Part shown: piece by piece, positions 1-31,970 of the stretch
Position numbering within the stretch: position 1 is the stretch's first letter
How the letters are laid out: each line of letters begins with the position of its first letter
Origin: a virus
Reading direction: 5' to 3' (one strand)
Length of the DNA stretch: 31,970 nucleotides
IMG/VR virus record: IMGVR_UViG_3300048017_000130
Location: 1-31,970 of that record
Translations under genes and position numbers: made by a program
Notes under the pieces: model-generated
What the model was told of the DNA's origin: nothing
Database searches by the model: none
The model's input: the letters and a program-made list of their open reading frames with translations, nothing else

Positions 1-803
1 AAACGACTCATTGACTTGATATCCATGGGCGTTGCTTGATGCTCAATTGGTGAGGCATGCACAGGCTGATTCTCAATCAGTTGTTCCCAGATTTTAAATG
101 CTTTTGTGAATCCAGGGTCATTTTTGCGGTAGCTAACTTGAGCGCAGCAGCTAGCGCTAATGATCTTAGCATCCTCCAAGCTGAGTCTGTTAAAATGCTC
201 GTCAAAGTATTGTAGTTCACCAGTAGGTACATATTTAGCTATTGTAATATAAGGAAGATGCCAGTCGCCTGGTTTTAGTTCCACAGGTAGATGTGTTGTA
301 TACGCCACAGTCATTGCTTCTGCTAGTGCCTTGATTTCAGGCTGTGCATCGGCGTGATTGCGAAGGTGAAAGAAGTTTGTCCACTCAGTGCCACTAATAA
401 CTGTTTTCATAGTCATCCAAGGCTCTGTGATACGATTAGCAATTTGTTTGTGTACACCAAGCCTGTCAGATAATGCTGCAGCCCAGTGTAGTGCGTCATC
501 CTTGGCTTTGTTCCAAATGTGTTTGGCTTCTGATAAATCAATGCCAACCAATTCTTCTTTGGCTTTCATGCCTGGCTGATTAATGCCCCAGTAAACTGGA
601 GTAGCAGGGTTAGCCTTGATAAACTCATGCATTGACTTAACAGGAATAGCTCGTGAACTAGCACTATTCTTTGACAGCATACGATGTGTGTTGAGTTCTG
701 CTAAAATAAAGCGTGGATACTCAATCTCCATGGTAGTCATACGAACGCCTTCTGGCGAGATGCTGTCTGCAATTACTTTAGCTGTTATTAGTTTGTGTTT
801 CAT
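1..803 (-). CDS. thyX: Flavin-dependent thymidylate synthase ThyX (3' end outside window)
   Basis: Translating the minus strand from the ATG at 803 gives 267 open codons that run off the left edge of the window, so the gene is partial here. ThyX makes dTMP from dUMP using FAD, NADPH and methylene-tetrahydrofolate. The sequence shows the family signature HRxxSxNxxSxR at residues 40-51 (HRMLSKNSASSR); the usual first Arg of RHR is Thr. Later stretches TEWTNFFHLRNHADAQPEI and SPIEHQATP are also typical of ThyX. It starts inside the 3' end of the upstream gene (26 nt overlap), which suggests coupled translation from the promoter at 1009-1037. Family assignment is firm; the C-terminus is unseen. 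Confidence 0.93.
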   Translation of the reverse strand, partial: MKHKLITAKVIADSISPEGVRMTTMEIEYPRFILAELNTHRMLSKNSASSRAIPVKSMHEFIKANPATPVYWGINQPGMKAKEELVGIDLSEAKHIWNKAKDDALHWAAALSDRLGVHKQIANRITEPWMTMKTVISGTEWTNFFHLRNHADAQPEIKALAEAMTVAYTTHLPVELKPGDWHLPYITIAKYVPTGELQYFDEHFNRLSLEDAKIISASCCAQVSYRKNDPGFTKAFKIWEQLIENQPVHASPIEHQATPMDIKSMSR

Positions 804-987
804 GTAGTTTGTGTGTTAAAATTGTTAATGGCATTGCTGACCACTCTGCTAAGTCAGGAAACAATGCTCTGTATTCGTACTCGTCATCTCTGTAAACCTC
901 GACCCAAAGTTTGCCTTTTCCAGCAAGTTTGAGAGCATATTCAATAAGCTTACAAGATTCTCTGATTTCTAGGTATCCAGTTTTCAT
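778..987 (-). CDS. Small hypothetical protein upstream of thyX
   Basis: A 69-residue protein with no family I recognise. It is mixed charged/aromatic (KLWVEVYRDDEYEYRALFPDLAEW in outline), with no membrane segment or Cys motif. A strong AAGGA ribosome binding site sits about 7 nt before the ATG, and a TATAAT promoter on the minus strand lies just upstream, so it is the first gene of the unit that continues into thyX. The last 26 nt overlap the thyX start in another frame. Real expression is likely from position and signals; function is unknown. Confidence 0.72.
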   Translation of the reverse strand: MKTGYLEIRESCKLIEYALKLAGKGKLWVEVYRDDEYEYRALFPDLAEWSAMPLTILTHKLHETQTNNS

Positions 988-1008
988 AAAAATCCTTTTG
1001 ATGCCACT

Positions 1009-1037
1009 ATTATAACAGAAAACAAAAAGGGCAGCAA
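1009..1037 (-). promoter_or_regulatory. Minus-strand sigma70-type promoter for the thyX unit
   Basis: On the minus strand, TTGCTG (1032-1037) lies exactly 17 bp from a perfect TATAAT (1009-1014). The spacing matches the other promoters of the window. The -35 box lies within the terminator hairpin of the cell-wall hydrolase gene, so termination of one unit and initiation of the next share DNA. Confidence 0.6.
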
Positions 1038-1067
1038 GCCAAAAATATTTAGCCTGTCTGCCCTTTT
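1018..1067 (-). terminator. Intrinsic terminator after the cell-wall hydrolase gene
   Basis: Arms 1025-1034 (AAAAGGGCAG) and 1058-1067 (CTGCCCTTTT) form a perfect 10-bp stem with a 23-nt loop. Read on the minus strand it ends in a T-rich tract (TTTTTGTTTT), just 4 nt past the stop of the gene at 1071-1550. Confidence 0.75.
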
Positions 1068-1070
1068 GCT

Positions 1071-1550
1071 TTAAGCGTAGAATATGTGGTTGCCTATTTG
1101 TGCAATCAAATTCCTAGTTTTATTCCAGCGTGGGTTTACTGTTGTGTTGTGAAAGTACAAACCTTTGAAGTTGGGTATGTGTGCAACACCTTGTACAACA
1201 AGTTTGGCTAATGCCTGAGCTTCCAGCCACGCTTCGCCTCGCGGCTCGCGAACTCGCTCATCTGTCCAACTAAACTGACGCTTGGCGTATACTACTTGAC
1301 ATATGCTAGCATCAAACTCTGTGCGATGTGTTACACGATTGAGTGTGACTTGCGCAACTGCAATCTTGCCACGAACTGGTTCGCCTCGTGCCTCATAGTA
1401 AATATTCTTGGCTAAACAAAGTATCTCCGACTTAGTAGCCTTTACTGTTTGGTAAGCAGTATTAAGTGTTCTTTCTGCCATACCCAAGGGTAGAGCTATA
1501 AAAGTCCCCACTATAATTGACAGTATTCCCTGTTTTAAAGTTAGCTTCAT
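1071..1550 (-). CDS. SleB/CwlJ-type cell wall hydrolase (putative endolysin)
   Basis: A 159-residue protein. Residues 8-24 are hydrophobic (signal peptide or signal-anchor), followed by a SleB-like Hydrolase_2 domain from about residue 42. The domain shows IYYEARGEP (49-57, with E53 the expected catalytic Glu), the VAQVTLNRV strand, QFSW, and a C-terminal YFHNTTVNPRW segment. This family cleaves peptidoglycan; in a phage it would serve in lysis or wall remodelling. A strong AAGGAGA site lies 6 nt before the chosen ATG, although the preceding gene reads 89 nt past this start in another frame. A hairpin terminator follows the stop. No holin is recognisable next to it. Confidence 0.87.
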   Translation of the reverse strand: MKLTLKQGILSIIVGTFIALPLGMAERTLNTAYQTVKATKSEILCLAKNIYYEARGEPVRGKIAVAQVTLNRVTHRTEFDASICQVVYAKRQFSWTDERVREPRGEAWLEAQALAKLVVQGVAHIPNFKGLYFHNTTVNPRWNKTRNLIAQIGNHIFYA

Positions 1551-1698
1551 TATTATCTCCTTGTAATTGTCGGATAATGCTAATTAAATCAAGGATAGCA
1601 TCAAGCGAGCGATGTTCTAGATGCGTGGCATGATTGGCATCCGCTGCTTCACTGAGTTCACTGGCTAGCTTTAGGTGACTGTAAAGATTTAATTTCAT
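1462..1698 (-). CDS. Small hypothetical protein overlapping the hydrolase start
   Basis: A 78-residue reading frame. The first 50 residues are helical and His/Glu/Leu rich; the last 29 are read from DNA that also encodes the N-terminus and ribosome binding site of the wall hydrolase in another frame. It has no membrane segment, so it does not look like a spanin. It starts inside the 3' end of the gene at 1658-1945 (41 nt overlap) and has a GGAAG motif upstream. The real product may exist mainly to couple translation. I do not recognise it. Confidence 0.5.
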   Translation of the reverse strand: MKLNLYSHLKLASELSEAADANHATHLEHRSLDAILDLISIIRQLQGDNNEANFKTGNTVNYSGDFYSSTLGYGRKNT

Positions 1699-1945
1699 CT
1701 TGTAACTTCCTGTTTTGTTCTTGTGTATGCTCTAATAGTTCATACATTGCATTACGCTCTCGCGTAAGCTGATTAATAGCACTAGTACCAAACTGTAATT
1801 GACTTTGTAAATTTTGTAGGGCTCTAGCAGCTGCTAATGCTGTGCGATTAGGAGGGCGTGGCTCACTATAAGTATTACCATCAGGGCCAGTTACAGTAAC
1901 GGGTTCTCCGTTTAAGAGGTTGTTAATTAAAATATCGTATGTCAT
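1658..1945 (-). CDS. Hypothetical protein with C-terminal coiled coil
   Basis: A 95-residue protein. Residues 1-30 form a short polar domain (TGPDGNTYSEPRPPNRT); residues about 35-90 are a heptad-rich helix (ALQNLQSQL, INQLTRERNAMYELLEHTQEQNRKL) predicted to be a coiled coil. There is no signal peptide or membrane segment. It is the first gene after the minus-strand promoter at 1973-2001, with only a weak GAGA ribosome binding site. The family is unrecognised; an oligomeric accessory protein is a reasonable but unproved guess. Confidence 0.68.
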   Translation of the reverse strand: MTYDILINNLLNGEPVTVTGPDGNTYSEPRPPNRTALAAARALQNLQSQLQFGTSAINQLTRERNAMYELLEHTQEQNRKLQDEIKSLQSPKASQ

Positions 1946-1972
1946 GCGTGTGGTTTTCTCAATGAACTTTCA

Positions 1973-2001
1973 ATTATATCACATGACCTATCCTGGATCA
2001 A
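1973..2001 (-). promoter_or_regulatory. Minus-strand sigma70-type promoter
   Basis: TTGATC (1996-2001, minus strand, preceded by AC) lies 17 bp from TATAAT (1973-1978). It faces away from the + promoter at 2046-2074, giving a divergent control region of about 45 bp between the -35 boxes. Confidence 0.7.
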
Positions 2002-2045
2002 GTCAATTTTAAAACACGCTGTGCCCACCAGGGAATTAAATTGTC

Positions 2046-2074
2046 TTGAAAAATATTTGCCATGGTGATATAAT
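2046..2074 (+). promoter_or_regulatory. Sigma70-type promoter
   Basis: TTGAAA (2046-2051), 17-bp spacer, TATAAT (2069-2074), 21 bp before the ATG at 2096 with a CGGAGAAAT ribosome binding site. It starts the + strand unit 2096-3007. Confidence 0.78.
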
Positions 2075-2095
2075 AGACACAATCGGAGAAATATA

Positions 2096-2293
2096 ATGTC
2101 AACTCAACCAAATTATACTGCTGAATTAGAAGCTCTAATCTTAGACGTACTATTACCAGTATACGAACAACATTGCAAACAGCGAGGAATTGCTTCACTA
2201 CGCAGTGAGATAAATCCAGAGTTGTTAAAGCAGTTGCGCAAGAAGAAGACAGTGCCGAGATTATTTATGCCTAAAATAAATGAACAATCATGA
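2096..2293 (+). CDS. Small hypothetical protein
   Basis: A 65-residue, mostly helical protein with a basic C-terminal half (LLKQLRKKKTVPRLFMPK). No family recognised. It is the first gene behind the 2046-2074 promoter, has a CGGAG ribosome binding site, and its TGA overlaps the ATG of the next gene, so the two are probably translated together. The basic patch might bind nucleic acid, but that is only a guess. Confidence 0.72.
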   Translation: MSTQPNYTAELEALILDVLLPVYEQHCKQRGIASLRSEINPELLKQLRKKKTVPRLFMPKINEQS

Positions 2294-2793
2294 CATTTCA
2301 AAGAATCCCATCACCAACCGAACTACAACCTATGCCAAAACAAGAAGAAATCCTAGAATTAACTGACCCTGATACAGGCGACAAAATGTATGTTAGAAAG
2401 CAGATCGAACATGAAACAGTGTTCGGAGCAATTCCAGATAACGTACAGATTCCACAAGAAACCATGGCTGCTATTCAAAAACAATTTGGCACTGCACTAA
2501 AGTTTGATGAAGGTAAGCTTCCACTACACTTGTTGTCAACAGAAGCAATGAACCAAACCGCAGCTGTACTGGCATTTGGAGCAGATAAATACGCAGAACA
2601 TAACTGGCGTAAAGGCTTTGCATGGAGCCGACCCTTAGCCGCAGCAATGCGTCATATCACAGCGTTCAACGCTGGTGAAGACAAAGACCCCGAGTCTGGA
2701 CTCTCGCACTTGGCTCACGCAGCCTGTTGCATTATGTTCTTGCTCGAATTTGAGAAGACTCATAAAGAGCTAGATGACCGATATAAGCCCTAA
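2290..2793 (+). CDS. dATP/dGTP diphosphohydrolase-like protein (DUF5664 family)
   Basis: A 167-residue protein. Residues 1-65 are a family-specific N-terminal extension. Residues 70-155 match the MazG-like, all-alpha dATP/dGTP diphosphohydrolase N-terminal (DUF5664) pattern: KFDEGK (71-76), AFGADKYAEHNWRKG (95-109), an AAMRHITAF helix, and DPESGLSHLAHAACC (133-147). Such phage enzymes split dNTPs to dNMP plus pyrophosphate. In cyanophage S-2L a relative (MazZ) supports base replacement, but no PurZ or base-replacement gene is seen here, so trimming of the dNTP pool is the safer reading. It sits in an early-type operon between two small genes, overlapping both. Confidence 0.83.
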   Translation: MTFQRIPSPTELQPMPKQEEILELTDPDTGDKMYVRKQIEHETVFGAIPDNVQIPQETMAAIQKQFGTALKFDEGKLPLHLLSTEAMNQTAAVLAFGADKYAEHNWRKGFAWSRPLAAAMRHITAFNAGEDKDPESGLSHLAHAACCIMFLLEFEKTHKELDDRYKP

Positions 2794-3007
2794 TTACAAA
2801 AGACTTGCTAGAATACTTAATAAAACACGCAAATCTTTAACCCAAACTTGTCACGAGCTAAACATAGACGTTGACGATATTGAAGACCACATACTGATGA
2901 AAGTAATTGATCAATGCTCTCACTGTAATATATGGTCCCAACAGCTAGTACTAGACTTAGACGAAAATCCTGTCTGCCCAGTTTGCGTTAGGCTAACTGG
3001 ATTATAG
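2774..3007 (+). CDS. Small zinc-ribbon-like protein
   Basis: A 77-residue protein with two CxxC knuckles, CSHC near residue 48 and CPVC near residue 69, separated by about 18 residues. This is the classic arrangement of a treble-clef or zinc-ribbon metal site. The N-terminal half is helical (KRLARILNKTRKSLTQTC). It begins inside the end of the previous gene (20 nt overlap). Likely a Zn-binding nucleic-acid or protein adaptor; no exact family recognised. Confidence 0.75.
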   Translation: MTDISPNYKRLARILNKTRKSLTQTCHELNIDVDDIEDHILMKVIDQCSHCNIWSQQLVLDLDENPVCPVCVRLTGL

Positions 3008-3009
3008 AC

Positions 3010-3038
3010 TTGACACGCCTGGTCAGATAAAGTATAAT
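3010..3038 (+). promoter_or_regulatory. Sigma70-type promoter
   Basis: Perfect consensus: TTGACA (3010-3015), 17 bp, TATAAT (3033-3038). The motif is ACTTGACA, with the stop codon of the upstream gene only 2 nt before the -35 box. It drives the UvdE unit. Confidence 0.85.
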
Positions 3039-3062
3039 TTCTCTTTACTTAGGAGAAATACA

Positions 3063-3326
3063 ATGATTGATCAACATCTGTTGAATTTGGTTACAAAAAA
3101 TACTTACACGCACGTTATGGGCATGAACTGCAGCCCTACTGAATCTATAGAATATACTGCTAAATTGGTTAAAGTATTAAAAAATTATATTGATAAAGTA
3201 GTAATCTTTTCCTGCCCAACGGAGCCGTCTAAATTTACTGGCCATGTTGGTATGCACGTACAAGTTCTGGCACTGCCACAAGTACATAAAGAAGTATTTT
3301 TACTAGTAGATTGTTTGTCAATTTAA
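3063..3326 (+). CDS. Hypothetical protein
   Basis: An 87-residue protein read from an ATG that follows AGGAGAAATACA, an excellent ribosome binding site. It is moderately hydrophobic at the C-terminus (VFLLVDCLSI) but has no clear membrane helix. No family recognised. It is the leading gene of the unit that includes the UV endonuclease, whose ATG begins 1 nt after this stop. Confidence 0.72.
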   Translation: MIDQHLLNLVTKNTYTHVMGMNCSPTESIEYTAKLVKVLKNYIDKVVIFSCPTEPSKFTGHVGMHVQVLALPQVHKEVFLLVDCLSI

Positions 3327-3327
3327 A

Positions 3328-4335
3328 ATGAGCTCATTTAATCAAAATATCAAACGCATTGGCTTTGCTTGCAAGATTCAAAGCGAGCCTGACAAAGCCG
3401 ATCCCACGCTTAACACAAAATCCACCACGATCAGCTATCTTGCTCGTCAAACGGAGGATGCTGCCCGTTCAAAGCTGTGGGGTTTGGTCGACCATAATTT
3501 GAATGCACTCTATCGCCAGCTCAAGTGGGTTGCCAAGCAGCCACGTGAACTGCGTATGTTTCGCATTACCAGTGACTTGTTGCCTGCATATACTCATGAT
3601 GACTATATGCCTTTTTACTTTCAACCTGACGTAGTTGCTAAAATTGAAGCACATCTGAGTATGTGCGGTGACTTTGCTCGTGAGCATGATATTAAATTGT
3701 CGTTTCACCCAGGCCAGTTTTGTGTGCTTGCTAGTGAACAAGAACAAGTAGTTGAAAACTCCATTACCGAGTTCGAGTATCATTGCGACCTTATTCGTTA
3801 CATGGGCTACGGCAAACAGTTTCAAGACTTCAAGTGCAATGTACACATTGGCGGTAAGCAAGGTCCAGCAGGTATTAAACGTGCACTCAAGCGATTGAGT
3901 CCCGAAGCACGTAATTGCTTGACCATCGAGAACGCAGAGTTCACCTGGGGTCTTGATGCAAGTCTAGAACTTGTTGATGACTGTGCCTTAGTACTCGACA
4001 TTCATCATCACTGGATTAATAGTGGTGAATACATTGAGCCTAGTGACCCTAAGTTCAAGCGAGTTATAGATTCATGGCGAGGTGTACGTCCTACAATTCA
4101 TTACTCAGTTTCACGCGAAGATGTAATTGTAGACCACGATCCAAGTACTAAGCCTGATCTTAAACAGCTCAAGTCCATGGGCTTTACCGCAGCTAAACTC
4201 CGTGCGCACAGTGACTACTACTGGAATGACTCAGTTAACCAGTGGGCATTGTCATTTTTACCACACGCAGATATTATGTGCGAGTCTAAACAAAAGAATC
4301 TAGCATCACAGGCATTATATGAGCTCACAAAATAA
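3328..4335 (+). CDS. uvdE: UV damage endonuclease (UvdE/UVDE family)
   Basis: A 335-residue protein of typical length for UVDE, a TIM-barrel endonuclease that nicks 5' of UV photoproducts and starts repair without UvrABC. Visible motifs: IGFACK (11-16), MFRITSDLLP (77-86), SFHPGQF (125-131), NVHIGG (171-176), TIEN (199-202) and LDIHHHW (223-229). The His/Glu/Asp residues in these motifs are the metal ligands of the family. It is tightly packed between an unknown gene and a phosphatase-like gene that overlaps its 3' end by 17 nt. Base composition matches the neighbours. Assignment is firm. Confidence 0.93.
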   Translation: MSSFNQNIKRIGFACKIQSEPDKADPTLNTKSTTISYLARQTEDAARSKLWGLVDHNLNALYRQLKWVAKQPRELRMFRITSDLLPAYTHDDYMPFYFQPDVVAKIEAHLSMCGDFAREHDIKLSFHPGQFCVLASEQEQVVENSITEFEYHCDLIRYMGYGKQFQDFKCNVHIGGKQGPAGIKRALKRLSPEARNCLTIENAEFTWGLDASLELVDDCALVLDIHHHWINSGEYIEPSDPKFKRVIDSWRGVRPTIHYSVSREDVIVDHDPSTKPDLKQLKSMGFTAAKLRAHSDYYWNDSVNQWALSFLPHADIMCESKQKNLASQALYELTK

Positions 4336-4771
4336 ATACTTTGACGCAGGCACTAAAAATGCTGCAATCTTTGAAACCACAGCACCTTACCAGAATCCTT
4401 ATCAGGGTAAGTCCCCTCGTTGGCTTTTTGTATGTAGTGCTGGATTACTTCGCTCACCTACTGGAGCAGCCCTAGCTGTCAAAAAAGGTTTAAATGCACG
4501 TAGTTGTGGTAGCAGACCTGAGTTTGCCTTGATCCCAATCAGTGCAAACTTAATCAACTGGGCACAAAAAATTGTGTTTGTAAACGACGATAACTATCAT
4601 CAAGCTTTAGAACTATTTAAAGACACTGGTAATCTACACTACCAGTTAACAACAAAATCACTAGTACTTGATATCCTAGACATGTACGACTACAACGAGC
4701 CTGAGCTGGTTGTAGAATTTGAAAAGCAAATTGATTGGGTCAGAGCCGTAGGCGGTAAAACCACTTACTAA
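4319..4771 (+). CDS. Predicted protein tyrosine phosphatase-like protein
   Basis: A 150-residue protein. The core motif FVCSAGLLRSPTGA (residues 37-50) is a C-x5-R-S phosphate loop (C39, R45), as in low-molecular-weight tyrosine phosphatases and the COG4551-type phage proteins. A later ILDMYDYNEPEL stretch could supply the general acid Asp. The N-terminal 30 residues are extra. It overlaps the uvdE end and ends just before a promoter. Whether it dephosphorylates host proteins, nucleotides or nothing is open; the catalytic Cys and Arg are intact. Confidence 0.78.
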   Translation: MSSQNKYFDAGTKNAAIFETTAPYQNPYQGKSPRWLFVCSAGLLRSPTGAALAVKKGLNARSCGSRPEFALIPISANLINWAQKIVFVNDDNYHQALELFKDTGNLHYQLTTKSLVLDILDMYDYNEPELVVEFEKQIDWVRAVGGKTTY

Positions 4772-4778
4772 TTTACAC

Positions 4779-4807
4779 TTGATTTTGTTTTTGTTTTCGA
4801 GTATAAT
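4779..4807 (+). promoter_or_regulatory. Sigma70-type promoter
   Basis: TTGATT (4779-4784, in the context ACACTTGATT), 17 bp, TATAAT (4802-4807). It lies 22 bp upstream of the ATG at 4829, which has a TTGGAGA ribosome binding site. Confidence 0.8.
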
Positions 4808-4828
4808 ATATGTTCATTTGGAGATATT

Positions 4829-5026
4829 ATGGCTGGTTATTCAAAAGAGTTTTTGATTGATGCTTTCTTAAGCAGATATATTGCTTGCCCACTGATTGCA
4901 ATTGAAAAGCTGGAGTTGCTAGAACAACAGGCAGTTGATCTTTACGATCGGGTTGGTCGAGATAGATTTCGTGCTTATGCAAGCCTTGATGCAGACGCTT
5001 TGCGTGAATACAAGGCCGCCCAATGA
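4829..5026 (+). CDS. Small helical hypothetical protein
   Basis: A 65-residue, helix-rich acidic/aromatic protein (LELLEQQAVDLYDRVGRDRFRAYASL). No family recognised. First gene of a four-frame cluster behind the 4779-4807 promoter; its TGA overlaps the next ATG (ATGA), indicating coupled translation. Confidence 0.7.
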   Translation: MAGYSKEFLIDAFLSRYIACPLIAIEKLELLEQQAVDLYDRVGRDRFRAYASLDADALREYKAAQ

Positions 5027-5214
5027 TAGTGTCTAGTATATCAACAAATGTTGAAAGATTCTACTCACTAGATAGAACATTAGTTACCCGACACATAATC
5101 AACCCCATCACCAATAAATCAGAACAAGAACACCTAATATACTATGTCTATAACAGAATAGGTGAAATAGTTTCTGATAACCACATCGGCGCTTACATAG
5201 ATAAAAAAGCATGA
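5023..5214 (+). CDS. Small hypothetical protein
   Basis: A 63-residue protein, beta-rich by eye, with no Cys motif or membrane segment. Start and stop both overlap the neighbours by 4 nt (ATGA), the pattern of a translationally coupled phage operon. Not recognised. Confidence 0.66.
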   Translation: MIVSSISTNVERFYSLDRTLVTRHIINPITNKSEQEHLIYYVYNRIGEIVSDNHIGAYIDKKA

Positions 5215-5441
5215 AAATCAAAGATTTAATTAGTGAATTACAAAAGCATGATCCTGAAATGCAAGTTGTGCGTAGTGGTTACGAGGGTGGCGTTGAGTTT
5301 GTTAGCCGAGTACTGTGTTATGAAGTAGCACTAGATGTTAACACAGACTGGTGGTGTGGCACACACGAACTCGTTATACACGACTTACAGCGTGAAGAAT
5401 TAAAAGATTATCAAAAAACACAAGCAGTGTATATAACATAA
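5211..5441 (+). CDS. Small conserved phage-type hypothetical protein
   Basis: A 76-residue protein starting MKIKDLISELQKHDPEMQVV, followed by a GYEGGV turn. This layout (helix, 'DPEMxV' strand, then GYEGG) is familiar from many phage proteins of unknown function. Its ATG overlaps the stop of the upstream gene. Function unknown. Confidence 0.74.
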   Translation: MKIKDLISELQKHDPEMQVVRSGYEGGVEFVSRVLCYEVALDVNTDWWCGTHELVIHDLQREELKDYQKTQAVYIT

Positions 5442-5631
5442 TCTATTGCTGTGCTTATTGCTCGATTCCAGTTCAGTCTTGGAGCTTTGGGAGCCAAACT
5501 GTATATGTTTTCTAGATCCGCATATACTATAGTTCTGTGTCTATATAGGATAGAGTAATTAACTATATAAATTAGACCTTGCCTCTTAGCGGGGGTTGCA
5601 GTAAACAGTAAGCACAACAATGGAATAAATT
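5442..5631. other. Non-coding stretch with AT-rich hairpin
   Basis: This 190-bp gap has no convincing gene on either strand. It holds a perfect 7-bp hairpin, GTATATG (5501-5507) with CATATAC (5521-5527), whose 13-nt loop reads TTTTCTAGATCCG. Further downstream ATATAG/CTATAT repeats appear. A tRNA-Pro-like anticodon loop (TTTGGGA) lies nearby, but no cloverleaf closes. It may be a leader or regulatory RNA for the gene at 5632. Confidence 0.35.
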
Positions 5632-5760
5632 ATGAAAAAGAAAAAGTTACCCAAACTGCGCAACTTGATGGTTGTGCATATGATTAAGCGTAAGTCTGGC
5701 TCTCATACCAAGACTCACAAACAACTGCGCGGTAAACTCAACCGACAGTTAGACAACTAA
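5632..5760 (+). CDS. Very small basic protein
   Basis: A 42-residue frame starting MKKKKLPKLRNL and ending RGKLNRQLDN. About 14 of 42 residues are Lys or Arg, with several His, and there is no acidic cluster. A GGA lies before the ATG. The bias suggests a nucleic-acid-binding or RNA polymerase-interacting peptide, but no family is recognised. It is too short for routine gene calling; the clean frame, ribosome binding site and placement in a gene-dense region support it. Confidence 0.55.
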   Translation: MKKKKLPKLRNLMVVHMIKRKSGSHTKTHKQLRGKLNRQLDN

Positions 5761-5856
5761 CACCTCAGGCATAAGAAATCCAAGACAACTTTCTTGCCCA
5801 ACACAGTTTATGGCTATAACTATACTGTATTTACACACACTCACACAAGGAAATAT

Positions 5857-6084
5857 ATGAATCCGTTTGAAATTCGTGCCGAAATGCTTAAAATGGCACA
5901 AGATTATTTGACAAAACAACAAGAAATTAACTTGGAGTTTGCACAGAATACTTTTGAACAACTTGTCAAAGAAGGCAAGAAAGTTGCTGAAGACTGGCAG
6001 ACTTATGCTCCTAAGATGTACACTTTTGAAGATGTACTCAAAGAAGCCAACAAGTTATATGGGTTTGTCAAAGATGCTAAGTAA
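5857..6084 (+). CDS. Small conserved phage-type hypothetical protein (helical)
   Basis: A 75-residue protein starting MNPFEIRAEMLKMAQDYLTKQ. Small proteins with this MNPFEIR...LKMA opening recur in T4-like and cyanophage genomes, always without known function. I chose the ATG at 5857 because CACAAGGAAAT lies directly upstream; an upstream in-frame ATG at 5794 would add 21 residues without a ribosome binding site. The protein is one long amphipathic helical run and could be a virion-assembly or chaperone-type helper, but that is inference. Confidence 0.78.
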   Translation: MNPFEIRAEMLKMAQDYLTKQQEINLEFAQNTFEQLVKEGKKVAEDWQTYAPKMYTFEDVLKEANKLYGFVKDAK

Positions 6085-6235
6085 CTTAATGCAGAGAGTA
6101 CGCGATATGTTTCGCCCTTATACTCTAGAGGACTTCATGGAAGACGCAGACCCAAAAGATTACAAAGATATTCAGCGACTGGAAGCAGTATGGCAGAAGC
6201 ATCGCGAACGTAAACTTTTTGATAACTGCTATTGA
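6074..6235 (+). CDS. Small acidic hypothetical protein
   Basis: A 53-residue protein (if started at 6074) containing the FRPYTLEDFMEDADPKDY stretch. It overlaps the end of the previous gene by 11 nt. Internal ATGs at 6089 and 6107 are alternative starts; the last follows GAGAGTACGCG and may be the true one. It ends 5 nt before the degenerate tRNA at 6241. Unrecognised. Confidence 0.6.
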   Translation: MLSNLMQRVRDMFRPYTLEDFMEDADPKDYKDIQRLEAVWQKHRERKLFDNCY

Positions 6236-6240
6236 AATAC

Positions 6241-6311
6241 CGCGGTGAGTCAGGGTAGAAGCAAGTCTCATAAGCTCCGCTTAGAAGGTTCGAATCCTTC
6301 CACCGCAACCA
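6241..6311 (+). tRNA. Degenerate initiator-like tRNA (anticodon CAT)
   Basis: The T arm is perfect (GAAGG-TTCGAAT-CCTTC, 6284-6300) and CCA is encoded (6309-6311). The acceptor pairs GCGGTG with CACCGC, while position 1 (C6241) faces A6307: this C1xA72 mismatch is the hallmark of bacterial initiator tRNA. The anticodon loop is CTCATAA (6267-6273). However, the anticodon stem has only about three pairs, the D stem is barely formed and the length is only 71 nt. It may be a decayed tRNA-fMet, a minimal tRNA or a tRNA mimic. Confidence 0.5.
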
Positions 6312-6339
6312 AACAACAGGCTATGTGCCTGTCCTAAAC

Positions 6340-6381
6340 TAAGGTTTAGGTTTGCCAAAACCAAGGTAAACCTAAACCTTA
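6340..6381 (+). repeat. Perfect 14-bp inverted repeat before a small gene
   Basis: TAAGGTTTAGGTTT (6340-6353) and AAACCTAAACCTTA (6368-6381) are exact complements around a 14-nt loop. A second hairpin, ACAGGC/GCCTGT, lies just upstream. No T-run follows, so it is not a standard terminator. The TTGGAG ribosome binding site of the next gene starts 6 nt after it, so the hairpin could set mRNA processing or translation. Confidence 0.7.
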
Positions 6382-6398
6382 TTTAATTGGAGAAACAA

Positions 6399-6581
6399 AT
6401 GTCAGATGGAGGCAAAGGCTCAAAGCCTAGACCCTTAAGCGTATCAGACCAAGAGTACGCAGATCGTTGGAACGCAATCTTTGGTAAAGATTCGGAAACA
6501 GATAAAATTACCCGTAACAACGCCGAAACTCAAGAAGTACAAAACTTTGAAGTTGACTCAAGCGGTAAAAGTTTGTTATAA
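6399..6581 (+). CDS. Small conserved phage protein (GGKGSKPRP type)
   Basis: A 60-residue protein starting MSDGGKGSKPRPLSVSDQ and continuing EYADRWNAIFGKD. Small proteins with a GGKGSxxRP(F/L)SV...YxxRWDxIFG layout are widespread in unrelated phages, function unknown. The ATG at 6399 follows TTGGAGAAACAA. The C-terminal third is polar and probably disordered. Its last codons overlap the -35/-10 region of the tRNA promoter. Confidence 0.78.
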   Translation: MSDGGKGSKPRPLSVSDQEYADRWNAIFGKDSETDKITRNNAETQEVQNFEVDSSGKSLL

Positions 6582-6582
6582 T
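6553..6582 (+). promoter_or_regulatory. Promoter of the tRNA cluster
   Basis: TTGACT (6553-6558), 18-bp spacer, TATAAT (6577-6582). It is embedded in the last codons of the small gene at 6399-6581 and would start transcription just before tRNA-Leu at 6595. Confidence 0.68.
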
Positions 6583-6594
6583 ACTTATTATGCG

Positions 6595-6678
6595 GCGAGT
6601 ATGGGGGAATTGGTAGACCCAGAAGACTTAAAATCTTCCGCGTAATGCGTATCGGTTCGACTCCGATTACTCGTACCA
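6595..6678 (+). tRNA. tRNA-Leu (TAA)
   Basis: Acceptor GCGAGTA pairs with TACTCGT (one G-T pair). Anticodon arm GAAGA-CTTAAAA-TCTTC gives anticodon TAA. A long variable arm (CGCGTAATGCGT) marks a class II tRNA, fitting Leu. T arm is ATCGG-TTCGACT-CCGAT; discriminator A and CCA are encoded. Confidence 0.95.
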
Positions 6679-6711
6679 ATTTAAAATGCAAGCACCTAAT
6701 GGCTATAACAT

Positions 6712-6770
6712 AGTGCAGAGTTACAACATTAATAGTATGTAACACAGCAGGTTTGATTCCTGCACACACT
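6712..6770 (+). other. tRNA-like remnant (T arm without full cloverleaf)
   Basis: A perfect T-type arm GCAGG-TTTGATT-CCTGC (6747-6763) follows a 6-bp stem GTTACA/TGTAAC (6720-6725, 6738-6743). The set is enclosed by AGTG (6712-6715) and CACT (6767-6770). The last 3 nt overlap the 5' end of tRNA-Glu. No credible D plus anticodon arm pair can be drawn, so it is not a normal tRNA: either a decayed gene or an armless mimic. Confidence 0.35.
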
Positions 6771-6843
6771 CGGTTCATCTAGAGGCCTAGGATACCGCCC
6801 TTTCACGGCGAGCACACGAGTTCGAATCTCGTACCGAGTACCA
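6768..6843 (+). tRNA. tRNA-Glu (TTC)
   Basis: Acceptor ACTCGGT pairs perfectly with ACCGAGT. Anticodon arm CCGCC-CTTTCAC-GGCGA reads TTC. T arm ACGAG-TTCGAAT-CTCGT. Discriminator A and encoded CCA end at 6843; the ACCA also forms the first bases of the next element's closing stem. Confidence 0.95.
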
Positions 6844-6942
6844 TTTTTAGTAGCGAATTCATTGGCTATTGCATGTAGGTGTTATTCTCCTCCCTGACAC
6901 CGAGGCAACCTGGAGATTGCGACCAGGCGCTACTAAAATGGT
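6840..6942 (+). ncRNA. Candidate structured RNA module A
   Basis: The outer stem pairs 6840-6855 (ACCATTTTTAGTAGCG) with 6928-6942 (CGCTACTAAAATGGT): 15 bp with one bulged T. Inside are two hairpins, GGTGT/ACACC with a loop holding ATTCTCCTCCC, and CCTGG/CCAGG with loop AGATTGCGA, forming a multi-branch junction. No TTCRA loop or anticodon arm is present, so it is not a tRNA. It contains no reading frame of note. The first strand begins at the discriminator base of tRNA-Glu. RNA function is inferred from structure only. Confidence 0.6.
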
Positions 6943-7027
6943 AATATATTTAAGTAACTTGGAGTGGCCAGCGGGACACTCCAGTAATTAAGGGCTCTGT
7001 CGCAGTAACAAGTTACTTAAATATATT
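6943..7027 (+). ncRNA. Candidate structured RNA module B (19-bp closing stem)
   Basis: The arms 6943-6961 and 7009-7027 are perfect 19-nt complements (AATATATTTAAGTAACTTG on the left). They begin on the base after module A ends. The 47-nt interior contains GGAGTG/CACTCC and a small CTG-TCG-CAG hairpin; the first overlaps the inner end of the closing stem by one base. A perfect 19-bp stem in non-coding DNA is far beyond chance. No T-run follows, so it is not a terminator. Confidence 0.62.
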
Positions 7028-7111
7028 TATTTAGGTAGGGAAAGTAAACGGAGAATGGGCAAGCAAGCGTACTCTAAGCGCGAGCCAGATACCTCACCGG
7101 CCTAAATAAAT
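7025..7111 (+). ncRNA. Candidate structured RNA module C
   Basis: ATTTATTTAGG (7025-7035) pairs with CCTAAATAAAT (7101-7111), an 11-bp closing stem. Its first 3 nt are shared with the right arm of module B, so the two stems cannot both form fully. The interior is purine-rich (GGGAAAG, GGAGAATGGG) with only short internal pairings. GGAGAAT (7050-7056) is complementary to a loop of module A. tRNA-His begins 10 nt after the module. Confidence 0.5.
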
Positions 7112-7121
7112 TACAGAATAT

Positions 7122-7196
7122 GCAGCGTTTAGTGTAGTGGGAGCACACGAATCTGTGAAATTCGTAGATATGGATCGAAACCATAACGTCTGCCCA
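7122..7196 (+). tRNA. tRNA-His (GTG)
   Basis: Anticodon arm CGAAT-CTGTGAA-ATTCG reads GTG. G7122 can act as the extra G-1 opposite C73, as expected for His. The acceptor pairs fully only if one T on the 3' strand is bulged (or T pairing is shifted). The T loop is ATCGAAA, with A instead of T at position 54. CCA is encoded at 7194-7196. Confidence 0.85.
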
Positions 7197-7201
7197 AATT
7201 T

Positions 7202-7276
7202 GGTCTTAAAGTGTTTACGGACGCACACAGCACTGTCACTGCTGTAGATGGGGATCGTTACCCCATAAGACCGCCA
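7202..7276 (+). tRNA. tRNA-Asp (GTC)
   Basis: Acceptor GGTCTTA pairs perfectly with TAAGACC; discriminator G and CCA (7274-7276) are encoded. Anticodon arm CAGCA-CTGTCAC-TGCTG reads GTC. T arm TGGGG-ATCGTTA-CCCCA has an unusual loop lacking both T54 and A58. Confidence 0.9.
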
Positions 7277-7392
7277 GAACCTGCCTTAGGTCCGTTAGAT
7301 GCAAACGGTTATGACAAGGGTTGTTCCTGTCGGGCGTCCGTGAGATTTCACTGCCACACGTTAGTTGGCGCTGGATAAAGTAACCAGCTTAT
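7277..7392 (+). other. Structured spacer E between tRNA-Asp and tRNA-Asn
   Basis: This 116-nt gap is much longer than the 2-3 nt gaps between the following tRNAs. It has no reading frame of note but several hairpins: CCGTT-AGATGCA-AACGG, GAC(A)AGG-GTTGTT-CCTGTC, GTGA-GATT-TCAC, and GCTGG-ATAAAGTAA-CCAGC near its end. No long closing stem is seen. It may be a further RNA element or a processed spacer. Confidence 0.4.
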
Positions 7393-7467
7393 TCCAAAGT
7401 AGCACAGCGGTAGTGCAGTTGACTGTTAATCAATTGGTCGTAGGTTCGATCCCTGCCTTTGGAGCCA
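7393..7467 (+). tRNA. tRNA-Asn (GTT)
   Basis: Acceptor TCCAAAG pairs with CTTTGGA; discriminator G and CCA encoded. Anticodon arm around GACTGTTAATC reads GTT. T loop TTCGATC is standard. D arm AGCACAGCGGTAGTGC is well formed. Confidence 0.95.
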
Positions 7468-7469
7468 GT

Positions 7470-7545
7470 AGGGGATTCGCCAAGTTGGTAAGGCTGTGGA
7501 TTTTGATTCCACCATGCGGTAGTTCGAGTCTATCATCCCCTGCCA
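7470..7545 (+). tRNA. tRNA-Gln (TTG)
   Basis: Acceptor AGGGGAT pairs perfectly with ATCCCCT; discriminator G and CCA encoded. Anticodon arm GTGGA-TTTTGAT-TCCAC reads TTG. T arm GGTAG-TTCGAGT-CTATC. Two nt after tRNA-Asn. Confidence 0.95.
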
Positions 7546-7547
7546 TT

Positions 7548-7622
7548 GCCCGATTAGCTCAGAGGTAGAGCACTCGCCTTGTAAGCGATAGGTCGTCAGT
7601 TCGATTCCGACATTGGGCACCA
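7548..7622 (+). tRNA. tRNA-Thr (TGT)
   Basis: Acceptor GCCCGAT pairs with ATTGGGC (one G-T). Anticodon loop CTTGTAA reads TGT. D arm TAGCTCAGAGGTAGAGC and T arm GTCAG-TTCGATT-CCGAC are canonical. ACCA ends at 7622 and is also the first strand of module D. Confidence 0.95.
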
Positions 7623-7725
7623 TATTTTAGCACTATCAAACCTTAACTGCACGGTGATACCTAGTTTGCTAGCGGCGAACGGGTCTGGTAAGAAGCCCTG
7701 GTATCAGATAGTGCTAAAATATGGT
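7619..7725 (+). ncRNA. Candidate structured RNA module D (19-bp closing stem)
   Basis: 7619-7637 (ACCATATTTTAGCACTATC) and 7707-7725 are perfect complements. Inside, TGATACC pairs with GGTATCA (7 bp), which encloses two hairpins, GTTTGC-TAGCG-GCGAAC and GGG...CCC. The arrangement (long outer stem, second stem, branched core) resembles module A, and both begin in the ACCA of a tRNA. It ends 21 bp before the ClpP-like gene, so it could also act as that gene's leader. Confidence 0.62.
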
Positions 7726-7746
7726 TATTATTTACAGAAAGCACAA

Positions 7747-8331
7747 ATGACAGACGAAACCAAAATCACACTAGGTAAGCAGTATTTTACTAAGAATACA
7801 GGAAGCGTATACGAGTTTTATTTGTCAGGCGAAATTGAAGAAGCCAGTGAGTATTGTGATTGGTTTGATACTATTCGCAATGCTAGATCAACTGACACAG
7901 TTAAAATTTACATTAATAGTTGCGGAGGCGATTTATATACGGCTCTGCAGTTTTTGCGTGTGTTATCAGAAACTGATGCTCATGTAATCACAAGTGTAGA
8001 AGGTGCTTGTATGAGTGCTGCTACAATGATCTTTTTACACGGTGATGAGTTTGAAGTAACACCACACTCATTGTTTATGTTCCACAACTATTCAGCAGGT
8101 GTGTTTGGTAAAGGTGGCGAGATGTTTGACCAATTACAGTTTGAACGTGCTTGGTCAGAAAACTTCTTGCGTGAAGTATATCATGACTTCTTAACACCTG
8201 AAGAAATCAAGTCAATGTTAGACAACAAAGACATTTGGATGACTTCACAACAAGTATTGGCACGAATTGATTTGGTGTTGGCTAAAATGGCTGCGCTACA
8301 AGAACTGGAAACCGAGAAAGAAAATGGCTAA
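7747..8331 (+). CDS. ClpP-like serine protease subunit
   Basis: A 194-residue protein of normal ClpP length. It shows INSCGGD (56-62, oxyanion strand), the nucleophile region EGACMSAATM (85-94, Ser90) and the His region LFMFHNYSAG (109-118, His113); NKDIW near residue 168 could supply the third residue. ClpP forms a barrel-shaped protease fed by a ClpX/ClpA unfoldase; no unfoldase gene is visible, so it may use a host one, or process virion proteins as head-maturation ClpP homologues do. The ATG at 7747 is preferred: an in-frame upstream start would lie inside RNA module D. The ribosome binding site (AGAAAG) is weak. Confidence 0.85.
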   Translation: MTDETKITLGKQYFTKNTGSVYEFYLSGEIEEASEYCDWFDTIRNARSTDTVKIYINSCGGDLYTALQFLRVLSETDAHVITSVEGACMSAATMIFLHGDEFEVTPHSLFMFHNYSAGVFGKGGEMFDQLQFERAWSENFLREVYHDFLTPEEIKSMLDNKDIWMTSQQVLARIDLVLAKMAALQELETEKENG

Positions 8332-8584
8332 AACATTTGGTAGTTTAAAATCAAACAAATTAGATATGATGGATAAACTCACAGTTGGCAAGTTTGCTGG
8401 CTGTAGAGTTTGTGATATTATTGCGGATGATTTTGAGTACCTTATATGGCTAAACAAAAACGGCTATGCTAACTTTACAACTCCTGTGCTAACAGACTTG
8501 CTAGCACGTGCAGGATTTAAAGAAGCTGAAGAATATTATCAAAACGAGATTGCTCCTTGGAAAGACACAGATGTCCCTTTTTGA
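8324..8584 (+). CDS. DUF3820-like small protein
   Basis: An 86-residue protein. The core TVGKFAGCRVCDIIADDFEYLIWL (in outline: GKFxG..V.DI..D..YL.WL) resembles the DUF3820 / exonuclease-X C-terminal-type domain found alone in phages and appended to DNA exonucleases. The family is thought to touch nucleic acid, but no activity is established. It starts 8 nt before the stop of the ClpP-like gene, so the two are coupled. C-terminus is acidic/aromatic. Confidence 0.72.
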   Translation: MAKTFGSLKSNKLDMMDKLTVGKFAGCRVCDIIADDFEYLIWLNKNGYANFTTPVLTDLLARAGFKEAEEYYQNEIAPWKDTDVPF

Positions 8585-8675
8585 TTATTCAGCACCTAGC
8601 TTGCTAGAGGTCTTAGTATGGTCGGTAAACGAACACGGGTTCGTTGAAGTAAATCTATTAGACCTAGAACTATAA
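8571..8675 (+). CDS. Very small hypothetical protein ending at tRNA-Gly
   Basis: A 34-residue frame starting MSLFDYSAPSLLEVLVW and ending in acidic leucine-rich residues. It starts inside the previous gene (14 nt overlap) and its TAA (8673-8675) abuts the first base of tRNA-Gly. The exact fit between two features supports it being real, but the ribosome binding site is weak and no family is recognised. Confidence 0.45.
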   Translation: MSLFDYSAPSLLEVLVWSVNEHGFVEVNLLDLEL

Positions 8676-8749
8676 GCGGAATTGGTATAGGGGTTGTGCC
8701 CTAGTCTTCCAAACTAGAGAGACCAGTTCGAGCCTGGTATTCCGCTCCA
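8676..8749 (+). tRNA. tRNA-Gly (TCC)
   Basis: Acceptor GCGGAAT pairs perfectly with ATTCCGC; discriminator T and CCA encoded. Anticodon arm CTAGT-CTTCCAA-ACTAG reads TCC. T arm ACCAG-TTCGAGC-CTGGT. Confidence 0.95.
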
Positions 8750-8766
8750 CACATCACAGGATACTT

Positions 8767-9054
8767 ATGCAACCAAAAGACACAGTTCAAACAATTTATT
8801 TCAAAGGCTTCACAAACACAAACTGTGAATTCTTGCCTTGTCATAAAAATGTTAAAAAAGAATTTAACTGCTTGTTTTGCTATTGCCCACTAATTGCATA
8901 CGAGTGCCCTGGAAATTATCTAGTATACCAAGACAAACACGGCAACAATCGCAAAGATTGTTCTCAGTGTGTGTTACCGCATAACGGCTACGAAACTTCG
9001 TGGAAAATAATGCAGCGTGAGCTAGAGAACCCTAAGCCGTGGCAGGGTAGTTAA
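8767..9054 (+). CDS. Cysteine-rich small-domain protein (PF04071-like)
   Basis: A 95-residue protein with eight Cys arranged as C-x4-CH, then FNCLFCYCPL, a further Cys, and KDCSQCVLPH. This is the pattern of the 'Cys-rich small domain' (COG2158), a putative metal-binding fold that in bacteria is often fused to or near cobalamin genes. Residues 1-20 form a short leader. The gene sits between two tRNAs with an ATCACAGGATACTT leader. Here it may be loosely linked to the B12-dependent reductase at the end of the window, but that is a guess. Confidence 0.78.
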   Translation: MQPKDTVQTIYFKGFTNTNCEFLPCHKNVKKEFNCLFCYCPLIAYECPGNYLVYQDKHGNNRKDCSQCVLPHNGYETSWKIMQRELENPKPWQGS

Positions 9055-9067
9055 TTTGAAGAGTTTC

Positions 9068-9143
<76 letters not shown>

Positions 9144-9164
9144 ACACACAACACAAGGAAATTT

Positions 9165-10058
9165 ATGACAACAACAATTACTATCAAAGATAAAGCAGTA
9201 AATACTACTTATCAAAATGTAACTGGTATTACTGGCGGTTCTGGTGACGGAGCTACCTTTGATGTAACAAAAACCGAAGGCGTATACTCAGTAGTCCTAG
9301 ACTCTGTTGCCGCTAGTGCAGGCACAGGCTATGTTGCTGGTGATACTATTACACTAGCAGGTACTGCTTTGGGCGGTACAAATGCTAATAATCTTATTAT
9401 TACTGTAGGCACTGTTGGCGCTGCAGGAAAAGTAGCTACCTTTGGCGTAGTAGGAACTGGTCGCGTTGGCGATGGTACAGTCGATGTTCAAGTTGATGTT
9501 ACTGGCACAGCAGGCGTAGACACTTATGTGGTTCCTGGCAAAAGCACAGAGTTCACAACAACCAAAACCGCTGACAATATTGGCTTAGCAAGTACTTTGG
9601 CAACCAATGTCACATATACTTTAGCTGACCATGAGCGTGTGGTGTTCTCAGACAAAGCCATTGCTTATGATGCCGCAGGTCGTGCAGGCGATGTATACGC
9701 ATTGTTAGCCGCAGCTTTGGGCGTTAGCGATGTTACTAAAGCATACACGGGTATTGGTATCCATTTGGCTGATGCTGGCTGGACTAATAAAGAACTGGCT
9801 ACTGCATTGTTGGCTACAGACACCTACAAAACAGACGCTGGTGGTGTAAGTGACGAAACTTTTATCAAGCACGTTTATAAAAACGTCATGGGTACAGATG
9901 CTACATTAGCAGACGTTACTGGTTTAACAAACTGGATGCATGGCAACAACTACACTCAAGCAGATGTATTAGTGGCTGCAAGCGAATTAGCTAGTTTTGA
10001 AACAGCTATTGGCTTGGTTGGCTTGGCAACAACAGGCATCGAATATACAGCAGTTTAA
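9165..10058 (+). CDS. Beta-repeat protein with C-terminal DUF4214-like domain
   Basis: A 297-residue, Thr/Ala/Gly/Val-rich protein with no Cys. Residues 10-110 hold a beta region with GSGDGATFDV, GTGYVAGDTITLAG and GGTNANNLIITV, a pattern seen in phage virion adhesins. The C-terminal 100 residues show FIKHVYKNVMG..., GLTNWMHG and ADVLVAASELASFE, matching the DUF4214 layout associated with secreted or surface proteins. It probably acts as a virion decoration or secreted binding protein. The chosen ATG has ACACAAGGAAAT upstream. Structural-type genes are unexpected beside tRNAs and rubrerythrin. Confidence 0.72.
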   Translation: MTTTITIKDKAVNTTYQNVTGITGGSGDGATFDVTKTEGVYSVVLDSVAASAGTGYVAGDTITLAGTALGGTNANNLIITVGTVGAAGKVATFGVVGTGRVGDGTVDVQVDVTGTAGVDTYVVPGKSTEFTTTKTADNIGLASTLATNVTYTLADHERVVFSDKAIAYDAAGRAGDVYALLAAALGVSDVTKAYTGIGIHLADAGWTNKELATALLATDTYKTDAGGVSDETFIKHVYKNVMGTDATLADVTGLTNWMHGNNYTQADVLVAASELASFETAIGLVGLATTGIEYTAV

Positions 10059-10060
10059 TT

Positions 10061-10510
10061 ATGTCAATTACATTACAGAATTTGGAAAGTGCCTTGGCTG
10101 GTGAGTCAATGGCACATATCAAGTATCGTTACTTTGCTAAACTGGCTCGTGCTGAAGGCTTTGACGAGATTGCCGATCACTTCGAGCATACAGCTAACCA
10201 AGAAATCTTACACGCTTGGGGACACTTAGAATTGCTGATTGGCAAGCCAGACACTAAAAAGTGTTTGGAACTTGCTATCGAAGGCGAAACATACGAGTTC
10301 ACCACAATGTACCCTCAGTTTGAGCGTCAAGCCAACGCTGAGAATAATATTGAATCTGTTAAAGAGTTTCAAGAACAAGGTCGCGAGTCGCAAGAACACG
10401 CACAACAGTTTAAGAAAGTCTTAGAATTAGCACAAAAGCGTTTTGCAGCTCTTGCAGGAGTTGAAAAGCGTCATGCACAAGCATATCAACAGAAATTGGA
10501 GAGTTTATAA
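10061..10510 (+). CDS. Rubrerythrin-type diiron protein (no rubredoxin domain)
   Basis: A 149-residue four-helix ferritin-like protein. The helix motifs are ESMAHIKYRYFAKLA (15-29), ANQEILHAWGHLELL (45-59, the ExxH pair E48/H51) and a second half with GETYEFTTMYPQFE (75-88). Rubrerythrin uses a diiron site to reduce peroxide. The usual C-terminal rubredoxin domain is missing and is supplied by the next gene, whose ATG overlaps this stop region (ATAATG). In a phage it may protect DNA synthesis and the oxygen-sensitive radical enzyme from oxidants; that role is inference. Confidence 0.88.
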   Translation: MSITLQNLESALAGESMAHIKYRYFAKLARAEGFDEIADHFEHTANQEILHAWGHLELLIGKPDTKKCLELAIEGETYEFTTMYPQFERQANAENNIESVKEFQEQGRESQEHAQQFKKVLELAQKRFAALAGVEKRHAQAYQQKLESL

Positions 10511-10641
10511 TGCCAGAACGAATTTATGTATGTGTAGTATGCGGACACCAGTTATCAGAAGCAGACTGGCTGAGTCTTCCTGACGAAGTTAACTGCCCTG
10601 AGTGTGGGGTAAGTAAACATGATTATGTTTTAATGGAGTAA
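10510..10641 (+). CDS. Short rubredoxin-like protein
   Basis: A 43-residue protein starting MPERIYVCVVCGH and ending in CPECGVSKHDY. C8-x2-C11 and C29-x2-C32 form a typical FeS4 rubredoxin knuckle pair; the domain is about 10 residues shorter than a standard rubredoxin and matches the minimal rubredoxin domain of rubrerythrins. Its ATG overlaps the stop codon of the diiron gene by 1 nt, so it most likely passes electrons to that protein as a detached domain. Confidence 0.82.
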   Translation: MPERIYVCVVCGHQLSEADWLSLPDEVNCPECGVSKHDYVLME

Positions 10642-10644
10642 GTT

Positions 10645-10956
10645 ATGTCCGAATACTTGAAGCAAGCACAAATGTATATTAACGCTTTAGATGATGTTAT
10701 CAAAGCGGCAAAAGTCAAACGTGGAGACAGTGTTAGCTGGAACAGCAGCGGAGGCACTGCACGCGGTAAAGTAACAAAAGTAATTACCAGTGGCGAAGAA
10801 AAAGTGCCAGGTAGTAGCTTTACTATCACAGGTACTGAAGAAGATCCAGGTGCATTGATTCGAGTATATCGACCTAACGCAGATGGTAAGTATGAAGCCA
10901 CAGATACAATTGTAGGACATAAAGTATCTACACTTAGAAAAATATCTCCGCTGTGA
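10645..10956 (+). CDS. DUF2945 / HVA1 Tudor-like domain protein
   Basis: A 103-residue protein. Residues 1-24 form a helix; from residue 25 the RGDSVSWNSSGGTARGKVTKV stretch and a later GHKVSTLRKI end match the small Tudor-like barrel of DUF2945 ('GDxVxWNSxxGxxxGxV ... HKxxxLxKL'). The central loop (about residues 49-85) is longer than usual. Such domains are probably protein or nucleic-acid interaction modules. It follows rubredoxin by 3 nt and ends with a GTGA overlap into a tiny frame. Confidence 0.75.
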   Translation: MSEYLKQAQMYINALDDVIKAAKVKRGDSVSWNSSGGTARGKVTKVITSGEEKVPGSSFTITGTEEDPGALIRVYRPNADGKYEATDTIVGHKVSTLRKISPL

Positions 10957-11045
10957 GATTCGTACCAGACCCAATCTTTCACAATCCTAATCGTAGGTTT
11001 GTACCAGATCCAATCTTACATCCAAAACAACTAACCCAGCGCTAA
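10953..11045 (+). CDS. Possible 30-residue peptide with internal repeat
   Basis: A GTG-started frame overlaps the preceding stop as GTGA. The translated peptide contains two copies of a nine-residue unit, RFVPDPIFH and RFVPDPILH, separated by NPNR. The DNA repeats diverge at third positions (GACCCA/GATCCA, TTTCAC/TTACAT), as expected if the protein, not the DNA, is conserved. The stop lies inside the terminator hairpin. It may be a short tail once fused to the previous gene. No family known. Confidence 0.4.
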   Translation: MRFVPDPIFHNPNRRFVPDPILHPKQLTQR

Positions 11046-11059
11046 GCTGGGTTTTTTGT
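11033..11059 (+). terminator. Intrinsic terminator
   Basis: AACCCAGC (11033-11040) pairs with GCTGGGTT (11046-11053) around GCTAA, followed by TTTTGTTT. It ends the unit running from the tRNA region to the Tudor-like gene and precedes the 11075 promoter. Confidence 0.88.
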
Positions 11060-11074
11060 TTCTAAAATACCCAC

Positions 11075-11103
11075 TTGAACTATACTACTCATTTTGATAT
11101 AAT
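11075..11103 (+). promoter_or_regulatory. Sigma70-type promoter
   Basis: TTGAAC (11075-11080, context CCACTTGAAC), 17 bp, TATAAT (11098-11103). It follows a terminator directly and serves genes 11140-12122. Confidence 0.8.
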
Positions 11104-11139
11104 ACAAGTTCTGAACAAAACTTTAACACAAGGAAACAC

Positions 11140-11472
11140 ATGAAAATTTATTTTGGTAATGCCAACGAAGACCTTTTTGCAGATGGCTTATTTGAACTTA
11201 ATGGTAGCCAATACTACTATGGCGTAGAGCACGGTACTAACCCTGGCGGCATGGATGAAGTTAGTATCTTTGATGGCTGCAATCGCTTTTTGCCTGTTCA
11301 CATGGAAGCTATCCCTGAATTGATTGCTGCCTTGCAAGAAGTACAAAAGATTGGTGAAGCTGTTAAACTTGCTAAAGAGATGACAGCTCGCGCTGAGTCT
11401 AATACCAAAGGCTGTGTTACAGAAGCTTGGCATGGCGATTTTGAAGTAGATTTTGACCACACAGGAATCTAA
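11140..11472 (+). CDS. Hypothetical protein
   Basis: A 110-residue acidic protein starting MKIYFGNANEDLFADGLFEL. A long helix (IPELIAALQEVQKIGEAVKLAKEMTARAE) occupies the middle and the C-terminus is acidic. ACACAAGGAAACAC precedes the ATG, giving a strong start. Not recognised. First gene of its transcription unit. Confidence 0.75.
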   Translation: MKIYFGNANEDLFADGLFELNGSQYYYGVEHGTNPGGMDEVSIFDGCNRFLPVHMEAIPELIAALQEVQKIGEAVKLAKEMTARAESNTKGCVTEAWHGDFEVDFDHTGI

Positions 11473-11475
11473 TCC

Positions 11476-11868
11476 ATGGCATCAGTAAGTAAATCCAAAC
11501 AAGCATATGCGGCACTGTACAAGTCTAGCACTCGCTGGGCTACAAACCGCAAAATTAAATTAACACGAGTATTAAAACAGCAACCTAATAACGAACAAGT
11601 AAAAGACGCATTAGCAAATATTAAATATCGTCGTCATACACCTAATGGTAAAACAGTATGGTCACATGGCAACATTAGGCTTGCAAAATTATTCAAAGAA
11701 TTTACAGGTCGTGCTAGTGCAGATTTATTTAGTAGTAATCCAAAAGTTCAGGCAGCAGCACTTTCTTATCGTCCTGACGAAAGCAAGTTAAAAGTCATCG
11801 AAGGCAAAGTTAACTTTAGTCTGGGTGCTCGGGCACACGACTCTAAAGGTAACTTAGTATGGAAATAA
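11476..11868 (+). CDS. Basic hypothetical protein
   Basis: A 130-residue Lys/Arg-rich protein starting MASVSKSKQAYAALYKSS. The N-terminal 60 residues are strongly basic and helical (RWATNRKIKLTRVLKQQP); the middle has GKTVWSHGNIRLAKLFKEF. It ends GARAHDSKGNLVWK. This suggests a nucleic-acid-binding protein, but no family is recognised. The next gene starts 10 nt before its stop. Confidence 0.72.
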   Translation: MASVSKSKQAYAALYKSSTRWATNRKIKLTRVLKQQPNNEQVKDALANIKYRRHTPNGKTVWSHGNIRLAKLFKEFTGRASADLFSSNPKVQAAALSYRPDESKLKVIEGKVNFSLGARAHDSKGNLVWK

Positions 11869-12122
11869 TTGAACTATACTTACTGTTTGCACTTACCACA
11901 GGCATTTCTAGCTGTGTGATATTCTTAGCACCCGCTATAGCAGAGGCTAAGTTTATAGGAATAGAAAATAGCTTTACTGAGAACACTTGGTTGAGCTACT
12001 TTACTTATACTACTATCACATCATTTTTTGCCCCATTTACAGTGCTGCCTATTTTTATACCAAGTTTTGCAGAGCGTTTTAAAGCTGGTATAGGTCGGGC
12101 GGTATTTGAAAGTCAAACTTAA
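11859..12122 (+). CDS. Small inner-membrane protein with two membrane segments
   Basis: An 87-residue protein. Residues 4-27 and about 47-69 are hydrophobic helices, separated by a short acidic loop (KFIGIENSFTENTW) and followed by a basic C-terminus (ERFKAGIGR). The topology would place both ends in the cytoplasm or both outside; positive charges favour cytoplasmic ends. It could be an accessory lysis or superinfection-exclusion protein, but no holin signature is distinct. It overlaps the gene before it. Confidence 0.72.
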   Translation: MEIIELYLLFALTTGISSCVIFLAPAIAEAKFIGIENSFTENTWLSYFTYTTITSFFAPFTVLPIFIPSFAERFKAGIGRAVFESQT

Positions 12123-12132
12123 AATTTTACAT

Positions 12133-12161
12133 TTGACCCTAAATTGCAAAAACGGTATAAT
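12133..12161 (+). promoter_or_regulatory. Sigma70-type promoter
   Basis: TTGACC (12133-12138), 17 bp, TATAAT (12156-12161), 31 bp before the ATG at 12193. Serves the unit 12193-13075, which ends in a strong terminator. Confidence 0.8.
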
Positions 12162-12192
12162 ATATACTTAATTTACAAAAGAAAGACAATCT

Positions 12193-12465
12193 ATGAAATT
12201 CTTGGAATTCACTTATACAAAAACAGACGGCTCACAGTCTAAGCGTGCAGTTATCGAGTTAGTTACCCCAACACAATTCGTTGAAGGTATTGATGTAAGC
12301 GAACTAGACCAAGACAGTTTCGCAGAATTTTGTCGCGAGTTTGCGGCACTCAAAGCCGATCAACATAATCAAACTATGGAAAAACTCGCACAGTATGATT
12401 TGCGTCATAACTATCGTAGGTTTATTCCTGAGCAAATGTCGGATGTAACACACGATTATGTCTAA
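12193..12465 (+). CDS. Hypothetical protein
   Basis: A 90-residue protein opening with a beta strand and basic turn (MKFLEFTYTKTDGSQSKRAV), then EGIDVSELDQDSFAEF and a helical C-terminal half. The 'YTKxDG...SxRAV...GIDVSELD' layout looks like small phage or RNA-polymerase-tuning proteins I cannot name. It overlaps the next gene by 8 nt. Confidence 0.72.
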   Translation: MKFLEFTYTKTDGSQSKRAVIELVTPTQFVEGIDVSELDQDSFAEFCREFAALKADQHNQTMEKLAQYDLRHNYRRFIPEQMSDVTHDYV

Positions 12466-12706
12466 ATTCAATACTTGGGATAGTACAGTATTAGCCGATG
12501 CAGTAAAAATAAGTATACAAATTCGTACTAAAATAGAGGAAATGTGTATTACAACACGAACACCTCCCGATGACTTACCAAACAGTTTAATCCCAACTAG
12601 TAATCTTTATAATTTAGTTTGTGCGTATGAGGCAGCTTATAACGCACTTATCGAAAAAGATTTGGTAAAGTCAGGCAATCCACAAACAAACAAACAAATT
12701 CATTAA
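12458..12706 (+). CDS. Hypothetical helical protein
   Basis: An 82-residue protein, largely helical with two Cys, no repeated motif, and a polar Asn/Gln/Lys C-terminus. It starts inside the preceding gene. Not recognised. Confidence 0.68.
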   Translation: MSKFNTWDSTVLADAVKISIQIRTKIEEMCITTRTPPDDLPNSLIPTSNLYNLVCAYEAAYNALIEKDLVKSGNPQTNKQIH

Positions 12707-12718
12707 GAAAGCAAAATC

Positions 12719-13075
12719 ATGGCAACTTGGACAGACGAACTCAAACAAGAAGTAATTTCCAAATACGAAGCAGCAGGTCCAACACCTGAGTCTTCAACCG
12801 AGATCATCAAAGATATCGCAGAAGAAATCGAAATGTCGCCTAATGGCGTTCGCATGGTGCTGGTGCAGGCTGGCGTATATGTGAAAAAAGAAGCTGGTGC
12901 AGCTCCTACAAAAACCAAAGCCCCTAGCGGCGATGGTACAAAGCGTGTTTCAAAAGAGTCTAGCATTGCTGAACTGCGCACTGCTATCGAAGATGCAAAC
13001 AAGCCTGTTGACGAAGACATTTTGTCCAAGCTCACAGGTAAAGCAGCAGTATACTTCTTATCAGTATTGAAGTAA
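12719..13075 (+). CDS. Putative DNA-binding protein with Myb-like helix-turn-helix
   Basis: A 118-residue protein. Residues 1-57 resemble a Myb/SANT-like three-helix unit: WTDELKQEVISKYEAA, then EIIKDIAEEIEMSPNGVRMVLVQAGV, where the second and third helices form a helix-turn-helix. A Lys/Pro linker (EAGAAPTKTKAPSGDGTK) joins a helical C-terminus. The same style appears, in four copies, in the protein at 16253-16999. It is last in its unit, followed by a strong terminator. Regulator or DNA-organising protein are both possible. Confidence 0.7.
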   Translation: MATWTDELKQEVISKYEAAGPTPESSTEIIKDIAEEIEMSPNGVRMVLVQAGVYVKKEAGAAPTKTKAPSGDGTKRVSKESSIAELRTAIEDANKPVDEDILSKLTGKAAVYFLSVLK

Positions 13076-13078
13076 TTC

Positions 13079-13103
13079 AAGGCGGCATTTTGCCGCCTTT
13101 TTT
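13079..13103 (+). terminator. Intrinsic terminator
   Basis: AAGGCGGCA (13079-13087) pairs with TGCCGCCTT (13091-13099), loop TTT, followed by a run of T. GC-rich and unmistakable; it closes the 12193-13075 unit. Confidence 0.92.
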
Positions 13104-13127
13104 CATCTCAAAATTCAAAGGAATAAA

Positions 13128-13754
13128 ATGGCAACACGCAAACGTCCAGCACTAGAAGAAGAATTGATGACTGATTCTAACATCAGCAAAGTCATTCGCC
13201 TTCTTGAGCCTACCGAAGAAGGTAAGAAACCAATTACCAAAAAAGATGCGTGTGCTATTTTAGGCATGGCGTATAATACTACTCGCCTTGGTACTATTAT
13301 TGAAGAATACAAACAAAAACAAATTCGCACAGCACAGCGCAAGTCACAACTTCGCGGCAAGCCTGCCACGCAGGAAGAAAAAGTTTTTATTATCACAGAG
13401 TACTTAAACGGCGAAACAGTCGATGCTATCTCAAAAATGACTTATCGTAGCAGTCGTTTTATCAAAGATATTCTAGAAGGCAATTCAGTACCAATCCGTG
13501 TGCCTGGGTCTAGCTACTTTAGCCCTGAGCTTATTCCTGACGGCGCAATTCGTGACCGATTCAAAATCGGTGAAGTAGTTTATAGTTCACGCTATGACTC
13601 AACTGCACGCATTGATGCTGAACAGAAATCTGAGAAGTATGGCTTTGTTTATCGCATTTGGTTGCTTGCTGACAAGTGGCAACAAAACGCATATCAAGAA
13701 GCTAGTGAGCTTGCCTCACTAGAACACTTGCGTGAAATGGGAGTCAGAATCTAA
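13128..13754 (+). CDS. Putative DNA-binding protein with helix-turn-helix segments
   Basis: A 208-residue protein. The N-terminus is basic (MATRKRPALEEEL). Residues about 35-65 (KKPITKKDACAILGMAYNTTRLGTII) and 85-112 (KVFIITEYLNGETVDAISKMTYRSSRFIKDIL) each look like helix-turn-helix units. The middle part RVPGSSYFSPELIPDGAIRDRFKIGEVVYSSRY could be a small beta domain. It is preceded by AAAGGAATAA and overlaps the PC4-like gene by 1 nt, suggesting shared work on DNA or transcription. No exact family recognised. Confidence 0.7.
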   Translation: MATRKRPALEEELMTDSNISKVIRLLEPTEEGKKPITKKDACAILGMAYNTTRLGTIIEEYKQKQIRTAQRKSQLRGKPATQEEKVFIITEYLNGETVDAISKMTYRSSRFIKDILEGNSVPIRVPGSSYFSPELIPDGAIRDRFKIGEVVYSSRYDSTARIDAEQKSEKYGFVYRIWLLADKWQQNAYQEASELASLEHLREMGVRI

Positions 13755-14068
13755 TGGACGATAATATTCACTATAATAAAATCATTGAAGAAAACATGGA
13801 CAAGGGTTTTCAAGTCCGACTAGTAGTCAATGAATTTCGTGATATCGAGTATATCCAGCTTCGTAAATACTTTCTTACCTATGAAGGCGACTGGCAAGCA
13901 TCACGTGAAGGTATTTCGATTCCAGCATCTATGGAAAACATCTATGGCTTATTAGATGGTTTATTAGAAATATGTGCTCTTGCAGAAGGCGAAGACATTA
14001 TTCAACACTATGCCACTAAAATCAAAGCACGTCAAACTGAAATGGATAAAGATGAGCAAGCTTCTTGA
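13754..14068 (+). CDS. PC4/p15-like transcriptional coactivator-type ssDNA-binding protein
   Basis: A 104-residue protein. Residues 20-72 fit the PC4/YdbC fold: QVRLVVNEFRDIEYIQLRKYF, then a GDWQASREGISIPAS hairpin and the LLDGLLEI helix. The family pattern (R-K-Y-F/Y, then GxWxxxxxGISIP) is clear. PC4-type proteins bind ssDNA as dimers and act in transcription or replication; phage T5 also encodes one. It overlaps both neighbours and is cotranscribed with the helix-turn-helix protein before it. Confidence 0.78.
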   Translation: MDDNIHYNKIIEENMDKGFQVRLVVNEFRDIEYIQLRKYFLTYEGDWQASREGISIPASMENIYGLLDGLLEICALAEGEDIIQHYATKIKARQTEMDKDEQAS

Positions 14069-14411
14069 ACATTTGCAAATAACAAATACTAATGAGCGCA
14101 GATACGTACCAAAACCACTAAAAATGGTAACAGGTACGCTTACCAGCGAAGATATGTATTTGCAAGACTATGCCACAGTTTACACAGTAGAAGCTAGGCT
14201 GGGTGCACGAGTAGTTGTTTCTGACACCGAAAAGCTGGCCGTTGGTGCTGACTCTATTATCAAGCAAAAAGTCTACCGACCCTTAGCTGAAGAAGTCTTT
14301 GGCGAATTCCGTCAACCACTAATTGATGCAGACTTGGCTATCTCGCAAGGCGACTACAAAGAAGCTTCTAAACTAATTGGCGAAGTTCTCTATTCTATGT
14401 TTAAAGTCTAA
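14052..14411 (+). CDS. Hypothetical protein
   Basis: A 119-residue protein, mixed alpha/beta, ending in a helical run (DADLAISQGDYKEASKLIGEVLYSMF). I chose the ATG at 14052, which lies 8 nt after GGATAAAG inside the end of the PC4-like gene; earlier in-frame ATGs lie deeper in that gene. Its stop codon is inside the palindrome at 14404-14424. Not recognised. Confidence 0.66.
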   Translation: MSKLLEHLQITNTNERRYVPKPLKMVTGTLTSEDMYLQDYATVYTVEARLGARVVVSDTEKLAVGADSIIKQKVYRPLAEEVFGEFRQPLIDADLAISQGDYKEASKLIGEVLYSMFKV

Positions 14412-14424
14412 TAAAATTAGACTT
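14404..14424 (+). promoter_or_regulatory. Palindrome overlapping the ligase promoter
   Basis: AAGTCTAAT (14404-14412) and ATTAGACTT (14416-14424) are perfect complements around AAA. The right arm ends on the first two bases of the -35 box at 14423-14428. It lacks a T-run. It could be an operator that controls the ligase promoter, or a weak terminator for the gene before it. Confidence 0.55.
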
Positions 14425-14451
14425 GTATTGCCTACCCTAAACTGTTATAAT
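14423..14451 (+). promoter_or_regulatory. Sigma70-type promoter for ligase A
   Basis: TTGTAT (14423-14428, context GACTTGTAT), 17 bp, TATAAT (14446-14451). The ATG at 14459 starts only 8 nt after the -10 box, so the transcript would be leaderless or nearly so, unless a start further downstream is used. Confidence 0.68.
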
Positions 14452-14458
14452 TATATCT

Positions 14459-15409
14459 ATGAACAAAATTGAACAATTCTTAGACTCAGCTTCAAAAGCA
14501 TATTACGCAGGTTCTCCGATTATTTCGGACGAGCAGTTTGATCGCTTGGCTGAATCACATGGCTATAACTCAGTAGGTGCAAAACAACATGATAACAAAG
14601 CCAAACATCTTTTCCAGATGTATAGTCTCCAAAAATACTACGAAGACGAAGGCACACGTCCTCTTGAAGGCATCAAGGGTATTGCTACAAGCGTTAAGCT
14701 GGACGGTGCTGCTATTAGTCTTTTGTATGTTGATGGTTCTTTGGTGCGAGCTCTTACTCGCGGTGACGGCATAGAAGGTCAGTTAATCACTGACAAGTTG
14801 CTAGGCACAAGCTTAGTACCACACACTATTCCTGTTGACGGCGTAGTACAAATCACTGGCGAGATTGTAGCTCCAGTTAATATCGAGAATTCGCGCAACT
14901 ATGCTGCAGGCTCACTTAACTTAAAAGATGTCAATGAGTTCAAGACTCGTGCCTTATCATTCTTTGCTTATGGTGTACAGCCTACACTCTGCGATACATT
15001 CAACGATGATATGCGTGAGTTGCAAGCCTGTGGCTTCTCAGTAATCAACGAAGCTGACTTAGATAAAATCTTTCCCTGCGATGGAGTTGTTTTTCGTGTA
15101 AACGATAACAAACAATTCTTTGAAATGGGTTATACCGCTAAACATCCCCGAGGCGCATATGCTAAAAAAGAACGAGCAGCCCATGTTGAAACAACCCTCT
15201 TATCAGTCGAATGGCAAGTTGGCAAAAGTGGCAAAGTCACTCCAGTTGCTATTCTTGAGCCTGTTTATATTGGCGATGCCCTCGTCAGTAGGGCTACTCT
15301 TAATAATCCTGGTTTTATTGAAATGCTTGACCTCCGCATCGGAGACAGGGTAGCAATAATTAGATCGGGTGAAATTATCCCTTGCATACTTCACAAAGTA
15401 GATGCATAA
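14459..15409 (+). CDS. ligA: NAD+-dependent DNA ligase, adenylation and OB part
   Basis: A 316-residue protein with the first part of a bacterial-type NAD+ ligase. Domain Ia is seen at YYAGSPIISDEQFDRL (15-30), the nucleotidyl Lys at K80 in SVKLDG (78-83), then TGEIVAP, DGVVFRVN and KHPRGAYAKK, ending in an OB fold (VEWQVGKSGKVTPVA). Zinc, HhH and BRCT parts are encoded by the next gene. Full ligases have about 670 residues, so the enzyme is split; phage T5 ligA/ligB is a known parallel. Start codon is very close to the promoter's -10 box. Confidence 0.93.
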   Translation: MNKIEQFLDSASKAYYAGSPIISDEQFDRLAESHGYNSVGAKQHDNKAKHLFQMYSLQKYYEDEGTRPLEGIKGIATSVKLDGAAISLLYVDGSLVRALTRGDGIEGQLITDKLLGTSLVPHTIPVDGVVQITGEIVAPVNIENSRNYAAGSLNLKDVNEFKTRALSFFAYGVQPTLCDTFNDDMRELQACGFSVINEADLDKIFPCDGVVFRVNDNKQFFEMGYTAKHPRGAYAKKERAAHVETTLLSVEWQVGKSGKVTPVAILEPVYIGDALVSRATLNNPGFIEMLDLRIGDRVAIIRSGEIIPCILHKVDA

Positions 15410-15441
15410 AATTTTTAGCCAAGGGCAAGAGAAATTTTCAC

Positions 15442-15470
15442 TTGTTCTACGCGACTTAATCAAGTATAAT
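15442..15470 (+). promoter_or_regulatory. Sigma70-type promoter between the ligase halves
   Basis: TTGTTC (15442-15447, context TCACTTGTTC), 17 bp, TATAAT (15465-15470), 25 bp before the ATG at 15496. It allows the second ligase gene to be expressed apart from the first. Confidence 0.78.
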
Positions 15471-15495
15471 AGATACTTAAATTGATAAATAAACT

Positions 15496-16260
15496 ATGAG
15501 AATCGAAATACCAACCGAATGCCCTTGCTGTGATTATCCTCTTGAACTGGTCAACGATCAGCTCTTTTGTAGAAACACGGCTTGCGGTGCTCAGTTAAAT
15601 AAAAAGCTCGAACACTTTTGTAAAGTGCTTGGCATCAAAGGTATGGGTTCTCGCACAGTGGAAAAACTTGGCTTATCAGATATTACTGAATTGTTTTATC
15701 TTGACCAAGACCAAGTTGTTGAAACTCTAGGTAGTGAGAAAGTAGCACTCAAACTGTTAGATGAAATCGAACGCAGCAAGTCTGCTGATTTAGCCACAGT
15801 TATCGCTAGTTTCTCAATCCCCCTAGTAGGTGCAACAGCAAGTAAGAAATTGTGTGAAGTAGTTACATCTGTAGACGAGATCAGTTACGACACTTGCAAG
15901 CAAGCTGGATTAGGCGACAAAGTATCCCAAAACTTAGTCAACTGGCTTGAAACTGATTTCCAAGAGATGAGAGAGTTTTTGCCTTTCTCGTTTAAATCTC
16001 AAAAGAATTCCAATACAAGTAAACCAAATCAAAAAACTATTTGTATCACAGGAAAATTATCTTCTTATAAAACTAAGTCAGAAGCCTACAAATCATTAGA
16101 AGAGGCAGGCTACACACCAGTAGAGTCCGTGACTAAAGCCACAGATTACTTGGTTGATGAAGAAGATAAAGGTAGTTCAAAACGCAAAAAAGCCGAGTCT
16201 CTCGGTATTACAATTATCACAAACTTAAATACTTTCTTGAAAGAAAATAAAAATGACTGA
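15496..16260 (+). CDS. ligB: NAD+-dependent DNA ligase, zinc finger/HhH/BRCT part
   Basis: A 254-residue protein that completes the split ligase. Residues 9-34 hold four Cys in CPCC...CRNTAC, the zinc finger of LigA. The helix-hairpin-helix region includes LGIKGMGSRTVEKLG (45-59) and IPLVGATASKKL (113-124). The C-terminal 80 residues are a BRCT domain (KTICITGKLSSYKTKSEA...). An 86-nt gap with its own promoter separates it from the adenylation gene. It probably binds nicked DNA and pairs with the other half. It overlaps the next ATG by 8 nt. Confidence 0.92.
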   Translation: MRIEIPTECPCCDYPLELVNDQLFCRNTACGAQLNKKLEHFCKVLGIKGMGSRTVEKLGLSDITELFYLDQDQVVETLGSEKVALKLLDEIERSKSADLATVIASFSIPLVGATASKKLCEVVTSVDEISYDTCKQAGLGDKVSQNLVNWLETDFQEMREFLPFSFKSQKNSNTSKPNQKTICITGKLSSYKTKSEAYKSLEEAGYTPVESVTKATDYLVDEEDKGSSKRKKAESLGITIITNLNTFLKENKND

Positions 16261-16999
16261 AAAAGCTAAAAAATGGTCTGACGAAGCTATCGACCAGTTG
16301 ATGAACATCGTTAACGGCGAATCACCTGTTAGCGTTAACACTGTTGAGCGTGCCGCTGAAACTCTTGGTTTCACAACTCGCTCTGTTGCCTCTAAATTGC
16401 GTCAGCTTGACTGCGAAGTGGCATCTATGGCTAAGGAAAAGACTAGTGCTTTTACTCCTGAACAAAGCGCAGATTTGGCAAACTTTGTTGCCAACAACGC
16501 TGGTAACCTCACATACAAAGAAATCGCTGAATCATTTGCTGGTGGCAGTTTCTCCGCAAAACAAATTCAAGGCAAGTTGTTGGCTTTGGAATTGACAGGC
16601 TCTGTCAAGCCTGCTGAAAAAGTTGAAGTTGCTCGTACATATACTGAAGCTGAAGAAGCCAAGTTTATTGCTATGGCTGACGCAGGTAGCTTTATCGAAG
16701 ATATTGCTACTGCACTGAACAAGACAGTTGCTTCTGTCCGTGGTAAGGCTTTGAGCCTGACACGCAAAGGTCAAATTGCTAAGATTCCCGCACAGCGTGT
16801 TTCTCATGCTAAAGAGACAGTTGATCCAGTTACAGCATTGGGCGACAAGATCGGCTCTATGACTGTTGCCGATATTGCTAAAGCAGTTGATAAAACAGAA
16901 CGCGGTCTTCGCACATTGTTGACACGTCGCGGCATTAAAGTTGCTGACTATGACGGTGCTGCTAAGAAAGCTAAAGCAGAAGCCAAAGCTGCTGCTTAA
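16253..16999 (+). CDS. Tandem helix-turn-helix (Myb/SANT-like) DNA-binding protein
   Basis: A 248-residue protein with four similar units of about 50 residues: KKWSDEAIDQLM...RSVASKLRQL (5-50), FTPEQSADLANFV...SAKQIQGKLLAL (66-110), YTEAEEAKFIAMA...ASVRGKALSL (127-168) and DPVTALGDKIGSMTVADIAKAVDKTERGLRTLLTRRG (190-228). Each ends in a recognition-type helix with R or K. The tail is Lys/Ala-rich (AKKAKAEAKAAA). It is coupled to ligB by an 8-nt overlap and followed by a terminator. A nucleoid-like or replication-linked DNA-binding protein is likely; no named family. Confidence 0.75.
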   Translation: MTEKAKKWSDEAIDQLMNIVNGESPVSVNTVERAAETLGFTTRSVASKLRQLDCEVASMAKEKTSAFTPEQSADLANFVANNAGNLTYKEIAESFAGGSFSAKQIQGKLLALELTGSVKPAEKVEVARTYTEAEEAKFIAMADAGSFIEDIATALNKTVASVRGKALSLTRKGQIAKIPAQRVSHAKETVDPVTALGDKIGSMTVADIAKAVDKTERGLRTLLTRRGIKVADYDGAAKKAKAEAKAAA

Positions 17000-17018
17000 T
17001 CTAGTTTTTTAAACGATT

Positions 17019-17053
17019 GGTCAGGAGTTCTCAAAAAGCTCCTGACCTTTTTT
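17019..17053 (+). terminator. Intrinsic terminator
   Basis: GGTCAGGAG (17019-17027) and CTCCTGACC (17039-17047) pair perfectly around an 11-nt loop, followed by TTTTTT. It ends the ligase-B/HTH unit. Confidence 0.92.
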
Positions 17054-17070
17054 ACTTTAGCGAGTCGAAA

Positions 17071-17370
17071 ATGAAGGTAACAATTACATATCATGACAAT
17101 GACTCCTTTACAATAGAAGAAGTTGTCAAACAAGCTGTACACAACTACGGCAAAACCGCACAAATAGAGATTATGCCCGAATCTACAATGGCATACGATC
17201 ATATCTACTTTGGCTTGCAACAACTAATTACGCATGAGCAGTTGAGTCTATTATATGACAAAGATACTGCTTATCAAAACGATATTAAAAAATTAAGAGA
17301 GTCTGTGCTCTACAAAGTCACAGAAATTATTGACCAAGTTATTATAGATAACGAATCGAAAGTAGGGTAA
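17071..17370 (+). CDS. Hypothetical protein upstream of helicase
   Basis: A 99-residue protein starting MKVTITYHDNDSFTIEEVV, with an alpha/beta N-terminus and a helical acidic C-terminus. The ATG at 17071 is chosen because an upstream in-frame start lies within the terminator hairpin. It is followed 2 nt later by the helicase gene, and no promoter of the usual type lies before it, so it may rely on read-through. Not recognised. Confidence 0.7.
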   Translation: MKVTITYHDNDSFTIEEVVKQAVHNYGKTAQIEIMPESTMAYDHIYFGLQQLITHEQLSLLYDKDTAYQNDIKKLRESVLYKVTEIIDQVIIDNESKVG

Positions 17371-17372
17371 CT

Positions 17373-18761
17373 TTGGATACATCCGCAGTAGTCTTAAACA
17401 AATTACTAAGTGAGCGAAACCTAGATATCTGGGCTAAACTCAAATTAGTATTTCTAGACGCTGCATACTCTTCCTTGTATGGTGCTATAAATAAGTATTA
17501 CGAGAAATACAGTGCCATTCCGTCATTTGACGATCTTGAGCTAACCTTAAGGGAGGGTCCAGCGTCCAAGACGTTAGCAACCCTTCGGTTAACCGAGGTG
17601 CCTGACGTTTCAGCTGAGGTAGCGCTTGATGCGCTTATCGATCAGTATACACAAAATGAAACGGTAAAATTACTAGACAAATTTGTAGACAAATTACCGC
17701 TTTACGATTCAAACGAAATAAAAGACAATCTAGCAAATATTGCATTAACAATTGAAGAAAAGACTCACACTAGTGAGAAGGTATTTACTATGGCTGACAT
17801 GATGATGTTTCGCCATCCTGACGATTTGGAAAAAGAACGTGTTTATCTTGGTCTTAACAATACTTTCGACGCTGTTCTCGGCGGTGTGGCTCGTCAAGAG
17901 CTTATACTCATTGGAGGCAAGCGAGGCTCTGGTAAATCTATTACGTCCAGTAATATTTTTGTTAATCAGTACGAGTCTGGTAATAGCAGCATCTATTTCT
18001 CTATTGAGATGACTGCACAAGAAACAATGGAGCGTAACTTGGCAATCTTAGCTAATGTTAATCTCCAAAACCTAAAACAACACAAACTAACAGATGAAGA
18101 AGTTCTCCGAGTAGTAAAGTCTAGAGCAGGTATGTTCCAGGATGCAGATGCTACAGTACTGGAGTTTATGCGTCATCGAGACAGATTTAAATTTGAAGAA
18201 CACTTAGTACGAAATCATCAATTAAAAACTGATAATCAAATGATTATTGTAGACGACCGTGATCTGACCCTAAGCAGTATCGACTTGCACATTGGCAAAG
18301 CCAAGGCAAAGTTTGGCGATAAACTAAAAGTGGCAGTAGTTGACTACATTAACCAAATTGTACTAGAAGGCACAGATCAATACGATTGGAAACCGCAAAT
18401 TGAAATTTCGAAAAAGCTCAAAAACTTGGCGAGGAAATACGAAATCGTATTGGTATCGCCTTATCAGATCGACGCGACCGGAGAGGCACGATTCGCCAAA
18501 GGCATTTTGGATGCCGCTGACATTGCGCTTACAATGGAGGCACATGATAAAGAAACGAATGCGATCAGTTTTGAAACAACAAAGATTCGAGGCGGCAAGG
18601 AAATGGCATTTACGTGCCCGATTGATTGGGACACCTTACGCATTAGCCCACAGTCAGTGGATAAACCAGCCGCTAAAGAAGTTGTTAAGAAGGCGGGGAA
18701 AAAGAATTCATCCCAAGATTTAAAACAAGACGACACAGCCTCTGACTTACCATGGAATTAA
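17373..18761 (+). CDS. DnaB-type replicative helicase
   Basis: A 462-residue protein of normal DnaB length. An N-terminal helical domain (1-130) is followed by the RecA-type core with Walker A GGKRGSGKS (181-189), FSIEMTAQETMERNL (the H1a-like region), Walker B KVAVVDYINQ (about 316-325), a VSPYQID motif and an arginine-finger region around TKIRGGK. The tail (SQDLKQDDTASDLPWN) is acidic and ends like SSB-type tails. It hexamerises at the fork and loads with the primase encoded next, whose ATG begins 1 nt after this stop. Start is TTG at 17373 after AGTAGGG. Confidence 0.9.
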   Translation: MDTSAVVLNKLLSERNLDIWAKLKLVFLDAAYSSLYGAINKYYEKYSAIPSFDDLELTLREGPASKTLATLRLTEVPDVSAEVALDALIDQYTQNETVKLLDKFVDKLPLYDSNEIKDNLANIALTIEEKTHTSEKVFTMADMMMFRHPDDLEKERVYLGLNNTFDAVLGGVARQELILIGGKRGSGKSITSSNIFVNQYESGNSSIYFSIEMTAQETMERNLAILANVNLQNLKQHKLTDEEVLRVVKSRAGMFQDADATVLEFMRHRDRFKFEEHLVRNHQLKTDNQMIIVDDRDLTLSSIDLHIGKAKAKFGDKLKVAVVDYINQIVLEGTDQYDWKPQIEISKKLKNLARKYEIVLVSPYQIDATGEARFAKGILDAADIALTMEAHDKETNAISFETTKIRGGKEMAFTCPIDWDTLRISPQSVDKPAAKEVVKKAGKKNSSQDLKQDDTASDLPWN

Positions 18762-18762
18762 A

Positions 18763-19617
18763 ATGAGCGATCCAGTACTAGAACTAATTAACAAAAACGG
18801 TTTAGCATTTAGCGTGTCCGGCCGTGACTACCTGATTAAATGCTTAAACCCCGATCACGAGGATTCAAATCCTAGTTTTCGAGTTGATAAAGTTACTGGC
18901 GTTGCTCATTGCTTCAGTTGCGGCTTTAAAACTAACTTATTCAAATATTATGGGGTTTTTACTAACCCTGTACCAATGAAAATTGCGGCCCTCAAGGAAA
19001 AATTAAATGAGCTAAAAACAAGCGGCACGGGGCTAGACCTACCCAACGGTCATACTCCTTACTTGAAGCAGTTCCGTGGCATTAGTCCACAAACACTAAA
19101 ATACTTTGGTGCTTTTTATACAAATCAAGTAGAAAAGCTCATAGACCGAATTATTTTTCCAGTCAAAGATATCACTGGTAAAACAGTGGTATTTGTCGGC
19201 AGACATACACTATCAAACGGAAATCCCAGATATATCAACTATCCTAGCGGTGTTCGTATGCCTGTGTTTCCAACGCATCTTCCTAGCGGCTATCAGTCCA
19301 TGGTAATTGTCGAAGGTGTGTTTGATATGTTAAATTTGTACGACAAAGGTTTAGAGAATGTTGTTTGCGCTTTTGGCACAAACACACTACAAAACGAAAC
19401 AAAACAAAAACTATTGCCGTTTAAAGCACAAGGTATTACTCACATATACTTGTTGTTTGACGGAGATGATGCAGGCGACAAAGCCGCTAAAGCACTAAAA
19501 CCATTAATTGAAGCTGAAAACTTTATTGTTGAGATTGTTAAATTGCCAGATGGTGTAGACCCAGGCGAACTCTCACAAGATGATGTAAATTCAATTGCAG
19601 AGTATATAACCAAATAA
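18763..19617 (+). CDS. DnaG-type primase
   Basis: A 284-residue short primase. The CHC2-type zinc site is C27-x4-H32 with C50-x2-C53. The TOPRIM part follows: a VFVGRH region, MVIVEGVFDML (catalytic Glu) and LLFDGDDAGDKAA (metal-binding DxD). The helicase-binding C-terminal domain of cellular DnaG is absent, as in other phage primases. It makes RNA primers for the polymerase encoded 29 nt later. Placement between helicase and polymerase is the expected order. Confidence 0.92.
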   Translation: MSDPVLELINKNGLAFSVSGRDYLIKCLNPDHEDSNPSFRVDKVTGVAHCFSCGFKTNLFKYYGVFTNPVPMKIAALKEKLNELKTSGTGLDLPNGHTPYLKQFRGISPQTLKYFGAFYTNQVEKLIDRIIFPVKDITGKTVVFVGRHTLSNGNPRYINYPSGVRMPVFPTHLPSGYQSMVIVEGVFDMLNLYDKGLENVVCAFGTNTLQNETKQKLLPFKAQGITHIYLLFDGDDAGDKAAKALKPLIEAENFIVEIVKLPDGVDPGELSQDDVNSIAEYITK

Positions 19618-19646
19618 TAGCCAAATACGCTATAAGAAAGTATTAA

Positions 19647-21935
19647 ATGAAAGTTGCACTAATCGATAAAGCCCCTAATCGTACTCGTTATCAAGATTAT
19701 TTTGAGTTCGAGTTTGACCACTACCATATGAGTAGTGTGCCTATTACCAAGTTACTGAAAAAAGACGTAGACTTGCAAGTAGACTTGGAGCCATACGACT
19801 ATGTTATTCTTGTTGGTGCAGAAGCTGCCAAAGAATACGCTAAGATTACTTCAGTAACTAACATGGCAGGTCAGTTAGTTAATGACAAATTCATTGCTAT
19901 CTCAAACCCAGCAATGTTGGCTTTTAAACCAGAAGGTAAGCCAGATTTTCAGCGCGCTTGTGATCGTATTCACAAGTATATGAAAGGCACACTAAAGCCA
20001 GCTACCGAAGGTGATTTCAAAGGTATTGATCGCACTGACGAAGCCCGAGAGTTTTTGTTAGAAGTACTTGAAAGTGCTCAAGGCTATGTGGCAATTGATA
20101 CTGAGACAACTGGCTTATATCCACGTGATGGATATGTGCTTGGTGTTTCGCTTAGTTATAAAACCAAGCACGGTCGTTATATCCTATGCGATGCAATGGA
20201 CGAAGAGTGCATTGAACTACTACAAAAGATTTGCAATACCTTTACAATGGTATTTCACAACATGAAGTTTGACTATAAAATGTTAGCCTATCACTTGGCA
20301 CTGACATTTGATCGTAGCAAAGTTCATGATACTATGGTTATGCACTATGTATTGGACGAAACCGATAGTCATGGTTTGAAACCATTAGCACTCAAGTACA
20401 CAGACTACGGAGATTATGATTCAGAACTAGACGACTTTAAAAAGTCTTACTGTGCTGCCAACGGCATTTTACAAGACGATTTTACTTACGACCTTATACC
20501 TTTTGACACTATTAGTCGTTATGCAAGTATTGATACTGCTGTAACTTATGATCTATTCATGAAGTTCTGGCCTATTGTCCAACAAAACGAGAAATTGCGT
20601 TTTGTATACGAAACTATCTTGATTCCTGGCACGTTGTTCTTGATGGACATGGAAGAAGTAGGAATTCCTATTAGCCAAGAGCGTATGGCTGCTGCTAATT
20701 TGTATTTGGACGAAGAAATTGAAAAAGCCAAGCAAGTAGTATATGGTTTTGAAGAAGTCAAGCGTTTTGAGAAAGATACTGGCAAAATCTTTAATCCCAA
20801 TAGTGTTATGCAGTTACGAGTTGTTCTTTTTGATTACCTTGGACTTAACCCTACAGGAAAGAAAACTGCTACTGGTGCTGTTTCAACAGATGCAGAAGTG
20901 CTAGAACAGCTTAGTGAAGAACATCCGCTTCCAGCGGCTATTTTAAAGGTACGACAGCTTGGAAAAATCCAAAATACCTATATTTCGAAGATTTTACCAG
21001 AACTTGATCGTGATGGTCGTATTCGTACAAATTTTAATCTTATATTTACTACTAGCGGTCGGCTTAGTAGTTCTGGCAAGTTCAACGCTCAGCAAATACC
21101 TCGCGACAATCCTATTATCAAAGGTTGTATCAAAGCTCCAGCGGGCTACAAAATTGTATCGCAAGATTTGACCACAGCAGAGATGTATTATGCTGCTGTG
21201 CTATCAGGTGACAAGAATCTGCAAGAAGTATTTTCCAGCGGCGGAGACTTTCACTCAACTATTGCTAAAATGGTGTTTGATTTGCCTGGCCCAGTTGAAG
21301 AAGTTAAAAAGAAGTATGGCGCTATGCGTCAATCAGCTAAAGCTATTAGTTTCGGCATTTTGTATGGTTCTGGTGCTAACAAAGTATCACAAACTGTGTC
21401 AAAAGCCACTGGCGAAGACTACCCCGTAGATCGTGCCAGAGACGATATTAAATCTTACTTTAAGAAATTTAGTAAGCTAAAAAACTGGTTAGATACTCGC
21501 AAATCATTTATTGAACAAAATGGATACACCTACTCATTCTTTGGCAGAAAACGCCGGTTACCAAATGTCTTTAGCTCAGATAAGGGTATTGCAGCACACG
21601 AAGTCCGTTCAGGAATCAATGCTGAAGTACAAAGCCTTGCCTCAGACGTTAATTTACTTGGTGCAATGCGAACTGCTGACGAAATTAAAGCAAAAGGCCT
21701 TGACGCAAACATCTTCATGCTAGTACATGACTCAATCGTAGCACTAGTAAAAGAAGAACACGTAGAACAGTATTGTGAAATCTTAAAGCGTAATACTCAA
21801 CACAAGTGGGGTTGCGAGATTCCTAATGCTCCTATTGGTGTTGACCAAGACATTGGCGATGATTACAGTTTTGGCGACTGGGAAGGCTACTATGAAGTTA
21901 CAGGAGATCGTATTTCCCGTATTCAGGCTGGGTGA
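19647..21935 (+). CDS. polA: DNA polymerase I-type (family A) with 3'-5' exonuclease
   Basis: A 762-residue family A polymerase. Exonuclease: VAIDTETTGL (148-157, D151/E153), VFHNMKFDYKML and YASIDTAVTYDLF. Polymerase: motif A VSQDLTTAEMYYAAV (S505, D507), O-helix R561-x3-K565-x3-F569-x3-Y573-G574, and motif C VHDS (H694, D695), where cellular enzymes have HDE. Motif A reads SQDLTTAE rather than DYSQIELR, so only the key Asp is kept. The 5' nuclease domain is a separate gene at 28673. The next gene starts 44 nt before this stop. Confidence 0.95.
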   Translation: MKVALIDKAPNRTRYQDYFEFEFDHYHMSSVPITKLLKKDVDLQVDLEPYDYVILVGAEAAKEYAKITSVTNMAGQLVNDKFIAISNPAMLAFKPEGKPDFQRACDRIHKYMKGTLKPATEGDFKGIDRTDEAREFLLEVLESAQGYVAIDTETTGLYPRDGYVLGVSLSYKTKHGRYILCDAMDEECIELLQKICNTFTMVFHNMKFDYKMLAYHLALTFDRSKVHDTMVMHYVLDETDSHGLKPLALKYTDYGDYDSELDDFKKSYCAANGILQDDFTYDLIPFDTISRYASIDTAVTYDLFMKFWPIVQQNEKLRFVYETILIPGTLFLMDMEEVGIPISQERMAAANLYLDEEIEKAKQVVYGFEEVKRFEKDTGKIFNPNSVMQLRVVLFDYLGLNPTGKKTATGAVSTDAEVLEQLSEEHPLPAAILKVRQLGKIQNTYISKILPELDRDGRIRTNFNLIFTTSGRLSSSGKFNAQQIPRDNPIIKGCIKAPAGYKIVSQDLTTAEMYYAAVLSGDKNLQEVFSSGGDFHSTIAKMVFDLPGPVEEVKKKYGAMRQSAKAISFGILYGSGANKVSQTVSKATGEDYPVDRARDDIKSYFKKFSKLKNWLDTRKSFIEQNGYTYSFFGRKRRLPNVFSSDKGIAAHEVRSGINAEVQSLASDVNLLGAMRTADEIKAKGLDANIFMLVHDSIVALVKEEHVEQYCEILKRNTQHKWGCEIPNAPIGVDQDIGDDYSFGDWEGYYEVTGDRISRIQAG

Positions 21936-22422
21936 GAAGCAGCCTTTTGAAGATGGTGGCATAGTATACTACAAATCAGAGTATAGTGATAAGGATACTG
22001 CTGAACACACAACAAATTATAGGTTCGTAGACGATAAGTCTATAGATAAACCAACTCTAGGTTTACGCAGACTCGCTTTGCAAGGTAAAGCAACGTTATT
22101 CCCTATAAGTTCAGCAGTATACTTTCTAGTAGACATTATTAAGTTAGCAAAATCTACTACGTGGTTTATTGATAGCCACGGACGAGTTTTTCAACATAAA
22201 AAAACTACACGCGCCAAACTGACAACAAAGAAGATTACTAAAGTGTTACCTGCGGAGGGCATAGGGTGTGTATTAGAACTTGAAGGTGTGTCTCACAGAT
22301 TCAAAACTATGATACAGCCCGAGAGCCATCATCAATATGCAGGAGTTTTATATATGGATAACAGTTATTTATTTTACGGATACTACGAATATCCACAAAA
22401 AGACACGTGGAGACTAGTATAA
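21892..22422 (+). CDS. Conserved phage-type hypothetical protein
   Basis: A 176-residue protein beginning MKLQEIVFPVFRLGEKQPFEDGGI. I chose this ATG because GGGAAGGC lies just upstream; longer frames extend into the polymerase gene without a ribosome binding site. It is beta-rich (VYYKSEYSDKDT..., VFQHKKTTRAKLTTKKITKV) and ends GYYEYPQKDTWRLV. I recall similar proteins beside polymerase genes in other phages, but not their function. It overlaps the polymerase end by 44 nt and the helicase ATG by 1 nt. Confidence 0.76.
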   Translation: MKLQEIVFPVFRLGEKQPFEDGGIVYYKSEYSDKDTAEHTTNYRFVDDKSIDKPTLGLRRLALQGKATLFPISSAVYFLVDIIKLAKSTTWFIDSHGRVFQHKKTTRAKLTTKKITKVLPAEGIGCVLELEGVSHRFKTMIQPESHHQYAGVLYMDNSYLFYGYYEYPQKDTWRLV

Positions 22423-23714
22423 TGGCAAAAGCAGTAATTAGCAATAGAATCTACATCGACAATCCAGGCGTAGAGCATACTAAGCACGTAATTAAATCTC
22501 TTACCTATAAAATTCACAAAGATACTGGTTCAAAAAAGTTTGCTAGTGTAGAAACTATCAAGAACTATAAGTCGCTAATCAAAGGTATTTTATCTATTCC
22601 GCAAGGACGTAGTGATCTAATACCTAGTGGATATGAAATCATTGATAAGCGAGTTCTAGTACCAGTACCTTTTCCTGACCCTAAGTTTGAGCTATATGAC
22701 GATCAGCAAACCATCTACGACCAAGTCAATGATACTGTTTTTATCAACGCCTTGCCTGGCTGGGGCAAGACCTTTACTGCGCTACATCTGGCAAGAAAGT
22801 TTGAACAAAAAACCTTGGTTATCACACATACAGCTGCCTTACGAGACCAGTGGTGTGAAGAAATACGAACGCTATTCGGGACGGACTGCGGAGTTATTGG
22901 TGGTGGACGAGTTGATCACGACGACCATTTTATCACAGTTGCCAATATCCAGACCTTGGTTAAACACACTGCAGAATTGGCTAAAGAGTTTGGGACTGTT
23001 ATCTTGGACGAAGCACACCACTGTCCTGCCACTACATTTGCAGGAACAATTGATGCCTTCCATGCCCGTTATCGTATTGCCTTATCAGGCACGATGCAAC
23101 GCAAAGACGGCAAACACATATTATTCAAGGATTATTTCGGCTCGCAGGTATTAAAGCCTCCCGTGTCAAATACAATTCCTCCTACCATTCATATGGTAAA
23201 AAGTGGCATTACACTTAAACCTAATGCAACTTGGGTAGACAAGATCACTGATCTTACTCAAGACGAAAAATACAGACAATTTATTGCAGACATAGCTAAA
23301 ATGCACGTCGCCGAAGGGCACAGCGTTTTAGTTATCGCTGATCGAGTAGAATTCTTAGAAAAGGTAAAAGACTATGTTGGTGACACGTGTTTGTTGGTTA
23401 CTGGGAACACCAGTTTTGAAGACAGACAAAGAGCAAAAGCTCAAATCCTTGCCAAAGAAAAAATGTGCATTGCTGGAAGCAGGCAAATATTTTCAGAGGG
23501 TATCTCAATCAACATCCTTAGCTGCGTGATATTAGCAGTACCCATGTCAAACGATAGTTTACTAGAACAAATTGCTGGTCGCATTATGCGGATGCATGAA
23601 GGTAAACTAGACCCAATCATAGTAGATATTCAGTTTGCTGGATATGCAGATAAAAAGCAAAACACAGATAGGTTAGGGCTTTACTTACGCAAAGGCTGGA
23701 AAGTCTTAGCGTAG
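22422..23714 (+). CDS. UvsW-like DEAH-box SF2 helicase
   Basis: A 430-residue SF2 helicase. Motif I ALPGWGKTF (110-118), Ia TLVITHTAALRDQW (131-144), II ILDEAHHCPA (194-203), III ALSGT, V IFSEGISINIL and VI QIAGRIMR (ring-finger Arg). N-terminal 80 residues form an extra domain with IPQGRSDLIPSGYEI, also seen in UvsW. UvsW unwinds branched DNA and R-loops and moves phage replication from origin- to recombination-driven. It shares a 1-nt overlap with the gene before it. Size is slightly under T4 UvsW (503). Confidence 0.88.
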   Translation: MAKAVISNRIYIDNPGVEHTKHVIKSLTYKIHKDTGSKKFASVETIKNYKSLIKGILSIPQGRSDLIPSGYEIIDKRVLVPVPFPDPKFELYDDQQTIYDQVNDTVFINALPGWGKTFTALHLARKFEQKTLVITHTAALRDQWCEEIRTLFGTDCGVIGGGRVDHDDHFITVANIQTLVKHTAELAKEFGTVILDEAHHCPATTFAGTIDAFHARYRIALSGTMQRKDGKHILFKDYFGSQVLKPPVSNTIPPTIHMVKSGITLKPNATWVDKITDLTQDEKYRQFIADIAKMHVAEGHSVLVIADRVEFLEKVKDYVGDTCLLVTGNTSFEDRQRAKAQILAKEKMCIAGSRQIFSEGISINILSCVILAVPMSNDSLLEQIAGRIMRMHEGKLDPIIVDIQFAGYADKKQNTDRLGLYLRKGWKVLA

Positions 23715-23726
23715 ATAAAATTTCAC

Positions 23727-23755
23727 TTGTCACAGAGTATCCAAAATGGTATAAT
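23727..23755 (+). promoter_or_regulatory. Sigma70-type promoter
   Basis: TTGTCA (23727-23732, context TCACTTGTCA), 17 bp, TATAAT (23750-23755). The 10-bp stretch upstream of this -35 box (TTTCACTTGT) is also found at the ligase B promoter. Confidence 0.8.
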
Positions 23756-23774
23756 AGTTATTAAGTTTCAGTAT

Positions 23775-24158
23775 ATGACCCTTTTCTTTAACCTTGGATT
23801 GCTTGAGTCCACGACTCAATGTGATTCCACAAAGTTAGTTGAAACCTTAAGATTGCACTTTATTAGAAAATCTATTCCTAAAAACCAATACAGTAAAATC
23901 AAACCGATTTTTAACTTAAAAGGCAATAGTTTTCTAATAAACCCTGCAGCCTTATTTACTGATACCTCAACAGATATTGTACACAAAGCACAATACATTC
24001 GTTTAGCGGGGCGTAGAACATACGCAATATATAAACATTACGGTTACACATATCTAGACCTATCTTACTATTCAGATATTGACCTAAACGCAATAAAATC
24101 AAATCCGCTACTAAAAATCACAGAAAACAAAATTCACTTCAAATACGAGGACAAATAA
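23775..24158 (+). CDS. Hypothetical protein upstream of ssDNA-binding protein
   Basis: A 127-residue protein starting MTLFFNLGLLESTTQ. The ATG at 23775 is used because the in-frame upstream start lies on the promoter. It is Lys/Ile/Tyr rich, with KLVETLRLHFIRKSIPKNQ helical and beta strands later. It lacks a clear ribosome binding site, so translation may be weak. Not recognised; it precedes the SSB-like gene by 2 nt and may be its partner. Confidence 0.66.
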   Translation: MTLFFNLGLLESTTQCDSTKLVETLRLHFIRKSIPKNQYSKIKPIFNLKGNSFLINPAALFTDTSTDIVHKAQYIRLAGRRTYAIYKHYGYTYLDLSYYSDIDLNAIKSNPLLKITENKIHFKYEDK

Positions 24159-24160
24159 AA

Positions 24161-24802
24161 ATGGCACTTAGCTTTAAAAACACCAAAGGTAAAGCACAAT
24201 CAAACAAAGTCGAATCTTACGAATACAAAGATGGCGAAAACACAGTCCGCTTGATTGGCGGAGTTCTTCCACGATATATTTACTGGCTGAAAGGCACAAA
24301 TAACAAAGATATCCCTATTGAATGTTTAGCATTTAGTCGTGAAAAGGAGAAATTTGATAACCTTGAGAAAGATCACGTTACTGAGTATTATCCAGAAGCC
24401 AAGTGCTCTTGGAGCTATTCTGTAAATTGTATTGACCCTAAGTCGCAAAAAGTTGTTGCTCTTAACTTGAAAAAGAAGTTGTTTGAGCAAATCGTTACAG
24501 CGGCTGAAGATTTAGGAGATCCTACTGACTACGATACAGGTTGGGATGTTGTATTCAAGCGTGTTAAGACAGGCCCACTGCCTTTTAACGTTGAGTACAC
24601 ACTGCAGGTTTTGCGTTGCAAACCACGTGCATTAACACCTGAAGAGCGCGCTATGGCTGATGCTGCTAAGTCTATTGACGAGAAATTTCCTCGTCCTACA
24701 GAAGCAGATGTAAAAGCATTGTTGGAAAAGATTACTAGCCAGCAAGATGAAGATGGCGAAGCCGAATCGTCTGAACAAGAAGCAGTCAAAGAACTAGGTT
24801 AA
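24161..24802 (+). CDS. Putative single-stranded DNA-binding protein (gp32-like type)
   Basis: A 213-residue protein. Residues 15-150 look like a phage OB-type core with YEYKDGENTVRLIGGVLPRY, the IPIECLAF strand, YYPEAKCSWSYSVNCID and ALNLKKKLFEQI; only two of the Cys are spaced as for a zinc site. The tail from residue 185 is acidic (DEDGEAESSEQE), as in SSBs, where it contacts partner proteins. It is read after the unknown gene at 23775 and is followed by a terminator. Position in the replication module supports the assignment, which is moderately sure. Confidence 0.7.
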   Translation: MALSFKNTKGKAQSNKVESYEYKDGENTVRLIGGVLPRYIYWLKGTNNKDIPIECLAFSREKEKFDNLEKDHVTEYYPEAKCSWSYSVNCIDPKSQKVVALNLKKKLFEQIVTAAEDLGDPTDYDTGWDVVFKRVKTGPLPFNVEYTLQVLRCKPRALTPEERAMADAAKSIDEKFPRPTEADVKALLEKITSQQDEDGEAESSEQEAVKELG

Positions 24803-24807
24803 AAATC

Positions 24808-24843
24808 AAAGCCCGCTAAACGAAATGCTTAGCGGGCTTTTCT
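24808..24843 (+). terminator. Intrinsic terminator
   Basis: GCCCGCTAA (24811-24819) pairs with TTAGCGGGC (24829-24837) with a 9-nt loop, followed by TTTTCT. It follows the SSB stop by 8 nt. A longer reading of the next gene would start inside it and is rejected. Confidence 0.92.
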
Positions 24844-24857
24844 GTCTCAAGGGCAAA

Positions 24858-25814
24858 ATGAAAGTATTATTTACAGCTGACGTCCATATTAAATTGGGTC
24901 AGAAGAACGTACCTATTGATTGGGCTAAAAATAGGTTTAATATGCTGTGGTCACAGCTACGCACAATGCAAAAAGACTGCGATCTTTTTGTTATTGGTGG
25001 TGATGTGTTTGATAAACTTCCCAACATGGAAGAATTAGAAACATATTTTGACCTAGTAACTCATTGTGATATTCGAACAATTATCTATGCTGGAAATCAC
25101 GAAGCAGTTAAAAAAGACACAACATTTCTTAGTAACTTAAAACAAGTTACTAACAGATTGAATTCCAATGTGGAAATTATCGATGACTATTGCAAAATAG
25201 AAAACATGGATTTTATTCCTTACAACAAGCTAAAAGACTTTGAAAAGAATCCTTTTCATATTCGCGGCAATATTTGTTTTACACACGTTCGTGGCGAGAT
25301 TCCTCCACACGTAAAGCCTGAAGTAGATTTAGAAATATTTGCAAGCTATGACCGAGTCTTAGCTGGCGACTTACACAGTTATGAAAACTCTCAAAAAAAT
25401 ATTATCTATCCTGGCAGTCCCGTCACTACTAGTTTTCATCGTCATAATGTGGATACTGGTGTGGTTATACTGGATACCCTCAGCCTAGAACATGAATGGC
25501 GTAAACTAGAGCTACCACAATTACTGCGCAAAACAGTAGGCGTACACGACCCTAAACCGCCAACCGACTACCATCACACAATTTATCAAGTTGAAGGCGA
25601 TATGCAAGAACTTGGTGAGCTTGAGGATTCAGATTTAATTGATCGCAAAGTTATCAAGCGTGATACAGATTCAGCACTGATCTTAGACTCTGAAATGTCT
25701 ATGTCAGAAGAAGTTCGAGAATACTTAACTTATATTTTAGAACTACCCACAGATACTATTGAACGAGTCCTACAGGAGTTCCAAAATTATGCAGACAAAA
25801 TCACAACAGAATAA
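24858..25814 (+). CDS. SbcD/gp47-like exonuclease subunit
   Basis: A 318-residue metallophosphoesterase-type nuclease. Motifs: FTADVH (5-10), FVIGGDVFDK (43-52), IYAGNHE (about 79-85), FTHVRGE, and LAGDLHS. These His/Asp/Asn residues bind two metals. With SbcC (next but one gene) it forms the SbcCD/gp46-gp47 end-processing complex that starts recombination and degrades host DNA. The ATG at 24858 follows AAGGGCAAA. Its 3' end overlaps the glutaredoxin gene by 26 nt. Confidence 0.92.
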   Translation: MKVLFTADVHIKLGQKNVPIDWAKNRFNMLWSQLRTMQKDCDLFVIGGDVFDKLPNMEELETYFDLVTHCDIRTIIYAGNHEAVKKDTTFLSNLKQVTNRLNSNVEIIDDYCKIENMDFIPYNKLKDFEKNPFHIRGNICFTHVRGEIPPHVKPEVDLEIFASYDRVLAGDLHSYENSQKNIIYPGSPVTTSFHRHNVDTGVVILDTLSLEHEWRKLELPQLLRKTVGVHDPKPPTDYHHTIYQVEGDMQELGELEDSDLIDRKVIKRDTDSALILDSEMSMSEEVREYLTYILELPTDTIERVLQEFQNYADKITTE

Positions 25815-26067
25815 AGCCGAAGTTTGGTCACAAACCAACTGCCCTGCATGCCAAGAAGCTAAGCGCTTGTTAAGCGCATATGCTATTGAGTATACTGAGT
25901 GCATGATTGGTGGCGGCACTTATACTAAAAAAGATTTAATTGAAAAAGTACCCAACGCACGCAGCGTTCCACAGATTTTCCTGGATGGTGAATATGTTGG
26001 TGGGCTGCCAGAACTAAAGAAAAGACTCGCTGTAAATGATAACTATAAAACAACTACGATGGGCTAA
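25789..26067 (+). CDS. Glutaredoxin
   Basis: A 92-residue thioredoxin-fold protein. CPAC active site at residues 18-21 (WSQTNCPACQEAKRLL), then a SVPQIFLDGEYVGG stretch with the cis-Pro. It reduces disulphides, most likely those of the ribonucleotide reductase encoded further on. The ATG at 25789 follows CAGGAGTTCCAAAATT. It overlaps SbcD by 26 nt upstream and SbcC by 32 nt downstream; being nested in the SbcCD pair, it is coregulated with recombination genes. Confidence 0.92.
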   Translation: MQTKSQQNKAEVWSQTNCPACQEAKRLLSAYAIEYTECMIGGGTYTKKDLIEKVPNARSVPQIFLDGEYVGGLPELKKRLAVNDNYKTTTMG

Positions 26068-27874
26068 TGCCTTTAGCTACGGAAAAGACAATAAAATTGA
26101 TTTTGTAGCAGCTCCGCTAACACAATTGGTGGGCCGCAATGGTCATGGTAAAAGTTCTATTGCGCTTATTCTTGAAGAAGTGTTATTCAACAAGAATTCA
26201 AAAGGTATTAAGAAAGCAGATATTCTTAATCGCTATGTCAAGGACAAATCATATACTATCGAACTAGACTTTAATCGTGATGGCACAGATTATACAATTA
26301 AGTCTAGTCGCGGTACTTCGCAAACAGTTAAGCTGTTCAAAGAAACAGTAGATATCAGTGCTCACACAGCCACTGCTACCTACAAAATGATTGAGGATAT
26401 CTTAGGTTTTGATCACAAAAGCTTTGCACAGATTGTTTACCAGTCAAATGCATCGAGCCTGGAGTTTTTAACAGCTCCTGATACAGCTCGTAAAAAGTTC
26501 TTGATTGAGATTTTAAACTTAGGCAAGTATACTCGTGCTGCTGAAGTTTTCAAAGAAGTTAGTAGTCAACTAACCAAAGATATTGCTAGTGTACAGTCTC
26601 AGGTAAACACTGTTACAAGTTGGTTAAATAAGTACGAGAAGACGGATTTAACCTTACAAGAATATGTAGAAGAGCCTGTAGTTAAAGACCATGTGGTTGC
26701 AGAAGCTTCTAAACTAGAAGCTAGTATTAGCACTATTGAGTCTACCAACAAAAAGATTTCGCAGAATAATACTTATAAGCAACTACAGTCAAAAATCAAA
26801 CTGCTGCCAGTTCCTGAAAAGCCAACAGCAGACATTGATGCTATTAAGTCCAAAGACCGAGCGTTAAGCAACGAAGTCATTGAATTACAGAAAACTGTAA
26901 AAGACAGCAAAGCTTTTGTAGAAAAAATGGCTAAGCTAGAAGGCGTTTGTCCTACTTGTTTACAGCCAATTGATACTCATAAAATCTCAGAACTAGTTAG
27001 CGAACAACACGATATTCGCGAAGCTAGTGAAGCCAGATTAAATCGTTTGTTTATTGAACTAGAAGAAGTATATGCCGAATCTAATAAATACTCTGAAGGT
27101 TTAACGGCTTGGCAAAATGCTCAAAAATCTCAAGAAGATTGGGAAAAGTATCATACACTTATTGATACAGAACTGCCAGAAGCACTCTTAGATAAACAAA
27201 CGCTACAACAACAATTCACTGAATTACAGAGTTCAATTGCTTCTACAAAACGTCGTATAGTTGAAGCAGAGCAACACAACAAAGAAGTAAGTGCACACAA
27301 TGCTAAAGTAGAATTAGTATCCAAACAGTTGGTAGAAATGAACCAAGAGTTGGAAACTTACAGCGGCAAGCTGCATGAACTCAGCGAACGAATGAGTATT
27401 TTAAATGTTTTAACAAAAACGTTTAGTACAACAGGTTTAGTAGCTTACAAAATCGAATGCTTAGTCAAAGACTTAGAAGACATTACAAATAAATATTTGG
27501 TGGATCTAAGCGACGGTAGGTTTCAAATTGGATTTAAGATCAGTGCCAGCGACAAACTCAATGTTGTTATTACTGATAACGGAAAAGATATTGAAATCTT
27601 AGCACTAAGTGGCGGTGAAAAAGCACGAGTTAATGTGGCTACTTTGTTAGCTATCAGAAAGCTAATGCAAACCCTTTCTAGTTCAAGAATTAATCTATTG
27701 ATACTAGACGAAACCGTAGAGACACTTGATACTGATGGCAAAGAGAAGTTGGTTGAAGTGTTACTACGAGAAGAACATTTAAACACTTTCCTAGTAAGTC
27801 ATGGCTTTAGCCATCCTCTGCTGGAAAAAGTAAATGTTATTAAACGTAACAACATATCCCAAATAGAGGTATAA
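26036..27874 (+). CDS. SbcC/gp46-like ATPase subunit
   Basis: A 612-residue ABC-type ATPase, shorter than cellular SbcC (about 1050) and like T4 gp46 (560). Walker A GRNGHGKS (33-40), long coiled coils (about 165-300 and 310-450), zinc hook CPTC (305-308) in the middle, ABC signature LSGGEK (524-529), Walker B LLILDE with D558/E559. It pairs with SbcD as an ATP-driven exonuclease/endonuclease. The ATG lies 32 nt inside the glutaredoxin gene and the next gene starts 1 nt after the stop codon. Confidence 0.93.
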   Translation: MITIKQLRWANAFSYGKDNKIDFVAAPLTQLVGRNGHGKSSIALILEEVLFNKNSKGIKKADILNRYVKDKSYTIELDFNRDGTDYTIKSSRGTSQTVKLFKETVDISAHTATATYKMIEDILGFDHKSFAQIVYQSNASSLEFLTAPDTARKKFLIEILNLGKYTRAAEVFKEVSSQLTKDIASVQSQVNTVTSWLNKYEKTDLTLQEYVEEPVVKDHVVAEASKLEASISTIESTNKKISQNNTYKQLQSKIKLLPVPEKPTADIDAIKSKDRALSNEVIELQKTVKDSKAFVEKMAKLEGVCPTCLQPIDTHKISELVSEQHDIREASEARLNRLFIELEEVYAESNKYSEGLTAWQNAQKSQEDWEKYHTLIDTELPEALLDKQTLQQQFTELQSSIASTKRRIVEAEQHNKEVSAHNAKVELVSKQLVEMNQELETYSGKLHELSERMSILNVLTKTFSTTGLVAYKIECLVKDLEDITNKYLVDLSDGRFQIGFKISASDKLNVVITDNGKDIEILALSGGEKARVNVATLLAIRKLMQTLSSSRINLLILDETVETLDTDGKEKLVEVLLREEHLNTFLVSHGFSHPLLEKVNVIKRNNISQIEV

Positions 27875-27875
27875 T

Positions 27876-28166
27876 ATGATTTTAGAAAATATTACTGGGG
27901 AAGTAAAAGTAACCGTTGGCAACAAGGCTATTGCAGTCGGAGATACAATCGAAGATGCAGAGTATGCCTCTGTTGCTGTCGCAGGCAAAGGCAAAGCAGT
28001 TTTTCGTGTAGATCCAAATACTACAATTGAACGTTACGGCGTTAAATCAGAAGCAGTTGCAGCGCCAAAACCAGCTCCAGTTAAAGTAGCTCCAGTCGAG
28101 GCAGCTCCAGTGGCTGAACGGGTTACCGAAACCGTGGAAACTCCAGGTAAAACTGCCGAAGCGTAA
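27876..28166 (+). CDS. Hypothetical protein with Pro/Ala-rich tail
   Basis: A 96-residue protein. Residues 1-56 form a small beta domain (ILENITGEVKVTVGNKAI, GDTIEDAEYASVAVAGKG), and residues 58-96 are a Pro/Ala/Val/Glu-rich, probably disordered tail (AAPKPAPVKVAPVEAAPV). It is placed between SbcC and the resolvase, with ATAG AGGT as ribosome binding site. Its stop overlaps the next ATG (TAATG). Not recognised. Confidence 0.7.
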   Translation: MILENITGEVKVTVGNKAIAVGDTIEDAEYASVAVAGKGKAVFRVDPNTTIERYGVKSEAVAAPKPAPVKVAPVEAAPVAERVTETVETPGKTAEA

Positions 28167-28624
28167 TGGTCGTAGACGCTAGAGCCAAAGGTGCTAGAAC
28201 AGAAACCACAGTACGTGATCTGTTAAAAAAGCATACAGGTTTAGCATGGGAAAGGGTTCCTGGTTCAGGAGCCCTTGACCCTAAACATCAGCTCAAGGGC
28301 GATTTATACGTTCCTGGGCGAACCAACCTTTGGTGTGTAGAAGTTAAAGGCTATGCGGAAGATCACCTTACTTCACACTTACTAACATCCAAGACTCCGC
28401 AACTAGTAGAATTCTGGGAACAGACTACTCGTCAAGGTACACAGGTTTCCAAGAAACCACTACTGATTTTTAAATTTGATCGCAGCAAAGTGTTTGTGGC
28501 TTTTGATGAAATGCCTAATTCACAAAACTACCGCTGTATTTATTACAACCATGAAAGTCATGAGTTCTATGTAGCATTACTAGAAGACTGGCTCAAGTGG
28601 GAGCAACCAGTATTTGTAACTTGA
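28166..28624 (+). CDS. PD-(D/E)XK Holliday junction resolvase-like nuclease
   Basis: A 152-residue protein of the compact Hjc-like size. KGARTETTVRDLLKK (8-22) gives the family's N-terminal Glu helix, GSGALDPKHQLKGDLYVPG supplies the catalytic Asp (near residue 46), and WCVEVKGYAED is the E-x-K motif. These residues bind Mg and cut branched DNA. It follows the SbcC unit with a TAATG overlap, and its stop codon is part of the -35 box of the next promoter. It would resolve recombination and replication intermediates before packaging. Confidence 0.84.
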   Translation: MVVDARAKGARTETTVRDLLKKHTGLAWERVPGSGALDPKHQLKGDLYVPGRTNLWCVEVKGYAEDHLTSHLLTSKTPQLVEFWEQTTRQGTQVSKKPLLIFKFDRSKVFVAFDEMPNSQNYRCIYYNHESHEFYVALLEDWLKWEQPVFVT

Positions 28625-28649
28625 CACAGCAGCTTAGCAGTGGTATAAT
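28621..28649 (+). promoter_or_regulatory. Sigma70-type promoter
   Basis: Perfect TTGACA (28621-28626, context AACTTGACA), 17 bp, TATAAT (28644-28649). Serves the 5' nuclease, dUTPase and ribonucleotide reductase genes. Confidence 0.86.
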
Positions 28650-28672
28650 AACAGATTAAACACGCAAACTAT

Positions 28673-29518
28673 ATGTCCAAAACATTTTCAAAAATTACCG
28701 AATCAAATAATACTCTGCTAGTTGTTGACTCACTTAATCTTGCTTTCCGCTATAAACATAGTGGCGCAACTGATTTTGCAGAGGACTACTTACGCACAGT
28801 TCAAAGTCTTAAAAAATCATACAAAGCATCTCATGTGATTATTGCAGGCGATATGGGCTCTAGCTCTTATCGTAAAGCTATTTATCCTGAGTACAAACAA
28901 AACCGCAAAGATAAGTTCGCAGAACAAACAGATGCTGAAAAAGCAGCCTTTGAATTGTTCTTTGAGGACTTTACAAAAACACTAGAACATATTGCTGAAA
29001 ATACCGACTTTCCAGTCTTACGCTTTCAAGGCGTTGAGGCAGACGATATTGCAGCATATGTTGTATCAAAAAAATCAAAACTCCCAGTTGATGATATCTG
29101 GCTGATTAGCTCAGATAAAGATTGGGATTTATTAGTTCAACCTAACGTATCAAGATTTTCGTATGTCACCCGCAAAGAAGTTACAGTTGATAACTGGAAC
29201 ACTCATTATGAATTTAATCCAGAAGACTATATTTCAATTAAGTGTCTTACCGGCGATAGTGGTGATAACGTATTCGGTGTTCCAGGTATCGGACCAAAGC
29301 GTGCCGTGGCTCTTGTTAGTGAGTATGGCAGTACTTATGATATTATTGCTAATATCCCTTTATCAGGTAAGTATAAGTATATACAAGCTCTTAACGAATG
29401 CAAAGATACACTAGAGTTAAACTATAAATTAATGGATTTAGTTACCTTTTGCGAAGAAGCAATTGGTACTGAAAATTGCAAACAAATTGACGAAACCTTA
29501 GAGTTATATTTAAAATGA
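28673..29518 (+). CDS. 5'-3' exonuclease / flap endonuclease
   Basis: A 281-residue FEN-type nuclease, like T5 D15 or the N-terminal domain of Pol I. Motifs: LLVVDSLNLAFR, YRKAIYPEYKQNRK, GVEADDIAAYV, LISSDKDWDLL, and the H3TH region CLTGDSGDNVFGVPGIGPKRA. The Asp/Glu clusters bind the metal ions. It removes RNA primers and 5' flaps, completing Okazaki fragments with the split ligase, and replaces the 5' nuclease domain missing from the Pol I gene. It overlaps the dUTPase ATG by 4 nt. Confidence 0.93.
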   Translation: MSKTFSKITESNNTLLVVDSLNLAFRYKHSGATDFAEDYLRTVQSLKKSYKASHVIIAGDMGSSSYRKAIYPEYKQNRKDKFAEQTDAEKAAFELFFEDFTKTLEHIAENTDFPVLRFQGVEADDIAAYVVSKKSKLPVDDIWLISSDKDWDLLVQPNVSRFSYVTRKEVTVDNWNTHYEFNPEDYISIKCLTGDSGDNVFGVPGIGPKRAVALVSEYGSTYDIIANIPLSGKYKYIQALNECKDTLELNYKLMDLVTFCEEAIGTENCKQIDETLELYLK

Positions 29519-29997
29519 ATTCAGGAACAGTAAACTTAAATGGCGCTTATATAACAAGTGCCTCAATAAACAACTTATCGTTTAACATAGACTGCCAACT
29601 AAAACCAGGCGCAAAACTTCCGCAACGAGCACATCATTCAGATGCTGGAGCAGATTTGTTTAGCTATGAAGATTGTGAAATCTACCCAGGCGAGCAAAAA
29701 CTTGTTGATACGGGTATAGCAGTCAAAATTCCACAAGGCTTTGCAGGCTTTGTGTATAATAGAAGCTCTCAAGGAAAAAAGGGAATCACTATCCCTCACA
29801 GCGTAGGCGTGATTGATAGTGGTTATCGTGACACAATTAAAGTTTTGTTAAAAAATATCGGTGATGACCCTTATAAAATTGCCACTGGTGATAGAATTGC
29901 CCAGTTGGTTGTACAGAAGGTTGAACTAGTTGGCTTTAAAGATATTTGGAACGACTCTACCCGAGGCACAGGCGGCTTCGGCTCAACAGGAACATAA
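29515..29997 (+). CDS. dut: dUTP pyrophosphatase (dUTPase)
   Basis: A 160-residue trimeric-type dUTPase. The five motifs are complete: DAGADLF, RSSQGKKG, GVIDSGYRD (with the catalytic Asp), GDRIAQLVV, and the C-terminal RGTGGFGSTG, which closes over the site. An extra 25-residue N-terminal leader (MNSGTVNLNGAYITSASIN) precedes the domain; the real start might be lower. It hydrolyses dUTP to dUMP, feeding ThyX. Followed 8 nt later by the reductase ATG with AAAGGAAAT. Confidence 0.95.
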   Translation: MNSGTVNLNGAYITSASINNLSFNIDCQLKPGAKLPQRAHHSDAGADLFSYEDCEIYPGEQKLVDTGIAVKIPQGFAGFVYNRSSQGKKGITIPHSVGVIDSGYRDTIKVLLKNIGDDPYKIATGDRIAQLVVQKVELVGFKDIWNDSTRGTGGFGSTGT

Positions 29998-30005
29998 AGG
30001 AAATC

Positions 30006-31970
30006 ATGGCAGTAAGCACAAGAGCTCAAGTAATCACACGTCGTACATATAATAGACCAGTTTCAGACGACGGAAAACAATTTGAAACGTGGCAAGAAAC
30101 AGTAGCCCGAGTTATCGATCACCAAGAATGGCTGTGGCAACGCGCTGCAGGTCGTGAACTAACAGATGTAGAGTATTCAGAACTCTATGATCTCGAACAG
30201 CTAATGTTAGATCGTAAAGTGGCTATGAGTGGTCGCACACTCTGGCTTGGCGGTACAGATGTAGCTAAAACTCGTGAGGCCTCACAATTTAATTGCAGTT
30301 TTACTCATGTAGAAACTGTATATGATGTAGTAGACTGCTTATGGCTTTTGCTACAAGGTTGCGGAGTAGGCTTTAAGCCAATCGTTGGTACACTCAACGG
30401 ATTCTCTAAACCAATCAAAAACATTCGTGTAGTGCGCTCAACACGTACTGAAAAGGGCGGCAATGAGTATAACACTGAAACGTTTGACGCAGAAACTAAA
30501 ACATGGACTATCCAGGTCGGGGACTCCGCAGAAGCGTGGGCAAAGTCTATTGGTAAGCTTATTGCTGGTAAATACGCTGCTGATACTCTTGTACTCGACT
30601 TTAGTCAGTTACGCCCTGCAGGCGAAAGGTTAAAAGGCTATGGATGGATTTCAAGTGGCGACAGCGCTATTTCAACTGCATATGTGGCTATTGCAAACAT
30701 TCTCAATGGGCGTGCTGATAGTTTACTTACTCGGATGGATATTCTTGACATTGTTAATCATCTTGGTACCATTCTCAGTAGTCGCCGTAGTGCGGAAATT
30801 GCTTTGTTCGACTACGGACAACCCGAATGGGAAGAATTTGCCGTAGCCAAGAAAGATTGGTGGTTGTATGGCAATAGCCATCGTCAACAATCTAATAATA
30901 GTTTAGTATTCAAAGAGAAACCACTTAAGTCTGACTTGCAAAAGATTTTTGACTTAATGCTAGAAGCAGGTGGTTCAGAACCAGGATTTATCAATGAAGT
31001 TGAAGCCTTACGTCGTGCCCCTTGGTTCAAAGGAGCAAACCCTTGCGTGGAAATCCTACTCGGCAATAAATCATTTTGTAATCTTACAGAAACAGACATT
31101 GCTAAATTTAAAGGAGACACCGCTGGACTTCACAATGCCATACGTCTTGCAGCTCGCGCAAATTACCGCCAAACCTGTGTGAATCTTCAAGATGGTATCT
31201 TGCAAGAGTCTTGGCACTTAAACAACTACTTTATGCGTTTGTGTGGAGTAGGTTTAACAGGTATTGCTAAACGCCCTGATATGACTGGTTACGACTATGA
31301 GTATTTGAAGCGTACAGCAACTGGTGCCGCTATTGGTATGGCTCAAGAGTTGGGTTTGCCTAGTCCGAAAAACATTACTTGTGTTAAACCATCGGGAACA
31401 CTGTCCAAAATCATGGATACCACCGAAGGAATTCACAAGCCACTAGGAAAGTATATTTTTAACAATGTCCAATTTAGTAAGTTTGACCCTATTGTTGAAG
31501 TATTGCGCTCTGCTAATTATAACGTTGTTAATCACCCCACTGATGATAGTGGTGTACTTATTACATTCCCTGTTGAGTGGGCTGATGTTCCTTTCCATAA
31601 AACTGGTGGAAAAGAAGTCAACCTTGACACAGCAGTCGAACAACTCGAAAAGTACAAACTGATTCAAACATCTTGGACTCAGCAAAATACATCAGTAACA
31701 ATTAGTTATGATCCATCAGAAGTACCTGCAATCATTGATTGGTTGTTAGATAACTGGGATTGCTATGTAGGTGTTAGTTTCATCTATCGCACTGATCCTA
31801 CTAAAACTGCTAAAGATCTCGGATATTTGTACTTACCGCAAGAAGTTGTGGATGAACAAACTTTCCGTAACTATGTTCATCAATTAGCTCCAGTAAGCCT
31901 TGAAAATGCCAATAGTTTCGATGAAATTATGGGTGAAGAGTGTTCTACTGGTGCTTGTCCAATTAGGTAA
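30006..31970 (+). CDS. Class II (B12-dependent) ribonucleoside-triphosphate reductase
   Basis: A 654-residue monomeric RTPR-type enzyme (Lactobacillus enzyme 739). FNCSF puts C97 as one of the two substrate-reducing Cys; NPCVEILLGNKSFCNL gives C347 (radical Cys) and C358, with the 11-residue spacing of the model C408/C419. The tail C646-x4-C651 (ECSTGACPIR) is the regenerating pair. The SGRTLWLGG stretch and a long alpha/beta barrel fit. It makes dNTPs from NTPs with adenosylcobalamin, reduced by glutaredoxin or thioredoxin. The gene is complete, its stop being the last codon of the window. No activase is visible. Confidence 0.93.
   Translation: MAVSTRAQVITRRTYNRPVSDDGKQFETWQETVARVIDHQEWLWQRAAGRELTDVEYSELYDLEQLMLDRKVAMSGRTLWLGGTDVAKTREASQFNCSFTHVETVYDVVDCLWLLLQGCGVGFKPIVGTLNGFSKPIKNIRVVRSTRTEKGGNEYNTETFDAETKTWTIQVGDSAEAWAKSIGKLIAGKYAADTLVLDFSQLRPAGERLKGYGWISSGDSAISTAYVAIANILNGRADSLLTRMDILDIVNHLGTILSSRRSAEIALFDYGQPEWEEFAVAKKDWWLYGNSHRQQSNNSLVFKEKPLKSDLQKIFDLMLEAGGSEPGFINEVEALRRAPWFKGANPCVEILLGNKSFCNLTETDIAKFKGDTAGLHNAIRLAARANYRQTCVNLQDGILQESWHLNNYFMRLCGVGLTGIAKRPDMTGYDYEYLKRTATGAAIGMAQELGLPSPKNITCVKPSGTLSKIMDTTEGIHKPLGKYIFNNVQFSKFDPIVEVLRSANYNVVNHPTDDSGVLITFPVEWADVPFHKTGGKEVNLDTAVEQLEKYKLIQTSWTQQNTSVTISYDPSEVPAIIDWLLDNWDCYVGVSFIYRTDPTKTAKDLGYLYLPQEVVDEQTFRNYVHQLAPVSLENANSFDEIMGEECSTGACPIR

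What the first reader, a model, noticed from the sequence alone, without database searches (positions are those of the whole stretch)
6840..7111. Three adjoining structured RNA modules inside the tRNA array
Seen directly: closing stems of 15 bp (one bulge), 19 bp (perfect) and 11 bp follow each other with 0-nt and minus 3-nt spacing (6840-6942, 6943-7027, 7025-7111). Each encloses a 45-80 nt core that is not a tRNA and has no reading frame. Perfect stems of this length in non-coding DNA are not chance. Such a string of domains suggests one multi-domain non-coding RNA. GOLLD RNA, known from phages near tRNAs, is one candidate; a new class is another. Both are inference.
Basis: partly seen in the sequence, partly recalled or inferred. 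Interest (0 to 1): 0.85.

Follow-up and report, generated by a model that had tools for sequence, protein, structure and literature searches.

The report
Stem-closed RNA modules in phage tRNA array
Between the tRNA genes of this phage lie at least five compact folded RNA units of unknown kind, one of which is found, once per genome, in very different phages; they look like small RNA genes that are passed between phages and kept next to tRNAs.

Summary
The three closing stems exist at the stated coordinates and are far beyond chance (4 stems of >=11 bp in the array against 0.03 expected). A fourth (7619-7725, 19 bp perfect) and a stem-poor fifth unit (7277-7391) belong with them. Rfam 15 knows none of them, so not GOLLD. 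They are not one multi-domain RNA: each is a separate family found alone elsewhere. M3 has 79 distinct homologues in diverse phages; its closing stem changes sequence freely yet stays paired, and its core pair 28-84 is A-U 43, G-C 23, C-G 13, with no mismatch. M1 (22 sequences aligned) has 96% pairing and 21 doubly compensated pairs. Related phages carry further cores in the same slots, closed by long stems that start at the tRNA CCA (19 of 24 tRNA-Thr). M3 occurs exactly once in each of 20 large phage records, with unrelated neighbours, and on the tRNA strand in 40 of 40 tRNA-adjacent cases. That pattern suggests a trans-acting RNA gene riding in the tRNA transcript rather than a cis-acting site. 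Function is untested; self-cleavage is the main rival.

The parts
6553..6582 (+). promoter-like site TTGACT-18-TATAAT with TG before the -10, just 5' of tRNA-Leu; likely start of the array transcript
   Evidence: 11 of 12 matches; consensus match only
6768..6843 (+). tRNA-Glu(UUC); its CCA overlaps the base of the M1 closing stem
6840..6942 (+). M1: closing stem (15 bp, one bulge) around a 72-nt core with P2, P3 (pyrimidine-rich loop) and P4
   Evidence: covariation in 22 sequences; CM hit 101 bits
6943..7027 (+). M2: 19-bp perfect closing stem around a 47-nt core (GAGTGGCCAGCGGG ... CTGTCGCAGTAAC)
   Evidence: 5 other contigs, several with different closing stems
7025..7111 (+). M3: 11-bp closing stem, core GGAAAGTAAACGGAGAATGGG ... 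ATACCTCACCGG
   Evidence: covariation in 36 sequences, 79 distinct homologues, CM hit 82.8 bits
7123..7194 (+). tRNA-His(GUG), 11 nt 3' of M3
7277..7391 (+). M7: conserved multi-hairpin spacer between tRNA-Asp and tRNA-Asn, no long closing stem
   Evidence: alignment of 7 phages, compensatory pairs in one hairpin
7548..7622 (+). tRNA-Thr(UGU); its CCA is inside the M4 closing stem
7619..7725 (+). M4: 19-bp perfect closing stem ACCATATTTTAGCACTATC around a 69-nt core
   Evidence: 8 family members with compensated stems

Best explanation
M1, M2, M3, M4 (and M7) are separate small structured RNA genes carried in the tRNA-array transcript of the phage. Shown: each core of M1, M3 and M4 is a conserved fold; each module is closed by complementary ends whose sequence changes freely while pairing is kept; they lie on the tRNA strand; they are gained and lost as whole units between fixed tRNAs; M3 and M1 occur once per phage genome. 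Inferred: the array is transcribed as one RNA from the promoter before tRNA-Leu; tRNA maturation (RNase P at the next tRNA, 3' processing after the CCA), and probably a dsRNA cut in the long stems in the manner of the RNase III stalks that release rRNAs, frees the modules; the paired ends protect them from exonucleases; the conserved cores then act in trans on a host or phage partner during infection. The partner is unknown; the fast swapping of cores in a fixed slot would suit decoys or regulators aimed at host factors.
For: Covariation: M3 (88% of cells paired, against 31-47% when slid; 0/500 shuffles), pair 28-84 AU 43/GC 23/CG 13 with no mismatch (neither base fixed by the pattern); M1 (96% paired, 21 doubly changed pairs, 0/500). 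Single copy: 20 of 20 phage records of 91-368 kb have exactly one M3, 7 of 7 records with M1 have one: a gene-like, not a repeated-site, pattern. Strand: 40 of 40 tRNA-adjacent M3 on the tRNA strand. Non-tRNA neighbours of M3 are unrelated (terminase, ssDNA-binding protein, UvsX, head protein). Modules fill the gap between two tRNAs exactly (L007, L010, L019) and are absent as a unit in L011/L012, where 5 nt separate the same tRNAs. No terminator between 6595 and ClpP.
Against: About half of the M3 copies are not near a detected tRNA (39 of 79; some contigs are short) and often have closing stems of only 4-8 bp, so tRNA or RNase III release cannot be the general route. No expression data. The covariance models would miss strongly diverged second copies. 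Different cores in the same slot could also mean that only the closing stem matters there.
Confidence: 0.5

Rival explanations
1. The modules (M3 above all) are new self-cleaving ribozymes that cut the array transcript, as theta ribozymes are proposed to do at phage tRNA 3' ends.
For: Conserved core with variable peripheral helices and insertions; placement directly after tRNA CCA ends or in short gaps between genes; theta ribozymes sit at tRNA 3' ends in gut phages (PMC10879173); several different cores fill the same slot, as interchangeable cutters might.
Against: One copy per genome although arrays have many junctions; distance from M3 to the nearest tRNA is variable; no match to any ribozyme family of Rfam; the CCA is paired into many of the stems.
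Confidence: 0.23
2. Cis-acting spacers or processing signals: the long stem is what matters (insulating tRNA folding, an RNase III-type cut, or masking the CCA until processed), and the core is cargo.
For: Stems closing over CCA:UGG in most of the 53 tRNA-adjacent cases; 19 of 24 tRNA-Thr have one; plain hairpins without core occur after tRNA-Lys and tRNA-His (L027, L047); cores in the slot are swapped freely.
Against: Core sequences and inner helices are conserved and compensated in their own right; M3 keeps its core where the stem is only 4-8 bp.
Confidence: 0.17
3. RNA elements that act on the transcribing polymerase (put-like antiterminators) to carry transcription through long untranslated arrays.
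For: Sense strand only; inside long untranslated transcripts without terminators; unrelated downstream genes.
Against: Not at a fixed place at the start of arrays; several unrelated folds in one array; one copy per genome. The put comparison rests on general knowledge and was not tested by sequence.
Confidence: 0.07

Closest known systems
T4 stable RNAs C and D (species 1 and 2, NC_000866 70908-71171)
   Same: Small stable RNAs of unknown function at the end of a phage tRNA cluster, rnaD starting 1 nt after tRNA-Arg
   Different: No M1 or M3 model match in the T4 region even at E<=10; rnaD has no long closing stem and rnaC only short closing pairs
GOLLD and ROOL RNAs
   Same: Phage-encoded structured RNAs near tRNA islands, function unknown (PMC12286853)
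   Different: 600-800+ nt; no Rfam match here; modules here are 85-107 nt and independent
Theta (HDV-like) ribozymes of gut phages
   Same: Compact RNA placed directly at tRNA 3' ends in phages (PMC10879173)
   Different: No HDV-family match; here the ends pair with each other; the tRNAs encode CCA (only 4.5% of theta-associated tRNAs do)
Closing stalks of bacterial pre-rRNA
   Same: Long complementary flanks of freely varying sequence around a conserved RNA in a transcript with tRNAs (general knowledge)
   Different: Core of 47-72 nt, not rRNA; RNase III cutting not tested

Membership tests
GOLLD RNA | match to the Rfam covariance model | tested here: not met
   only tRNA at the gathering cut-off; below it only chance matches outside the modules, no GOLLD
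GOLLD RNA | length of 800 nt or so with conserved 3' region | tested here: not met
   three modules total 272 nt and occur separately in relatives
Known self-cleaving ribozymes (HDV/theta, hammerhead, twister, pistol, hatchet and others) | match to a Rfam ribozyme model | tested here: not met
Known self-cleaving ribozymes (HDV/theta, hammerhead, twister, pistol, hatchet and others) | self-cleavage in vitro | not testable with these tools
   needs transcripts
T4 RNA C/D family | sequence/structure homology to rnaC or rnaD | tested here: not met
   R1 and R2 on L169, no match at E<=10; M2 and M4 not tested this way
T4 RNA C/D family | stable RNA accumulating in infected cells | not testable with these tools
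   no expression data
tRNA or permuted tmRNA | ARAGORN or Rfam tRNA/tmRNA call | tested here: not met
   none at 6844-7111 or 7623-7725
M3 family (defined here) | core GGAAAGYAAACGGAGNAUGGG ... AUACCNCACCG with complementary 28-84 pair and variable closing stem | tested here: met
M1 family (defined here) | closing stem, P2, P3, P4 with conserved GCUA..G..UGUA and GCG..ACC | tested here: met

The most novel reading that the evidence does not exclude
Phage tRNA arrays are a general cassette system for small structured RNAs: a slot next to a tRNA is closed by a long stem anchored on the CCA, and many unrelated RNA cores (M1-M7 and over ten more seen here) are swapped through it between phages; M3 is one widespread member with a catalytic or protein-binding core.
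Probability: 0.4. Interest if true: 0.88.

Novelty: new variant of a known kind. Interest (0 to 1): 0.76.

Why it matters
Stable RNAs of unknown role next to phage tRNAs have long been known from T4 (RNA C and D), without comparative leverage. M3 gives a family of at least 79 sequences with a nearly invariant core, one copy per phage, including two isolated phages of laboratory-grown hosts (Cobetia, Enterovibrio), so that its function can be tested by removal, pull-down and cleavage assays. The swapping slot beside tRNA-Thr and the permuted tmRNA points to a reservoir of undescribed RNA families.

Tried and rejected
GOLLD and all Rfam families. Relation to T4 RNA C/D by model search. A DNA-level inverted-repeat element (mobile-element ends): rejected because the arm sequences differ almost completely between copies while pairing is kept, and orientation is always with the tRNAs. 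A gene-specific riboswitch: rejected for M3 because neighbours are unrelated. Degenerate tRNA: L027 has a tRNA-Ser-like core inside such a stem, but M1-M4 have no recognisable T-arm. Promoter in the 3' arm (TGnTAAAAT): seen in some stems, not in others. A general cis site: the one-copy count argues against it. An M1 pseudoknot (J1/2 with the P4 loop) is only partly supported (82.5% paired). Blast of phage isolates with M1, M2 and M4 found nothing. Paper searches gave no earlier description, but the library lacks most subscription papers.

Full report
Setting. The window is an IMG/VR virus record of 31,970 bases with phage replication genes. A tRNA array runs from 6595 to 7622, followed by a ClpP-like protease gene at 7747-8331. 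A promoter-like site (TTGACT-18-TATAAT, TG before the -10) lies just before tRNA-Leu, and no terminator-like site follows before ClpP, so the array is probably one transcript (inference).

Observation. I call the units M1 (6840-6942), M2 (6943-7027) and M3 (7025-7111). A fourth, M4 (7619-7725), has a perfect 19-bp closing stem. Shuffled copies of the region give 0.03 such stems on average, against 4. In 81 related loci, stems of >=11 bp with 25-130 nt loops are 3.6 times as dense around tRNAs (0.40/kb) as elsewhere (0.11/kb). No reading frame of 60 aa crosses M1-M3.

Not a known family. Rfam finds only tRNAs here, and at E<=10 nothing but chance sub-threshold matches outside the modules; representative relatives give tRNA and permuted tmRNA but no match on the modules.

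Relatives. A ClpP scan gave 80 loci. The modules are present, absent or elsewhere in these arrays. M1 fills the whole gap between tRNA-Glu and tRNA-Asp in L005, L007, L009, L010 and L030; L011 and L012 have 5 nt there instead. M2 lies before tRNA-Asp in L004. M1 and M3 have the same core but quite different closing stems in other phages, always complementary.

M3. A core pattern found 54 contigs, two bacterial contigs (Polynucleobacter and a Patescibacteria MAG) and two isolated phages. The 3' motif ATACCYCACCG was not part of that search, yet it (or a form with one base changed) follows in the hits listed. On 36 aligned sequences, 88% of cells of the proposed structure are paired, against 31-47% when the partner is slid, and no shuffle reaches the observed covariation score; RNAalifold finds the same structure unaided. 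A looser search with both bases of pair 28-84 left free gave variants with extra hairpins inserted in the 5' loop; over 79 distinct sequences the pair is A-U 43, G-C 23, C-G 13, never mismatched. Note that the invariance of the GGAAAG...GGG stretch is partly set by the first search pattern. Forty of 79 lie within 300 nt of a tRNA, all 40 on its strand. Elsewhere the neighbours are unrelated genes. Each of 20 phage records (91-368 kb) has exactly one M3.

M1. Twenty-two sequences support a closing stem, P2, P3 and P4: 96% of cells paired, 21 pairs changed on both sides, shuffles never as high. The P3 stem varies fully while its loop stays pyrimidine-rich. Seven of seven records that have M1 have one copy.

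M2, M4, M7. M2 has five other occurrences, several with different closing stems, but both core motifs were fixed by the search, so its support is thinner. M4 has eight members with compensated closing and inner pairs. M7 (7277-7391) is a conserved multi-hairpin spacer with one compensated hairpin.

A cassette slot. In the related arrays 19 of 24 tRNA-Thr(UGU) genes are followed at once by a long stem that starts with the CCA and ends in UGG, often just before a permuted tmRNA; the rate is 1 of 63 for tRNA-Met. The enclosed cores belong to about ten unrelated families, including one of ten members (here M5) and one of four (M6).

Mechanism. Single copy, unrelated neighbours, strict strand and a conserved core suggest an RNA gene acting in trans, carried by the tRNA transcript and released by its processing; the complementary ends would protect it. 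The long stems of M1, M2 and M4 could be cut by RNase III as pre-rRNA stalks are (analogy from general knowledge, untested). Self-cleavage is the chief rival: theta ribozymes show that phages place ribozymes at tRNA 3' ends (PMC10879173), but M3 is present only once per genome and at variable distance from tRNAs. The target of the cores is unknown.

Comparison. T4 RNA C and D are the nearest in setting, but R1 and R2 do not match them. GOLLD and ROOL share the tRNA-island setting (PMC12286853), not size or sequence. I therefore rate this as new families of a known kind, phage tRNA-associated structured RNA, with an unusual cassette arrangement.

Noticed in passing
L007, L013, L014, L017, L019, L028, L033, L046, L084, L156: Permuted (two-piece) tmRNA genes next to the ClpP gene in related phages; the window lacks one and has M4 in that slot. 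Two-piece tmRNAs are known from aquatic phages (PMC9004378).
   Followed up: partly
window 6241-6308: tRNA-like sequence with anticodon CAT, below the Rfam cut-off (22 bits, cut-off 29) and not called by ARAGORN.
   Followed up: no
window 6695-6766: Degenerate tRNA-like stretch with a T-arm (GCAGGTTTGATTCCTGC) before tRNA-Glu, not called by either program.
   Followed up: no
window 7217-7224 and 7334-7341: ACGGACGC in the D-arm of tRNA-Asp is fully complementary to GCGTCCGT in M7 downstream; an alternative fold is possible.
   Followed up: no
L027 5382-5479: The tRNA-Thr slot holds a tRNA-Ser(GGA)-like core inside a 19-bp stem.
   Followed up: no
L186, L188, L241 (M3 variants): M3 with extra hairpins between GGAAAG and AAACGGAG, one type with an AGTAATTAA loop that also occurs in the M2 core.
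   Followed up: partly
L104 6198-6307: Borderline match to Rfam Atu_At1 (60.1 bits, cut-off 60) inside a tRNA array of a 368-kb phage record.
   Followed up: no
L160 (Polynucleobacter contig) and L159 (Patescibacteria MAG): M3 in bacterial assemblies, possibly prophage or phage contigs.
   Followed up: no

Follow-up and report, generated by a model that had tools for sequence, protein, structure and literature searches.

Between a tRNA-Thr gene and the gene of a ClpP-like protease, a virus contig carries a long perfect stem enclosing a branched core, and the question is whether this interval is a free RNA or a leader that controls the protease, both of which were suggested in the original prediction. 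The stretch of DNA analyzed here (the window) has 31,970 bases and comes from a virus contig that is not finished. It contains a T5-like replication block comprised of genes for an NAD ligase, a DnaB-like helicase, a PolA-type polymerase, an SbcCD-like nuclease and an exonuclease, the polymerase being closest to those of Vibrio T5-like phages such as pVp-1 (49%). Judged by this gene content, the virus is T5-like, and we refer to it as a T5-like virus of freshwater bacteria. The interval 7619-7725 is probably a structured non-coding RNA that is excised by RNase III from the tRNA transcript of the phage, is stable and acts in trans.

Fold and relatives of the module

The two arms of the closing stem, 19 nt each and separated by 69 nt, are 100% complementary, as originally described, and TGATACC at 7655-7661 is the exact complement of GGTATCA at 7700-7706. 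Folded as RNA, the interval reaches -45.6 kcal/mol, compared to -24.4 +/- 3.4 kcal/mol for dinucleotide shuffles (z -6.3), and none of the 200 shuffles matches it. The module had been placed directly after tRNA-Thr, but its left arm in fact starts inside the tRNA end: tRNA-Thr contributes its discriminator base and its CCA as the first four bases of the arm (ACCA, 7619-7622), and thus the structure runs straight out of the tRNA. The distance from the module to the ATG of the protease gene at 7747 is 21 nt, as had been noted (Table 1).

Table 1. Module 7619-7725 and its neighbours in the window
Feature	Coordinates	Strand	Basis and remarks
tRNA-Thr(UGU)	7548..7622	+	ARAGORN; Rfam RF00005, 65.1 bits; A73-C-C-A end is the start of the left arm
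Left arm of the 19-bp closing stem	7619..7637	+	Exact complement of 7707-7725; compensatory changes in relatives
Conserved 5' element (a)CCUUAACUSCACGG(u) with 3-bp closing stem 7640-7642/7653-7655	7640..7655	+	Eight aligned sequences
Inner stem, 5' side	7656..7661	+	Partner 7700-7705; 100% paired; both sides changed in 4 of 6 pairs
CTAG(N4)CTAG hairpin	7661..7672	+	Alignment, invariant
Most conserved core CGAACGGG...UGGUAAGAAGCCC, with hairpin 7681-7684/7695-7698 and conserved loop	7676..7698	+	Alignment, covariation
Inner stem, 3' side	7700..7705	+	Alignment, covariation
Right arm of the closing stem, last bases TGGT facing ACCA of tRNA-Thr	7707..7725	+	
clpP-like protease gene	7747..8331	+	PHROG 1827, 1.8e-61; neighbour, not required partner

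Relatives of the module, located via the clpP neighbour and core patterns, form a family (D) with eight distinct full-length sequences that could be aligned: the window, L087:7503-7609, L091:8432-8537 (minus strand), L033:4825-4930, L025:963-1066, L036:3096-3199, L043:6183-6286 and L028:5623-5727. In this alignment 10 of the 35 pairs are changed on both sides, compared to 3.2 +/- 1.4 after shuffling (none of 500 shuffles is as high), and the number of doubly changed pairs falls to 0-1 if the partners are slid; 90.1% of the cells are paired, the structure having been supplied to the counting tool. Compensatory changes in the outer and inner stems, whose absence was to refute the prediction, are present in both. 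In four sequences the first MAFFT alignment set a gap of one base at the wrong place in the right outer arm, and the pair counts for the outer stem are therefore underestimates.

The interior of the module is also preserved, though not in every detail that had been predicted. The inner stem comprises 7 bp in the window, but only six of them are conserved, the seventh pair being window-specific. As for the two hairpins, GGGU/GCCC shows a compensatory change, with G-C to A-U and U-G to C-G in L028, while CTAG/CTAG does not vary in the alignment, and hence covariation is uninformative for it; a further 3-bp hairpin within the conserved 5' element varies consistently, pair 22-37 being A-U, G-U or G-C across the relatives. 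Moreover, 23 of the 37 unpaired columns are invariant, as counted from the eight-sequence alignment.

A covariance model of the family (R1) finds the eight related sequences, all of which were used to build it, at E-values of 1e-20 to 1e-25, and a divergent ninth member outside the model, L020:4116-4221, at E 1.7e-6 (L022 and L143 are overlapping or near-identical records); the core is recognisable even in L020. The interval is not a degraded spacer, given these homologues. Weak matches of R1 to modules of another family, F (L034, L038-L040; E about 3e-4 to 1e-3), are mainly due to the common outer arms, and those on the minus strand to the symmetry of the stem; both were excluded from D. The family is small, its nine distinct sequences all coming from metagenomic contigs. 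In Rfam, with the gathering cut-off as well as with E-values allowed up to 10, the region yields tRNAs only, with no match for the D core and none to any cis-regulatory family known so far. A blastn search with the module found nothing in 50,697 phage records, leaving cultured phages without a match for the D core, and the core patterns of D and of a further family, B, are absent from the genomes of 84,980 bacteria and archaea. We conclude that 7619-7725 forms a real structure, and the fold together with the homologues supports the free-RNA reading.

Position of the modules relative to clpP and tmRNA genes

The D module lies 3' of tRNA-Thr in the window, of tRNA-Tyr in L091 and of tRNA-Trp in L087. 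In L025, L036 and L043, and judged by position in L028, it follows a tRNA-Ser(UGA)-like gene (the tRNA being read from the upstream sequence), which itself follows clpP, and in L033 it follows the end of a tmRNA, 10 nt before clpP. In D, the discriminator base and the last base of the module form an A-U pair where the tRNA is Thr or Tyr; with Trp, and in three of the four Ser cases, the pair is G-C or G-U.

The short distances to clpP in the window and in L033 agree with a cis-acting leader, that is, a structure controlling translation or stability of the protease message, but five of the other members (L025, L036, L043, L028 and L087) are not directly 5' of clpP. In a survey of 41 clpP genes, the 60 nt upstream include the end of a long-stem module in 14 cases and of none in 27; the 14 modules have at least seven unrelated cores, D in two cases and other cores in twelve, so that no constant position 5' of clpP is observed across the relatives. 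The closest relatives of the window's clpP (88-93% identical protein) are among those lacking an upstream module, and several of them have tRNA-Cys directly before clpP instead. The D module has no obligatory partner gene and is independent of clpP; the leader suggested originally is not supported for 7619-7725 and is very unlikely.

In many relatives (L007, L014-L021, L023-L049 and others) circularly permuted tmRNA genes with ANDxxxALAA-type tags are found just before clpP, and the intervening segments that we examined are closed by long stems too.

One of the D members resides within such a gene. In L020 (and in L022 and L143) a permuted tmRNA (in L020, RF01850 at 4017-4389, plus RF04321) has its acceptor piece (AGGTCCACCA) separated from its coding piece (GGGCCTG) by exactly the D core, which lies between CCA and the tmRNA 5' end. 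The module of the window might then be an intervening segment whose tmRNA halves have been lost, but eight of the nine D members are outside any tmRNA, the window has no tmRNA call, and the non-tmRNA copies are closer to one another than to L020, which makes this origin exceedingly improbable.

Long-stem modules at the ends of tRNAs

Among 650 distinct CCA-ending tRNAs of the fetched loci, the perfect stem starting from CCA is at most 9 bp long in 604 cases and 15-22 bp in 46 cases, with none of 10-14 bp, and only 2 of 3250 shuffled downstream sequences reach 12 bp. Stems starting at the tRNA CCA are a discrete, separate class. In most cases the module's last base pairs with the discriminator base (A with T in 33 of 46). 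Overall, 137 distinct modules with arms of at least 15 bp were found near tRNAs, and they fall into 63 core groups. The slot after tRNA-Thr by itself holds the cores of D, B, F, E and others, mostly between the arms ACCATATTTTAGCAC or variants close to them; in other places these cores are found again with different arms. The outer arms belong to the slot rather than to the core, and unrelated cores are exchanged at the same slots.

The tRNA cluster of the window (6595-7622) contains three more long-stem modules, placed back to back between tRNA-Glu and tRNA-His (6840-6942, 6943-7027 and 7025-7111). The similarity in style to the module at 6840, pointed out in the original prediction, reflects a common class: both are structured RNAs with homologues and a long stem from a tRNA CCA. 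The module at 6840-6942 represents family A, in which GAATTCATTGGCTAT and GCGACCAGG are conserved, and is placed in a core group with 16 modules, and the one at 7025-7111 recurs in L043, L033, L026 and L018. In addition, an inverted repeat at 6337-6384 (20 nt, around a loop of 8 nt) has arms that match those of the 144-nt module L004:445-588 and those of L016:2762-2903, and looks like an empty module that has lost its core.

Several other elements were observed in these clusters. The family B core GCCACTTAATNNATANATGYRGAG is common among virus contigs (66 viral stretches) and is absent from the scanned prokaryote genomes, which makes it a promising candidate for a new family of RNAs. Some cores (L027:4382-4479, L040:5701-5798, L038/L046:4840-4933) have a tRNA-like T-arm (GGTTCGAGTCC or GGTTTGAATCC), and at L016:3840-3937 and L021:627-728 tRNA-His genes are enclosed by long stems, the acceptor stem being extended by at least 10 bp. 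In the window, the interval 7277-7392 between tRNA-Asp and tRNA-Asn has no strong fold (z -0.15) and is 83-95% identical over part or all of its length in L015, L056, L027, L014 and L018, possibly being another conserved RNA or element; 6241-6308 matches the tRNA model of Rfam only weakly, its 22 bits falling short of the cut-off, has no ARAGORN call, and may be an unusual or decayed tRNA.

The multitude of unrelated cores filling the same slots, the seemingly empty module of the window and the many neighbouring tRNAs that have no module at all could indicate that the long stem only recruits RNase III between a tRNA and the next gene, the core being functionless filler. We consider such a processing spacer unlikely, since unpaired core bases are strongly conserved in D, compensatory changes keep the inner stems, and the same core is found in unrelated slots; moreover, families A and B are conserved as strongly as D.

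Perfect inverted repeats and presence or absence between relatives (for instance, module A is found between tRNA-Glu and tRNA-Asp in L009/L010, where L011/L012 have a 5-nt spacer) are also features of MITE-type mobile DNA, whose arms would be terminal inverted repeats around a passive insert. However, families D, B and A have 50 oriented copies near tRNAs, and all 50 read in the direction of the tRNAs. This speaks for a function as RNA, while an element with symmetrical ends should point both ways. The RNA-type covariation in the core and the stems, and the association of the outer arms with the slot and not with the core, also speak against mobile DNA, and this origin is extremely unlikely.

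Proposed processing and comparison with known systems

If the module is an excised RNA, as we favour, it would be transcribed as part of the tRNA transcript, where the long perfect closing stem starting at the CCA of tRNA-Thr would serve as a double-strand processing site. By analogy with the annotated ends of T5 RNAs and with the general biochemistry of RNase III, the host or phage enzyme may cut this stem with a 2-nt stagger, releasing a stable RNA of roughly 85-95 nt. After the cut, a short trailer would remain on tRNA-Thr and be trimmed back to CCA, and the tRNA section would be parted from the clpP message. The branched core is then expected to act in trans on a partner. Cores of many unrelated kinds, this one among them, are exchanged at these slots, the outer arms staying with the slot.

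Fixed slots with cores that turn over are reminiscent of arms-race loci, so that a role against host systems is the most attractive novel reading. It is possible, though we put it forward tentatively, that T5-like phages carry exchangeable RNA cassettes, with fixed slots at tRNA ends, excision arms and fast-changing cores, as an RNA arsenal against host systems. RNA- or tRNA-directed defence would be examples of such systems, and the arsenal would be analogous to protein anti-defence islands.

Several known systems share features with the module. The intervening segment of the permuted (two-piece) tmRNA (RF01850/RF04321) likewise uses a long stem to connect a CCA end with the 5' end of the RNA piece that follows, but the neighbours of the window's module are a complete tRNA-Thr and clpP; the acceptor piece before and the tagged coding piece after are absent in the window, while in L020 both flank the D relative. 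Permuted tmRNAs encoded by phages, aquatic ones especially, have been described (PMC9004378). GOLLD and ROOL, too, are structured RNAs of unknown function, located close to the tRNA islands of phages (PMC12286853). Unlike the module, GOLLD and ROOL are hundreds of nucleotides long and form multimeric cages, and their Rfam models have no match in the window. Species 1 and 2 of the T4 tRNA cluster are stable RNAs of unknown function processed from the phage tRNA transcript, and are likened to the module here by description only. We found no papers on the T5 stable RNAs, the module class or core swaps; most subscription papers were outside the search, and novelty is not thereby proven.

The nearest known system is the annotated stable RNAs of T5. 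The T5 record (AY543070) lists rnaIII, rnaIV, rna2H and rnaI as misc_RNA in the tRNA region, annotated as stable RNAs with unknown functions. Like the module, they belong to a T5-like phage, lie inside the tRNA cluster on the same strand as the tRNAs, are about 100-170 nt long and have a long closing stem, which in RNAIII also runs from a CCA end. In particular, RNAIII has a 20-bp stem (GCCACAATTGAAAATTCGTA/TGCGAGTTTTCAATTGTGGC) and reaches from the CCA of RNAI to the point where tRNA-His, the following tRNA, begins. The annotated ends of RNAIII and RNA2H (taken as annotated, whether sequenced or predicted) lie within the long stem and leave a 3' overhang of exactly 2 nt, and those of RNAIV one of 1 nt. 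A 2-nt 3' overhang is the signature of RNase III, and the ends of RNAIII and RNA2H are as its cutting would leave them. The arms differ, starting with GCCACAATTGA in T5 and with ACCATATTTTAGC in the window, D is a family of predicted RNAs, and R1 has no match in the T5 tRNA region (L093), with no homology of D to any T5 RNA.

The RNAIII slot has the same anatomy and the same core exchange as the relatives of the window. In cultured T5-like phages its outer arms GCCACAATTGA/TCAATTGTGGC are constant and enclose three unrelated cores, namely the T5 core, a 135-nt version (PMBT27, cott162, IrmaTschudi; 55 records) and a 77-nt version (SB9, S114, MET_P1_137_112; 65 records). Cultured T5-like coliphages thus differ by clean core swaps at this slot, and the T5 stable RNAs are placed in a much larger class with a stem starting at CCA, slot-specific arms and interchangeable cores.
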